Made by a program: the position numbers and the translations under genes
DNA from: a virus
Virus record (IMG/VR): IMGVR_UViG_3300033388_007409
Location: 1-46,450 of that record
DNA length: 46,450 nucleotides
Reading direction: 5' to 3' (one strand)
The notes under the pieces: model-generated
The model's input: the letters and a program-made list of their open reading frames with translations, nothing else
Database searches by the model: none
Told to the model about the DNA's origin: nothing
Shown here: positions 1 to 46,450 of the stretch, one piece after another
Numbering within the stretch: the stretch's first letter is position 1
Layout: every line of letters starts with the position of its first letter

Positions 1-15
1 GTTTTGATTCCGTCG
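1..15. repeat. Terminal direct repeat, left copy
   Basis: The first 15 bases (GTTTTGATTCCGTCG) are identical to the last 15 bases of the window. This is what an assembler leaves when it closes or nearly closes a circular or circularly permuted molecule; a short true terminal repeat is the alternative. Joining the ends leaves about 150 bp between the gene ending at 46369 and the terminase gene at 81, a normal spacing. Confidence 0.8.
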
Positions 16-54
16 ATCGGGCCGCACACAAATTCACTTTTTTTTATTTTCTCT

Positions 55-78
55 TAACTTTAGACACATTTATATATT
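55..78 (+). promoter_or_regulatory. Candidate late promoter of terminase genes
   Basis: TTAACTTTAGACA (55-67) is followed by a TATATT -10-like box at 73-78, only two bases before the ATG at 81. No Shine-Dalgarno sequence lies upstream, so the message may be leaderless or start at the second ATG (87). The 13-mer TTAACTTTAGACA occurs again at 38133. Inference from sequence only. Confidence 0.3.
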
Positions 79-80
79 TT

Positions 81-977
81 ATGTCTATGGTTAATTTACT
101 TATTACACAAAAACAGTTTTCAGTCAAAGCAAAAGTTTCTCAAGCTGCAATTTCTAAAGCTTGTGATAAAATTTTAAAACCAGCTGTTGTTGGAAATAGA
201 ATTAATGAAAACCACCCTGTTGCAATTGAATATCTTAATAAACAAAAATCTAGGAAAAGAGAATCTGTTGCTCCTGGAATAGATCCTCTTTATAATGATG
301 CATTAATTGCTTGCCAAAACGCTGAAAAATGGACTGCTGGTTTTTTACGATCTGCTTTAGGTGTTGGGGCTGACCGTGCAAAAAAAATATTTGAACAAAT
401 AAAAGCTGCTGACATAATACCAAAGAAAAAAACTGTCTCCCCTCGACTTAAAACAGATTTTCCACAACAAAAAGAACCTGAACCAACACAAAATTTTGAA
501 GTCCCTATTATAAAAGAACCTCATATACGTGGAACTGCTGCAGCTGCTGAAAAGAAAAAGCTTGGTGATTACTCTGATGATGATATTATTTATCATATAC
601 CGGAAGATATTGAAGCATTTGCAGATATGACATTAAGAGAGATTATTGATATTTTTGGAACTGATACGCGTTTTGTTGATTATTTAAAAGCTATCCAAAA
701 AATTGAGATGATAAATGAAAAGAGAATTAAAAATGCGGAAGCAACAAATAAATTAATTTCCCGTGAACTTGTAAAAATTAGATTGCTTGATCCAATAGAT
801 GAAGCGCATATAAAATTATTAACAGACGGTGCAAGAACTATTACTCAAAAATTATTTGCAATGGTTAAGTCAAATGAATCTAGTAAAGAATGTGAAGAGG
901 TGGTAGTTGATCAAATTTCTAGTTTTATACGACCATTAAAAGCAAAGATAAAAAGGACTCTTGATGAATATAATTAG
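81..977 (+). CDS. Terminase small subunit-like protein with FtsK-gamma-like domain
   Basis: 298 aa, first gene of the packaging pair; its end overlaps the large terminase gene by 14 bp. The first 35 residues look like the helix-turn-helix of phage small terminases. Residues about 67-115 (DPLYNDALIACQ ... LGVGADRAKKIFEQIKAADI) closely resemble the winged-helix gamma domain of FtsK, which binds oriented host chromosome motifs. The C-terminal half (about 165-298) is helical and charged. A small terminase recognises cos/pac DNA and recruits the large subunit; here the FtsK-gamma-like module is probably an extra DNA-reading domain. The role is inferred from position and HTH; the FtsK-gamma resemblance is seen in the residue pattern. 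No clear SD precedes the ATG. Confidence 0.7.
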   Translation: MSMVNLLITQKQFSVKAKVSQAAISKACDKILKPAVVGNRINENHPVAIEYLNKQKSRKRESVAPGIDPLYNDALIACQNAEKWTAGFLRSALGVGADRAKKIFEQIKAADIIPKKKTVSPRLKTDFPQQKEPEPTQNFEVPIIKEPHIRGTAAAAEKKKLGDYSDDDIIYHIPEDIEAFADMTLREIIDIFGTDTRFVDYLKAIQKIEMINEKRIKNAEATNKLISRELVKIRLLDPIDEAHIKLLTDGARTITQKLFAMVKSNESSKECEEVVVDQISSFIRPLKAKIKRTLDEYN

Positions 978-2958
978 TGATTTGGGAGCTAGTTGGTTAT
1001 CCAATGAGGTCGGGAACTTTACAGAGAGTATTACCCATATATCTCCATCTGATTTTAATGAACAAAATAGATATCTCCCCCCATCTGTTACCCCTATGCC
1101 TGGTTATATTCGTTATGATGTAAACCCGTATATGCGAGAAATAATTAATTGCTTTGATGTTGATTCTCCGGTGCGTGAGGTGAATTTAAAAAAAGGGGTG
1201 CAGATTACCTATACCACTCTTTTAGAATCCGGTGCTCTTTATTATATGGGGCATATTAAAACGCTCCCTATGATGTTTATGACTGCAGACAAAGAGTTAG
1301 CAGATGCGAGAATAGAAAACTCTTTTATACCTATGTTGAACGAATCCGGCTTTGCGGATATTATCCGTTCGAATGATGTTGGTAATAGTAAAAAAACTGG
1401 TAAAACTTCCAAACATTTACAATTTGCGGGTGGTGGAGTTTTATATCCATTTGGTGCTATTAATGCAACAAAAATGCGAATGTTCTCTATTGCTATCATG
1501 ATGAAAGATGAGTTGGACGGTTGGCCTGAATATGTTGGTAAAGATGGTTGTCCTGATAAGTTGAGTGATGCACGTTGTTCTGGATTTTGGGAGAGAAGAA
1601 AAATATTTCGTGGATCTACACCACTATTATATGGAACATCTAAAATTGAAAAGGCTTATAATAGAGGTGATAAGAGAAAATATATGGTTCTCTGCAAATC
1701 CTGTGGGTTCCCTCAATTTTTAAAATGGGAGACAGTAAACAAAGAGAACGGTATTATTGGAGGGTTCCAATGGGATTATGATGATAATGGCTCATTAAAT
1801 TTAGAGTCTGTACGTTATTGCTGCCAAAACTGCGGGGTTGAACATTTTGAGCACGACAAACGTAAATTATACTCTGAAGAACACGGTGCACACTGGATGC
1901 CAACGGCTACTCCTGCAGAGGCTGGTATACGGTCCTATCATTTACCCGCCCTTTACTCTCCTAACGGTCTTGCTCCGTGGTCTAAATGCGTTAGTGACTA
2001 TTTACAGGCATTTGATCCGGTTGCAAAAAAGGTTATAGATATAAAAGCTTATCAACAATTTTATAATAATATTTTAGCTGAACCTTTTAAAATCCTTGGT
2101 TCTAAAATTAGTTTTACCGCTGTTTCTTTGCACAGGCGTTGGGCTTATCGTTTTGGAATGATACCTAATGAATATGCAAAACAGTGGAGCGGTTCTCCTA
2201 TTCTCTTATTAACTATGCAGGTGGATGTGCATAAGGATAATTTGGCAGTTTCTGTTATGGGTTGGACTCGTGACTCTAAATGTTATGTTATTGAGTATAT
2301 GAGGATAGAACCGGAAGAAAAAGGTGATACAGATTGCACCGAAATTAGTAGTTCTGTTTGGAAAAAACTACGGGAGTTGATTGAAGAGAAAGTTTACATT
2401 GCAGATGATAAGAAAAAATACAGAATTGCGTTAACTTTTATTGATGCCGGTTATGCAAATGCTACTGTATTGACATTTTGTGATGATTATGCCGACTCCG
2501 TTTATCCTATTTTGGGAAGAGATAGACCCGATAAAAGCAACACAATAACAGAATTTGCAGAGTTTACGACAAAAACAGGTACCACAGGCTATAAAATTAC
2601 AGTTGACCACTACAAAGACAGATTAGCCCCCGTTTTACGCAGAGAATGGGTTGAGGATAGTGGAGAACAGAAACCACACCATTTTAACGCCCCCGCAGAT
2701 ATTACAGGTGCACAATTAACAGAGCTAACCAAAGAGTTTAGAAGAAAAAAGACAAATGCAAAAGGCGTGGACTCTTATTATTGGTACCGCCCAAGTGGAG
2801 CACAAAATGAGTTGTGGGATTTATTGGTATACGGACACGCTGCAGTGGAGATTTTAGCGTGGTTAACCTGTATAGAACACTTTGAATTAGAAACAGTTGA
2901 TTGGAACCAGTTTTGGGACTACTTAGAAAATGAGAAAGTTTATTTTACTGAAGAATAA
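964..2958 (+). CDS. Terminase large subunit, GpA family
   Basis: 664 aa ATPase-nuclease that cuts concatemers and drives DNA into the prohead. The ATP-binding segment is the variant GVQITYTTLLES form rather than a classic GKT/S P-loop, and the Walker-B-like segment is MMKDELDGWP. A CxxC...CxxC zinc pair (CKSCG and CQNCG) sits mid-protein. The RNase H-fold nuclease region shows VDVHKDNLAVSV and FIDAGYANATV. Length matches lambda gpA (about 640 aa). ATG at 964 is chosen (AAGGA six bases upstream) over the in-frame TTG at 961. It is translationally coupled to the small subunit and followed by a terminator shared with the converging accessory operon. Confidence 0.93.
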   Translation: MNIISDLGASWLSNEVGNFTESITHISPSDFNEQNRYLPPSVTPMPGYIRYDVNPYMREIINCFDVDSPVREVNLKKGVQITYTTLLESGALYYMGHIKTLPMMFMTADKELADARIENSFIPMLNESGFADIIRSNDVGNSKKTGKTSKHLQFAGGGVLYPFGAINATKMRMFSIAIMMKDELDGWPEYVGKDGCPDKLSDARCSGFWERRKIFRGSTPLLYGTSKIEKAYNRGDKRKYMVLCKSCGFPQFLKWETVNKENGIIGGFQWDYDDNGSLNLESVRYCCQNCGVEHFEHDKRKLYSEEHGAHWMPTATPAEAGIRSYHLPALYSPNGLAPWSKCVSDYLQAFDPVAKKVIDIKAYQQFYNNILAEPFKILGSKISFTAVSLHRRWAYRFGMIPNEYAKQWSGSPILLLTMQVDVHKDNLAVSVMGWTRDSKCYVIEYMRIEPEEKGDTDCTEISSSVWKKLRELIEEKVYIADDKKKYRIALTFIDAGYANATVLTFCDDYADSVYPILGRDRPDKSNTITEFAEFTTKTGTTGYKITVDHYKDRLAPVLRREWVEDSGEQKPHHFNAPADITGAQLTELTKEFRRKKTNAKGVDSYYWYRPSGAQNELWDLLVYGHAAVEILAWLTCIEHFELETVDWNQFWDYLENEKVYFTEE

Positions 2959-2989
2959 AAAAAAGGAGCCTTTAGATATTAGGCTCCTT
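2955..2989 (-). terminator. Rho-independent terminator of leftward accessory operon
   Basis: A 9-bp stem AAGGAGCCT/AGGCTCCTT with a 9-nt loop (2963-2989). Read leftwards it is followed by eight T, so it ends the 8596-to-3031 operon. Rightwards, after terminase, the U-run is poor. Confidence 0.8.
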
Positions 2990-3030
2990 ATGTTCATTGA
3001 AATTTGCGGGGCTTAACCGCTGTCAAATTA

Positions 3031-3348
3031 TCAAACGCAAGTGTTGAATCGCAAACCCACTTTATCATCTGACCTACGAAACGCTTCTGTATAACGGAGT
3101 CGAGGTTTTGTGAATCCTGCCGTTACAAGGTTGGGGGTTGAACTTACATTTTTGAGAGTGAGTCGCTTAAACCCGTCTCCGGTAAGTGCGACATTAATAG
3201 TTGCACTCCCGTTTGACACTTCCTCTGCTACACCAGTTTCGTCAATTGAGGATAATGAGGTTTTTAAACCTTCCTCCTCAAATGTTTTTGATACTTTGGC
3301 AAAAACAGCAACGAAAAGCAGAAGTAGTGTTAATAGAATAAATTTCAT
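3031..3348 (-). CDS. Small exported protein (signal peptide), unknown
   Basis: 105 aa. It begins MKFILLTLLLLFVAVFAKV, a typical Sec signal peptide or anchor, followed by a hydrophilic, beta-prone body ending in a Cys. The start has a good SD (GGGAGG) in the leader. It is the last gene of the leftward accessory operon, next to the terminator and terminase. An exported moron of this kind in a temperate phage often alters the host envelope or blocks superinfection; nothing in the sequence proves that here. No family recognised. Confidence 0.6.
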   Translation of the reverse strand: MKFILLTLLLLFVAVFAKVSKTFEEEGLKTSLSSIDETGVAEEVSNGSATINVALTGDGFKRLTLKNVSSTPNLVTAGFTKPRLRYTEAFRRSDDKVGLRFNTCV

Positions 3349-3406
3349 AAAACCTCCCTTTTGGTTATTTATATGAAATTATAAGTTAGAAATAATATAA
3401 TTAATG

Positions 3407-3580
3407 TTAAGGTTTGATTCTATCCCATTTTTTATTAGCTTGTTTTAAATATTTATCAAATCTTGGTTTATCGTTTTTATACATTCTACCAAGATCACTC
3501 CGACCTTTACCAACAAAAGCTCCCATTGTTTCAACAGAAAACGGGAAACCTTTTGATTGTATGTACTTTTTACAATGCAT
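3407..3580 (-). CDS. Small basic protein, unknown
   Basis: 57 aa with AAAGGAT SD eight bases before the ATG. Lys/Arg-rich, with VGKGRSDLGRMYKNDKPRFD suggesting a small helical nucleic-acid or protein-binding fold. Located 15 bp downstream of the Cys-containing gene 3596-3847 in the same leftward operon. No family recognised. Confidence 0.5.
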   Translation of the reverse strand: MHCKKYIQSKGFPFSVETMGAFVGKGRSDLGRMYKNDKPRFDKYLKQANKKWDRIKP

Positions 3581-3595
3581 TTTTATCCTTTACCG

Positions 3596-3847
3596 TTAAT
3601 TATAATCAAGTTCATTAATTTTTTTATAGAGAGAGTTGGTGAGTTCTCTTTGAACCAAAAGATCAAGTTTCATCCCGTGTTGCTCAAAAAACTGCTCTTT
3701 TAAAACCATAGTTTCAGCTTCTTTTGTCCATTTTTTTACTGTTTCGCTAATGAATTTCTGCAATTCACCAAAACAACTATGTGAACCATCAGCTCCTGTT
3801 TTCCACTGATATCCACAGGAAGTGCAGCTTGATATTTCCTCACTCAT
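3596..3847 (-). CDS. Small putative zinc-binding protein
   Basis: 83 aa. An N-terminal CTSCGYQW plus HSCFG supplies three Cys and a His that could bind zinc (residues 8-26); the remainder is a predicted amphipathic helix. Overlaps the upstream gene by 8 bp, so translation is coupled. Similar small zinc-ribbon proteins are common in phage early regions; function unknown. Confidence 0.6.
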   Translation of the reverse strand: MSEEISSCTSCGYQWKTGADGSHSCFGELQKFISETVKKWTKEAETMVLKEQFFEQHGMKLDLLVQRELTNSLYKKINELDYN

Positions 3848-4118
3848 TTGATTTTATTTCCTTTTTTAAAACAATATAAAGTTTATGTAACTCAGCAAAC
3901 TCTTCACTAACTTCGATCTCCTTGAACTTTGGAAAAGGGAACTTCTCTCTTTTCTTTTTATCCCAATTAACCCAAGCAGAGAGATAACGACTTTTACCCC
4001 GGTATTTCCCTTTACATTTAGCAGCCATTGCACCTGTTATCTGCTGCACCCAAACCTTTTGATTTTGGTTGAAGTGATTGGTTTGGAATGGCATTTTGAA
4101 CATATAAACAGTTACCAT
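3840..4118 (-). CDS. Hypothetical protein
   Basis: 92 aa from the ATG at 4118 (an upstream in-frame ATG would add 9 residues). Lys- and Trp-rich (SAWVNWDKKKREKFPFPKF). Overlaps both neighbours by a few bases, a compact phage operon. Not recognised. Confidence 0.5.
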   Translation of the reverse strand: MVTVYMFKMPFQTNHFNQNQKVWVQQITGAMAAKCKGKYRGKSRYLSAWVNWDKKKREKFPFPKFKEIEVSEEFAELHKLYIVLKKEIKSNE

Positions 4119-4327
4119 ACGTTTTCTATCCTTTCTCGTGCACACCTAACAGGATTACTACCAGTGCTTGCATTATCTTGAACAATTGGTGGGAAAAACT
4201 CCCCCAAAACATAGTTACCCCACCACTTTTCACTCATCATTTTTTTAAAGTGAGTATCCCAATCCAACCACCGTTTTTTATATCGAGAGATTTTAACTCT
4301 TCTCTTTTTATGATGATATCTATTCAT
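4112..4327 (-). CDS. Hypothetical protein, basic N-terminus
   Basis: 71 aa beginning MNRYHHKKRRVKISRYKKRW. The N-terminus resembles that of the gene at 4743-5030 (MNRWEHKQRRVFITRRNK), so the two may share a short duplicated N-terminal segment. ATG 4327 overlaps the preceding gene by 4 bp. Function unknown. Confidence 0.5.
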   Translation of the reverse strand: MNRYHHKKRRVKISRYKKRWLDWDTHFKKMMSEKWWGNYVLGEFFPPIVQDNASTGSNPVRCARERIENVW

Positions 4328-4599
4328 GCGCCACCCCAAAACGTTCCATCAGTTTCAAATTCACTACACTCTTCCTCTAAAACTTCATCATTCTCAGAAA
4401 AGTACACGATACTATCACAATGGCAATGTTTGGCCATAAAGGATAATAATAAACCCTCTCTATAAAGATCATCTTTACACTCAAGTTCTTCTGAAAATTT
4501 CACAGCATCAGCCATATCAACAACTGTTCTAATCTTCATTTTATGTAAATCTCTTTTAACTTTACATTTTTTACAAGCTACAGTATATTCAACGCCCAT
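4324..4599 (-). CDS. Hypothetical Cys-rich protein
   Basis: 91 aa. An N-terminal CKKCKVKRDL and a later CHC (KHCHCDS) suggest a small metal site; the C-terminus is acidic. ATG follows GGAGGAATAA, so start and SD are clear. Not assigned to a family. Confidence 0.55.
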   Translation of the reverse strand: MGVEYTVACKKCKVKRDLHKMKIRTVVDMADAVKFSEELECKDDLYREGLLLSFMAKHCHCDSIVYFSENDEVLEEECSEFETDGTFWGGA

Positions 4600-4779
4600 T
4601 TATTCCTCCACAACTAACAACCAACAGTTCTCACAATGTTCTTTACCATGGGTACCAACATCAGAACCACAATAATCGACAACTTTTTTATGAAATTGAG
4701 GGTTAATTTCTTTTGTGATGTAATCATTTGGACACTCATCTGTTAATGTAACAACAGATGAGTGTCCAAAAACTTCCAA
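4600..4779 (-). CDS. Small Cys/His protein overlapping a large inverted repeat
   Basis: 59 aa if TTG 4779 is the start; the start is uncertain because the 5' end lies inside the inverted repeat 4727-4770. The C-terminal half (DYCGSDVGTHGKEHCENCW) holds three Cys and two His and resembles a small zinc finger. It stops one base before the ATG of the next gene, so it is probably translated. Confidence 0.45.
   Translation of the reverse strand: MEVFGHSSVVTLTDECPNDYITKEINPQFHKKVVDYCGSDVGTHGKEHCENCWLLVVEE
4727..4770. repeat. Perfect 18-bp inverted repeat
   Basis: TTTGGACACTCATCTGTT (4727-4744) and its exact reverse complement (4753-4770) are separated by eight bases. It spans the 3' end of gene 4743-5030 and the 5' end of gene 4600-4779. 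It would form a very stable hairpin in mRNA or a cruciform in DNA, and has no U-run to make it a standard terminator. Confidence 0.85.
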
Positions 4780-5030
4780 CTCATTCCATCCGAATGAAGA
4801 TTATGTTTTTTACAATACTCTTCTGCGGTTAATTTTGGTGAATGCATGCTAACCATAGTTTTGACATCTTCGTTAATCTTGAAAATTTGGATAGATCGAG
4901 ATTTTAAGTTATCATATTTATTAAGAGTGCAAGCACTAGCAACACTCGAACCAAAACCATACATTTTTATAACAAGTTTATTCCTACGAGTAATAAAAAC
5001 TCTTCTCTGTTTATGCTCCCACCGGTTCAA
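4743..5030 (-). CDS. Hypothetical protein
   Basis: 95 aa, basic N-terminus similar to that of 4112-4327. The last residues (LDTHLLLH) are encoded by the inverted repeat, so the C-terminus may have been altered when the repeat formed. Overlaps the upstream gene by 4 bp. Function unknown. Confidence 0.5.
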   Translation of the reverse strand: MNRWEHKQRRVFITRRNKLVIKMYGFGSSVASACTLNKYDNLKSRSIQIFKINEDVKTMVSMHSPKLTAEEYCKKHNLHSDGMSWKFLDTHLLLH

Positions 5031-5215
5031 AACATTCTCCGAGCGGAATCTATTGGCATTGAACGAATATGAGATGTTATAACCTCAACTTCTCTCAACT
5101 CTTCCTGGAACTCTTCTGATTGGAAAAGAGTAGGTTTATCAACTTTTACAGAGGACATACTTTTTGCAACCTCCAAAGAAGTTGCAATTTCCATTTGTGA
5201 ATTATCTAATTCCAT
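5027..5215 (-). CDS. Hypothetical acidic helical protein
   Basis: 62 aa, predicted mostly helical (EEFQEELREVEVITSHIRSM). ATG 5215 overlaps the stop of the preceding gene in a TAATG arrangement, indicating coupled translation. No family recognised. Confidence 0.5.
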   Translation of the reverse strand: MELDNSQMEIATSLEVAKSMSSVKVDKPTLFQSEEFQEELREVEVITSHIRSMPIDSARRMF

Positions 5216-5703
5216 TATAACATTCCCCAATCTGTATTATCAATTATCCATTGCGCCTTTTCGGGCGTTTCTGCAATTAAAGTTGGAACGCACAAATCAA
5301 AACAGTTATAGTCGTGTTTTCCTGTTACTTGATCTATCTGAATATTATCAACAGAGAGAAACTTTTTAGTGTCCTCTTCATAATCCTCAAAACGACCTTG
5401 AAGCCAATAATCTTCTTCGCAATTATAAACTTTAAACCAACAGAGCTCATATTTTGGGATGCTTTGGCAAGTAAAGGGATGTATCAAAACATTTTCAGCA
5501 TTACCAACGCTACCATCTGTATACTGAACAGAGTAACATATTTGGTCTTTTCTATCATTCACACCTTTGCAAAAAGACGTTGCTAACAACTTATTAACAA
5601 GGTAGAAATTAGATTTACAACCCCAACTTCCCCTATAATTTTTACTGATATAAAGATGTTTCAAATAACCATCTTTATGGAAAAGCTCAATTTTTTTACT
5701 CAA
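5215..5703 (-). CDS. Hypothetical protein
   Basis: 162 aa with TTG start (5703) behind a GAGAGGGG SD. Tyr/Trp/Cys-rich mixed alpha/beta protein. The end (APEKAQWIID-like TPEKAQWIIDNTDWGM) is reminiscent of small phage proteins of unknown function. Overlaps neighbours on both sides. Confidence 0.55.
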   Translation of the reverse strand: MSKKIELFHKDGYLKHLYISKNYRGSWGCKSNFYLVNKLLATSFCKGVNDRKDQICYSVQYTDGSVGNAENVLIHPFTCQSIPKYELCWFKVYNCEEDYWLQGRFEDYEEDTKKFLSVDNIQIDQVTGKHDYNCFDLCVPTLIAETPEKAQWIIDNTDWGML

Positions 5704-5801
5704 AACTTAACCCCTCTCAACAATCCCCACCCAAAACAAACAACTCTTTTAACCTGGTAAAGAACAACCAAAACCAAGAGAACTTTTAAACGTTTAATCA
5801 T
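5700..5801 (-). CDS. Small membrane peptide
   Basis: 33 aa: a basic start (MIKRLK), one hydrophobic segment (VLLVLVVLY) and a short basic tail. Fits exactly between neighbours (1-bp gap upstream, 4-bp overlap downstream), which supports it despite its size. Possibly a membrane-inserted regulator; unproven. Confidence 0.4.
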   Translation of the reverse strand: MIKRLKVLLVLVVLYQVKRVVCFGWGLLRGVKF

Positions 5802-5802
5802 T

Positions 5803-6024
5803 TTAATTACCACTCATCATTTTTAAGTATTTGTTATAGGTATTAAACGAATCTCTTTTAGAGAAAACTTTAACACCCTTATAATTAAACTCTTCACCGG
5901 CAGTGAGATTGTCTAAAATTTTATGATCATCGATCTCAATTAAAAGAGAATCACAGTTTCTTTTACTGAGAATAATACATGGCAGCTTTTTGGATGCTGC
6001 ACTGTTTAATCCTGCTAGTTTCAT
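5803..6024 (-). CDS. Hypothetical protein
   Basis: 73 aa, beta-rich middle (CIILSKRNCDSLLIEID). Start overlaps the stop of the upstream Zn-repeat protein by 4 bp. Not recognised. Confidence 0.5.
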   Translation of the reverse strand: MKLAGLNSAASKKLPCIILSKRNCDSLLIEIDDHKILDNLTAGEEFNYKGVKVFSKRDSFNTYNKYLKMMSGN

Positions 6025-6668
6025 AGTTGTTTCCAGTCCTTATCTTTACGCATACCCATTATAAGGCCAACTCCACCTTTGAATGAGAAAGTTATTTGTC
6101 CAGGTTTACCGCTCCAAACAGTACTGATTTTTACATCATCAAGCATTCTAGCAAGTTCTAAGTTTATAGATGAAATTGTAAAAATAGAATTTTCATCAGT
6201 TTGCTCACCAAATACAACAGCATCAAACCTGCTTTTCCCAGTGCCGTGACACCAAGAGCAAACTTCACCAAATGTTGCGTTAGATGGTTTTAATTCTCCC
6301 CCATCACCATCACAAGATTTACACTGAACATTATACTCATTACCGGCTTCATCTTCCAGATCTAAATTACCGGAAGAGCAGCAATTATCGCAAACTATTC
6401 TTTTAGAAAATTTATTGCCTGCACAACAATTGCAAACACCTTTAAACTCAGTGTTTGGAAGCTCAACAACATCACCAAGCAAACTAAAATCGAGTTTAGA
6501 TAGATTAAACTCAACAGTATCTCTTGTAAACTGCCCATCAACCAACAAGGCAATCCAACCATTGGTTACAAATGTTCTATCACCAAATAAATGTGGCTTT
6601 GAAACCACACCTTCACTGTCATTATCATTACTACAAAACTTTTTTAAAAATTCGTAAGTAAATTTCAT
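6021..6668 (-). CDS. Protein with DnaJ-like CxxCxGxG zinc repeats inserted in a beta fold
   Basis: 215 aa. The centre (about residues 78-145) carries four Cys pairs (CNCCAG, CDNCCSSG, CKSCDGDG, CSWCHGTG) that match the spacing of the DnaJ cysteine-rich zinc domain. The flanks (residues 1-75 and 150-215) are beta-rich and look like one domain split by the zinc module. No J-domain is present, so it is not a DnaJ chaperone; it may bind a partner or DNA. SD and start are clear (AAGGAGA before ATG). Confidence 0.6.
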   Translation of the reverse strand: MKFTYEFLKKFCSNDNDSEGVVSKPHLFGDRTFVTNGWIALLVDGQFTRDTVEFNLSKLDFSLLGDVVELPNTEFKGVCNCCAGNKFSKRIVCDNCCSSGNLDLEDEAGNEYNVQCKSCDGDGGELKPSNATFGEVCSWCHGTGKSRFDAVVFGEQTDENSIFTISSINLELARMLDDVKISTVWSGKPGQITFSFKGGVGLIMGMRKDKDWKQL

Positions 6669-6680
6669 ATTTAAATCTCC

Positions 6681-7127
6681 TTAAAGTTCACACAAAACAA
6701 CAACATCACTAACAACAATACTATCCGGCAACCGCTCAACATCCAAGAAAAGCTGTTGTGATTCTGAAAGATGCCACCGGTAATCTTCAAAATATGCAAT
6801 TATATCATCCTGAGAGCTGAAATTAACCTTAGTTCCAAGTTTTGCGGGGGTATTTGCCGTTGGAACGATTTTAAGCTGTAAATGTTCCCTAATAGCTGCA
6901 AACTCATCTAAACACATTGTTTGGATTGGGATAAGGATCTCTGTTGTTTCATGGTAACGGCTACACCCGGCAACCTTCCCGTGAGTTACAAACCGATCTT
7001 TACCGACATATAACAGAGTGAACCCCTCAAAATGCTCACTATTATTAATAATAACAGGAGAATCAATTAACACTTTAGCAATACTCTTACAAACATCGCT
7101 ATAGCTAGACAATTTAATACATTCCAT
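6681..7127 (-). CDS. Hypothetical protein
   Basis: 148 aa, N-terminal region with YVGKDRFVTHGKVAGCSRYH, similar in flavour to the FGDRTFVTNGWIA stretch of its downstream neighbour 6021-6668. The two may be related beta-type proteins acting together. No family recognised. Confidence 0.5.
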   Translation of the reverse strand: MECIKLSSYSDVCKSIAKVLIDSPVIINNSEHFEGFTLLYVGKDRFVTHGKVAGCSRYHETTEILIPIQTMCLDEFAAIREHLQLKIVPTANTPAKLGTKVNFSSQDDIIAYFEDYRWHLSESQQLFLDVERLPDSIVVSDVVVLCEL

Positions 7128-7209
7128 TTCGTCTCTCGTTTTCTTTAATAAGAGATGCGATATGATCTAACACATCTCTCATTGTACCTTTTAATTTTAA
7201 CGTTTTCAT
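7114..7209 (-). CDS. Very small helical protein
   Basis: 31 aa. Strong SD GGAGGCTAC two bases before ATG, the same ribosome-binding motif used at 8596 and 43476. Overlaps the next start by 14 bp. Basic amphipathic helix. Function unknown. Confidence 0.5.
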   Translation of the reverse strand: MKTLKLKGTMRDVLDHIASLIKENERRNGMY

Positions 7210-7255
7210 TGTAGCCTCCGGTTTGTTGTTTTTTGTTCTATGATCTAACTAAAAT

Positions 7256-7474
7256 TTAACCAACAGCCCACCACCCAAAAATAGCGGCGAGTGTTTCTAT
7301 GATAGACGAACCGGATTTAATTAAAACTCCGATAGCACCTAATGCAGATACTATAATCCAATTTGTGTATTTTGTTTTTGTGTACTGATACCATTTTACA
7401 GAAACTAATATCCAAAGAACATCAGTTATTATATACGGTAGGTAGTGCACGAATAATTCAAATGAGTTAAACAT
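7256..7474 (-). CDS. Small membrane protein
   Basis: 72 aa with two hydrophobic segments (IITDVLWILVSVKW and WIIVSALGAIGVLIKSG) and a hydrophobic C-terminus. Could be a holin-like or exclusion protein; the position far from the lysis genes argues for an accessory role. ATG 7474 is preferred, GTG 7483 is the alternative. Confidence 0.5.
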   Translation of the reverse strand: MFNSFELFVHYLPYIITDVLWILVSVKWYQYTKTKYTNWIIVSALGAIGVLIKSGSSIIETLAAIFGWWAVG

Positions 7475-7898
7475 TTTTCCCACTTTCTATTTTAATTTCA
7501 TCAATCTCTAACTTAAGTGCCAAAACCATTTTTAAAAGAACAGGGACAGCCAAAGTTCCAGGTCTACCCGGCAAACCATTAACACTATCACCCTCAAGTC
7601 CAAGTTCTTCAAGAACAAAATTGAGATCTTTAGCATCAATAAATTTTGTGTTGATCTTTTTAATTCTCCCCTCAATAATATCTCGATTACTGAGGGTCGG
7701 AGGAACCGAAGAACCTTTCACCACAACAATAGCATCATCCTCAATTAACACAGGAACTATTGGGATCTCACCAGATGTAAGTTTACACGAATAGTTATCC
7801 CCCATTTTAGATTTTAATTGAAGAGCAGCCCCAAGTGCATCTAGTTCTGAGGCATCGCCAACAATATGAACCTCGCCACCATTTTGTATTATTTCCAT
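7467..7898 (-). CDS. Hypothetical protein
   Basis: 143 aa from ATG 7898 with SD AGAGGAGAG. N-terminal beta strands followed by a coiled C-terminus (VLLKMVLALKLEIDEIKIE). Overlaps the membrane-protein gene by 8 bp, suggesting the two work together. Not recognised. Confidence 0.5.
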   Translation of the reverse strand: MEIIQNGGEVHIVGDASELDALGAALQLKSKMGDNYSCKLTSGEIPIVPVLIEDDAIVVVKGSSVPPTLSNRDIIEGRIKKINTKFIDAKDLNFVLEELGLEGDSVNGLPGRPGTLAVPVLLKMVLALKLEIDEIKIESGKNV

Positions 7899-8596
7899 TT
7901 TGTACTCTCCTCTAAACAAATATTCTTTAAAACACAAAAAGCGCAATTTGCACGGCCAACAAGTTCTTTATCTCCAAAACAAGGAAGAACGTTTTCTTTA
8001 AGTCTCTCTAAAAAACTATTATTTTGATCCGGCTCTATTGGAGTTAGAATTTCCCAAAACTTTCTACCCTCAAAACTAGAAGTTTCAATTTTAAACTCTT
8101 TACCTCTAATAACTCTAGTTGTAAAGCTAATATTAATTCCTTCTTCATCAATATAATCTTCTAAACAAACAGTTTTTTTATCTGAAGAACCATCAAAACT
8201 CATCTTACACAAGTCACTGTCAGCAAGTTTTTCAACATCATTCGCCCAGGACTCAAACTCTGATTTCTTATGTGGCTTTATCTTTACAGATAAAAAATCA
8301 TTAAAATTACCGCAAATTACTGAAAGAGGATGAGATTTCCACATCAATTCCAAAACTTTATTACAAAACGGAGCACTTTTATCACTACTCCTTTTTGCAA
8401 CTCTCTCATCAAAAGCTTTAAGAATCTCACCACGACCACCATCCAAAATATTAATAGTATCAATAAGATCATTTACAAACCCAATAAACTCTTCCGCATC
8501 ATCGTTATTATCTCCAAGCGGTATTGGATTAAAACCATTACCTTCTATTGAGGGATTAGCATTGCAGGGGTATTGTTTTATTATAAACTTTTCCAC
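7889..8596 (-). CDS. Hypothetical protein with Cas4/RecB-like cysteine spacing
   Basis: 235 aa, GTG start behind GGAGGCTAC. First gene of the leftward accessory operon. An N-terminal Cys (residue 11) plus a C-terminal CAFCVLKNIC (C-x2-C-x5-C) match the cysteine layout of Fe-S nucleases of the Cas4/AddB type. A convincing PD-(D/E)xK core is not visible, so the nuclease reading is weak. Otherwise acidic and Lys-rich. Confidence 0.45.
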   Translation of the reverse strand: MEKFIIKQYPCNANPSIEGNGFNPIPLGDNNDDAEEFIGFVNDLIDTINILDGGRGEILKAFDERVAKRSSDKSAPFCNKVLELMWKSHPLSVICGNFNDFLSVKIKPHKKSEFESWANDVEKLADSDLCKMSFDGSSDKKTVCLEDYIDEEGINISFTTRVIRGKEFKIETSSFEGRKFWEILTPIEPDQNNSFLERLKENVLPCFGDKELVGRANCAFCVLKNICLEESTKWK

Positions 8597-8747
8597 TTGT
8601 AGCCTCCGATAAAATAAAAATTTTCTCTACACTAAATATACAATAACCGTAACAAGTAATCAACCTAAAAGATACGAAAACCGAAACAAATAAAAAATAG
8701 AGTATAAAAAACTCCCTATAAACTATCAATATCTTTTATATTTTGAT
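8597..8747. promoter_or_regulatory. Divergent promoter region
   Basis: 151-bp AT-rich gap between the leftward accessory operon and the rightward head operon. For the head operon a TATATT box lies at 8737-8742, five bases before ATG 8748, with no SD, as at terminase. No clear operator seen. Confidence 0.4.
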
Positions 8748-9002
8748 ATGAGTAATACATTCTTACAAGATCAGAAATCGGAGTTAGAGGCTATAATTAA
8801 AGCCTATCAAACTGCGATTTTACAATTAGGGTTAAAGGGCATTCAATCCTATAAGCTCGACACAGGGCAAAGTGTACAGTGGGTTACTAAGCTTGATGTA
8901 AAAGACTTGACAGAAACACTTGATGGACTCTATAACACTTACACAATGTTGTGTGCTCGTGGAACTGGTAGTGGAACTCTAAACGTGAGACCTGCATTTT
9001 GA
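8748..9002 (+). CDS. Head-tail joining protein, gpW-like
   Basis: 84 aa, slightly longer than lambda gpW (68 aa). The segment YKLDTGQSVQWVTKLDVKDL matches the gpW pattern (small alpha/beta protein that binds the portal after packaging). It is placed directly before the portal gene, the classical W-B order, and overlaps it by 4 bp. Confidence 0.8.
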   Translation: MSNTFLQDQKSELEAIIKAYQTAILQLGLKGIQSYKLDTGQSVQWVTKLDVKDLTETLDGLYNTYTMLCARGTGSGTLNVRPAF

Positions 9003-10741
9003 AAATATTTGGTAGAGAACTATTAGCCGCTGCGGAACCTCTTGTTTTAGAGCTTCCCCCAAAAGTTGACACTGTATCTCTCGAACAGGTAGACCCATCC
9101 ATCCAATCTGTTTCTGTTGATGAATTAACCGCATATTTGGGACAAACCCAAATGGACCCATTCCAAAACTCAATTTATGATGGTGGGAAATTTGCGGGGG
9201 GCTTTGGCCCAACTCAGGTTTTTGAAAAAGATTATTGGACACTTCGAGCGCGATCTATTCAGCTTTTTGAAGAGAACTTATATGCAAAGGGTTTAATTCG
9301 CCGTTTAATTACCAATGAAATAAATACCGGTTTAGCTCCTGAAGCTTGCCCGGATGAGGCGATTATAGGTTTACCGGAAGATTCTCTGAACGATTGGACT
9401 GAAACGGTTGAGAATCGTTGGGGGCTTTGGGGTAAAAATCCACTTGTTTGTGACTGGAAAAAAACTTCTACTTTTGGACAAATCCAGCGTGATGCAAGAA
9501 TGGCCGCACTCATTGAGGGGGATGTTCTTGTAGTTTTACGACAAAACCCAACAACTAAACTCCCTACAGTACAGCTTATTAGTGGTTCTAAGGTTCGTAC
9601 ACCTATAATGGACGATCATAAGTTAAAGGTTGGTAACACCATAAAGCACGGTGTTGAGCTCAATAAAGATGGTAGTGTAGTTGCTTATTGGATTAATCAA
9701 GAGGATGGCAGTAGCGAGCGTTTACCGACATTTAGCGCGAAGAGTGGCCGCCGTATATCTTGGCTAGTTTTTGGAACTGAGAAGATGCTTGATGAGGTTC
9801 GCGGAACTCCACTATTGGCTGTTGTGTTACAATCTTTAAAAGAGATTGATCGTTATAGAGACTCGACACAGAGAAAAGCCACTGTAAACTCTCTTTTAGC
9901 CGCATTTGTAAAGAAAACCAAAGATAAACCAAGTTCACTTCCTATGACTGGTGGCGCAACCCGCAAAGATTCTGTTGCCGTTACCGATGGTGATGGCACG
10001 AGTAGACAATTTAATATGGCTCAAATGCTCCCCGGTGTATTTATTGAAGAGTTACAGACTGGTGAAGAGCCTGTCCCTTTTAGCACCAATGGAACGGATG
10101 TTAATTTTGGGGAGTTTGAAGAGAGTATCATTCAGGCTGTTGCATGGGCGAACAACTATCCACCTGAAATTGTACGATTAGCATTCTCAAACAACTATTC
10201 CGCATCACAAGCCGCTATTAACGAGTTGAAAATCTATCTCAATTTGGTTTGGGGTTGGTGGGGAGAAACTTTTTGCGCTCCAATTTTTGATGATTATGTA
10301 TTGAGTGAAGTGTTAATATTTAAAATTCTTGCTCCTGGTTTTGTTGCTGCTTGGCGAGATCCTAATAAGTGGGATATTTACGGGGCTTGGCTCGCTTGCA
10401 ATTGGTACGGCTCTATAAAACCATCTACTGATATGCTAAAGGCTGGTAAAGGTGCAAAACTGTTGGTTGATGAGTGCTGGAGTACAAACGCACAGCAGTC
10501 AAGAGGGTTAACGGGAACTAAATTTAGTAAAAACGTAAAGCGTATTAAGCGTGAAAATCAACTAAAAGCTGATGCAATGCGCCCTATGTTAGAGCTTCAG
10601 AAAGAGTTTACACCCGAAGTTGTTGAAAAGGCAATTAATGCCGTTAGCAACGATGGTAATTTTGCAAAACTGGAAGATATTGAAGCTCTTACAGATATAA
10701 TTGAAGAACTTACAGAGGAGGTTGAAAGTGGGAGCAAGTAA
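8999..10741 (+). CDS. Portal protein, lambda gpB family
   Basis: 580 aa, forming the dodecameric DNA gate of the head. Recognisable stretches are RRLITNEINTGLAPEA, DARMAALIEGDVLVVLRQN, QLISGSKVRTP and PPEIVRLAFSNNYSASQAA. Length agrees with lambda gpB (533 aa). Starts in the last codon region of gpW with coupled translation. The 3' end overlaps the next gene. Confidence 0.93.
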   Translation: MKIFGRELLAAAEPLVLELPPKVDTVSLEQVDPSIQSVSVDELTAYLGQTQMDPFQNSIYDGGKFAGGFGPTQVFEKDYWTLRARSIQLFEENLYAKGLIRRLITNEINTGLAPEACPDEAIIGLPEDSLNDWTETVENRWGLWGKNPLVCDWKKTSTFGQIQRDARMAALIEGDVLVVLRQNPTTKLPTVQLISGSKVRTPIMDDHKLKVGNTIKHGVELNKDGSVVAYWINQEDGSSERLPTFSAKSGRRISWLVFGTEKMLDEVRGTPLLAVVLQSLKEIDRYRDSTQRKATVNSLLAAFVKKTKDKPSSLPMTGGATRKDSVAVTDGDGTSRQFNMAQMLPGVFIEELQTGEEPVPFSTNGTDVNFGEFEESIIQAVAWANNYPPEIVRLAFSNNYSASQAAINELKIYLNLVWGWWGETFCAPIFDDYVLSEVLIFKILAPGFVAAWRDPNKWDIYGAWLACNWYGSIKPSTDMLKAGKGAKLLVDECWSTNAQQSRGLTGTKFSKNVKRIKRENQLKADAMRPMLELQKEFTPEVVEKAINAVSNDGNFAKLEDIEALTDIIEELTEEVESGSK

Positions 10742-11480
10742 TTTAACTAGTAATGATTTTGCAGCCGCCGCAGGTTTTGGGTTTGTAGATGGTGTTAAAA
10801 CCTTTAATTTTACAGGTTTGGGAACTATTGACACAGCTGATACCGATATTGATCTAAGTAATCTTGCAACAAATATAATCCCGCTTCCATTGAACGCGGG
10901 GGAGTCTTTAGAGATTGTCAGCAGTGACCCGGCCGATAGTGATACTGTTGTTGTTAACCTAATTACTCCAAACGGTGAGAGTGTTGTTGATGTTCCTGTT
11001 ATACTAACAGGAACAACTCCGGTTGTTATCCCCGGTAATTTTTCCCGTATTAACGATGTAACAAGCATTGGTGTTGCTGGATTTGATGGGACTTTGACGG
11101 TTCGGCAGGCAACCGGTGGAACTATTTTTGCCGTTGTTTTGCCACAAAATCAACAACTTTTCCAGGGACATTATACAATTCCTGTAGGTAAAAAGTTTTT
11201 GGTTAAGGCACTGATTGCCTCGATGGTAAAAGCGACCGGAACTGAAACAGGCGTAAAAGTGTCACTGCTATTAAAACGGTTCGATCAGGCCAAATATATG
11301 CTTATCTTTGGTTTTGGGTTGCAGAGAAGCGGAAATTCTGCTATAAATTTTGTTAATGACTACCCCGAATCTGCAGATTCTCCATACGATATTAAAATAC
11401 AGGTAAACGCAACATCTACTGCACCGGAAGTTTTAGTTCGTGCAAATGGTTTAATTGTTGATCATTCGGGGGCAAAATGA
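10728..11480 (+). CDS. Beta-rich virion protein, paralogue 1
   Basis: 250 aa with GTG start (10728) behind GGAGG inside the portal gene. Beta-rich, Thr/Val-rich. Shares a scaffold with the next gene: LTGTTPV, an ADSDTVVV/ADTVTV strand, FAVVLPQNQQ versus FAIIPVADQQ, and GLQRSGNSAINFVNDYP versus GLQRNGTNVFTVDFTSP. Its place between portal and protease is not part of the lambda order. A capsid spike or decoration role is inferred from location and composition only. Confidence 0.6.
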   Translation: MGASNLTSNDFAAAAGFGFVDGVKTFNFTGLGTIDTADTDIDLSNLATNIIPLPLNAGESLEIVSSDPADSDTVVVNLITPNGESVVDVPVILTGTTPVVIPGNFSRINDVTSIGVAGFDGTLTVRQATGGTIFAVVLPQNQQLFQGHYTIPVGKKFLVKALIASMVKATGTETGVKVSLLLKRFDQAKYMLIFGFGLQRSGNSAINFVNDYPESADSPYDIKIQVNATSTAPEVLVRANGLIVDHSGAK

Positions 11481-12268
11481 GTACTAAAAACCAACAGTTC
11501 TGGCAAAAGTTAAACAGGAATAGCTACAGAGATGCGGTGGCACTTAGCTTGTATAATGGAATATCTGATAATACTAAATTTGCATACACAACAGATATTG
11601 ATGAGATTGGCGATGTTTGGCCACCCGCAACTACCTATGTTTTCCCGGATGCGGCAGGTCAACCGATCGAAATTGTTTCGGCGGCAGCTGATACGGTGAC
11701 AGTTAAAATTGGGGTTATTAGTGCCGCAACCGGATTGGCTGAAACCAGAGAGGCAACACTCACAGGAACCACTCCGGTTACTGTGCCAGGTGGCGATATA
11801 TTCGCAGTAAACCGCGCATTTGTTTCCGGTGATGTAGAATCTATTGGAGCTATTACAATTCGCGGTACCGGTGCCCCAAACAGCACTGTTTTTGCGATTA
11901 TACCTGTTGCAGACCAACAAACGGTTCAGGCTCCTTTTATGGTCCCTGATGATAAGGTTGCAATAATAACGAATCTTTCATCTTCTCTTAATAAAACGGG
12001 TGGCTCTGATGTGGGAGTTGTGTTTAAACTTGTAATTGAGAAGCCAGGTGGTGTGCCACGCACTCAAAACAGATATGGTTTACAGAGAAATGGAACAAAC
12101 GTTTTTACGGTTGACTTTACATCTCCCACTGTATTACCGCCACTTACAAAAGTTCGAATAATTGCAGATCCAACAGCTTTAGTTGATATATCTTCTTTTT
12201 ATTCATTTATATTAGTAGATAAAGATTTGCTACCACCTGAAGTTGTAACAGCTGCGGAGGAGAATTAA
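11477..12268 (+). CDS. Beta-rich virion protein, paralogue 2
   Basis: 263 aa, overlapping its paralogue by 4 bp. Same order of shared segments as 10728-11480, so the pair came from tandem duplication and then diverged (the N-termini differ: here NSYRDAVALSLYNGISDNTK). Probably both are structural; neither matches a named family I recognise. Confidence 0.6.
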   Translation: MSTKNQQFWQKLNRNSYRDAVALSLYNGISDNTKFAYTTDIDEIGDVWPPATTYVFPDAAGQPIEIVSAAADTVTVKIGVISAATGLAETREATLTGTTPVTVPGGDIFAVNRAFVSGDVESIGAITIRGTGAPNSTVFAIIPVADQQTVQAPFMVPDDKVAIITNLSSSLNKTGGSDVGVVFKLVIEKPGGVPRTQNRYGLQRNGTNVFTVDFTSPTVLPPLTKVRIIADPTALVDISSFYSFILVDKDLLPPEVVTAAEEN

Positions 12269-13468
12269 ATGTGGGATGTTTGGTTACTTTTAGAGAGTGT
12301 TAGAATAGCATTTGAAAAGGCTTTTGCATCCGGTAATGCCCCGACTGCTCAACAACAAATAGAGTTTGAAGCTTCGCTTTACGGGGAAGATGAACCGCTT
12401 GGTTCTCGTATTCTCTCGGTTGTTGGAGATGCCGCAGAGATTGCGATTACTGGTGTTTTAACCGAAACCCCTAGTTTTATGGCTCGTTATTACGGTGGTG
12501 GAAACACAACTTACCCCGAAATTTTAGCCGCTGTTAAATCTGCAATGGATGAGGGTGTAAAAGATATTGATTTTAATATTAAGTCTCCCGGGGGCAGTTT
12601 ATCTGGGCTTTTTGAGCTTCTAGAGGGATTAGACAAACTTAATGCTCCAATTAGAAATGCAAAAGTAAACGGTCTTTTGGCTTCTGCCGCTTATCCTATT
12701 GCTGCAAAGGCTCAAAAGATAGTTGCCACAAGCAGAGGAACGCGCATTGGTAGCCTTGGTATTATGTACCAAGCTTATATTGATGAAAACAACGTGATGG
12801 TTCGCAGTACAAATGCGCCAAAGAAAAATCCAGATGCATCAACAGAAGCAGGGAAAGTCGATATTGTTGAAGAGTTGGATGGAATGGAAGCACTCTTTTT
12901 TGAGCATATTGCAACGGCTAAAGGAATTACAGTTGATAAAATAAAAGCTGATTTCGGACAGGGTGCGGTTTTCCTGGCTGATGAGGCACTTAAACGGGGT
13001 ATGATTGACGAGATTGAAAACGGTTCTGCCGCTTCGAACTCTAATGGTACGCCACAACCAACCACCGCCAAAAAAAGCGGGGTTCAGGAGGATAGTAATA
13101 TGGATCTTGGAAAACTAAAGGCTGAACATCCCGCGCTTTATGCGGCGGTTAAAGCTGAAGGTGCCATTGAAGGTGCAGCAACAGAAAAGGACCGTGTTTC
13201 GGCTCATTTGATTATGGGTAAAGCATCGGGAGCTATGGAAACTGCTATTAAAGCAGTGCAAGATGGTTCCGGAATGACCGCAACTCTAAATGCAGAGTAT
13301 ATGGCCGCTTCGATGAACGGTGGCGATGTCGCAGATCGTGATGCTGATGCTCTTGCTGCAAAAGCTGCTGCAGATGCAAAAATTCTTGCTGAAAAAGGCG
13401 ATGGAGGTGACTCAGAAGGTGTTCTTGCAATTCTGGAAGCTAACGCAGGTATTGGAAGCGAGGTTTAA
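12269..13468 (+). CDS. S49-family prohead protease fused to scaffold, lambda gpC-like
   Basis: 399 aa. Residues about 1-250 form the ClpP/S49 serine protease: FNIKSPGGSLSGL, the nucleophile segment NGLLASAAYPIAAKAQ, and the base region GSLGIMYQAY. The rest (residues 278-399) is Ala/Glu-rich scaffold. In lambda the same gene gives gpC and, from an internal start, Nu3. It processes and shapes the prohead. Directly abuts the upstream gene. Confidence 0.9.
   Translation: MWDVWLLLESVRIAFEKAFASGNAPTAQQQIEFEASLYGEDEPLGSRILSVVGDAAEIAITGVLTETPSFMARYYGGGNTTYPEILAAVKSAMDEGVKDIDFNIKSPGGSLSGLFELLEGLDKLNAPIRNAKVNGLLASAAYPIAAKAQKIVATSRGTRIGSLGIMYQAYIDENNVMVRSTNAPKKNPDASTEAGKVDIVEELDGMEALFFEHIATAKGITVDKIKADFGQGAVFLADEALKRGMIDEIENGSAASNSNGTPQPTTAKKSGVQEDSNMDLGKLKAEHPALYAAVKAEGAIEGAATEKDRVSAHLIMGKASGAMETAIKAVQDGSGMTATLNAEYMAASMNGGDVADRDADALAAKAAADAKILAEKGDGGDSEGVLAILEANAGIGSEV
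13100..13468 (+). CDS. Internal in-frame scaffold protein, Nu3-like
   Basis: ATG 13100 is in frame with the protease (codon 278) and preceded by a strong SD (CAGGAGGATAG, six bases upstream). The 122-aa product is Ala-rich and helical (HPALYAAVKAEGAIEGAATE). This mirrors lambda Nu3 inside C. Inferred from SD position and family precedent. Confidence 0.7.
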   Translation: MDLGKLKAEHPALYAAVKAEGAIEGAATEKDRVSAHLIMGKASGAMETAIKAVQDGSGMTATLNAEYMAASMNGGDVADRDADALAAKAAADAKILAEKGDGGDSEGVLAILEANAGIGSEV

Positions 13469-13470
13469 TT

Positions 13471-13872
13471 TTGTCTAATATTACTGTAACTAACAACAAT
13501 ACTGGCTCCGTAATTCTCGAGAATCCAGAATTTAGAGATGCTCTTCTTACATTTACGGGAGCTGCAACTGTAAAAGCCGGAACGATTCTGGCACGCGACT
13601 CTGTTTCTGGAAAGTTGGTCCCATTCGTTAAGGGTGGATCAACAAACGAAAACGGTATTCCAAAAGAGATTATCACATATGATGTCGTGGCCGCCGGTGC
13701 AGGTGATGAATCTGTTCGTTCCGGAATTCTTGGTGAATACAAGAAAGAGCTCTTGGTAATTGATGCAGATGGTGATGCTTCAAATGTAGATATTGTTGTT
13801 GAAGATAAGCTTAGAGTTTACGGGCTTACTCCAGTCAACGTTAAAGAACTAAACATACTTGACAATCAATAG
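13471..13872 (+). CDS. Head decoration protein, gpD-like
   Basis: 133 aa, TTG start. Segments such as KAGTILARDSVSGKLVPF and a GDESVRSGILGEYKKELL body match the small trimeric capsid-stabilising proteins of the gpD family (lambda D 110 aa). Located exactly between protease and capsid gene, as D is in lambda. Confidence 0.8.
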   Translation: MSNITVTNNNTGSVILENPEFRDALLTFTGAATVKAGTILARDSVSGKLVPFVKGGSTNENGIPKEIITYDVVAAGAGDESVRSGILGEYKKELLVIDADGDASNVDIVVEDKLRVYGLTPVNVKELNILDNQ

Positions 13873-13881
13873 GAGATTCCA

Positions 13882-14985
13882 ATGAGTGGAACTACTACCA
13901 AACGTATGCTTAAAGTATACGAACAAAATGGCAAAACCCCATCTCTTTTCCTATCTGGGATGTTTCAATCTCCACCGGAAAACTTCCATAATTCGGAATC
14001 GGTGGAAATTGATATTGAGAGAAGTGATGAAGATGTAGCAATCGTCATTCAAGATATCTCAACCGGATATCGGATGAACTCGGAAGATCTTTTTGTAAAT
14101 AAGGGTTTTATTCCGGCTATTTACAAAGAGGCAATTAGCCTTAATGCGTTTTCACTTCTTAAGCGCACTCCCGGTGACGATCCTTTTAAGGATGTTAAAT
14201 TTAGAGCATCTCTTCTAACAAAAATGTTTAAAGGGATGAAAAAGGTTGAGCGCAAAATTCGCCGTTCGCTTGAACTCCAGGCGTCACAGGTTCTTCAAAC
14301 CGGTAAGTTGACGTTGAATAATGAGAATGGTGTAGCGGTTTATTCGCTTGATTTCGTGCCCAAAACCAGTCACTTTCCAACGGCTTCTATTGCGTGGGGA
14401 CAATCTGGCGCAACTATTCTTGATGATCTCGATGCTCTTGGTGAGCAGATTCGTGATGATGGTCTTGATGATCCTGATGAAATTATCTTGGGTAAAGATG
14501 CTTTTAGAGCATTTATGGCCGATGAAGCGGTTCAAAAAGTCTTTGACCAACGCCGTGCGGATCAGGGAACTATTTCGCCAATGAAGAAGAATGGTAAGGG
14601 TGGATTGTACCGTGGAACTGTTGAAATTGGCAACTACAAATATGACATCTGGACTTATGGAGGCCGTTACAAGGACCCAGAAACCGGAGCAAAAATTCAG
14701 TTTGTTGATCCTGCAAATGTAATTATGCGCATTAGTACCGGGCGTTTAGATGCATCTTTTGGGGCGATTCCAAACATTGCAGCTATTCTTGGTGTTGGTG
14801 CCGCAAGACTTCTTCCAGAACTTCCAAGCCGTATGTCTAACACAGAGAGCGGAATGGATATGTTTACTAATGTTTGGTTATCAAACGATGGTGAACAGAT
14901 GTTTGGTGGTGTTGGAGCCCGTCCGTTGATGATTCCAACAGCAATTGATACATTCGGTTGTCTTAAAACTGGTGTTAACGACTAG
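13882..14985 (+). CDS. Major capsid protein, lambda gpE family
   Basis: 367 aa (lambda gpE 341). Features include ERKIRRSLELQASQVLQTG, WGQSGATILDDLDALGEQI, a GLYRGTVEIGNYKYDIWTYG strand pair and KIQFVDPANVIM, all typical of the gpE group. Good SD (AGGAGA) before ATG. A strong terminator follows, so capsid message can be separated from downstream tail genes. Confidence 0.92.
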   Translation: MSGTTTKRMLKVYEQNGKTPSLFLSGMFQSPPENFHNSESVEIDIERSDEDVAIVIQDISTGYRMNSEDLFVNKGFIPAIYKEAISLNAFSLLKRTPGDDPFKDVKFRASLLTKMFKGMKKVERKIRRSLELQASQVLQTGKLTLNNENGVAVYSLDFVPKTSHFPTASIAWGQSGATILDDLDALGEQIRDDGLDDPDEIILGKDAFRAFMADEAVQKVFDQRRADQGTISPMKKNGKGGLYRGTVEIGNYKYDIWTYGGRYKDPETGAKIQFVDPANVIMRISTGRLDASFGAIPNIAAILGVGAARLLPELPSRMSNTESGMDMFTNVWLSNDGEQMFGGVGARPLMIPTAIDTFGCLKTGVND

Positions 14986-14999
14986 AAACTTTTAAATTT

Positions 15000-15032
15000 A
15001 GAGGAGCTATTTTTTTAATAGCTCCTCTTTTT
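15000..15032 (+). terminator. Rho-independent terminator after capsid gene
   Basis: Stem AGAGGAGCTATT/AATAGCTCCTCT (12 bp, perfect) with a five-T loop and a T-run after it. Placed 14 bp behind the capsid stop; likely partial, lowering transcription of connector and tail genes. Confidence 0.85.
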
Positions 15033-15060
15033 ACTCTTATTTTAGAGATAGGGAAATAAA

Positions 15061-15537
15061 ATGTCAAAAGAATTAGAAGATTTAAGAGCTAAAGCCGCAG
15101 AGCTTGCAAAAGAGCTAAATGTTGAGATGGATGTTTCTAAACTCAACACAAAAGCACTTGAGGGAATTATTGCAAACTTCGAAGCTCAAAAAGAAAAACT
15201 TGCAAATAAAGATGATTCTAAAGATGATTCTAAAGATGATTCTAAAGATGATTCCAAAGATGATTCCAAAGATGATTCTAAAGATGATTCTAAAGATGAT
15301 TCCAAAGAAGAGCTTCCAAAAAAAGAGACCCCAAAACCAAAATTCTCAACCGAAGAACTAGCCGGCTATGTTGTAACCGCTGGAAAATCAGTAACCTCAA
15401 AACGAGGAATTATTGATGCGGGGAAATCGGCAACTCCTGAACTCTTTAACGGTGGTCAAGAAACATTTGACTCGCTTAAAGAAAAAGGCTTTTTGGCAAC
15501 TCTAAAGGAATATAACGTTTCGATAGGGTTGAAATAG
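15061..15537 (+). CDS. Head-tail region protein with DDSK repeats
   Basis: 158 aa in three parts: an N-terminal helical module (residues 1-48, LRAKAAELAKELNVEMD), eight DDSK repeats (about 51-82), and a C-terminal module (FSTEELAGYVVTAGKSV ...). Position after the capsid gene is that of lambda FI or Mu gp35-type proteins, which share a helical N-terminus and a similar C-terminal module. The acidic/basic repeat is a flexible linker. Exact role unproven. Confidence 0.55.
   Translation: MSKELEDLRAKAAELAKELNVEMDVSKLNTKALEGIIANFEAQKEKLANKDDSKDDSKDDSKDDSKDDSKDDSKDDSKDDSKEELPKKETPKPKFSTEELAGYVVTAGKSVTSKRGIIDAGKSATPELFNGGQETFDSLKEKGFLATLKEYNVSIGLK
15211..15306 (+). repeat. Tandem 12-bp repeat, eight copies
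   Basis: Eight in-frame copies of GATGATTCTAAA (or TCC variant) coding DDSK. The third base of Ser alternates T and C in blocks, showing expansion by slippage or unequal exchange. Copy number is expected to vary between relatives. Confidence 0.95.
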
Positions 15538-15542
15538 TTTAA

Positions 15543-15938
15543 ATGGGACTACGCGAAACTGCAGAACAAGATCTTGCAAATATCCTTGAAGATAAGGATA
15601 CCGGCTTTGGATGGGATATAACCGTTCAAAACCCCGCAGGTGAAACCCTGCCGATGGTTGGATTTTCTGATGATATATCACAGATTATCGACCCCGACAC
15701 GGGAACCGCTGTTAGTGGAAGATTGGCTTCTGTAGTTCTTCGCATCTCCTCACTTATTCTGGGTGAATTTACCATCCCAGAAGCTATTGCAGACACCACA
15801 CAAAAGCCGTGGGTGATTAGTTTTGACGATATTAATGGTGTTAATTATGATTTTAAAGTACAGTCCTCTGATCCCGATAGAACGTTGGGAATTGTGGTTT
15901 GTATTTTAGAGACTTACAGGAAACCAAGTGGCTCTTGA
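15543..15938 (+). CDS. Putative head-tail connector protein
   Basis: 131 aa, beta-rich (GFGWDITVQNPAGETLPMVG; ISFDDINGVNYDFKVQSSDP). Size, composition and position between head genes and tail sheath fit a head-completion or adaptor protein of the lambda FII type. Overlaps the next gene by 11 bp. Confidence 0.55.
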   Translation: MGLRETAEQDLANILEDKDTGFGWDITVQNPAGETLPMVGFSDDISQIIDPDTGTAVSGRLASVVLRISSLILGEFTIPEAIADTTQKPWVISFDDINGVNYDFKVQSSDPDRTLGIVVCILETYRKPSGS

Positions 15939-16611
15939 ATTAATTGATAAACAAGATAACTTTGAGATAATCCGTGATCAAATTGCGGCTATTCTAAAGT
16001 TAGAAACTATAAATCAGGTGCAACTCGCAACTAATGCTGGTAAACCTAACCCTGAAGATTGGAAACTTCGTGTTTTCTCTGAGCGGTCGAATCCGTGGGA
16101 GCAGTTTTTAAATACGGTTAAAGATGAGAATTTTGATAAATCACCGATTATTAATGTTTGGTACAATGATACAAGCTATGATAAAAAGAAGTCCAACGTT
16201 GTTGAGAGGCAAAACGGCGAAGGAACTTTTAATATTGATTGTATCGGTTACGGTGAAGCCAAAGATGTTGATGGTGGTGGACACATTGCCGGTGATGAAT
16301 CGGCAAGCTTGGAGGCTCAAAGAGCCCTGAAATTTGTTAGAAACATTATGATGGCCGCAGAAAACACATATTTGAAAATGAGGGGTGTTGTTTGGGGGAG
16401 ATGGCCACAATCGCAAACCGCTTTCCAACCTCCTATTTCAGACAAACAAATGCAACAAATAATGGGTGCACGGCTCGTTCTTAAAGTATCTTTTAATGAG
16501 TTCTCACCACAGGTTGTTGGTGAACCAATAGAGTTAATATCAACTAAAACTTACCGCTCCGAAACGGGCGAAATATTGATAAATGCAGATTATGATTACA
16601 CAACCCCTTAA
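15928..16611 (+). CDS. Putative tail terminator/completion protein
   Basis: 227 aa, GTG start. Contains SERSNPWEQFLNTVKDENFD and a conserved-looking WYNDTSYDKKKSNVVERQ stretch seen in Mu gp37-like tail completion proteins. Sits directly before the sheath gene (12-bp gap with AAAGGAGG SD), the usual place of the tail terminator. Confidence 0.6.
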   Translation: MALELIDKQDNFEIIRDQIAAILKLETINQVQLATNAGKPNPEDWKLRVFSERSNPWEQFLNTVKDENFDKSPIINVWYNDTSYDKKKSNVVERQNGEGTFNIDCIGYGEAKDVDGGGHIAGDESASLEAQRALKFVRNIMMAAENTYLKMRGVVWGRWPQSQTAFQPPISDKQMQQIMGARLVLKVSFNEFSPQVVGEPIELISTKTYRSETGEILINADYDYTTP

Positions 16612-16622
16612 AGGAGGGCTAT

Positions 16623-18119
16623 ATGGCTGTTAGTACGGCTGTCGATCTATCCGCTGTTGCGCGGGTGCTTGGCATTAAAACGGAATTTAAAGACTTGCGT
16701 GGTGGTGGGATTCTCTTTCTTCCCCAAAGAATTGCAGTAGTTGGGCAAGGAAACAGCGCAGTCACTTATCCTACAACAAAGCTACAAGTTACTAGCGCAC
16801 TTGATGCGGCTAATATTTATGGTTTTGGTTCTCCAATCCACCTTGCTGTTCTTCAGCTTTTACCTGCTAATGGTGATGGTGTTGGGACTCTTCCTGTTAC
16901 TGTTTACCCACTTGTTGATGATGGCAGTGCGGTTGCTTCTGCCGGTGACATAACACCAACAGTAGTTCAAACGGTTGCGGCCGCTTATGTTGTTAAGATT
17001 AACAATATTAGAAGTGAATCATTTGTTATCGCTGTTGGAGCAACACCTGCTGAAGTTGTTACGGCAATGACAGAGGCAATTAATGCAACTCTTGAGATGC
17101 CTGTAATTGCTGTTGATGGTTCAACAGTTGTAAATGTAACCTCAAAATGGAAAGGTGGGAGTGCAAACGATCTCCACATTGAAATTGAGGGATCTACAAC
17201 CGCAGGTACTACTTTCGCAATTACACAACCAATAGGTGGTTTAGTTAATCCAGATGTTGACGATGCACTTAACCAAATTGGTAATGTTTGGGAAACGCAG
17301 GTTCTTAACTGTATGGGAATTTCTGACACTGAAACTCTCGACAAATACACCACTTTTGGTGAAGGTCGTTGGGGTGCTCTTGTTAAAAAACCTCTTATAG
17401 TTTTTACAGGGAATACAGCAACAACAGTTGCGGCAGCTACTACAGAAACTGATGCTCGTAAAACTGACCGTGTAGATGTTCAATTGGTTGCTCCTGGTTC
17501 TGTTGATCTCCCATTTGTTGTTGCGGCAAGACAGATTGCAAGGATTGCAGTTTTAGCCAACAATAACCCCGCTCACGACTATGGTAGTCAAGATGCAACA
17601 GGATTAACTCCCGGTGCAGATGGTGACCAATGGGATTATTTACAACGTGATGAGGCTGTTAAAAAAGGTAGTTCAACAATTGAGGTGAAAGACAGTGTTG
17701 TTAACATCTCAGATGTTGTAACATTCTATCACCCAACTGGTGATGCAAATCCTGCTTATCGTTATGTTGTCGATATTATCAAGATACAAAATATTATTTT
17801 TAACCTTGATTTGATTTTTGCAACTAAAGAGTGGGATGGTGCGCCGTTGATACCGGATGATCAACCAACTGTGAACCCAACCGCTAAAAAACCAAAAACG
17901 GCCAAAACTGCTGTGGCGGCAATGGTTGATTCTCTTGCTTTAGAGGCTATTTTGAGTAATCCGAAAGCTGCAAAAGAGAGTATTATTGCAGCGATTAACT
18001 CGCAGAATCCAAAACGCCTTGATCTTTCGCTCACTGTTCAATTGGGTGGAAATACAAATATTAAATCAGTTGACCTTAACTTTGGGTTTTTCTACGGAAC
18101 TCAAGAAGTTGTAGCGTAA
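16623..18119 (+). CDS. Contractile tail sheath protein, Mu gpL-like
   Basis: 498 aa (Mu gpL 495). LPQRIAVVGQGNSAVTYPT near the start and a C-terminal strand region (LSLTVQLGGNTNIKSVDLNF) are typical of this sheath family. It makes the phage a myovirus. An unusual inner stretch (about 90-230) is Thr/Val-rich and probably forms the surface domain. Followed by the tube gene 11 bp downstream. Confidence 0.88.
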   Translation: MAVSTAVDLSAVARVLGIKTEFKDLRGGGILFLPQRIAVVGQGNSAVTYPTTKLQVTSALDAANIYGFGSPIHLAVLQLLPANGDGVGTLPVTVYPLVDDGSAVASAGDITPTVVQTVAAAYVVKINNIRSESFVIAVGATPAEVVTAMTEAINATLEMPVIAVDGSTVVNVTSKWKGGSANDLHIEIEGSTTAGTTFAITQPIGGLVNPDVDDALNQIGNVWETQVLNCMGISDTETLDKYTTFGEGRWGALVKKPLIVFTGNTATTVAAATTETDARKTDRVDVQLVAPGSVDLPFVVAARQIARIAVLANNNPAHDYGSQDATGLTPGADGDQWDYLQRDEAVKKGSSTIEVKDSVVNISDVVTFYHPTGDANPAYRYVVDIIKIQNIIFNLDLIFATKEWDGAPLIPDDQPTVNPTAKKPKTAKTAVAAMVDSLALEAILSNPKAAKESIIAAINSQNPKRLDLSLTVQLGGNTNIKSVDLNFGFFYGTQEVVA

Positions 18120-18130
18120 GGAGCTAAATT

Positions 18131-18455
18131 ATGGCAAGTGTAGGTGGATCTATTGAATCAATCACTCTTGGTGGCCGTGAGTTTGCTGTTGCAGCTGATG
18201 CTGAATCACAACGCAAACTTGGTGGCTGGGAGAATGAAGTACAGGCCAACGGATGATATGGATGATAACCGTGGTGATCACGAGTATATACAGGATTTTG
18301 CAAACGGTAACGATTTTAAACCAATCGCTATTACATACGCATCCGGCATAACTTATCAGGCAACAGCTCAAATTGTTGGCGAGACTCAATCAAGCAGCCA
18401 AAACGCTACTTGTGCTGTTTCTCTGATGGGACCTGGTGAACTAACAAGGCAGTAA
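18131..18455 (+). pseudogene. Tail tube gene (Mu gpM-like), interrupted by a frameshift
   Basis: Frame 1 from ATG 18131 (SD AAGGAG) encodes SIESITLGGREFAVAADAES ... GGWENEVQANG and stops at TGA 18254. The rest of the family pattern (DDNRGDHEYIQDFANGND, TYASGITYQA, SSQNATCAVSLMGPGELTRQ) continues in the +1 frame to 18455. Joined, the product is about 108 aa and seems to lack a short middle piece. The tube is essential, so either the isolate is defective, the base calls or assembly here are wrong, or a +1 shift at GGA-TGA-T rescues it. The neighbouring genes are intact. Confidence 0.8.
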
Positions 18456-18463
18456 AGAGTTTT

Positions 18464-18499
18464 AGGGATTTTTGAAGCTGCACGGGTTACCCTATCCCT
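18464..18499 (+). other. Hairpin between tube and chaperone genes
   Basis: AGGGAT (18464) pairs with ATCCCT (18499), and GGGTTACCC (18484-18492) is palindromic inside it. It lies in the 89-bp gap after the tube gene. Possibly an RNA processing or partial termination site; no clear U-run follows. Confidence 0.3.
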
Positions 18500-18544
18500 T
18501 TGCCCTTTTGGGTGTGTGGCTTTATTTTAAAATAGGGAGTTATC

Positions 18545-18973
18545 ATGACTACTAAAAAAAGTGATGAGAAAGTAGCAAAAGAAGTTGCCGAAAACGAGTT
18601 TAACCGATTTACTCATGAGATGGGTATTGATACCGATGCTTCTGGTATGGATGAAGAAGATCTTTCTGGGTTTAACAAACAAAAAAACAGAATTATTGGT
18701 GCCATTCAAGATGGATCTTTGGTTATTAACGAGAATGGTGAAGCGGTTTTTACACCACAACGCCCTAAATCAAAGACTAAAGATGCTATTACGTTCCACG
18801 AGCGCACCGGTGCTTCTCTTATGGCAATGGATAGTAAAAAGAAAAATCAAAATGTTGCAAAAATGTATGCTGTTTTAGCAGATATGTGTGAAGTCCATCC
18901 AAAAATCTTCTCAGGGCTTGCAGGATTAGATATTAAGATCTGTGAAGCACTCTTTGCACTTTTAATGGATTAG
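18545..18973 (+). CDS. Tail assembly chaperone, Mu gp41-like (upstream frame)
   Basis: 142 aa. Found between tube and tape measure, where nearly all long-tailed phages place the two-frame chaperone pair that coats the tape measure during assembly. Helical protein; residues MDEEDLSGFNKQKNRIIGAI and ITFHERTGASLMAMD are visible. SD TAGGGAG. The alternative frame continues past its stop (see 18946-19185). Confidence 0.75.
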   Translation: MTTKKSDEKVAKEVAENEFNRFTHEMGIDTDASGMDEEDLSGFNKQKNRIIGAIQDGSLVINENGEAVFTPQRPKSKTKDAITFHERTGASLMAMDSKKKNQNVAKMYAVLADMCEVHPKIFSGLAGLDIKICEALFALLMD

Positions 18974-19185
18974 TACGGGCTTGCGTTGTACGGGGTGGTG
19001 GAAGCCATCCCATTCTAAAGCGTGATGGTGGCAATTATGCAAAGAGTGTTTACGCTCCGATGTTTTTGCAAATATGCCGTGATTATTCCGGGTTACCCGA
19101 CCCCCGCACTTTGAGATTTAGGGAAATATTGTTTTTTTATGATGGGCTTAGAACAGAGTTAGAAGAACACACAAAAAAGGCATAA
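18946..19185 (+). CDS. Chaperone frameshift extension (-1 frame)
   Basis: Open in the -1 frame from 18946 to the TAA at 19185, with no usable start codon before mid-frame. It encodes ...FLQICRDYSGLPDPRTLRF REILFFYDGLRTEL, typical of the second chaperone domain. A -1 (or +2) slip between 18946 and 18973, for example at CTT-TTA, would fuse it to the upstream chaperone. Slip site not proven. Confidence 0.65.
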   Translation, partial: STLCTFNGLVRACVVRGGGSHPILKRDGGNYAKSVYAPMFLQICRDYSGLPDPRTLRFREILFFYDGLRTELEEHTKKA

Positions 19186-19188
19186 GTG

Positions 19189-21336
19189 ATGGCAAATAGA
19201 TTTAGCGTGGAAGCAGTATTTAAGGGCATTGATAAAATCACCGCCCCCGTCACACGTATGCAGAATAAAGTGGGTAAATTTACCCGAAAGATGGAGCGTG
19301 ATTTTTCTCGCGTTACCAGAAAAGTAAACAAGTTGGGGCAAGGCATCAAAAAAGGTGCAATGATTGCCGCAACTGGTTTACTAATATTTGGAGCCGCCGC
19401 TGGTAATATAATAAAAACAGGCGCAGAATTTGAACAAACAGTAGTTAGTGCCGCCGCAAAGTTTCCCGGCGAGATAAGAAAAGGAACTGAAGCATTCCAA
19501 CAACTGGAAGCCGCCGCACGTAAAACAGGTGCAACCACAGAGTTTACAGCCTCACAATCAGCCGCCGCACTCAATTTTTTAGCAAAAGCGGGGTTTAACG
19601 CACAACAGGCAATCGCCACCCTTCCCGGTGTTGTAGATTTAGCCACGGCCGCGGAAATAGATTTAGCCACCGCCACCGATATTGCATCTGATACACTTGG
19701 AGCCTTTGGGCTCAACACAAAAAACACGGCTCAACTTGTTAAGAATTTAGCACGCGTTAACGATGTATTAGCCAAAACAGCCACATCTGTAAACGTGGAT
19801 GTGGAACAACTTTTTGAAACCATAAAAGGTGCGGGACCAATTGCCAACCAAGCTGGAGCAGATATTGAAACATTCTCTGCACTGCTTGGTGTGATGGCTG
19901 GAAGTTCCATTAAATCATCTCAAGCCGGTACTACTCTCAAAAATGTGTTTACACGGCTTGCCTCTCTTCCAAAACCAGCTGCTGAAGCGTTGGATAGACT
20001 TAATGTTAAAACATCCGATGGCACCGGACAAATGCGTGATTATCTTGATATCATGGAAGATATTGAAAAAGCTTTACCAAAGGTCGGATCTAAGGCACGG
20101 CTTGTTGCTTTAGATGCTATTTTTGGGAAACGTGCATTGGCAGGTACCAGTGCAATTTTTGCAACTGGAATTGATAAAGTTAGAGAACTAAAAAAAGAGT
20201 TAGACAACGCAAACGGTGCATCTAAAGAGATGGCTTCAACAATGCGTGATACTCTTCAAGGTCGCTTGAACTCATTAACCTCTGCAATTGAGGGCGTTAA
20301 AATATCAATTTTCGCATTAAATAATGAAGCTCTTAATGGAGCTGTTGACAAAATGACCGAGTGGGTTCGAGCAAATGAGAAGATGCTTGCTCAAAATATT
20401 GGTGGTTTCTTCCTCAAAATTGTTAATAACTTTGGATCGATCGTTAAGTGGATTAAGAGAATTGCAATTGGGTTGGCTGTGTTTTATGCGCTTGTTGCTG
20501 TTTTGAATACTCTCTCTCTTGTTTTGACGGTTGTAAACTTAATTATGGCCGCTAATCCAATAACATTGTGGATAATTGGTATTGCTGCGTTGATTGCTAT
20601 TATTGTTCTTTTCGTATTTTGGCTAAATAGTGTTAAACAAAAAATATTTGATACGTGGGATAAGGTACCTGGAATTGTAAAATTTGGGCTAGCTATTGCC
20701 GCACTGTTTACACCTATTGGCACATTTATTGTATTAACGACACTTATTATAAAGCACTGGAAAACTTTGGTTAATATCTTGAAATTCGTTGGTGGATTGT
20801 TTGTTGATATTGGGGTTATCCTTAAAGAGACTTTTGATTGGTGGCTCGCTGTTTTAATTGATATTGCTAAAAACTTTATACAGTGGTTCAACTCTCTCCC
20901 TGGAATAGTCAAAGTCGCAATAGCATTAATGGTTGGCCCTATTTCTTTATTAATCGGATTAGCTTCTGTTGTAATGAAAAGTTGGGAACCTCTAAAGGGA
21001 TTCTTTAAAAGTTTATGGGGGAGTATCGCTTCTATCTTTATGGCAGCATTTAAGAAACTTTCTCCTCTTATAGATAAGGTTACCGGATTTGGGTCTTTCA
21101 TCAAAACCACCGCAGGGTTTCTTTTGGAAGGTGATGATTATGGGGATAAGGTTTTAGCAGAAAATCAAAAAGGAAACGGAGTTGTATCACCTCAAGCACG
21201 CGTGGCAAAATCAATTGAAGAAACAAGAACCACAAGCAGTGCGGAAGTTACTATAAAAGACGATACTGGCCGTGCAGAGGTAACCGGCGGAAAACTTGGG
21301 AACGGAATAAAACTACAACCTTCAGGGGCTTTTTAA
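19189..21336 (+). CDS. Tail tape measure protein
   Basis: 715 aa; predicts a tail of about 100 nm by the usual 0.15 nm per residue. Starts with a basic helical region, then the TP901-type core (KTGATTEFTASQSAAALNFLAKAGFN split over residues 115-145), GVMAGSSIKSSQAGTTLKN, and a hydrophobic stretch (about 420-480) that can enter the host membrane. ATG 19189 is used, with GTG 19186 as alternative. Confidence 0.9.
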   Translation: MANRFSVEAVFKGIDKITAPVTRMQNKVGKFTRKMERDFSRVTRKVNKLGQGIKKGAMIAATGLLIFGAAAGNIIKTGAEFEQTVVSAAAKFPGEIRKGTEAFQQLEAAARKTGATTEFTASQSAAALNFLAKAGFNAQQAIATLPGVVDLATAAEIDLATATDIASDTLGAFGLNTKNTAQLVKNLARVNDVLAKTATSVNVDVEQLFETIKGAGPIANQAGADIETFSALLGVMAGSSIKSSQAGTTLKNVFTRLASLPKPAAEALDRLNVKTSDGTGQMRDYLDIMEDIEKALPKVGSKARLVALDAIFGKRALAGTSAIFATGIDKVRELKKELDNANGASKEMASTMRDTLQGRLNSLTSAIEGVKISIFALNNEALNGAVDKMTEWVRANEKMLAQNIGGFFLKIVNNFGSIVKWIKRIAIGLAVFYALVAVLNTLSLVLTVVNLIMAANPITLWIIGIAALIAIIVLFVFWLNSVKQKIFDTWDKVPGIVKFGLAIAALFTPIGTFIVLTTLIIKHWKTLVNILKFVGGLFVDIGVILKETFDWWLAVLIDIAKNFIQWFNSLPGIVKVAIALMVGPISLLIGLASVVMKSWEPLKGFFKSLWGSIASIFMAAFKKLSPLIDKVTGFGSFIKTTAGFLLEGDDYGDKVLAENQKGNGVVSPQARVAKSIEETRTTSSAEVTIKDDTGRAEVTGGKLGNGIKLQPSGAF

Positions 21337-22598
21337 TGGCTTGGAATGACAGAATAAGAGAAGCCGCTTATACTTCTCCATCAGGAACTCGTTTCGTTTT
21401 TGATTATGAGAATGTAAGCTCTACCATTAATAAAAAAACCACGGGGTTTGAGTTTCCTGATGTTGATGGAACTTATGTGCAGGATTTGGGGCATTCTGGC
21501 CGCCGTTATCCTTTGAGGATGATATTTTGGGGTGATGATTACGACTTAGAAGCCAAAGCGTTTGAAGATGCTTTGCTTGAAAAAGGTGTTGGTTTTCTTG
21601 AACACCCTATTTATGAACCAATAAATGCGGTTCCATTTGGTAGCATTACCAGAAGAGACGACCTTAAAACAGCGGCTAATCAGGCTATTTTAGAAGTTAC
21701 ATTTTGGGAAACTACCGGTTTAGTTTACCCAACTCTCCAAGTTGATCCCGCCTCTTTAGTTGCGCAATCGATTGAAGAGTATAACGTAGCTACTGCCGAG
21801 CAGTTTGACGATTTAACCGACTTGGATAGTGCGGTTGAAATTGCCACCTTTAGAGAACAGTTTAAGGTGTTTTTAGATGGTACCAAATCCAACTTAAAAG
21901 ATATTGCTGAAACTCAAGAGGATGTTAATGATCAGTTTAATGCTATTTCTGATTCAATTAGTTCTAATTTAGAGACTTTTATTGGGGGACCATTAACCAC
22001 TGCATTTCAAACAACTTTAATGATTCAGGCACCTGCTCGTGCAATTGCTAGAATTGGGGCTCGTTTAGAGGCGTATGGAAATTTAGTAAAGGCTCTTATT
22101 GGTGGTGAACCTGCTGAGTTTGGAAATGATTCTAAAAATCTGAATGAGTTTTTGACTAGAGATCTATATGCATCAACTTATGTGACAGGCTCTATAATAT
22201 CGGTTATTAATAACGAATTTGAGACTAAACCCGAAGCGATAACGGCTGCGGAAGAGATTCTTTCTCAATTTGATGAGGTCGTTGCATGGCGTGATATCAA
22301 TTTTAGATCGTTGAGCGATACATCACCGGCTACTGTTGAGGTGATTGATACGGGTGAATCTTACCAAAAATTACAGGAAGCGGTGGCAATTACTGCGGGT
22401 TTTCTTGTGGATATCTCTTTCTCATTAAAACAGGAGTCTCGAATAATTTTAGATCGTCCAAGATCGATTATTGAACTCACCGCGGAACTCTATGGAGTTG
22501 TTGATGAAAAACTGGATTTTTTAATTAATTCCAATGAATTAACCGGTTCGGAAATATTGGAGCTTCCAAAGGGACGTGAAATTGTCTACTACGTATGA
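21336..22598 (+). CDS. Tail/DNA circularisation protein, Mu gpN-like
   Basis: 420 aa (Mu gpN 491). N-terminal WNDRIREAAYTSPSGTRFVF and the RRYPLRMIFWGDDYDLEAKA stretch match the DNA-circularisation N-terminal domain family, a baseplate ring component. Start overlaps the tape measure stop (TAATG). The gene runs 17 bp into the next one. Confidence 0.85.
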   Translation: MAWNDRIREAAYTSPSGTRFVFDYENVSSTINKKTTGFEFPDVDGTYVQDLGHSGRRYPLRMIFWGDDYDLEAKAFEDALLEKGVGFLEHPIYEPINAVPFGSITRRDDLKTAANQAILEVTFWETTGLVYPTLQVDPASLVAQSIEEYNVATAEQFDDLTDLDSAVEIATFREQFKVFLDGTKSNLKDIAETQEDVNDQFNAISDSISSNLETFIGGPLTTAFQTTLMIQAPARAIARIGARLEAYGNLVKALIGGEPAEFGNDSKNLNEFLTRDLYASTYVTGSIISVINNEFETKPEAITAAEEILSQFDEVVAWRDINFRSLSDTSPATVEVIDTGESYQKLQEAVAITAGFLVDISFSLKQESRIILDRPRSIIELTAELYGVVDEKLDFLINSNELTGSEILELPKGREIVYYV

Positions 22599-23817
22599 GG
22601 TAATTAGCGGTGACAGTCTTGAGATTATCGCTCGCAAAGTTTATGGCTCGGAGCTTGAAGCAGATAATATACGGCGTGCAAATAGTGGGGTTACAGAACC
22701 ACTTACCACTGGAACATCTTTAACAATTCCACCACTTGCAGGAGCCCCAACAAATAGACCAAGTTCTGCCCCATCTGATAATATTAACGAGGTGGCACTA
22801 TCAATTGATGGTGATAGATTTCGGTTTTGGGAAAATATAAGAATTTCACTTAGTATCGATAAGTTCTCGACCATAGATTTTTCTGCACCATTTGAACACA
22901 CCGCCGCAGGTTTTAAAGAGAGATTTTCACCTTTAAGTTATAAACCAACTCAAATTTTAGTTGAAGGGGAACCCCTTTTTACTGGCACAATTTTACCCGT
23001 GAGCCCTGTTTTAGCTCCCGGTAAAAAAACGGTGTCCGTGAGTGCTTATGCAACTCCCGGGGTTCTGGGAGATTGCCCATCACCCGCCAACGCTTTCCCG
23101 CTTGAGTTTAATGGCCAGAATTTAACAGAAATAGCCACAACACTTGCAAAGCCTTTTGGTGTTGATGTTGCGATTGTAGGGAGCGCGGGGGCTAATTTTG
23201 CGCGGGTAAATCAGAAAACGGGGGATAAGGTTCTCTCATTTTTAACAGGACTTGCCAAACAGAGGGGGCTTTTAATAACCGATGATGCATTGGGCAAACT
23301 CTTAATTTGGACAGCTAAAACAACCGCTCCACCTGTTGCTATTTTAAAACAGGGGGAATCACCATTAATATCTGTGACTCCCACAATTGCCCCACAACAG
23401 TTTTATAGCCATATTACAGGAATAGAACCAACACGATCGGGAAGTACAGGGAGTAAATTCACCGTTAAAAACCCACATTTAAACGGAGTTGTACGCCCGT
23501 TCTCGTTTACCGTATCGGATACAAAAAACTCAGATTTAAAACAGGCTGTTAATGCTAAAATGGGAAGAATGTTTGGTGATGCTGTGTCATATTCTGTTGC
23601 GGTATCTACATGGCGAACTCCTGCGGGAAAACTTTGGGGCAAGGGCGATATTATAGAGCTTACCGCACCGGATGCAATGGTTTACAGCCCTTATAAGTTT
23701 ATAATACGAGATATTGAACTAAACAAAACTAGCACAACGGAGTCTGCGGTGTTAACCGTTACACTCCCTGAAGCTTACAGTGGAGAGATACCGGAGGTGA
23801 TGCCGTGGGATTTATAG
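22582..23817 (+). CDS. Baseplate hub protein, Mu gpP/gp44-like, with LysM-like N-terminus
   Basis: 411 aa from TTG 22582 (SD AAGGG eight bases upstream; GTG 22576 is the alternative). Residues 4-50 (YEVISGDSLEIIARKVYG) resemble a LysM or tail-protein X peptidoglycan-binding module. The remaining part with PSPANAFPLEFNGQNLTEIA and TGDKVLSFLTGLAKQRGLL is the T4 gp27-like hub fold of Mu gp44. It sits on the central spike. Confidence 0.85.
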   Translation: MSTTYEVISGDSLEIIARKVYGSELEADNIRRANSGVTEPLTTGTSLTIPPLAGAPTNRPSSAPSDNINEVALSIDGDRFRFWENIRISLSIDKFSTIDFSAPFEHTAAGFKERFSPLSYKPTQILVEGEPLFTGTILPVSPVLAPGKKTVSVSAYATPGVLGDCPSPANAFPLEFNGQNLTEIATTLAKPFGVDVAIVGSAGANFARVNQKTGDKVLSFLTGLAKQRGLLITDDALGKLLIWTAKTTAPPVAILKQGESPLISVTPTIAPQQFYSHITGIEPTRSGSTGSKFTVKNPHLNGVVRPFSFTVSDTKNSDLKQAVNAKMGRMFGDAVSYSVAVSTWRTPAGKLWGKGDIIELTAPDAMVYSPYKFIIRDIELNKTSTTESAVLTVTLPEAYSGEIPEVMPWDL

Positions 23818-24326
23818 CGCGTGTTTTATCATTTACAAAAACAAAAAACGGTGATACTCCTGTTTATGATGTGAAAGTAGATCCCGGTGGTGGATCAAAT
23901 ATGACACCAGAACACTATTCATCACCCGGTGACGATTCCCAACCACTCCCAAAAGATACGGCGGCAGTTTTGCCAATTGAAGGGACCGGAACGGGCGCGG
24001 CCGTTGGGTACATCGATCCTAAAAACCTGCAAAAAGCAAAAGCGGGGGAAAAGAGGATTTACGCGAGGGATGAAGATGGGAATGAGCTTGGTTCTCTTTG
24101 GTTAAAAGATAACGGGGAGTGTGTTTTAAACGAGGGCACAGATTATGCAGTGAAATTCAATGAACTTAAAACAGCGTTTGATGAGTTTGTTTCTGATTTT
24201 AACGGTCATTCTCATTCTTATATAGCTCCTTTACACCCAGCCGTGCCACCTGCTGCAACAACAACAGGGAATCCAAGCACCGCCGCCAATATGGCATCTT
24301 CTAAAGTTGAGTTGGTTAGGGTTTAG
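23805..24326 (+). CDS. Baseplate puncturing spike, Mu gp45-like
   Basis: 173 aa, GTG start with GGAGG SD. N-terminal OB-type region, then a beta-helical spike ending in NGHSHSY. An HxH pair of this sort binds iron at the tip of P2/Mu spikes. It overlaps the hub gene by 13 bp, and the product sits below the hub. Confidence 0.82.
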   Translation: MGFIARVLSFTKTKNGDTPVYDVKVDPGGGSNMTPEHYSSPGDDSQPLPKDTAAVLPIEGTGTGAAVGYIDPKNLQKAKAGEKRIYARDEDGNELGSLWLKDNGECVLNEGTDYAVKFNELKTAFDEFVSDFNGHSHSYIAPLHPAVPPAATTTGNPSTAANMASSKVELVRV

Positions 24327-24402
24327 AATTTTAAAAGGTTGCTCCATAATATAATTTATAGATAATCTCTCTCTCGTATTGTAAATAAAAGTTGGAAATA
24401 AA
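24327..24402 (+). promoter_or_regulatory. AT-rich gap before GP46 fusion gene
   Basis: 76 bp, the only real gap inside the baseplate block. Contains AT-rich TATAAT-like text (CATAATATAATTTATAG) that could serve as a -10 box; no good -35 or hairpin seen. Confidence 0.25.
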
Positions 24403-25725
24403 ATGGCAGAATTAGCGGTTTCAATAATACCTCTTTCTCAACAAAAACATATTGGTGACGATGCTAGTTTTGTGGCTGTTGCTAGTGGTGGTAATCCTCC
24501 TTTAGTTGGGTGTCCTATTGGGGATTTTTTTGACAATACTGGTGTTGGCGGAGATGACTTTATTGCGGATGATTTTAACCAAAATATAACCATTAATGGT
24601 GATAAATCTATATTAATATCCTACGACAACAATTCTACAGAATACGAACCATCTTTAAACTGGCAAGATATAGACAAAACTATCATAACGGGTAGGTTGA
24701 TATATGATCGATTAACCTTTAATAATATTATATCATTTACATCAGGTGGCACTACTGTAACAGGGAATATTGATTATCACCCATCTTTAGGCATTCGGGC
24801 TTATCTGTTAGTAAATGGAATACTATACAGTAATTATCATGTTGAATGGTATAATACAGAATTAACATATACTTGGAATGTTACGTGGAATGGTTCAGAC
24901 AGGGAGATTGTTAGTTTTACAGTAAGCGGCGGCGGTGTTTCCGAAACTATAGTAAAAGATGCAATAATGTCACACCGATTTGGTGGCGTTGAGATACGTT
25001 TTTTCTCAAATACTAGTGAGCAGATAACCCACACTGTTGAATATGTAAATTTTACGGGACCAGGTTTATTAAATCCCTGCACGGGAGAAACAGCAGAGTA
25101 CACCTATCAATACAAAAAAAACACAATAGACATACCAAACGAAACTAATCAAAGCTTAGAAATAACAAATATCCAACAATCAGACTTCGCAAACTACACA
25201 GTCGAAGTAGGAGACGGAACCGACACCGTTTTATCTAATATTGCAATATTAAGTGAAGCGGCTCCACTAATTCCAGTTTACGCCACACCACAAAACGGAG
25301 ATGTAAACCTCTTCCAGACCCCAAACGATGGTGAGATAAACGTTGAGGGTGGTATTGTAGAGATGAACGGCGGACTTGAAACTTCTGCCTACCTCTCAAT
25401 GTTTGGTGGAAATGAAGATGATGATGGTAGTGCCGACAACTCAAAGACTTATTGGGGAAATTTAGACGAAACAGAGCCCGAAAAGAAATATATTAGTAAA
25501 ACACAATATTTATTAAAATCTATTCCCGCTACATCTGGCAACTTAAAACGTATTGAGGGTGCGGCAAAGAGTGATTTAGCTTGGTTTATTAGCTCAAATG
25601 TGGCATCTTCTGTTGATGTGGTTGCAACTATTCCGGGGCTTAATAAAATAAAATTATCAATAACCATTTTAGCAAACGGAGAAGAAAAAACATTCTCCTT
25701 TACTGAGAATTGGAGAGCTCTATAA
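24403..25725 (+). CDS. GP46 baseplate protein with interrupted Ig-like N-terminal domain
   Basis: 440 aa; Mu gp46 is about 140. The C-terminal 145 residues (TPQNGDVNLFQTPNDGEINV ... WRAL) are the GP46 baseplate wedge family. N-terminal strands SQQKHIGDDASFVAVASGG and, 200 residues later, YTYQYKKNTIDIPNET and DFANYTVEVGDGTDTV together make one Ig-like domain. A beta-sandwich-like segment (about 38-230), bounded by Cys37 and Cys225, is inserted between its second and third strands. It may be a sugar-binding surface module on the baseplate. Fusion is read directly from the ORF. Confidence 0.75.
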   Translation: MAELAVSIIPLSQQKHIGDDASFVAVASGGNPPLVGCPIGDFFDNTGVGGDDFIADDFNQNITINGDKSILISYDNNSTEYEPSLNWQDIDKTIITGRLIYDRLTFNNIISFTSGGTTVTGNIDYHPSLGIRAYLLVNGILYSNYHVEWYNTELTYTWNVTWNGSDREIVSFTVSGGGVSETIVKDAIMSHRFGGVEIRFFSNTSEQITHTVEYVNFTGPGLLNPCTGETAEYTYQYKKNTIDIPNETNQSLEITNIQQSDFANYTVEVGDGTDTVLSNIAILSEAAPLIPVYATPQNGDVNLFQTPNDGEINVEGGIVEMNGGLETSAYLSMFGGNEDDDGSADNSKTYWGNLDETEPEKKYISKTQYLLKSIPATSGNLKRIEGAAKSDLAWFISSNVASSVDVVATIPGLNKIKLSITILANGEEKTFSFTENWRAL

Positions 25726-26912
25726 TGGCACCACAAGTACCAACCACAACTGAGATTAAAGATAATATTATAGCTCAATTAGAGATTTCTCTAAATCAAT
25801 CAATCCCTCTTTTACCCAAAGCTTTTAATAGAGTTCTTGCAAAAGCTATTGCCGGTATTGTGGTCGTTCTGTATAAATATGGTGGATTTATATTTTTACA
25901 GATGTTTGTCACCACCGCCACCATTAAAGAAACTTTGATTAATGGTGTTTGGATTTCCCCCTTAAAAGAGTGGGGGAGGCTTATTGGCGTTGGAGATCCT
26001 GCGGCGGCCACAAAAGCGGAAATGATAATAAATATCACGGTTGAAAATCAAACGGGCACACTTCCGTCCAATAGCCAACTTGTAAACTCAGATAACGGCG
26101 TTACATACATTACAATCGGCTCAGTTTTGTTGGATTCTGCGGTTGTACAGGCTACGATAAGGGCTGCATCCGATCAAACAGGTGGTGGTGGTTCTGGTGA
26201 AATTGGAAACCTTGATATTGGAGCAACCGTTTCATTTGCCAATCCTCTTCCAAATGTTGCCCGTGATGCCACTATTGCCTCTCAAACTGTTACAGGTGCG
26301 GATGGTGAGAGTACAGAAGCATATTTACAGCGCATACTAGATAGATTCCAGAAAAGACCACAGGGTGGTGCTTTAGCAGACTATGAGATATGGGGAGAGG
26401 AACCTGCGGGAATATTAAATATTTTTCCCTACACGGGAGCGTGCCCCGGTCAGGTTGATGTTTACGTGGAGAGTGCCACAGAGACGGATGGGATACCAAC
26501 AGAGGCTCAACTTCAGGAAGTTTTAGACTCTATTAATTTAAACGAAAATGGGTTGGCAAGTCGCCGCCCTGCAAATGCGTTGGCAAACACTTTCCCAATT
26601 GAGAGAATTGGTTTTAATGTTGTAGTTTCGGGTTTATCGGTTGACGATTCTGCACAGGTACAAATAGATATCACTAAAGCTGCGGATGAGTATTTTAAAA
26701 ATGCGGCACCATTTATTCCTGGACTTTCTGTTTTACCAAGAAAAGACATTATTTCACGGAATGCATTGGCTGGCGATATTGACGACATAGTGACTGCCGC
26801 CGGTGGCGTTTTTGATGATGCTATAATCCTTTTAGATGTAACCCCAACACCTCAATATCCTCTTGGAATTGGCGAAAAATCAAAATCATTATCCGTTACG
26901 TTTACAGCATGA
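25725..26912 (+). CDS. Baseplate J-like protein, Mu gp47-like
   Basis: 395 aa. Stretches WGRLIGVGDPAAATKAEMII, GADGESTEAYLQRILDRFQK and VDVYVESATETDGIPTEAQL are typical of the baseplate J / gp47 family that links wedges. ATG 25725 overlaps the TAA of GP46 (TAATG). Confidence 0.9.
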   Translation: MAPQVPTTTEIKDNIIAQLEISLNQSIPLLPKAFNRVLAKAIAGIVVVLYKYGGFIFLQMFVTTATIKETLINGVWISPLKEWGRLIGVGDPAAATKAEMIINITVENQTGTLPSNSQLVNSDNGVTYITIGSVLLDSAVVQATIRAASDQTGGGGSGEIGNLDIGATVSFANPLPNVARDATIASQTVTGADGESTEAYLQRILDRFQKRPQGGALADYEIWGEEPAGILNIFPYTGACPGQVDVYVESATETDGIPTEAQLQEVLDSINLNENGLASRRPANALANTFPIERIGFNVVVSGLSVDDSAQVQIDITKAADEYFKNAAPFIPGLSVLPRKDIISRNALAGDIDDIVTAAGGVFDDAIILLDVTPTPQYPLGIGEKSKSLSVTFTA

Positions 26913-27637
26913 AGTTTTTAGACTTATATAAACACCTATTACCACGCGCAAGAGCGTGGAAGATAACAATAAAAAAACAGCTCCGAGAGTTTTTTGAGGG
27001 TCTTTCTGGGTTTCCTGAAGCTGTAAAACTGTTTTTTGATTTGATTTTTGGGGATATCTTCCCACAAACCACAAGAGAGCTGGACAAGTGGGAAAAACAG
27101 TTTAATTTGTCTAACTCTGCCTTATCTGATGCAGATAGAAGAACCGCACTTGATGCCGCTTGGAAGGCGTTGGGTGGTCAAGACCCAAGATATATCCAAG
27201 ATAGTTTGCAAGCGGCGGGATTTCCTGTTTATATTCACGAATGGTGGGTGCCTGGAACGGAGCCCGCTGTGGGGGTTCACGGTTGTGTAACTCCAAGGAA
27301 TCCTCTACAGTTTGTGACACCAGAAGAGGGCACAATAGGGGGAATGGATTGTGGCGAACCCCTTGCAGAGTGTGGCGAACCTTCCGCAGAGTGTGGAAAC
27401 CCTAAGCTTGACGGGGTTGGAATATTATTAGTAAATAAAATAGGATATAAAGATAATTACATAGAATATCAAGTTCCATCAGATTCTGCAACGTGGCCAT
27501 ATTTTTTATATATTGCCGGTGTTGATATAAATGATGTTGTCTCGATTCCTGCTAACCGCAGAGATGAGTTTGAGACACTATGTTTAAAAATATGTCCCGC
27601 TCAACAGTGGCTCGTATTAATGGTTAATTACTCTTAA
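26909..27637 (+). CDS. Baseplate/tail protein, Mu gp48-like
   Basis: 242 aa. MKFLDLYKHLLPRARAWKIT and ELDKWEKQFNLSNSALSDAD match the gp48 family. The middle has a short CGEP-type triple repeat (CGEPLAECGEPSAECGNP) that is probably a Cys-rich loop. Overlaps gp47 by 4 bp. Confidence 0.8.
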   Translation: MKFLDLYKHLLPRARAWKITIKKQLREFFEGLSGFPEAVKLFFDLIFGDIFPQTTRELDKWEKQFNLSNSALSDADRRTALDAAWKALGGQDPRYIQDSLQAAGFPVYIHEWWVPGTEPAVGVHGCVTPRNPLQFVTPEEGTIGGMDCGEPLAECGEPSAECGNPKLDGVGILLVNKIGYKDNYIEYQVPSDSATWPYFLYIAGVDINDVVSIPANRRDEFETLCLKICPAQQWLVLMVNYS

Positions 27638-27648
27638 GGAGAAATATA

Positions 27649-29703
27649 ATGGCAATAAGTATAGCAACAGAGTTTCCTGCAAAAACCAAGGCACCAAATG
27701 CAAACTATCCACAAGGTGGTCCACAAGACATAACAACTACAGGAGACGGCACTGGAACCCCTTGGAATGAACTCACATTTGGAGACTTGCAGGGTTTACT
27801 GCAGGGCATACTTTTAGAGGCTGGAACAACTCCATCCGGAACACCAGACACGGCGATAGCTTCGCAATATTTTGATGGGATTAAAAAGCTTTTTACTCGG
27901 CAGTATGTTGATTTAGCCGCCGCTGTTGCAGATACTTTTTTGCGAGTAGGGCAAACTATAGTTTTAAAAGATAGAATTTTGGGGAATGGTGGTGGTGGAG
28001 TTTGGGATGTTGTTTTATCATCTTCTGTCACTGAAAACGGGTTTGACATAGTTCAGTGCACCGGTGTCGCCACACTTTCTATTGTTTTAAGAGTTGGAAC
28101 TTTTGTTGATGCAAACCAGTTTGGAGCTGACACATTTTTAGATGATAATCACGATGTTTTACAGCGTTGTATTAATGTCGCCCAAGTTTCTGGCAAAAAT
28201 GTTATTATAAACAAGGGTAGTTATTTCCTGAAATCTACTCTCCATCTGCCTGCACATACTTCATTAATTGGCGCAATCCTACAAGAAGTATCCTTTTATA
28301 AGGATAACTCAACATTTACGGGGGACTCTATTGTAAGAATTAATGATAGTGATGATGGTGGTTCCCCAGATGAAACCAGCCAATATGTGGGGGCAGAAGT
28401 CAAAAACATTTCCTTTTATGGGGACCTGTCAGCTGGTATCGCCGGGATTATTTCTTTAGGCTCTACGACCCTTAACTATTTGCGGTTCTATGATCTTGAT
28501 CAATCAATAATAATCTCAAATCCACTCGCGGATGCGGTAAAAATTTCTGACATTTTAGTTAGCGCTCATGATTCATCTAGTTACGCTATAGATATAACCC
28601 AAGTTGGTAGTGCCCTAAATTTGGACACACTACATATTAAATCATCACCAAGCTCAAATTTTATTAAAGTACTTGGTTGTAGTTCTGGTAAATTAACTCG
28701 TTGTATAAATGGGAAAATTCTAATTCAAAATTGTGATGCCTTTACCATTGAGAACTCTCACCTAGAATTTGGAAATATCACTTCAACCGATTCCAATATA
28801 GTTATTAGAGATACCGCTATTACCGGGACTGAAAATCTTCCTGCTATAGATATAAAGAGGACACAAAACAGCTTTAAAAACTATCACGATTTATCAAATA
28901 TAACAATTACTTGGAGACCTGAAATTGATCCAAAATTGTACTTTGATATTAAAATAACGGATTTAGATTTTATCAGTATTAAAAACTGTTACAGAAGTGT
29001 TTTAACGACTGGAGCACCAACGAGCCCACAAGTTTTAGGGGTTGAAATAGCCGACCAATTAGGGGCACCGGTTAACAGCTTTAATAATCGCTCCCACGTT
29101 CTTTCCACTTTTTGTAGTATTAATGATTTAGAAGTTGATACAGTGCAGGATCAAAGAACTACAAATGAAGTACTGGCATTAGATAGTATTAATATCGCTA
29201 GTGGCGGTTGGGGAATAGCAATTGGCACATATTATTATACAATGGCAACTCTTTACAGTAAAATTAATAGTATCGGGTTTGAACCTTCCGAATCTGAGGC
29301 TTCTATAAGTGTTGCAACCACCGCCCAAAGCGTTATTTTTAACCCAGACCAGAAAACGCCTACTACTATTAGATTATACAGGGGGACATCGCCAGGTGTT
29401 TATTCTGATTTTGTATCAATTCCAGCAATCTCTTGTGGAAAACTAATTGATAACGGGGTATCTGTTAACGGGTATGAATGGAAAACGTGGACAGGTAGTG
29501 TTGACACCATCGTTTCAGACATTGTTAGGCTGCAGAGCAACGGTTCAAGGGCCCTTATGACGGGGTCTATTGGGTCCATAAATAACGGGTTATGGTCAGA
29601 GGGGGATAAAGTTGAATTTGTCAACTTGTCAGCGGGGAACAATATTGGCTCTGTAAACGTTGGTGGCGGAGTTTGGAAATCGTATGGGGTAATAGACGTT
29701 TAG
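27649..29703 (+). CDS. Tail fibre/tailspike with pectate-lyase-like beta-helix
   Basis: 684 aa. N-terminal attachment region (FPAKTKAPNANYPQGGPQD, with GTGTPWNELTFGDLQGLLQG typical of Mu-type fibres), then ANQFGADTFLDDNHDVLQRC and VIINKGSYFLKSTLHLPAHT, the entry to a right-handed beta-helix, followed by rung-like Ile/Ser/Asn repeats and a globular tip. Recognises or cuts a surface glycan. No tail-fibre assembly chaperone is seen next to it. Confidence 0.82.
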   Translation: MAISIATEFPAKTKAPNANYPQGGPQDITTTGDGTGTPWNELTFGDLQGLLQGILLEAGTTPSGTPDTAIASQYFDGIKKLFTRQYVDLAAAVADTFLRVGQTIVLKDRILGNGGGGVWDVVLSSSVTENGFDIVQCTGVATLSIVLRVGTFVDANQFGADTFLDDNHDVLQRCINVAQVSGKNVIINKGSYFLKSTLHLPAHTSLIGAILQEVSFYKDNSTFTGDSIVRINDSDDGGSPDETSQYVGAEVKNISFYGDLSAGIAGIISLGSTTLNYLRFYDLDQSIIISNPLADAVKISDILVSAHDSSSYAIDITQVGSALNLDTLHIKSSPSSNFIKVLGCSSGKLTRCINGKILIQNCDAFTIENSHLEFGNITSTDSNIVIRDTAITGTENLPAIDIKRTQNSFKNYHDLSNITITWRPEIDPKLYFDIKITDLDFISIKNCYRSVLTTGAPTSPQVLGVEIADQLGAPVNSFNNRSHVLSTFCSINDLEVDTVQDQRTTNEVLALDSINIASGGWGIAIGTYYYTMATLYSKINSIGFEPSESEASISVATTAQSVIFNPDQKTPTTIRLYRGTSPGVYSDFVSIPAISCGKLIDNGVSVNGYEWKTWTGSVDTIVSDIVRLQSNGSRALMTGSIGSINNGLWSEGDKVEFVNLSAGNNIGSVNVGGGVWKSYGVIDV

Positions 29704-29745
29704 CTTTAAAAAAAATATCAATAAAACTCAAATTACAGGAACAAA

Positions 29746-30414
29746 ATGAACAATCTAATAATAAATCTAATACTAAAATCAGGAGCCCCGCAATGGCTAG
29801 CTGGGTACTCCCCCATAGCCATAAAGTTTCTAATTGCTATTTACCTAGTCTATTTTGTTTATTCTATAATTAAGATAAAACAAAAGTCCTGGAGAAAAAC
29901 AACTGAGTTTGTGCGTGATGCTCTATGGAGAGCCTACAAAAAAAGCACAGACCGGATCTCTGAGATTGCACAAAAACGGCACTCCCAACTTTACCCGTGC
30001 AAAGCTGGCGAAAGAGAGTGTGAACATCTGGACAGCAACCTTATGATTCAACTTCACTTTGCAAATTTATATTTGCGCGAGGTTATAACGGTTGATGCAA
30101 CAGCAATAGTTGAGCGGTCATTTAGAGAAGAGAAGTTGTTGATAAAATCTGATGCTGATTTAAAAGAGTTTTGCAAATCTTCTGCAGAGATTGTTTTGAG
30201 CAACAACCGGCATAAACTTGATGATTTAGGTTTTAATGATTTGAATTTGGTTAAAAATACAGATGAGCAACGTTTTTCATCCTACGAAGCTGCTGAAATG
30301 TACCATGAGGCTGCTCTATATTTTAAACAGCAGAGAAAACAAGAGATGGCAGAAATCTTATCGATGATTAATCCACTAAAGATGATTTTTAGCATTCTGA
30401 AGGGAAGTTTATGA
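29746..30414 (+). CDS. Membrane protein of lysis cassette, holin-like candidate
   Basis: 222 aa. One clear transmembrane stretch (about residues 24-44, AIKFLIAIYLVYFVYSIIKI) behind a short amphipathic N-terminus; the remainder is helical, cytoplasmic and His/Cys-containing. Position first in the lysis operon and a 4-bp overlap with the lipase-like gene suggest a holin or spanin-type role. Length is larger than most holins, so the call is tentative. Confidence 0.45.
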   Translation: MNNLIINLILKSGAPQWLAGYSPIAIKFLIAIYLVYFVYSIIKIKQKSWRKTTEFVRDALWRAYKKSTDRISEIAQKRHSQLYPCKAGERECEHLDSNLMIQLHFANLYLREVITVDATAIVERSFREEKLLIKSDADLKEFCKSSAEIVLSNNRHKLDDLGFNDLNLVKNTDEQRFSSYEAAEMYHEAALYFKQQRKQEMAEILSMINPLKMIFSILKGSL

Positions 30415-31172
30415 AAATTAGAAAATCAAGAGCAATTGAGCATATTGCAAACTGCGAACTGGTCCGTGACGATTGTAAATTTATATCAGAAGCTGCACCG
30501 TGGAAAATTATTAGCTCCAAACTTGACAAAGGGGCATTCCAACGTTTTGAAGTTGGAGACGATAGTTTTTTACGGTTTATGATCGATGGAACTTCAGATG
30601 TCTTTGAATGGGGATCTAATGCCCGTATTTTTGCAAGAGAAGGTTGTCACCGTGGTTTTTTACGAAGTGCAAAAGAGCTTTATGAGGATATTAAGGATAT
30701 TAAAACCGATTACACCGTATCCGATGATCATTCAAGAGGTGCCCCGATAGCCCTTTTAATCCTCATGTTAAAGTTTTGCGACTATCACGGCATTGATTGG
30801 AAGAAATACGGCCTTTACAAGGCAATTAGAAAGTGGAAAAAAGCGGGAGAGAATTATAACCCATGTTTTAATACACCTCAAATTGTTACAAGTGGATCAC
30901 CGGTTGTTATTACCGGAAAAATGAAGAGGCTTTTACAATCTCTAAAGGTTCAGCCATTCGATCACCACGCGTTGAGAACAAAAAAAGATCCTGTTTACAA
31001 GATAAGCCAAAAGGGAAGATTGAACTATCTCTTAATTCCACCGTTTTTGCGTTTGCACCACATAACACATTTTACATACGATCTACCAACAGCACCCGGC
31101 ATCGATCATTTAACACAACAATATTTAAAAGCGATTATTAAAAGCAGTAAAGAGATTTGGAGAGAAGAATGA
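30411..31172 (+). CDS. Lipase class 3-like esterase in lysis operon
   Basis: 253 aa. Follows the class 3 lipase order: FMIDGTSDVFEWGSNARIF (RGT-dW segment), GCHRGFL (HxGF), DHSRGAP at 106-112 in place of GHSLGGA (nucleophile Ser108), TSGSPVV (GSP strand), KKDPV (Asp193) and HH at 216-217. Such an enzyme would cleave phospholipid or another ester in the envelope and help lysis. Overlaps its neighbours by 4 bp on both sides, so all three are co-translated. No signal peptide is seen. Confidence 0.6.
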   Translation: MKIRKSRAIEHIANCELVRDDCKFISEAAPWKIISSKLDKGAFQRFEVGDDSFLRFMIDGTSDVFEWGSNARIFAREGCHRGFLRSAKELYEDIKDIKTDYTVSDDHSRGAPIALLILMLKFCDYHGIDWKKYGLYKAIRKWKKAGENYNPCFNTPQIVTSGSPVVITGKMKRLLQSLKVQPFDHHALRTKKDPVYKISQKGRLNYLLIPPFLRLHHITHFTYDLPTAPGIDHLTQQYLKAIIKSSKEIWREE

Positions 31173-31585
31173 AACCCACCGATTTTGTGTATATTCTCCA
31201 CTTTATAATTGAGGAGGTCTACAGAAGCGGAGTTGCAAGGCTTGAAGATGTAGATTACAGAACAATTCACCGCTTAGATAGAGTTAGAGAATTGGCGGGT
31301 TTTCCAATATGGATTTTATACAACGGGCTTACATCCGGCAAACATAACGCAACAGGTCACACGAAAGGTGTGGCGGTAGATTGCCACGCCCGAAGAATAA
31401 CCCACTCACAAGCCGTGAGACTATGTTTTTTAGCCGCTGAATGTGGTTTTAATACAATAGGGGTGTATTTGAATAAAAAGGGATATTACAGCTTCCATTT
31501 TGAAATTTCAAAAGAACATAAAACTTGGTTTGCGAAGAGAGTTGGTAAAAAGTGGGTTTATTCTCCACTTAAGTTTGCGGCTTAA
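31169..31585 (+). CDS. Endolysin, peptidase M15-type
   Basis: 138 aa from ATG 31169 (GAATGA overlap with the lipase-like stop). SGKHNATGHTKGVAVD gives the His64/Asp71 zinc ligands and YYSFHFEI gives His110, the set of L-Ala-D-Glu / D-Ala-D-Ala peptidases of the M15_3 group used as endolysins. No signal sequence, so export depends on a holin. Confidence 0.82.
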   Translation: MKPTDFVYILHFIIEEVYRSGVARLEDVDYRTIHRLDRVRELAGFPIWILYNGLTSGKHNATGHTKGVAVDCHARRITHSQAVRLCFLAAECGFNTIGVYLNKKGYYSFHFEISKEHKTWFAKRVGKKWVYSPLKFAA

Positions 31586-31607
31586 ATTAAAAAATTGGCG
31601 TAAACTA

Positions 31608-31636
31608 TTGACTTGCTGTTTTTAATTCTGTACATT
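31608..31636 (+). promoter_or_regulatory. Candidate rightward promoter at edge of cassette array
   Basis: TTGACT (31608) and TACATT (31631) with 17-bp spacing. It points right, into the array and antisense to its ORFs. Could make antisense RNA or, if attC polarity follows the extra base, act like an integron cassette promoter. Sequence match only. Confidence 0.35.
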
Positions 31637-31650
31637 TATTCTATACCCTA

Positions 31651-31707
31651 TAATAACAACAGCGTGAGTGATGACCCGTGGGGCACACTACGCGCCATTG
31701 TTATATA
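31651..31707. repeat. attC-like site 1 (array end)
   Basis: Outer boxes AATAAC and GTTATAT; inner arms GCGTGAGTG and CACTACGC with one unpaired G. Lies 21 bp from the stop of the last cassette ORF (31728-32006). Borders the lysis operon, so it marks the left end of the array. Confidence 0.65.
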
Positions 31708-31727
31708 GAATCTATCTGATTTGTTTT

Positions 31728-32006
31728 CTACTTAGCTTTACAATTCACAAAAGCACTGGCTACATCTTCTTGATGGATGTAATTCCAGTTACCATCTTTC
31801 TTGTCGTGCTGGTCGTATGGTCTTGGCTCAACCTTTTTCATCACTTGTTTGTGTTGTTCGTGAATTAATGTTTCTTTCGCTTCAAGCTCCTCTTTCAGTG
31901 CATTATAAGCATTTTCGGCAAGCATCCACTTATCTTCTCTCAAAACTTTTTGTCTACCTTCTTCTAATCCCGTAAACCACTCGTTAAAACTTTGAATCTT
32001 TTCCAT
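31728..32006 (-). CDS. Cassette protein, helical, unknown
   Basis: 92 aa, acidic/basic helical protein (WFTGLEEGRQKVLREDKWML). SD AAAAGGAT in the leader GTTATGAACAACTTTAAAAG, nearly identical to that of 32718 and 41302. Cassette bounded by sites 1 and 2. No family recognised. Confidence 0.55.
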   Translation of the reverse strand: MEKIQSFNEWFTGLEEGRQKVLREDKWMLAENAYNALKEELEAKETLIHEQHKQVMKKVEPRPYDQHDKKDGNWNYIHQEDVASAFVNCKAK

Positions 32007-32028
32007 TTTCTATCCTTTTAAAGTTGTT

Positions 32029-32081
32029 CATAACCAGTCATATTGGTGTGGCCTTGAGGCACACCATCTGGTTGTTATATA
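32029..32081. repeat. attC-like site 2
   Basis: CATAACC ... GTTATATAG, inner arms ATTGGTGTG/CACACCATC with one extra T. Followed by CCCCGCCGTTA, a motif also found after sites 6 and 10, into which the next ORF's stop falls. Confidence 0.75.
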
Positions 32082-32092
32082 GTTCCCCGCCG

Positions 32093-32371
32093 TTAATCTC
32101 CACTCGGTGGGTTACCAAGATCACACTCACAACCACCAGAATATCCAGAACCTTTAGAATGTGTCGCTAACTTAGCTCCGCACTTTTTGCACATTGGCTC
32201 ATCTTTTTCAAGAAGAACTTCTTCTTTTTCTTTATTTATTTCATAAACCATTTTGCAAAAACTCAGAAAAGCATAAAAACTAATTACATACTGTTTCCAC
32301 CCACTCGGTGCTAGTATTGCTCCAAGTAAAAAAATATGGAATATTATATCTTCAACTTGTGACTGTCTCAC
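32093..32371 (-). CDS. Cassette membrane protein with Cys motif
   Basis: 92 aa. Hydrophobic N-terminal half (IIFHIFLLGAILAPSGW and FYAFLSFCKMVYEI, probably two passes), then CKKCGAKL and CECD near the C-terminus that may bind zinc. Overlaps the upstream ORF by 4 bp in the same two-gene cassette. Function unknown. Confidence 0.5.
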   Translation of the reverse strand: MRQSQVEDIIFHIFLLGAILAPSGWKQYVISFYAFLSFCKMVYEINKEKEEVLLEKDEPMCKKCGAKLATHSKGSGYSGGCECDLGNPPSGD

Positions 32372-32718
32372 ATCTTTCTCACTTTTTCTAGTAGTTCTTC
32401 TAACTTTGGCTTAGTAGCTTCAGCAACAATATTTTTCTCTGTTTTATGCCACGCTGGAGTATTGTTAATTATGCAATCACAATTCTCAATACCTAAATTA
32501 GCAACTAATTCAATAAGTTCTAATTCCTCTTTTGTAAACTTTTCTTTTCGGAGCCTCTCACATTCTTCAAATGTTGACTCGTACTCAAATTTAACAACCT
32601 CATACCCTTCCAAATAACCTTGAGCTTGCTCTTTTTTTAGATATTCATCAGCCTCATACTTCGTAGGAAAATCTATGCAATACCCATCACCTTTTTGTAC
32701 TCTCCAATCAACTGCCAT
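32368..32718 (-). CDS. Cassette protein, unknown
   Basis: 116 aa. The N-terminus contains GYCIDFPTKYEADEYLKKEQ, a short alpha/beta pattern, with a helical C-terminus (EATKPKLEELLEKVRKM). Leader GTTATGAACAATTTTAAAAG with SD AAAAGGAT is shared with 41302. First gene of its cassette. Confidence 0.55.
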   Translation of the reverse strand: MAVDWRVQKGDGYCIDFPTKYEADEYLKKEQAQGYLEGYEVVKFEYESTFEECERLRKEKFTKEELELIELVANLGIENCDCIINNTPAWHKTEKNIVAEATKPKLEELLEKVRKM

Positions 32719-32740
32719 TTTCTATCCTTTTAAAATTGTT

Positions 32741-32803
32741 CATAACCAAACGGTTGGGGATGTCTGCGCCTTAAGGCTTGCACCCCACCTACACCGTTAT
32801 ATA
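32741..32803. repeat. attC-like site 3
   Basis: CATAACC ... GTTATATAG; inner arms GGTTGGGG and CCCCACC with one extra T; central GCGCCTTAAGGC forms the loop stem. Confidence 0.75.
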
Positions 32804-32809
32804 GTTGAT

Positions 32810-33019
32810 TTATTGTAATTCCTGTATGTATCTTGATTGATCATTTGCAACCGCTAAGAGTCTGTCTCTATCAATAGTAACATCCTGCAACTCCAGCTCT
32901 AATCTCTCGTTATCTAAAAGGAGCTTTTCTACAGCTTCCTCTTTAAAGTATCTAAAACCATCACCATCGCTATTGGCGTATACAAAAAGATTATCATTCT
33001 TAAAGTTCTTTATTTGCAT
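32810..33019 (-). CDS. Cassette protein, coiled coil
   Basis: 69 aa from ATG 33019. Short beta start, then an Asp/Leu-rich helix (EEAVEKLLLDNERLELELQD) that reads as a coiled coil. Third gene of a three-gene cassette. Confidence 0.5.
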   Translation of the reverse strand: MQIKNFKNDNLFVYANSDGDGFRYFKEEAVEKLLLDNERLELELQDVTIDRDRLLAVANDQSRYIQELQ

Positions 33020-33020
33020 A

Positions 33021-33251
33021 TTAATCAACTTTCTTTTGGCATACGAAACACACGCCGTTCATATCAAGATTAAAACAGCACTCGTGGCGATCATCGTCGT
33101 GTATTTTAGCCCCTCGTATTAGACAATCTATCTCTTTTTGTTTTCCGAGCTTCCACCGACTCTCTAGGGTGCCTTTTTGAACACCGCTTTTTTCAATTAG
33201 GAGAGTAAGCGTTATTCCTTTTTCTTTGCAGTGTTTACCAAGTGTTTTCAT
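33021..33251 (-). CDS. Cassette protein, HTH-like with Cys motif
   Basis: 76 aa. GITLTLLIEKSGVQKGTLES resembles a Cro-type helix-turn-helix; the C-terminal half has CCFN and CFVC spaced for a metal site. Overlaps the upstream gene by 4 bp. Could be a small regulator; not proven. Confidence 0.5.
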   Translation of the reverse strand: MKTLGKHCKEKGITLTLLIEKSGVQKGTLESRWKLGKQKEIDCLIRGAKIHDDDRHECCFNLDMNGVCFVCQKKVD

Positions 33252-33436
33252 AGTTTACCATCCTCTAAATAACTTTTCTTTATTTTTTCGGCTTCCTCAA
33301 TGCTCCACGCATAACTATAGTATGCAACAAATCGCCCAAACTCTCTTTTGTAATTAACACGAATAGATGGCGTTTCAGTAATGCTTGAGGATATTCCGCC
33401 ATTTTCATATTTTTTAGTTAATACTACAAATGCCAT
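33248..33436 (-). CDS. Cassette protein, unknown
   Basis: 62 aa. The start codon is part of the GTTATG box of attC-like site 4, so the ORF begins exactly at the cassette boundary. Beta-rich then helical (WSIEEAEKIKKSYLEDGK). Confidence 0.5.
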   Translation of the reverse strand: MAFVVLTKKYENGGISSSITETPSIRVNYKREFGRFVAYYSYAWSIEEAEKIKKSYLEDGKL

Positions 33437-33480
33437 AACCCCGCCTTGTTAAGTAGCCCCCGAAGGGGCAGTTGTTAGTT
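33434..33480. repeat. Degenerate attC-like site 4
   Basis: CATAACC ... GTTAGTT, only 47 bp, with a GCCCC/GGGGC central stem; the inner boxes are poor. The stop of ORF 33475-33636 lies in its TAAC and the start of ORF 33436 in its GTTATG, which supports a site despite the weak arms. Confidence 0.45.
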
Positions 33481-33636
33481 TGCAAACTTTGCGTCTACGA
33501 TTTCCCAAACTGCAACTCCTGCACCGCTGTCTCTTTTGTAAATTGCTTTTGCTTCTTCATACTCAACACCGTTTATCTCAATAATAGCTTCGATCATTGT
33601 TGTTGCTTTTTTTACTAAAATTTGTAAATCAGTCAT
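33475..33636 (-). CDS. Small cassette protein with own promoter
   Basis: 53 aa from ATG 33636, SD AAAGGAA. N-terminus MTDLQILVKKATTMIEAIIE is helical. Stop TAA is inside site 4. It lies alone in its cassette behind an AT-rich promoter (33681-33709). Independent promoters are common for toxin-antitoxin or other selfish cassettes, but only one ORF is visible. Confidence 0.5.
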   Translation of the reverse strand: MTDLQILVKKATTMIEAIIEINGVEYEEAKAIYKRDSGAGVAVWEIVDAKFAN

Positions 33637-33680
33637 CTTGTGTTCCTTTGTTATGTTGTTATCTCGTTGCCTTCTTAAAT

Positions 33681-33709
33681 AATATACACAATAATTATAC
33701 TTTATACAA
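33681..33709 (-). promoter_or_regulatory. Cassette-borne promoter
   Basis: Leftward -35 TTGTAT and -10 TATATT with 17-bp spacing and a TGTG extension before the -10. Lies inside the cassette between sites 4 and 5, upstream of ORF 33636. Confidence 0.55.
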
Positions 33710-33748
33710 GTAAAAAGATTAATTATTATACTTTTATTTAGAATTGAC

Positions 33749-33809
33749 CATAACAAGGCGTTTGGTGATGACGGGAAAAGCATCCCGCCCACCAACTTTG
33801 CGTTATATA
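33749..33809. repeat. attC-like site 5
   Basis: CATAAC, spacer, GTTTGGTG ... CACCAAC, spacer, GTTATATAG: arms pair over seven bases with one extra T; central CGGGA/TCCCG stem. The stop TAA of ORF 33803 lies within the TATATAAC box. The most regular site of the set. Confidence 0.85.
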
Positions 33810-34024
33810 GTTTGATTTATTGTCTCTTGTAGTTCTTCAATTAACTCGTCAGCAGTATAGGAATGGTCTTGAAGTTCTTCTCCATTAAATAGATAGTCAA
33901 TAATCCACTCTGATTCATTGCTACAGTCTCCGTACGCATACTCGTAATTTCTGTCATACACAAGGCTGTTGATGGAGATTCCGTTTTCTTTACAAAACTT
34001 CTCAATCTTTTTTCTTGATGTCAT
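33803..34024 (-). CDS. Cassette protein, acidic
   Basis: 73 aa, Tyr/Asp/Glu-rich (NYEYAYGDCSNESEWIIDYL). Resembles small acidic cassette proteins in composition; no fold recognised. SD AAAGGAAA. Stop sits inside site 5. Confidence 0.55.
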   Translation of the reverse strand: MTSRKKIEKFCKENGISINSLVYDRNYEYAYGDCSNESEWIIDYLFNGEELQDHSYTADELIEELQETINQTI

Positions 34025-34044
34025 TATGTTTCCTTTAATTTTAT

Positions 34045-34109
34045 CATAACCAAGGCAGTTGGTAATGACTGCCTCATTCTTCGTTGCATACCACTTTAGC
34101 TGTTATATG
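34045..34109. repeat. attC-like site 6
   Basis: CATAACC ... GTTATATGG; inner arms AGTTGGTAATG and CATACCACT with an extra T and A. Followed directly by a GGGGAG/CTCCCC hairpin (34109-34128) and CCGCCGTTA. Confidence 0.75.
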
Positions 34110-34132
34110 GGGAGTTTTTACACTCCCCGCCG

Positions 34133-34351
34133 TTATCTGTCGATTTGATTGTATATAGCCATATCTATTCTACATTTTGCAATTTGCCATTTTCTACATA
34201 CTGTTTTTCGTGGCATATTTTCTGCAAAGTCGGCATCTTCCATCTCTGGATCACTACACCGCTTTTTAACCTCTTTAAATCTTTTGCAGTTTGCACAACT
34301 GGCTTGTAAATTTAAACTACTTCTTTCTATTTTAGGGCTAATTCTTCTCAT
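34133..34351 (-). CDS. Cassette protein, Cys-rich
   Basis: 72 aa; CANCKRF, RCSD and VCRKW place four or more Cys that could bind a metal. Predicted small zinc protein, 17 bp after the DUF5131-like gene with which it shares a cassette. Confidence 0.5.
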   Translation of the reverse strand: MRRISPKIERSSLNLQASCANCKRFKEVKKRCSDPEMEDADFAENMPRKTVCRKWQIAKCRIDMAIYNQIDR

Positions 34352-34368
34352 ATTTAACCAATCCCATT

Positions 34369-34941
34369 TTAAATTCTTTTCAGATTCTTTTTTATCACAA
34401 CTTCACCACTGAATGATGAGATTAAATTATCAATCTTTTCTCTACTTGGTTCTGGCATTCCAGAGTTTGAAGAATCTGCACCAATGTCAACAGTTACAAA
34501 AGTTCTATTGTTTTTTAATGCTCCAATTGCATAAGCTCTTTCAAGTGGAAGAGGAGTATTTCCCATTTCCTCATAAGTTCTATTTGTTTCAATTGTAGTT
34601 CCAAGAACAAACTTTTTAGAAAATTTAAACTTGTGAAACCGTTCTGGGTATTTAGTTTGTAGAAGATACTGATTATCAAAACTCTCACAATAATCAATAG
34701 TTTTCTGAATCCACTCATCAGGAATATCAGAAGCAAACATATCTGTACTGCTTCCAATAAAAATGAATTTATCAGAACCTAAATCTGTTTTCAACTCCTT
34801 TTCATCAAACCGAACAGGTTTTAATTCTCCCCATCGTTTCATATAACAATACGAACAATCGTGAGAACATTTACCTTTAACTACATTCCAAGTATGAGTT
34901 ACAAAATCATACATATTGCCTTTTGATTTATTCAATGCCAT
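34369..34941 (-). CDS. DUF5131/Gp37-like radical SAM-type protein
   Basis: 190 aa. CSHDCSYCYM gives a C-x3-C-x2-C motif (Cys25, 29, 32) that normally holds the 4Fe-4S cluster of radical SAM enzymes. The surrounding pattern (FIGSSTDMFASDIPDEWIQK; LQTKYPERF; GTTIETNR) is typical of this phage-carried family. Substrate unknown. First gene of its cassette with AAAGTAGGAAACA leader. Confidence 0.72.
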   Translation of the reverse strand: MALNKSKGNMYDFVTHTWNVVKGKCSHDCSYCYMKRWGELKPVRFDEKELKTDLGSDKFIFIGSSTDMFASDIPDEWIQKTIDYCESFDNQYLLQTKYPERFHKFKFSKKFVLGTTIETNRTYEEMGNTPLPLERAYAIGALKNNRTFVTVDIGADSSNSGMPEPSREKIDNLISSFSGEVVIKKNLKRI

Positions 34942-34964
34942 TGTTTCCTACTTTCCGACAGGAT

Positions 34965-35024
34965 CATAACCTGTCATATTGTGGATGACGAGAAAAGCAC
35001 TCGCCCCACATCTGTTTGTTATTT
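34965..35024. repeat. attC-like site 7
   Basis: CATAACC ... GTTATTTG; arms ATTGTGG and CCCACAT with an extra T, plus ACGAG/CTCG central pairing. The TAA stop of ORF 35019 lies in its AAATAAC box. Confidence 0.75.
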
Positions 35025-35315
35025 GTAATGATAAGTTTTACCACTACCGAAATATTTATCTTCTGTAATTTTTACTACATTCACAATTGTGCTTTTACTG
35101 TAATTGCCTAAAGCAATTCTATCACCAACTACAACCCCATCGTTGAAGTTCGGATAACAAAATTTGACATTCTTTAAGCCTCTATCCACCCACCCGTCAT
35201 TAGGGTGTGCCGCCTTAACGCCTTTATTTCTAAGAACAGCAACCCAGCTCTTTGTTGCCTCAACTCTGTCTGAAACAGATTTATTAAATATCTCAACAAA
35301 ATCTTTAGCACTCAT
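35019..35315 (-). CDS. Cassette protein, unknown
   Basis: 98 aa, N-terminal helix followed by a beta barrel-like half (DGVVVGDRIALGNYSKSTIV) resembling a small SH3-type fold. Single-gene cassette between sites 7 and 8, with stop inside site 7. SD GAGGTTG. Confidence 0.55.
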   Translation of the reverse strand: MSAKDFVEIFNKSVSDRVEATKSWVAVLRNKGVKAAHPNDGWVDRGLKNVKFCYPNFNDGVVVGDRIALGNYSKSTIVNVVKITEDKYFGSGKTYHYK

Positions 35316-35333
35316 TTACAACCTCCTCTAAGT

Positions 35334-35396
35334 CATAACCTATGCAGTTGGTGCGACTTCGCTTTGAAGCTCGCTCACCACTTAGGCTGTTATATA
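35334..35396. repeat. attC-like site 8 (near twin of site 9)
   Basis: CATAACC, GTTGGTG ... CACCAC, GTTATATAA with one extra T. About 35 central bases are identical to site 9 at 40897; no other pair in the array is this similar. Left boundary of the 5.56-kb integrase/methyltransferase segment. Confidence 0.85.
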
Positions 35397-35422
35397 AATG
35401 TTGATGAATTGTTAACAACTGA

Positions 35423-35812
35423 CTACCCAAATATAGCCTTATGAACATCAACCCAAATAACAGCCCCCGAAGGCTGATTAAATATTATTGGCTCATCGTA
35501 TCGCTTAACTTCTCTCAAAATCCACGGGGTATCCCATTTCCCCATAAGAGATTTATCTTTAATCCTGTGCTTCCAATACCAATAATCATCCTCAATAAAA
35601 CGTTTTTGAGGCTTTAAACAGTTTACAAGATTCGCTTCACCAACAATAGAAGATGTTCCCTGTTCAATTAAACAAATCCTACCCCGCTTTTTAGTTTTAG
35701 AGGTTCGCATCTCCCACGGCTTTAACTCAGAAAGAACCATTTCAATCCAAGGTTGTCGGATTATCAACCCACTTTCTGGAAGAAAACTAATTGGAGGTGT
35801 TTTGATATCCAT
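35423..35812 (-). CDS. ASCH-domain protein
   Basis: 129 aa. GLIIRQPWIEMVLSELKPWE and RTSKTKKRGRICLIEQG match the ASCH fold (PUA-like RNA-binding domain), which phages commonly carry next to regulators. Probably binds RNA or modified bases. ATG with GAGGTG SD; 3 bp from the upstream gene. Confidence 0.75.
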   Translation of the reverse strand: MDIKTPPISFLPESGLIIRQPWIEMVLSELKPWEMRTSKTKKRGRICLIEQGTSSIVGEANLVNCLKPQKRFIEDDYWYWKHRIKDKSLMGKWDTPWILREVKRYDEPIIFNQPSGAVIWVDVHKAIFG

Positions 35813-35815
35813 TTT

Positions 35816-36280
35816 TCACCTCAAATCAAATCGATAAAATCCACCAGCAACAGTTTTCTCAGGAATACCCTCTTTTACTGCAATCTCGCCCTCACTCAAC
35901 CCTAAATTATCCTTATGGAGCTTAACCCAATACTCTTTTCGTCTTACAGGATTTTTAAGTTTATCATGGAAGCCATATTTATTAATTGCAGCATAAACAC
36001 AATTTGCAGTTACTCCGATCGCTTTTGCAATTTCCACAACGGATTTCCCGAAATTGTCAGAAAGTATCAACTCCCACTCATCTTTAGTTCGCCTTTTAGA
36101 TGGGATATGTCTGTTTAAAACTTCAGAACAATATCCACACCGAAAAGAATCTTTTCTTTTTTCAGTTTCCCACGGCCTAACAACCTGGACACCGTCATAA
36201 AACTGAGAGAATAGAACATCTTTCTCTGTTAATTTGATGTATTTGCAACCGCAGGAACAACGGAGATTAATTTTAGCCAT
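35816..36280 (-). CDS. Zinc-ribbon and helix-turn-helix protein
   Basis: 154 aa. N-terminal CSCGCKY and CGYC give a zinc ribbon. Middle SVVEIAKAIGVTANCVYAAI and C-terminal GEIAVKEGIPEKTVAGGFYR are two HTH-like units. Likely DNA-binding regulator of the phage leftward region. Confidence 0.6.
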   Translation of the reverse strand: MAKINLRCSCGCKYIKLTEKDVLFSQFYDGVQVVRPWETEKRKDSFRCGYCSEVLNRHIPSKRRTKDEWELILSDNFGKSVVEIAKAIGVTANCVYAAINKYGFHDKLKNPVRRKEYWVKLHKDNLGLSEGEIAVKEGIPEKTVAGGFYRFDLR

Positions 36281-36291
36281 TAAAACCGCAC

Positions 36292-36453
36292 CTATTCATC
36301 ATAATTATTTACTCTTCCATAATTGCCGTTATTGCGAACCTCTTCGCACCGTTTAGAAATTTCACACTTTTTATCGGCTCTAACGAGAATGAAACTTAAA
36401 GCAAAAAATGCCAGTAAAACCGACACTAAACAGATCCAACTGAGATTTTCCAT
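36292..36453 (-). CDS. Small membrane-anchored protein
   Basis: 53 aa. N-terminal single membrane span (WICLVSVLLAFFALSFILV) and a short Cys-containing, Asn-rich tail. Not found by long-ORF criteria but fits between neighbours on the same strand. Unknown role. Confidence 0.45.
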   Translation of the reverse strand: MENLSWICLVSVLLAFFALSFILVRADKKCEISKRCEEVRNNGNYGRVNNYDE

Positions 36454-36470
36454 TATAAATTGGGGAAACA

Positions 36471-36758
36471 TTATGAATCACCATCAAGCCCATCAGCTTC
36501 GATATCATCGCACATTTTGTGCATTACCTTATACCACTCAATAAACTCTGGATTTTCTGGGCTGTTTGCCTCTCCCACGTAATCATCAACCGCTGTTTCG
36601 GCGGCCTTGAAATATTCAGCAATAAAAAGAGGAGCTGTGTTTTCTGTGGTAATTTGCGCATAAAGCACATCATAAGCACAAAGAGCAAATCTCGTCTCTT
36701 TTTCGGTAAGTTCGCCACCGATACGAGCGGCCGCTGTAATTTGTTCAAGATTTCTCAT
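36471..36758 (-). CDS. Hypothetical protein
   Basis: 95 aa, helical and acidic (EQITAAARIGGELTEKETRF). Overlaps the upstream gene by 14 bp. Not recognised. Confidence 0.5.
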   Translation of the reverse strand: MRNLEQITAAARIGGELTEKETRFALCAYDVLYAQITTENTAPLFIAEYFKAAETAVDDYVGEANSPENPEFIEWYKVMHKMCDDIEADGLDGDS

Positions 36759-37128
36759 TCATTAACCTCTTTAACTTTTCAAAATTGATTTTAACATTAT
36801 CAGAATCACCGTTAACAATTCCACCGGATATCTGCAACCAATGTTCACTATTTATAAAAACTGATTTGGTTATTCTACCATGGTATTCCAAGTTTCCATT
36901 TTTACCAATAACAAAAAGCCCCTCACGTTTAACACCAAAGAGATCAATCTTGCTATTTTTTGGAATTTCAACAACATCCCAATCGTGGATAATTTCGCCT
37001 TTTCGAAGAAGAATAACTCCACAGCCATCACTATAAATCTCCACAGATTGTTTTTTATACAATCCAACCCCACCGATTAAACACCGGAGAAACTTAAGGC
37101 CGTATTCGTTGTATTTTATTTCAATCAT
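36745..37128 (-). CDS. Hypothetical beta-rich protein
   Basis: 127 aa. Beta-rich with SVEIYSDGCGVILLRKGEII and VFINSEHWLQISGGIVNGD. Overlaps the upstream gene by 4 bp. No family recognised. Confidence 0.5.
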   Translation of the reverse strand: MIEIKYNEYGLKFLRCLIGGVGLYKKQSVEIYSDGCGVILLRKGEIIHDWDVVEIPKNSKIDLFGVKREGLFVIGKNGNLEYHGRITKSVFINSEHWLQISGGIVNGDSDNVKINFEKLKRLMNEKS

Positions 37129-37715
37129 ATTTGAAAATCCCCAACTTCAACAGTATCTTCACCAACTCCACAAAATTTGTCGATATATTCTGCAATACCA
37201 TCACGTTTAATACCCGATTTACCTTTTATGCAATGCCACCCATTTTTATTTGCTAATTCTCTTGGATTTTCTATAATTGTTGAAAAACCAACATCAATAA
37301 ACACATCAGCAATATTATTTTCCTGTTGAATTGCCACAAGTTCTGCAGTAGTTTCTGCCTCTCCATTTTTAACAAGAGAATTACCCTCAACTATAGCCCA
37401 CTTCCAACAAGAATACATCGGATCAATTAATAAAAAAGTAAGTTGTTTCCTCAAAAGATTAGCATTGTCATTATTAATTTTATACCATAAATAGTATTTA
37501 CCTTTTCTATTCAGCTTAAGAGTTTTAGGTGTTACCAACTTTAACCGTTTAAGCACCTCTTTAATAGAATGACAATTATAAAAACCAGTTGCAATATTTA
37601 TAACAGCAGCATCAACTTCTTTCTGCCAAAACTCCTTTGGATAATCAAACCCCTCAAAAGCTTTTTCAAACTCATCTTTAACAAGCTTATTATTTTTACC
37701 CCAAGCCATCATCAT
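37125..37715 (-). CDS. Protein with terminase-nuclease-like segment
   Basis: 196 aa from ATG 37715 (SD AAAGGTGG). C-terminal IADVFIDVGFSTIIENPREL and NGWHCIKGKSG echo the TFIDAGYANATVLTF ... YPILG segment of the large terminase in this genome, a piece of its RNase H-type nuclease. There is no ATPase part. May be a stand-alone RNase H-fold nuclease; alternative is chance similarity. First gene after its own promoter. Confidence 0.5.
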   Translation of the reverse strand: MMMAWGKNNKLVKDEFEKAFEGFDYPKEFWQKEVDAAVINIATGFYNCHSIKEVLKRLKLVTPKTLKLNRKGKYYLWYKINNDNANLLRKQLTFLLIDPMYSCWKWAIVEGNSLVKNGEAETTAELVAIQQENNIADVFIDVGFSTIIENPRELANKNGWHCIKGKSGIKRDGIAEYIDKFCGVGEDTVEVGDFQI

Positions 37716-38159
37716 AAAACCCACCTTTAAAACAAGAAAACGGAACTACCAAACACGAGTGACAGAGGTTAAGCTAATAACCATTTCGCATTGATAATCC
37801 CGTTTTCAGAATTTTTATTTAGCTTATAATGAACTGTCACATCCACTAGAAATATACTAGATTAACTTAGTGTAAACAATAGGATTATTAACATTCTATT
37901 ATATTCACTACAAAATCCCTTATTTTAGCCAAGTAAAATTGGAGAAAACGAAAAAAATTTACTTTTTTTTACTAAAAATTTAAGTGTCTGATAGGTTAAT
38001 TTTTAAAAAGAGCCAATTTTTAAGGATATAAGAGGCACAACCGACCACCCCAAGCACGTTTGCACCCCTAAACTCAATTTTAGCCCAAAAAACAGAAAAA
38101 ACCCGATAATTAACCAACGAGACAACTTTATTAACTTTAGACAGTTAACCATAGACAGA
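37716..38159. other. Non-coding gap between leftward units
   Basis: About 440 bp without a credible gene. Holds a leftward promoter (37851-37879), inverted repeats GGTTA/TAACC at 37768-37783 and TTAACT/AGTTAA at 38133-38150, and A-rich tracts. A candidate place for operators or attP, though no obvious core site is seen. Confidence 0.4.
37851..37879 (-). promoter_or_regulatory. Leftward promoter with overlapping inverted repeat
   Basis: -35 TTGTTT and -10 TATATT with 17-bp spacing, reading left toward 37715. CTAGAAATATACTAG (37846-37860) covers the -10, so a repressor site is likely. Spacing and repeat seen; function inferred. Confidence 0.5.
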
Positions 38160-38187
38160 AAAAAGAGAGCGAAGTCACTTTCTTTTT
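38159..38187 (-). terminator. Terminator after methyltransferase gene
   Basis: AAAAAGAGAG (38160-38169) pairs with CTTTCTTTTT (38178-38187), one G-T pair, 8-nt loop. Leftward it ends in six T. Closes the 42770-to-38219 leftward unit. Confidence 0.6.
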
Positions 38188-38218
38188 GTAAAACTGTGAA
38201 GCGGGGATTGGCTTAAAC

Positions 38219-38953
38219 TCAAAGAAAACTCTGTTGTGCAGTCTCCTCTTTGAACCGTTGTTCACTCAAATCATAATATTTTTTATCAAGCTCTGATCCT
38301 GTAAAGTTTAAGCCTAGACGATGGCAGGCAATTTTAATTGATCCTGAACCTGTATGAGTATCAAGAATTTCATCACCATCTTCTGCGTAAGTTTCTAACA
38401 TCCACAGATAAAGCTCAACAGGTTTTTGAGTTGGATGTATCCTTTTTTCATTCAAAGCCTTGTTTCCTTGAGCAACGTGGCCACAAACTCTATTTCTGCC
38501 TTGAATCATTCCATTCCACATAAACTTAAAAATCACAGTAGGTTTTTCAAATGATGTCCAAGCTAGTTCATAATCATTAAAAGAGCTATTGCCGTTGCAC
38601 TTATCCCATATTATCCAACCCACTGGATGTTTTTTGATAAAGTCGCCTATCTCTTCACCTCTTGGAGTTTCAAAAGGTTCTCCAATAAAGCTAAAGTAAT
38701 TAGCTCCCCAAATGATTTGATTCTCTGAAACTCTCGTAAGCTCATTGAAATATTCTAAAGTAGGAATCTCCCAACCCTTAATGCCTGGATAATCTGGGCG
38801 TTTAACCCCTGTTGAGGAATAACCACCACCAAAGTACTTTTCTCTGTTTGGCCCTTTAAAATACGGGGGGTCTACAGGAGCCAAATTTTTAGACTTATCA
38901 GCAAGTGCAGCCATCATCTCCATACAATCCATATTTTGATCATTAATACTCAT
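38219..38953 (-). CDS. DNA N6-adenine methyltransferase (beta-class order)
   Basis: 244 aa. Catalytic DPPY at 28-31 precedes the AdoMet motif ILDTHTGSGS at 196-205, with RIHPTQKP before it, the beta-group order. Only about 240 aa, with a target-recognition part between the motifs. No cognate endonuclease is nearby, so it is an orphan methylase that may protect phage DNA or regulate genes. Confidence 0.85.
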   Translation of the reverse strand: MSINDQNMDCMEMMAALADKSKNLAPVDPPYFKGPNREKYFGGGYSSTGVKRPDYPGIKGWEIPTLEYFNELTRVSENQIIWGANYFSFIGEPFETPRGEEIGDFIKKHPVGWIIWDKCNGNSSFNDYELAWTSFEKPTVIFKFMWNGMIQGRNRVCGHVAQGNKALNEKRIHPTQKPVELYLWMLETYAEDGDEILDTHTGSGSIKIACHRLGLNFTGSELDKKYYDLSEQRFKEETAQQSFL

Positions 38954-38960
38954 AATTTAA

Positions 38961-39119
38961 TCACCTTTTTAAATCCTCATTAACTTTAAAAGTTAAAACC
39001 TTTGTAAAATTTGTAATAGTTGTAAACTGGTTTGCATCCGGATGTCTAGCCATCCAAAAAATAGTTCCAATAATCCACCAAATTAAAAAGATATAACCAA
39101 TTATTTTCAAACTTTTCAT
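38961..39119 (-). CDS. Small membrane protein
   Basis: 52 aa with one span (IGYIFLIWWIIGTIFWMA). Start overlaps the integrase stop (ATGA), end 7 bp before the methyltransferase start. Possibly an exclusion or regulatory peptide; unknown. Confidence 0.5.
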   Translation of the reverse strand: MKSLKIIGYIFLIWWIIGTIFWMARHPDANQFTTITNFTKVLTFKVNEDLKR

Positions 39120-40279
39120 AGTTTCTCCCTTAAAACTGCAAACACAGTACTAGGAGAAATCCCCGCACCATCCACAATTCCCTTCAACTCATCAACAACA
39201 CTCTCCAACAACTCTGCGTGCAGCTTGTAGTATGCCCCAAGCTTCTTAAGCTCTTCCGCACGGGTTACATTATACTTATCATACATATCATTTGTAGAAT
39301 GTCCCGTTTGAAGCTTGGTAAGCTCCCTATCTTTTCCCTCTTGCCTCCACCTGGTTACAAGTGAACCACGTTGATCGTGAATATTAAATTTATGCCATTT
39401 GGTGCCATTAACAGCCTTGCGGTAGTTTTGGTAATACGTATCGTAAGAGAGGTGTTTATCAAGCGTTAAATTAAAAACGTAGGAACTATCAATAACAAGT
39501 TGAGACTCACCTTTTTTTATGGTCCTCTCTTTAATTTCTTTTAACAGCTCCAACGGCTCTTTTTCTAAAACACCAACACGATCTTTAGCCTCTTTTGTAT
39601 CGGCTGCTTTTTTTAATAGCATACCCACACGCAAATCAATTTCGCCCCATTTAAGAGAGAGAACTTCATTAATCCGCCAACCGGTGTGAAAGAGAATTGT
39701 AATAATATCCCTCATGTACCACGGTGATTTATCAAAGCATTTCACAAACTCTTTAAACTGCACAATGTCCATAACCGTTTTTCTAACATTTTTACGTTGA
39801 AACTCTTTTGTAAATTTGATTTTTGCAATTGGGTTGCGATCGATCAACTCAATTTCGTTTGCATAGCTATAAACTCTTTTGAAATATGTTAAATAATTAC
39901 TAATCGTTGACACTTCATATTTTTCGGAGTTTAACAACTCAGTAATCCACTCGCGGACATCTTCAGTTGTTATTCCTGCGAGGGTATAATCTCCCCACCG
40001 TTGGATGCATTTTTTAACACAAGAGCTATTGCTTTTGCCTGTTTTGGTTGTTTCGAGATGTTGATAGAGATATTTTTCCGCAACTTCTGCAAAATGCAAA
40101 TTATAGAAGTTTTGATCCATAATAGAATTTTGGCTATTGATCCCCCCAGATTTATGTTGATCTTCGTAGGTTTGAGCGAGTTTTTTAGTTTTAAAACCGC
40201 TTTTGTATGTTCTATTTTTGGATTTTGGCTTTGGGTAGAAACTGCAAAACCAATTGTTTTTTCTTAGTAGATTAACCAT
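39116..40279 (-). CDS. int: Phage integrase, tyrosine recombinase
   Basis: 387 aa. Catalytic residues: Arg202 (HTGWRINEV), His301 and Arg304 (HDQRGSLVTRW), His327 (TGHST) and Tyr336 nearby (YDKY). N-terminal AP2-like arm (GFKTKKLAQTYEDQH) and SAM-like core (VREWITELLNSEKYEVST). It lacks the extra alpha-helix region expected of integron integrases between the second patch boxes, so it is a phage integrase and not IntI. Neighbouring attP not identified. Confidence 0.9.
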   Translation of the reverse strand: MVNLLRKNNWFCSFYPKPKSKNRTYKSGFKTKKLAQTYEDQHKSGGINSQNSIMDQNFYNLHFAEVAEKYLYQHLETTKTGKSNSSCVKKCIQRWGDYTLAGITTEDVREWITELLNSEKYEVSTISNYLTYFKRVYSYANEIELIDRNPIAKIKFTKEFQRKNVRKTVMDIVQFKEFVKCFDKSPWYMRDIITILFHTGWRINEVLSLKWGEIDLRVGMLLKKAADTKEAKDRVGVLEKEPLELLKEIKERTIKKGESQLVIDSSYVFNLTLDKHLSYDTYYQNYRKAVNGTKWHKFNIHDQRGSLVTRWRQEGKDRELTKLQTGHSTNDMYDKYNVTRAEELKKLGAYYKLHAELLESVVDELKGIVDGAGISPSTVFAVLREKL

Positions 40280-40878
40280 TAAACTTTTAATCCTTTATTT
40301 CCAAACTTAAAATTAAACATAGAACACCAATACCTTTGATCTTCATTAGAATAATTACTTTTATAATTACCGCACTTTTTGCACTTTAAAGCCTTGCAAT
40401 CCTCTGTTTTGCTTGGGGTAGCAGTATTAACGGATTTTTGCAGGTTCTTTTTAGGTTGTGGTTTACTGTCAATTTTTTTGATAGTTTTTTTTAGAGGCAA
40501 AAGAGTTATGCCTGGATGATCTTTGTTCATAAAGTCGCTAAGTCTATTAAAACAGCTAATACCTTTGTCCATTTCTAAACTAAGCTCGTGGTAACATTTT
40601 TTATCAAGGACTTTTTTACCGTTTTTACTTAACTTTTGTCCACGAAGTGCAATTTTCATCTTATCACTTTTATTAGATGATAAGATGTGAACTTTTTTTA
40701 ACTCAAAAACAATTGGTATTCCATCATCATTATTAAATGCTGTTGCTGGAATGGTTATTTTATCACCAATAGAATATCCATAGTTCTCTTTAATGAACTT
40801 CTCATCTAAATTAGCATAATCTTGAGTTCTTTGAGCCTCAATCTTATCAGAAGCTATCCTGTAATCTTCTGCTGTCAT
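40279..40878 (-). CDS. Hypothetical protein with C-terminal zinc ribbon
   Basis: 199 aa from ATG 40878 (SD AGGGAGG). N-terminal helix then a beta region (YSIGDKITIPATAFNNDDGI), basic linker, and CKALKCKKCGNYKS ... WCSM zinc ribbon. The last codon abuts the integrase ATG. Could regulate or assist the integrase (excisionase-like partner) by position only. Confidence 0.5.
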   Translation of the reverse strand: MTAEDYRIASDKIEAQRTQDYANLDEKFIKENYGYSIGDKITIPATAFNNDDGIPIVFELKKVHILSSNKSDKMKIALRGQKLSKNGKKVLDKKCYHELSLEMDKGISCFNRLSDFMNKDHPGITLLPLKKTIKKIDSKPQPKKNLQKSVNTATPSKTEDCKALKCKKCGNYKSNYSNEDQRYWCSMFNFKFGNKGLKV

Positions 40879-40896
40879 TTTGACCTCCCTAAAAGT

Positions 40897-40959
40897 CATA
40901 ACCGTGGCGGTTGGTGCGACTTCGCTTTGAAGCTCGCTCACCACCTAGGTTGTTATATA
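40897..40959. repeat. attC-like site 9 (near twin of site 8)
   Basis: CATAACC, GGTTGGTG ... CACCACCT, GTTATATAC, one extra T; central GCGA-CTTC/GAAG-C-TCGC stem. Right boundary of the core segment. Confidence 0.85.
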
Positions 40960-41112
40960 CTACTCACAATCTATTACTGTAGTTCCTGCGTGTTCGCTGT
41001 GCCAATAAACAAGACGAATACAGCTTTCTCCAAGTTCAATTATTTGAAACCCTTTATTTTTTGGAAATTCCTTAAATTTAGGGTATAATTTTCTAAGAAT
41101 AAATTTAACCAT
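40960..41112 (-). CDS. Cassette protein, unknown
   Basis: 50 aa from ATG 41112, overlapping the upstream stop (ATGGTTAA). Basic N-terminus VKFILRKLYPKFKEFPKNKG. Stop TAG is five bases from the TATATAAC box of site 9. Confidence 0.5.
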   Translation of the reverse strand: MVKFILRKLYPKFKEFPKNKGFQIIELGESCIRLVYWHSEHAGTTVIDCE

Positions 41113-41302
41113 TTTCAATAGCCTTATTCCTAGCCTTTTCCCCAACAAATTGTGATAACTGCTGACAACACCAAAATACAGGATATTCGTGTTTAATATC
41201 ATCTTCGGTCATATCACCCTCCAAATGCGGGTCGGTATCACCTACAACACCATCAAGAGTATTAAATACTTCTTCCATTATTTTCTGTTCTTCTTTAGTC
41301 AT
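41105..41302 (-). CDS. Cassette protein, acidic
   Basis: 65 aa, acidic helix with PVFWCCQQLSQFVGEKARNK. Leader after site 10 (GTTATGAACAATTTTAAAAG + GATAGAAA) is nearly identical to that of ORF 32718. First gene of its cassette. Confidence 0.55.
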   Translation of the reverse strand: MTKEEQKIMEEVFNTLDGVVGDTDPHLEGDMTEDDIKHEYPVFWCCQQLSQFVGEKARNKAIENG

Positions 41303-41324
41303 TTTCTATCCTTTTAAAATTGTT

Positions 41325-41386
41325 CATAACCGAGCGCGTTCATTTTACCACGATAAAGCTGTGGAAAACGACTCAGTTGTTATAAG
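41325..41386. repeat. attC-like site 10
   Basis: CATAACC ... GTTATAAGG; arms CGTTCATTTTACCAC and GTGGAAAACGACT pair with an extra T and one more bulge. Followed by CCCCGCCGTTA as at sites 2 and 6. Confidence 0.7.
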
Positions 41387-41404
41387 GTGGATTTTACCCC
41401 GCCG

Positions 41405-41632
41405 TTATTTGCTCAGTAACTCATCTATTGATAAACCAGCAATTCTAGTGATTTCAAATTTTTCACCGCACTCAGGGCACTTGCGAATAATAGAAATATT
41501 CTCAGCATCCACATTAGTTCCAATGTCAAATTTTATCATCTCTTCGGCTGTTGGTATTACCCTATTAGGGTTTTCACAGTGGTAACATTTTACTATTAGC
41601 CAACTTCGCCACATAGCTCTAAGTTTTTTCAT
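41405..41632 (-). CDS. Cassette zinc-ribbon protein
   Basis: 75 aa. CYHC at 16-19 and CPEC near residue 52 give a four-Cys zinc ribbon. TAA stop lies in a TAACGGCGGGG box. Start overlaps the upstream ORF by 4 bp. Possible nucleic-acid binding protein. Confidence 0.6.
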   Translation of the reverse strand: MKKLRAMWRSWLIVKCYHCENPNRVIPTAEEMIKFDIGTNVDAENISIIRKCPECGEKFEITRIAGLSIDELLSK

Positions 41633-41799
41633 AGTCTAGAAATTCTATCTTTAAACTCCTCGAAATCTTCATCTAAATCGTCATTTGTTTCAGTTTCATT
41701 AAAATGACATTTAAATTGATACCAATTTTCTTCTGTAAATCCTAGCATCTTATCTAAAATTGCTCGTTCTTTTTTGGTAACTTCTATTAATTTTACCAT
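41629..41799 (-). CDS. Small cassette protein, acidic
   Basis: 56 aa from ATG 41799 with SD AAAAGGAT, the cassette-type leader. Glu/Asp-rich C-terminus (TETNDDLDEDFEEFKDRI). Upstream partner of the zinc-ribbon ORF. Confidence 0.55.
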   Translation of the reverse strand: MVKLIEVTKKERAILDKMLGFTEENWYQFKCHFNETETNDDLDEDFEEFKDRISRL

Positions 41800-41826
41800 T
41801 TTCTATCCTTTTTAAAGTTTACAAGC

Positions 41827-41889
41827 CATAACCAGCTTGTTCATTTGACTGCTCTTGTTCCTCGTTTGCAAACGACAAGAGCGTTATTT
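41827..41889. repeat. attC-like site 11
   Basis: CATAACC ... GTTATTTAA; arms CTTGTTCATTTG and CAAACGACAAG with an extra T, and CTCTTG/CAAGAG further pairing. TAA stop of ORF 41884 lies inside its box. Confidence 0.75.
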
Positions 41890-42033
41890 AAAATCTGTGA
41901 ATACCTTTTTAATGTCTTCTACATCTACAGCTTTGTTAAAATTATCAACCTCATACGATTTTTTAATCAAAGCATTATATAGTCTTTTCATCTTCCCATT
42001 TTTTAATACTTTTTCCGAAGCCTTTTCTATCAT
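41884..42033 (-). CDS. Small cassette protein, basic
   Basis: 49 aa if ATG 42033 is used; an upstream ATG (42066) overlaps the preceding ORF and would add 11 residues. Basic helical N-terminus (EKASEKVLKNGKMKRLYNAL). Stop is in site 11. Confidence 0.5.
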   Translation of the reverse strand: MIEKASEKVLKNGKMKRLYNALIKKSYEVDNFNKAVDVEDIKKVFTDFK

Positions 42034-42037
42034 CCTT

Positions 42038-42202
42038 CTACTCTTGTAATTCGCCCGTGTCCACATCTATTCCACCTTGTGTCAATAATTCATTAACTTT
42101 AAACATCAGATAACCAACACACTCTGCATTGGTCATTTCCATACCACTGTATTTCTCCAACAATTCTCCCAAATCGTCGTAAAAACTATCACCTAATACC
42201 AT
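42038..42202 (-). CDS. Small cassette protein
   Basis: 54 aa, SD GGAGAG, starts 20 bp after site 12. Helical (YDDLGELLEKYSGMEMTNAE). Not recognised. Its C-terminal end is read just before the partner ORF 41884-42033. Confidence 0.5.
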   Translation of the reverse strand: MVLGDSFYDDLGELLEKYSGMEMTNAECVGYLMFKVNELLTQGGIDVDTGELQE

Positions 42203-42221
42203 TTTCTACTCTCCTTAAAGC

Positions 42222-42270
42222 CATAACCAATATGTTGTCGCGACTTTAGCGCAACACATCGGTGTTAAGA
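42222..42270. repeat. attC-like site 12 (first in array)
   Basis: CATAACC ... GTTAAG, short (49 bp), arms ATGTTGTCGC and GCGCAACACAT with one shifted base. A GTGCA/TGCAC hairpin (42273-42287) follows on the right. Weaker than others but in place between ORFs. Confidence 0.6.
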
Positions 42271-42291
42271 ATGTGCATATTTTGCACTTTG

Positions 42292-42603
42292 CTATTCAAA
42301 AGCAACATCCCCAATAATCCCAAACGTCCCACACTGAACAGCAATAAAAGCCTCTAAATCTTTCATTATCTCAGTAGTATCTCCAAAATTATGAAACAGC
42401 GTACACTCTTGAATCATCTTAACCGCAAGTTTCCGAACGGTGCAACTGTTTTGATTACAGCAATTCCCACAACACTTATACTCGATATCGTGTGTGGTTC
42501 TCCGTTTCTCCTCTATCGCTTTGAGGAGAACATTGTTTGGATTAACTCCAATAGATTCCAACTCATCAGCCAACGATATTAATTTTTTATTATCGGCTTC
42601 CAT
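42292..42603 (-). CDS. Cys-rich protein at head of array
   Basis: 103 aa. CCGNCCNQNSC plus later Cys suggests a metal or Fe-S site. Stop 22 bp from site 12. Start overlaps the previous stop (TAATG). Composition close to the accessory proteins of 3-8 kb. Confidence 0.55.
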   Translation of the reverse strand: MEADNKKLISLADELESIGVNPNNVLLKAIEEKRRTTHDIEYKCCGNCCNQNSCTVRKLAVKMIQECTLFHNFGDTTEIMKDLEAFIAVQCGTFGIIGDVAFE

Positions 42604-42770
42604 TATCTATCCTCATTGCTTTGGTTGTACATCTCAACAAGCTCATCAGTTGTTTTTCTCTCCAACCTAAAAGGAGGTATGCCGGTACGAATAGTAAGAA
42701 TAAAACAGAGTTGAACCCTCTGCACTCTTATCTTCTGGAGAAGTCCAGAATCTTCTTTTGAAATATTCAC
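42603..42770 (-). CDS. First small gene of leftward operon (GTG start)
   Basis: 55 aa; GTG start preceded by GGGG. Basic-hydrophobic middle (VQRVQLCFILTIRTGIPPF) and an acidic end. Its TAATG overlap with the next start supports translation. Its size and place downstream of the divergent promoter fit an early regulator, but no motif is recognised. Confidence 0.5.
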   Translation of the reverse strand: MNISKEDSGLLQKIRVQRVQLCFILTIRTGIPPFRLERKTTDELVEMYNQSNEDR

Positions 42771-42814
42771 TTACACCCCATTATCTACTAAAAGTCTTAA
42801 TTACACTTTTTATA

Positions 42815-42843
42815 AATCTACATATAAATTTTTAATAATGCAA
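42815..42843 (-). promoter_or_regulatory. Candidate leftward early promoter
   Basis: -35 TTGCAT and -10 TAGATT with 17-bp spacing, reading toward GTG 42770. Match only; region is AT-rich so chance hits are likely. Confidence 0.35.
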
Positions 42844-42939
42844 TAAAAAATGGTTAGTTTCTAAAAAAATGGGTTATATTCATAATTGTCGATGGTTGGT
42901 ATTAGATCCCTTTAGACATTAAAAAGCTTTTATATTAAA

Positions 42940-43054
42940 CTCACATTTGAGAGAAATAGGTTGAGTCCTGTTTTATTAAGCTTTAACAGTTCTTGACGAT
43001 CTAACTATCTATCTCTTTGAGAGCCCTTGACATTGAATTGTTAAGGGCTTTTTT
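42940..43054 (+). ncRNA. Candidate short leader RNA before HTH gene
   Basis: A TATATT box at 42931-42936 would start a transcript near 42943 that meets a very strong terminator at 43022-43054, making about 110 nt. A CTGTT/AACAG hairpin (42968-42989) lies within. Could be a regulatory RNA or attenuator controlling the HTH/replication genes. The -35 is poor. Confidence 0.35.
43022..43054 (+). terminator. Strong terminator/attenuator
   Basis: Stem AGCCCTTGACA with TGTTAAGGGCT (11 bp, one G-T), 6-nt loop, then six T. It lies 20 bp upstream of the HTH gene, so downstream genes need read-through or antitermination. Confidence 0.8.
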
Positions 43055-43073
43055 GCGTTTGGAGGTGGAACTA

Positions 43074-43328
43074 TTGGACAGTTTAAGAAAGTTGGAATCT
43101 GATTGGCTCAAAAAAGCCATTAGGGATAGCGGCAGTAACTACACAGAACTATCCCAAAAAACAGGGATAAACATTGACCGAATAAAGCGTGTTAGAGACG
43201 GGTACTCAAAGTTTACTCCAGCAGGTATAAAAAAGGCTGCAGAAGCTTTAGGGTGTAAGCCCCCAAAATATAAAAGTACTGGAGTAGCGATTAAATGTAA
43301 TAGTTCTGGCAGGAGTAGATATCAATAA
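43074..43328 (+). CDS. Small HTH regulator, Cro-like
   Basis: 84 aa from TTG 43074, chosen because GGAGG lies eight bases upstream and the longer frame would run through the terminator. SNYTELSQKTGINIDRIKRV is a HTH; the remainder is basic. Adjacent to replication genes, so likely regulates the early rightward operon. Confidence 0.65.
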   Translation: MDSLRKLESDWLKKAIRDSGSNYTELSQKTGINIDRIKRVRDGYSKFTPAGIKKAAEALGCKPPKYKSTGVAIKCNSSGRSRYQ

Positions 43329-43350
43329 ACAACAAATATTCCCAACGATA

Positions 43351-43458
43351 ATGGTTGCATTAAGTCTTTTATCTGCTCTTGGTTACATAGGAGAAGATAC
43401 AAGGAAAGTTATCTATTGGATAGCAGCTGCTATTTTAACGGCTTCAGTTACTTATTAA
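43351..43458 (+). CDS. Small membrane protein
   Basis: 35 aa from ATG 43351, but the frame is open further upstream and the text DINKQQIFPTI before it looks protein-like; a GGAG at 43312 suggests a non-canonical earlier start (near 43321). The segment IYWIAAAILTASVTY is hydrophobic. Similar short proteins occur beside phage replication genes. Start unresolved. Confidence 0.4.
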   Translation: MVALSLLSALGYIGEDTRKVIYWIAAAILTASVTY

Positions 43459-43475
43459 ATACTCAGGAGGCTACA

Positions 43476-44363
43476 TTGAGCTTTGAAAATAGAAAATTTG
43501 TAAACACCACTCTTAAAAATATACCGCTTAAAAAAGGTATTAAGCTTGCTACTGTAAAATCAATATTGCTTTATATGGCTTGCTACACCAACAACGAAGA
43601 GTTCTTTCTCGCAGGAGCTAGAATTATAGATGAAACAGGGCTGAATAAAGACACTGTTTATAAAACTGTTAAATGGATTAGAGAAATAGGGTTGATTAAA
43701 GACACTGGAAAACGAGCTGGTGGAAATGGACAGATAGTTATTTATAAATTTACTCAGCAAATAAATCTATCTAAAACTGCAATTAGTGAAATGTCAGATA
43801 ACCCAAAATTATCTTACCTATCTGAAAACTCAGATAGCAACCTATCCGAAAACTCAGATAGCAACCTATCCGAAAACTCAGAGACTAAAGGTAAACCTAA
43901 ACATAACAAAATAACCTCCTGTTGGGATAAACCTATAAAATCGCCTCCAATCATCCAGGAAGAACCAACAAAAAAAGTGGAGGGGGAGGAGGGTTTTCTT
44001 TTGATTAAATCAATTTTAAAAAGCTGTAGGAAATTTGAAAAAATGCAGTTGCTTGGAAATAAACACTCTATCCACTCCATCAACTGCTATCACCTCCAAT
44101 TGAAACAGGAGATGGCAAGAGGTGTAAACGTAACAATAGCCGCGTTTCTCAGTAGGCTTGATGGCGGAGATGAGTGGACTGGTAAACCTCCGTTTGTTTT
44201 AGAACCTGTTAAATCCAAACTACAACATCAGGCTTCACAAATGTACATAAATCTATTATCAGAATTAAAAACTGAAGAAGAGAAACAAGAGGAACAATCA
44301 ATAGTTGATAATACATTTGGTGATATTGGCGAGAAATTTAAAGAGCAGATGGCAAGCTGGTAG
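43476..44363 (+). CDS. Replication initiator-like protein with iterons in gene
   Basis: 295 aa from TTG 43476 (AGGAGG five bases upstream). N-terminal winged helix (AGARIIDETGLNKDTVYKTV, EIGLIKDTGKRAGGNGQIVI), the usual fold of phage replication initiators such as O. Middle linker holds three LSENSDSN copies encoded by the DNA repeat at 43818. The C-terminal part is helical with LLIKSILKSCRKFEKM and SILPHINCYHLQLK-type text. No ATPase motif. Confidence 0.65.
   Translation: MSFENRKFVNTTLKNIPLKKGIKLATVKSILLYMACYTNNEEFFLAGARIIDETGLNKDTVYKTVKWIREIGLIKDTGKRAGGNGQIVIYKFTQQINLSKTAISEMSDNPKLSYLSENSDSNLSENSDSNLSENSETKGKPKHNKITSCWDKPIKSPPIIQEEPTKKVEGEEGFLLIKSILKSCRKFEKMQLLGNKHSIHSINCYHLQLKQEMARGVNVTIAAFLSRLDGGDEWTGKPPFVLEPVKSKLQHQASQMYINLLSELKTEEEKQEEQSIVDNTFGDIGEKFKEQMASW
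43818..43883 (+). repeat. Three 24-bp iterons, hairpin type (putative origin)
   Basis: Copies start at 43818, 43842 and 43866. Each contains CTATC(T/C)GA-AAAC-TCAGATAG, itself an 8-bp inverted repeat (the third is partial), so each can fold. In lambda the origin iterons also lie inside gene O. Half sites (TCAGATAA) occur just upstream. Confidence 0.7.
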
Positions 44364-44367
44364 TAAT

Positions 44368-44721
44368 ATGATCAAAAGTGATTTTATAAAGCTCTATGAG
44401 TTGTTTTTAAAAAAGGTTGTGAACAACGTTCTTGTTTCCGATAAGGTTAAAAATGAACTATATAGTTTGTATTATTACTTGGATGAACAAGACTTTAAAC
44501 TGATATTTAATGAGTTTTATAAACAATTCTACTTAAAACTATTACCTCCAAAAATAGAGCCATCACCTGAAGAGTGGGGAAAAGTTGCATTCTCTCTATT
44601 CTTAGACAAAGCATCAAAAAAAGGATACATTAGAAAAGTAATAGACCCAATAGAGCGCGCAGAGGTTGGAGAAATGGCAAGGGAGATGTCAGAATGGTTA
44701 TCTGTCGATAATGATAAATAA
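44368..44721 (+). CDS. Replication-region protein, unknown
   Basis: 117 aa from ATG 44368, four bases after the initiator stop. Helical, basic/acidic (IKLYELFLKKVVNNVLVSDK). By position a helicase loader or accessory to the initiator; no motif supports this. Confidence 0.45.
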   Translation: MIKSDFIKLYELFLKKVVNNVLVSDKVKNELYSLYYYLDEQDFKLIFNEFYKQFYLKLLPPKIEPSPEEWGKVAFSLFLDKASKKGYIRKVIDPIERAEVGEMAREMSEWLSVDNDK

Positions 44722-44740
44722 ATTAATAAAAATAAATAAG

Positions 44741-44768
44741 TTGTGCAAACTTAAATGAATCATATTAT
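44741..44768 (+). promoter_or_regulatory. Candidate promoter for structured RNA
   Basis: TTGTGC (44741) and TATTAT (44763-44768), 16-bp spacing. Points into the hairpin 44779-44799 and the RNA candidate. Confidence 0.35.
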
Positions 44769-44778
44769 ATTAAACCTG

Positions 44779-44799
44779 TTCACGAATAGCTATCGTGAA
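44779..44799. repeat. Inverted repeat, operator or hairpin
   Basis: TTCACGA-ATAGCTA-TCGTGAA: 7-bp perfect arms around a near-palindromic centre, 10 bp past the -10 box. Suits a dimeric repressor or an RNA hairpin. Confidence 0.55.
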
Positions 44800-44829
44800 T
44801 TATTTAAACAAAAGATCATAAAAATTCTC

Positions 44830-44915
44830 AAGGCCCTTTCTGTTTTGTTGAATGTTTGCACGATTATGATCCGTGCTAGGAGTAGCCTCCAACATTCTTA
44901 AACTTAGAGGGCCTT
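44830..44915 (+). ncRNA. Structured RNA candidate, multi-branch
   Basis: Four helices by eye: AAGGCCCT/AGGGCCTT closing (44830-37 with 44908-15), GAATGTT/AACATTC (44850-56 with 44891-97), GCACG/CGTGC (44858-62 with 44872-76) and GGAG/CTCC (44879-82 with 44887-90). No ORF covers it. It lies 23 bp upstream of ATG 44938, so it is a leader, riboswitch-like element or phage small RNA. Confidence 0.55.
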
Positions 44916-44937
44916 ATCTCGTTTTAGGTGGTATGTT

Positions 44938-45309
44938 ATGAAGATTAATAATTACTTTCAAACAGCTATTAAAAATCTTGAAGAGTTAGCCCAAAAAGTA
45001 GGTGGAACTCACGGTGACAAGCTTCTAGGTTGTGTTGATCTTGTGAAGTGTGGATGTAAGTATGATCTTGGATTAAAAACAGAAGATACTTCAGCGGATA
45101 CTGAACAGCTATATTTCAAAGTATATCAAGATAAAGATTCTATCGAATGGGGTTTCTATTTTTTGCATCCAAGCGAAATACAAGAGCAATCCAAACTTAA
45201 TAAAATAAACTGCGATGAAAATGACAGCTGCAAAATGCCCGTTTTTGAACCTGTTTATATATCAAAAGAAGCGGCAGAACTTCACAATGCGTATTTTGAA
45301 GGATATTAA
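44938..45309 (+). CDS. Hypothetical protein
   Basis: 123 aa. N-terminal LEELAQKVGGTHGDKLLGCV with several Cys (CVDLVKCGCKYDLG), C-terminal acidic with YISKEAAELHNAYFEGY. SD AGGTGG. Downstream of the structured RNA. Function unknown. Confidence 0.55.
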   Translation: MKINNYFQTAIKNLEELAQKVGGTHGDKLLGCVDLVKCGCKYDLGLKTEDTSADTEQLYFKVYQDKDSIEWGFYFLHPSEIQEQSKLNKINCDENDSCKMPVFEPVYISKEAAELHNAYFEGY

Positions 45310-45312
45310 AAT

Positions 45313-45561
45313 ATGGCTATTAAAAAAGATAAAGATGTTTCACGTGGAACATTAAAACCAAATGAAACTCTCACCTGTTTCCACTGCGGAGATCAAGCAA
45401 AATATCTAAAAACAAAAGTGGTAGAGGGGTTCTTTGATATGAGAGCGGAGAACTGGAGAACTTCAAAACCAATTGAAATATTCCTCTGTAAATGCAAAAA
45501 ACGTTCGTGGATTCCTGCCGGTTTAATAAGGACAAAAACACCACCACATAAAGCATCATAA
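45313..45561 (+). CDS. Small zinc-ribbon protein
   Basis: 82 aa. CFHCGDQ and CKCKKRSW near the C-terminus form a CxxC...CxC zinc site, with basic flanks. Four bases after the previous stop, same operon. Confidence 0.55.
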   Translation: MAIKKDKDVSRGTLKPNETLTCFHCGDQAKYLKTKVVEGFFDMRAENWRTSKPIEIFLCKCKKRSWIPAGLIRTKTPPHKAS

Positions 45562-45569
45562 ACCTTTTG

Positions 45570-45598
45570 TTGAATATGTTTGATAATTTGCTTATATT
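45570..45598 (+). promoter_or_regulatory. Candidate late promoter
   Basis: TTGAAT (45570) and TATATT (45593), 17-bp spacing, 25 bp before ATG 45623 (SD AGGAGG). On a circular map it would also feed the terminase genes. Confidence 0.5.
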
Positions 45599-45622
45599 AA
45601 ATGTAATCAACAGGAGGTTATT

Positions 45623-46369
45623 ATGATGTCAGTTGAGACAGATAATATAAACAAGTTAGAGCTTCAGCTTGGGAAGTTTACCAAGACTGCCGTACCATTC
45701 GCCACCAAGAACACGTTGAACGTCACAGCATTTAAAACCGCAGCAGTTGCCAAAGACATTATACAAGAGAAGATGGTAATTCGTAATAGATTTACTCTAT
45801 CATCAGTTAGAGTTGATATGGCAAGATCTAACAACATCAATCGTATGCAGTCCACGGTCGGCTCTATCGCAGACTATATGGAAGATCAGGAGTTTGGAGG
45901 GCAGAAGGTTAAGAAAGGCTCTGAAGGTATACCCATTGCAACATCTTATGCATCAGGCGAGGGATCAGGCGACAAGGGCACAGGCACATCACCACGTAAG
46001 AAGTTAGCAACACCACGCAACAGGATGAATCGCATCAAATTACTATCAAAGAGAATAAAAGCTAAGAATGATAATCAAGAGCTTATTATCAAGGTGTTCA
46101 ATGCTGTAAAGACTGGGAAGCGTGAAATATACCACAAGTTTCAAAAATCTAAGGGAATATTCAGAGTTGTTGGTGGATCAAAGAAGAGTAGTAAGTGGTG
46201 GCCAAAGGGTGCAAAGCTAAAGATGATACAAGATCTATCAAACGATAGTGTGACCATCCCCAAGACTGCGTGGCTGAAGCCCGCAGTGGACAAGGTAGCA
46301 CCAACAATGCAAGAGATACACAACAAGTCGCTACAGTTCCAAGTGGATCGACTCAACCTCTTCAAATAA
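45623..46369 (+). CDS. Putative virion/tail-completion-like protein of foreign codon usage
   Basis: 248 aa, preceding terminase on the circular map. Basic, with NTLNVTAFKTAAVAKDIIQE, RVDMARSNNINRMQSTVGSI and YMEDQEFGGQKV, a pattern seen in phage head-tail or minor tail proteins (HK97 gp10-like in style). Lys is mainly AAG here, while genes elsewhere in the window favour AAA, which suggests recent transfer from another phage. Identity uncertain. Confidence 0.4.
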   Translation: MMSVETDNINKLELQLGKFTKTAVPFATKNTLNVTAFKTAAVAKDIIQEKMVIRNRFTLSSVRVDMARSNNINRMQSTVGSIADYMEDQEFGGQKVKKGSEGIPIATSYASGEGSGDKGTGTSPRKKLATPRNRMNRIKLLSKRIKAKNDNQELIIKVFNAVKTGKREIYHKFQKSKGIFRVVGGSKKSSKWWPKGAKLKMIQDLSNDSVTIPKTAWLKPAVDKVAPTMQEIHNKSLQFQVDRLNLFK

Positions 46370-46435
46370 GCCATTCAATAGCGGCTTTCCGACCTCAGAA
46401 AAAAAGGTACTGTGGGGATGGGGGTGCCCTATGCC
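46370..46435 (+). other. GC-rich stretch upstream of terminase, possible cos
   Basis: Contains GTGGGGATGGGGGTGCCC, unlike the AT-rich rest; read with the window start it continues into GATCGGGCCGCACAC. The place just before terminase is where cos lies in lambda-type phages. No nick site can be fixed from sequence. Confidence 0.3.
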
Positions 46436-46450
46436 GTTTTGATTCCGTCG
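46436..46450. repeat. Terminal direct repeat, right copy
   Basis: Identical to bases 1-15; see the left copy. Supports a circular reading of the genome. Confidence 0.8.

Follow-up and report, generated by a model that had tools for sequence, protein, structure and literature searches.

A candidate mobile gene-cassette array with integron attC-like palindromes in a phage early operon

Organisation of the array

The window, which is the whole 46,450-nucleotide stretch of viral DNA analysed (IMG/VR record IMGVR_UViG_3300033388_007409), carries a series of small leftward genes separated by short imperfect palindromes and divided into two halves by a gap of other leftward phage genes (Table 1). 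The portal protein encoded in the window is 65% identical to that of Shewanella phage SppYZU01, and no close cultured relative was found for the tape measure protein of phage G001. No tRNAs were found.

Table 1. Coordinates of the features of the cassette array in the window
Feature	Position	Strand	Remarks
Promoter-like motif TTGACT-N17-TACATT	31608–31636	+	Reads into array in the direction of the sites; antisense to the cassette genes
s1, array-end element, attC-like palindrome	31651–31706	+	Interior conserved in four phages; attI-like position
Cassette gene, 92 aa	31728–32006	-	Phage G009 has a relative in another cassette
attC-like site s2	32028–32080	+	+ polarity
Cassette, two ORFs (32093–32371, 32368–32718)	32093–32718	-	
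attC-like site s3	32740–32802	+	
Three small ORFs (32810–33028, 33021–33251, 33248–33436)	32810–33436	-	Relative of 33021–33251 present in a phage G004 cassette
Small cassette ORF	33475–33636	-	Start side and site s5 common to G001 and G004
attC-like site s5	33748–33808	+	Top score in window on bacterial attC model (17.6 bits, + strand)
Cassette gene, 73 aa	33803–34024	-	Stop codon within s5 box
attC-like site s6	34044–34108	+	92% identical site in phage G002
Two ORFs	34133–34941	-	34369–34941, DUF5131/radical-SAM-like protein
attC-like site s7	34964–35024	+	
Cassette gene, 98 aa, phrog_9621	35019–35315	-	
attC-like site s8	35333–35395	+	Near copy of s9
Gap between array halves, leftward phage genes	35423–40279	-	
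Methyltransferase gene	38219–38953	-	Within array gap
Tyrosine recombinase, 387 aa	39116–40279	-	Catalytic residues present; not IntI
Cassette-side gene	40279–40878	-	
attC-like site s9	40896–40958	+	
Cassette, two small ORFs	40960–41302	-	
attC-like site s10, GTTCATTTT arm type	41324–41385	+	
Cassette, two small ORFs (41405–41632, 41629–41799)	41405–41799	-	
attC-like site s11	41826–41889	+	14.2 bits, bacterial attC model, + strand
Cassette, two small ORFs	41884–42202	-	42038–42202 shares 80% identity across 44 aa with a cassette gene of G010, a 152-kb phage contig
attC-like site s12, right end of array	42221–42270	+	

The initial annotation had proposed twelve attC-like hairpins, and eleven of them were confirmed at their positions (Table 1). 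A structural detector requiring complementary ATAAC...GTTA boxes placed 44–75 nt apart and an inner stem returned exactly these eleven between positions 31001 and 43000, with a mean of 0.1 sites and a maximum of 1 in 30 dinucleotide shuffles, and it returned none in the first 31 kb of the window. The twelfth, at 33434, was rejected, a short GC hairpin of the terminator type (33456–33469) being found there instead. With that exception, a reading of the sites as ordinary terminators was also discarded, as they lack a T-run as a class; no credible match for them was found in Rfam. The outer boxes CATAAC/GTTATA, the inner arms with a single extra base and the conserved arms around variable centres, all described in that annotation, were seen at the sites of the window. 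The claim that ORF stops lie inside the box held for 33803, 35019 and 41884. The sites lie about 22 nt ahead of start codons and at stop codons.

A search with a model of these sites located 83 of them in 12 viral contigs, whose backbones mostly differ. Arrays of this kind are present in at least 11 uncultivated phages besides that of the window, and three of the contigs derive from metagenome 3300033148. In a pattern scan, the 104 stretches obtained were mostly chance matches in coding sequence, and about nine true array loci were kept. Of 63 phage cassettes, 32 have a stop codon that overlaps the adjacent site, lying 2–7 nt within its end.

Anatomy of the sites

The sites have attC anatomy, as the initial annotation had claimed. 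In the alignment the outer boxes are nearly invariant (AAC in 76/76 sites, TTA in 75/75), the spacer between the R and L boxes is unpaired, with columns 8–11 and 89–92 pairing at or near chance, and T18 is both invariant and unpaired. Pairing across 76 sites reached 83.9%, against 76.3% in shuffles, and stem covariation was 0.218, against 0.101 in shuffles (0/500) and 0.053 or less when slid, the inner arms being among the covarying parts. In the orientation CATAAC...GTTAT the extra-helical base lies on one side in 61 phage sites and on the other in 5; bacterial attC sites read in gene sense have theirs on the same side (58 vs 14). The hairpins fold on both strands, and the outer box GTTATAT differs from GTTRRRY at one position.

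A bacterial attC covariance model (R2), built here from 42 bacterial sites, gave control scores of 35–43 bits for VCR, 25–48 bits for Shewanella and 21–27 bits for the validated sites of Tetrasphaera phage TJE1. With this 42-site model the sites of the window were matched at their exact coordinates, two of them at 14–18 bits and the rest at 7–11 bits, about half of these weak matches favouring the - strand. Most of the phage sites overall match weakly, with values of up to 25.4 bits, and some score like the validated TJE1 sites. In one comparison six phage sites exceeded 16 bits, all on the strand opposite to the genes.

Polarity of the sites with respect to the genes

The extra base sits in the arm facing the gene start (the 5' arm on the + strand), a point that the initial annotation does not mention, and the polarity is therefore reversed relative to known cassettes. 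The longest ORF between neighbouring sites is antisense to the site in 57 cases and sense in 6 across the 12 contigs, while in the bacterial control it is mostly sense (36 vs 16). The phage arrays depart from the arrangement expected of integron attC sites and CALINs, in which the gene is in sense with attC polarity and attC lies at its 3' end, and a standard attI/Pc integron would insert these cassettes the wrong way round for expression. In the accepted view, the choice of attC strand serves the correct direction of the cassette for expression from Pc. A consistent reversal, if right, would provide a natural test of that view.

Sharing of cassettes between phages

Three cassette genes of the window have counterparts in the cassettes of other phages, G009, G004 and G010 (Table 1). 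One further cassette, X, is present in G007 and G009 with 89% identity over 353 bp and is flanked by different sites on both sides. Its left edge coincides with the outer box, whereas its right edge falls in the leader, outside the site, which looks like homologous exchange. Shared blocks end sharply at the outer box on one side: they reach more than 15 nt past the site in 18 of 66 cases on the left and in 1 of 66 on the right. A common ribosome-binding leader repeats beside several sites, and part of the left-hand similarity may therefore reflect functional constraint rather than cassette identity. No shared cassette genes were found between the related backbones of G001 and G007 (64–81% over several kb). 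Cassettes are thus met again in more than one genome and beside different neighbours, and the gene modularity proposed at the outset is supported, gene blocks moving with or between sites.

The array-end element and the tyrosine recombinase

The s1-type element was found only in four array phages, and in 4/4 of them a promoter-like motif stands 41–42 nt upstream (background density, 0.0018 per 45 nt). In these four phages the element and its motif have the place and direction that attI and Pc would have, but s1 is a palindrome and the genes face it. The recombinase gene of G009 stops some 40 nt short of this element.

A tyrosine recombinase of about 390 aa lies in the array gap of three phages, namely that of the window, G007 and G009. 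The three proteins are 33–40% identical to one another, as compared with about 25% for relatives in isolate phages. The window enzyme, its sole tyrosine recombinase, scored 30.6 bits against the IntI family (cut-off 265), and the IntI-specific patch or insertion is absent from it. It belongs to phrog_1 (phage tyrosine integrases), and yet it sits within the array. No close relatives appeared in a single-sequence scan, and when two peptide patterns were run against 2.9 million viral contigs, a narrow scan, only the two array phages matched. No tyrosine recombinase was found in nine of the twelve array contigs, some of which are fragments.

Interpretation

Taken together, the locus is probably a mobile gene-cassette array with integron-attC-like palindromes in a phage early operon and a candidate for recombination. 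Each cassette would comprise one to three promoterless genes, a ribosome-binding site and an imperfect palindrome of 50–70 nt. In one strand, folded to a hairpin, the outer boxes and the inner arms would pair, the spacer would stay unpaired and extra-helical bases would stand out. A tyrosine recombinase, either a host or helper IntI or the phage candidate of about 390 aa, would cut the outer box between G and TTATAT, leading to excision or insertion of the cassette. Given the site polarity opposite to the genes, expression would proceed by read-through of leftward early transcription, which would enter at the array end opposite to s1, the attI-like element; a Pc promoter behind attI would not be its source.

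A more specific form of this explanation, which we regard as possible at best, is a phage-owned, integron-like system in which the gap recombinase acts on the sites, s1 serves as the attI-like end with its promoter, and a pool of single-gene cassettes of inverted polarity is exchanged among phages, separate from the bacterial pools. The mutual similarity of the three gap recombinases, the restriction of the peptide patterns and of s1 to array phages and the position of the G009 gene next to its s1-type element all point in this direction; against it stand the contigs lacking such a gene, the missing IntI-type patch, the narrowness of the peptide-pattern scan and the chance that the protein is a plain lysogeny integrase. 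It is doubtful that these are ordinary integron cassettes (CALIN) picked up from the integron of a bacterial host, with host IntI mobilising them in trans, despite the attC anatomy, the part of the sites scoring like those of TJE1 and the existence of phage CALINs, of which IntI1 recombines 5/6 attCs tested (PMC9892861). In all 12 contigs most genes run antisense to the polarity of the sites, and searches for the site type gave no match in 84,980 genomes with one strict pattern, in 369 Gammaproteobacteria by model, in the plasmids searched or at 45 bacterial IntI loci, the genome result, resting on that single pattern and a 369-genome sample, not being proof of absence. The cassette genes are barely represented near IntI, and no IntI gene is encoded in the window. 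The earlier proposal that a host IntI makes or shuffles the cassettes is not supported by these observations.

Conserved boundaries for general (homologous) recombination between co-infecting phages, with no site-specific recombinase, would account for the leader repeats adjoining several sites and for the right edge of cassette X, but leave unexplained the covarying stem, the fixed extra-helical base, the unpaired spacer and the one-sided block ends at the outer box; we hold this explanation to be just as doubtful as the host-integron one. An RNA regulatory element, or a processing or termination hairpin between operon genes, is very improbable. Its attraction lies in the placement of the sites before start codons and at stop codons and in folding on both strands, whereas an unpaired 6-nt spacer within near-invariant outer boxes, the lack of T-runs and of an Rfam match, and the movement of gene blocks with or between sites all argue against it.

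If the preferred reading, an attC-like recombining array, is right, there are phages with a device of their own for swapping genes, one that works on folded single-strand sites, apart from bacterial integrons, and that holds dozens of uncharacterised small genes. Methyltransferases, a Lar-like protein and an ASCH protein among these genes would suggest counter-defence. The site class offers a direct handle for finding such arrays in viromes.

Comparison with known systems

The sedentary chromosomal integrons of Gammaproteobacteria (Vibrio VCR, Shewanella) share with the phage array the R box, unpaired spacer and L box, the extra-helical bases on the same arm, the one-gene modules and the stop in the box. 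The array differs from them in having no IntI and the opposite gene polarity, and its sites are weak on the bacterial attC model and had no match in the bacterial genomes searched. Phage CALINs, clusters of attC sites without integron-integrase, have been published (Qi et al. 2023, PMC9892861), with Tetrasphaera phage TJE1, Pseudoalteromonas phage PH101 and Polaribacter phage P12002L as examples (PMC9892861). They resemble the window in their attC-type palindromes between small genes, in the lack of IntI in cis and in the presence of methyltransferase cassettes. TJE1 has three sites, all in gene sense, as opposed to 11 in the window, where the genes are antisense to site polarity. No credible attC was detected by R2 in the first 50 kb of PH101, and the site sequence class of the window was not found in the isolate phages searched. 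The array is probably an attC-like phage cassette system that differs from the known phage CALINs in site polarity and site type.

Sites of the window array

The small leftward genes of the phage are separated by 11 imperfect palindromes of 50–65 nt, whose array is placed with the neighbouring features in the table. The initial annotation had listed twelve sites, 11 of which were borne out; the remaining one, assigned to 33434, is not a site, and a GC-rich, terminator-like hairpin occupies that place. A detector demanding box complementarity and an inner stem, and nothing else, returned these 11 sites and no others over 12 kb of the window, none in its first 31 kb, and a mean of 0.1 sites in shuffled sequence. 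The number of sites in the window thus exceeds chance. A short GC hairpin, GGGGAGTTTTTACACTCCCC, lies directly past the outer box of s6, with a similar stretch in contig G001 (4755–4781), and a similar hairpin follows s10.

The portal of the phage is 65% identical to that of Shewanella phage SppYZU01. The structural genes run rightward, and the array belongs to a leftward gene run adjoining rightward replication genes. The intergenic segment between the two, 78% identical to contig G007, is probably a divergent promoter region.

Coordinates of features in the window
Feature	Position
Rightward structural genes	as far as 31585
Array of 11 sites	31651–42270
s1 (leftmost site)	31651
GC-rich terminator-like hairpin	33456–33469
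s6	34044
Short GC hairpin past s6	34108–34135
DNA methyltransferase	38219–38953
Tyrosine recombinase	39116–40279
s10	41324
Short GC hairpin after s10	41386–41403
Start of leftward gene run	near 42.8 kb
Intergenic segment	42864–43064

Site anatomy and distribution

Exact patterns and R1, a sequence-only model built from the window's sites, found 11 further IMG/VR contigs with 2–12 sites each (83 sites over the 12 contigs, the window included); these contigs are not all independent, since three array contigs come from one metagenome and G001, G007 and G009 are mutually related (64–81% DNA identity in parts). The 11 contigs include two of 123 and 153 kb, and their backbones for the most part show no relationship to that of the window. 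No copy of the site type was detected by blastn among 50,697 isolate phages and 72,556 plasmids, by one strict pattern across 84,980 genomes, by a model search of 369 Gammaproteobacteria, or in 45 bacterial integron integrase (IntI) loci, four known phage records and 71 IntI-bearing viral loci. Dozens of IMG/VR contigs (L254–L301), which may include host sequence, carry a gene about 40–49% identical to integron integrases; none of those tested has the present site type.

In an alignment of 76 sites the outer boxes ATAAC/GTTAT are near invariant, and the columns inward of them show no pairing above chance save at the edge adjoining the arm. The inner arms covary (score 0.218, against 0.101 shuffled and at most 0.053 slid), and a T of the left arm is unpaired in 76/76 sites. 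The R box, unpaired spacer, L box and extra-helical base described for attC (PMC8946536) are all present, and the phage sites are attC-like in every structural respect tested; their match to bacterial attCs is weak.

Cassette sharing and a tyrosine recombinase

Shared stretches containing a site extend past it mostly leftward, on the gene-start side, and on the right they end with the outer box: an extension of more than 15 nt occurs in 18/66 on the left and in 1/66 on the right. A common ribosome-binding leader accounts for some of the leftward similarity. Other instances of sharing are clearer. One cassette of 353 bp, 89% identical in G007 and G009, has its left edge at the outer box and is flanked by different sites in the two contigs. 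Of the cassette genes in the window, three recur in cassettes of G009, G004 and G010, and the methyltransferase, outside the array in the window, has relatives that form a cassette of G011 and sit at the edge of the array in G001. No cassette gene is common to G001 and G007, whose backbones are 64–81% identical. We infer that recombination occurs at the phage sites. In many cassettes the reading frame begins 20–23 nt from a site and ends inside the neighbouring box, a design that appears suited to operon read-through. A G002 cassette protein (L049 189–425) shows weak, sub-threshold similarity to the restriction-alleviation protein Lar.

The sole tyrosine recombinase of the window was ruled out as IntI. 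Homologues with 33–40% identity sit in the array gap of G007 and G009; a narrow scan covering all viral contigs turned up no further relatives. Those in isolate phages reach only about 25% identity, and no such recombinase was seen in the remaining nine array contigs, of which several are fragments. The enzyme may be the array's own recombinase or an ordinary lysogeny integrase.

Polarity and comparison with integrons

In 12/12 contigs the cassette genes mostly run opposite to the polarity of the sites, as judged from the arm bearing the extra base, model strand and ORF orientation. Bacterial attCs, taken by structure from 80 bacterial IntI loci and read away from IntI, carry the first extra base 58 times in the 5' arm and 14 times in the 3' arm; for phage sites read CATAAC...GTTAT the corresponding counts are 61 and 5. 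R2, a structured model from 42 bacterial attC sites, places Vibrio attCs (VCRs), Shewanella attCs and the experimentally validated sites of Tetrasphaera phage TJE1 on the gene-sense strand, whereas better-scoring phage sites match it on the opposite strand. Because R2 settles no strand preference for the weaker window sites, the polarity rests on the stronger sites and the extra-helical bases. Between adjacent phage sites the longest ORF is antisense in 57 cases and sense in 6, and in several of these 6 the sense ORF is only narrowly longer than an antisense one.

Unlike the remaining sites, s1 has its entire interior conserved in the window, G001, G002 and G009, where this element sits at the left end of the array or array half; among 2.9 million viral contigs scanned, it matched only the three other array phages. 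The motif T[TA]GACN-N17-TANNTT, defined after the fact (background density 0.002 per 45 nt), lies 41–42 nt upstream, directed into the array. By their place and direction, this motif and s1 are candidate counterparts of the cassette promoter (Pc) and insertion site (attI) of an integron.

In known integrons, strand selectivity sets gene direction right for Pc (PMC8946536). Integron cassettes carry the gene in sense relative to attC, a defining feature in which the phage cassettes differ. Because of this reversal and the weak match to bacterial attCs we use the label 'attC-like', and describe the sites as those of a phage cassette system whose closest known counterpart is the phage CALINs, attC clusters lacking an integron integrase (PMC9892861), of which they form a variant.
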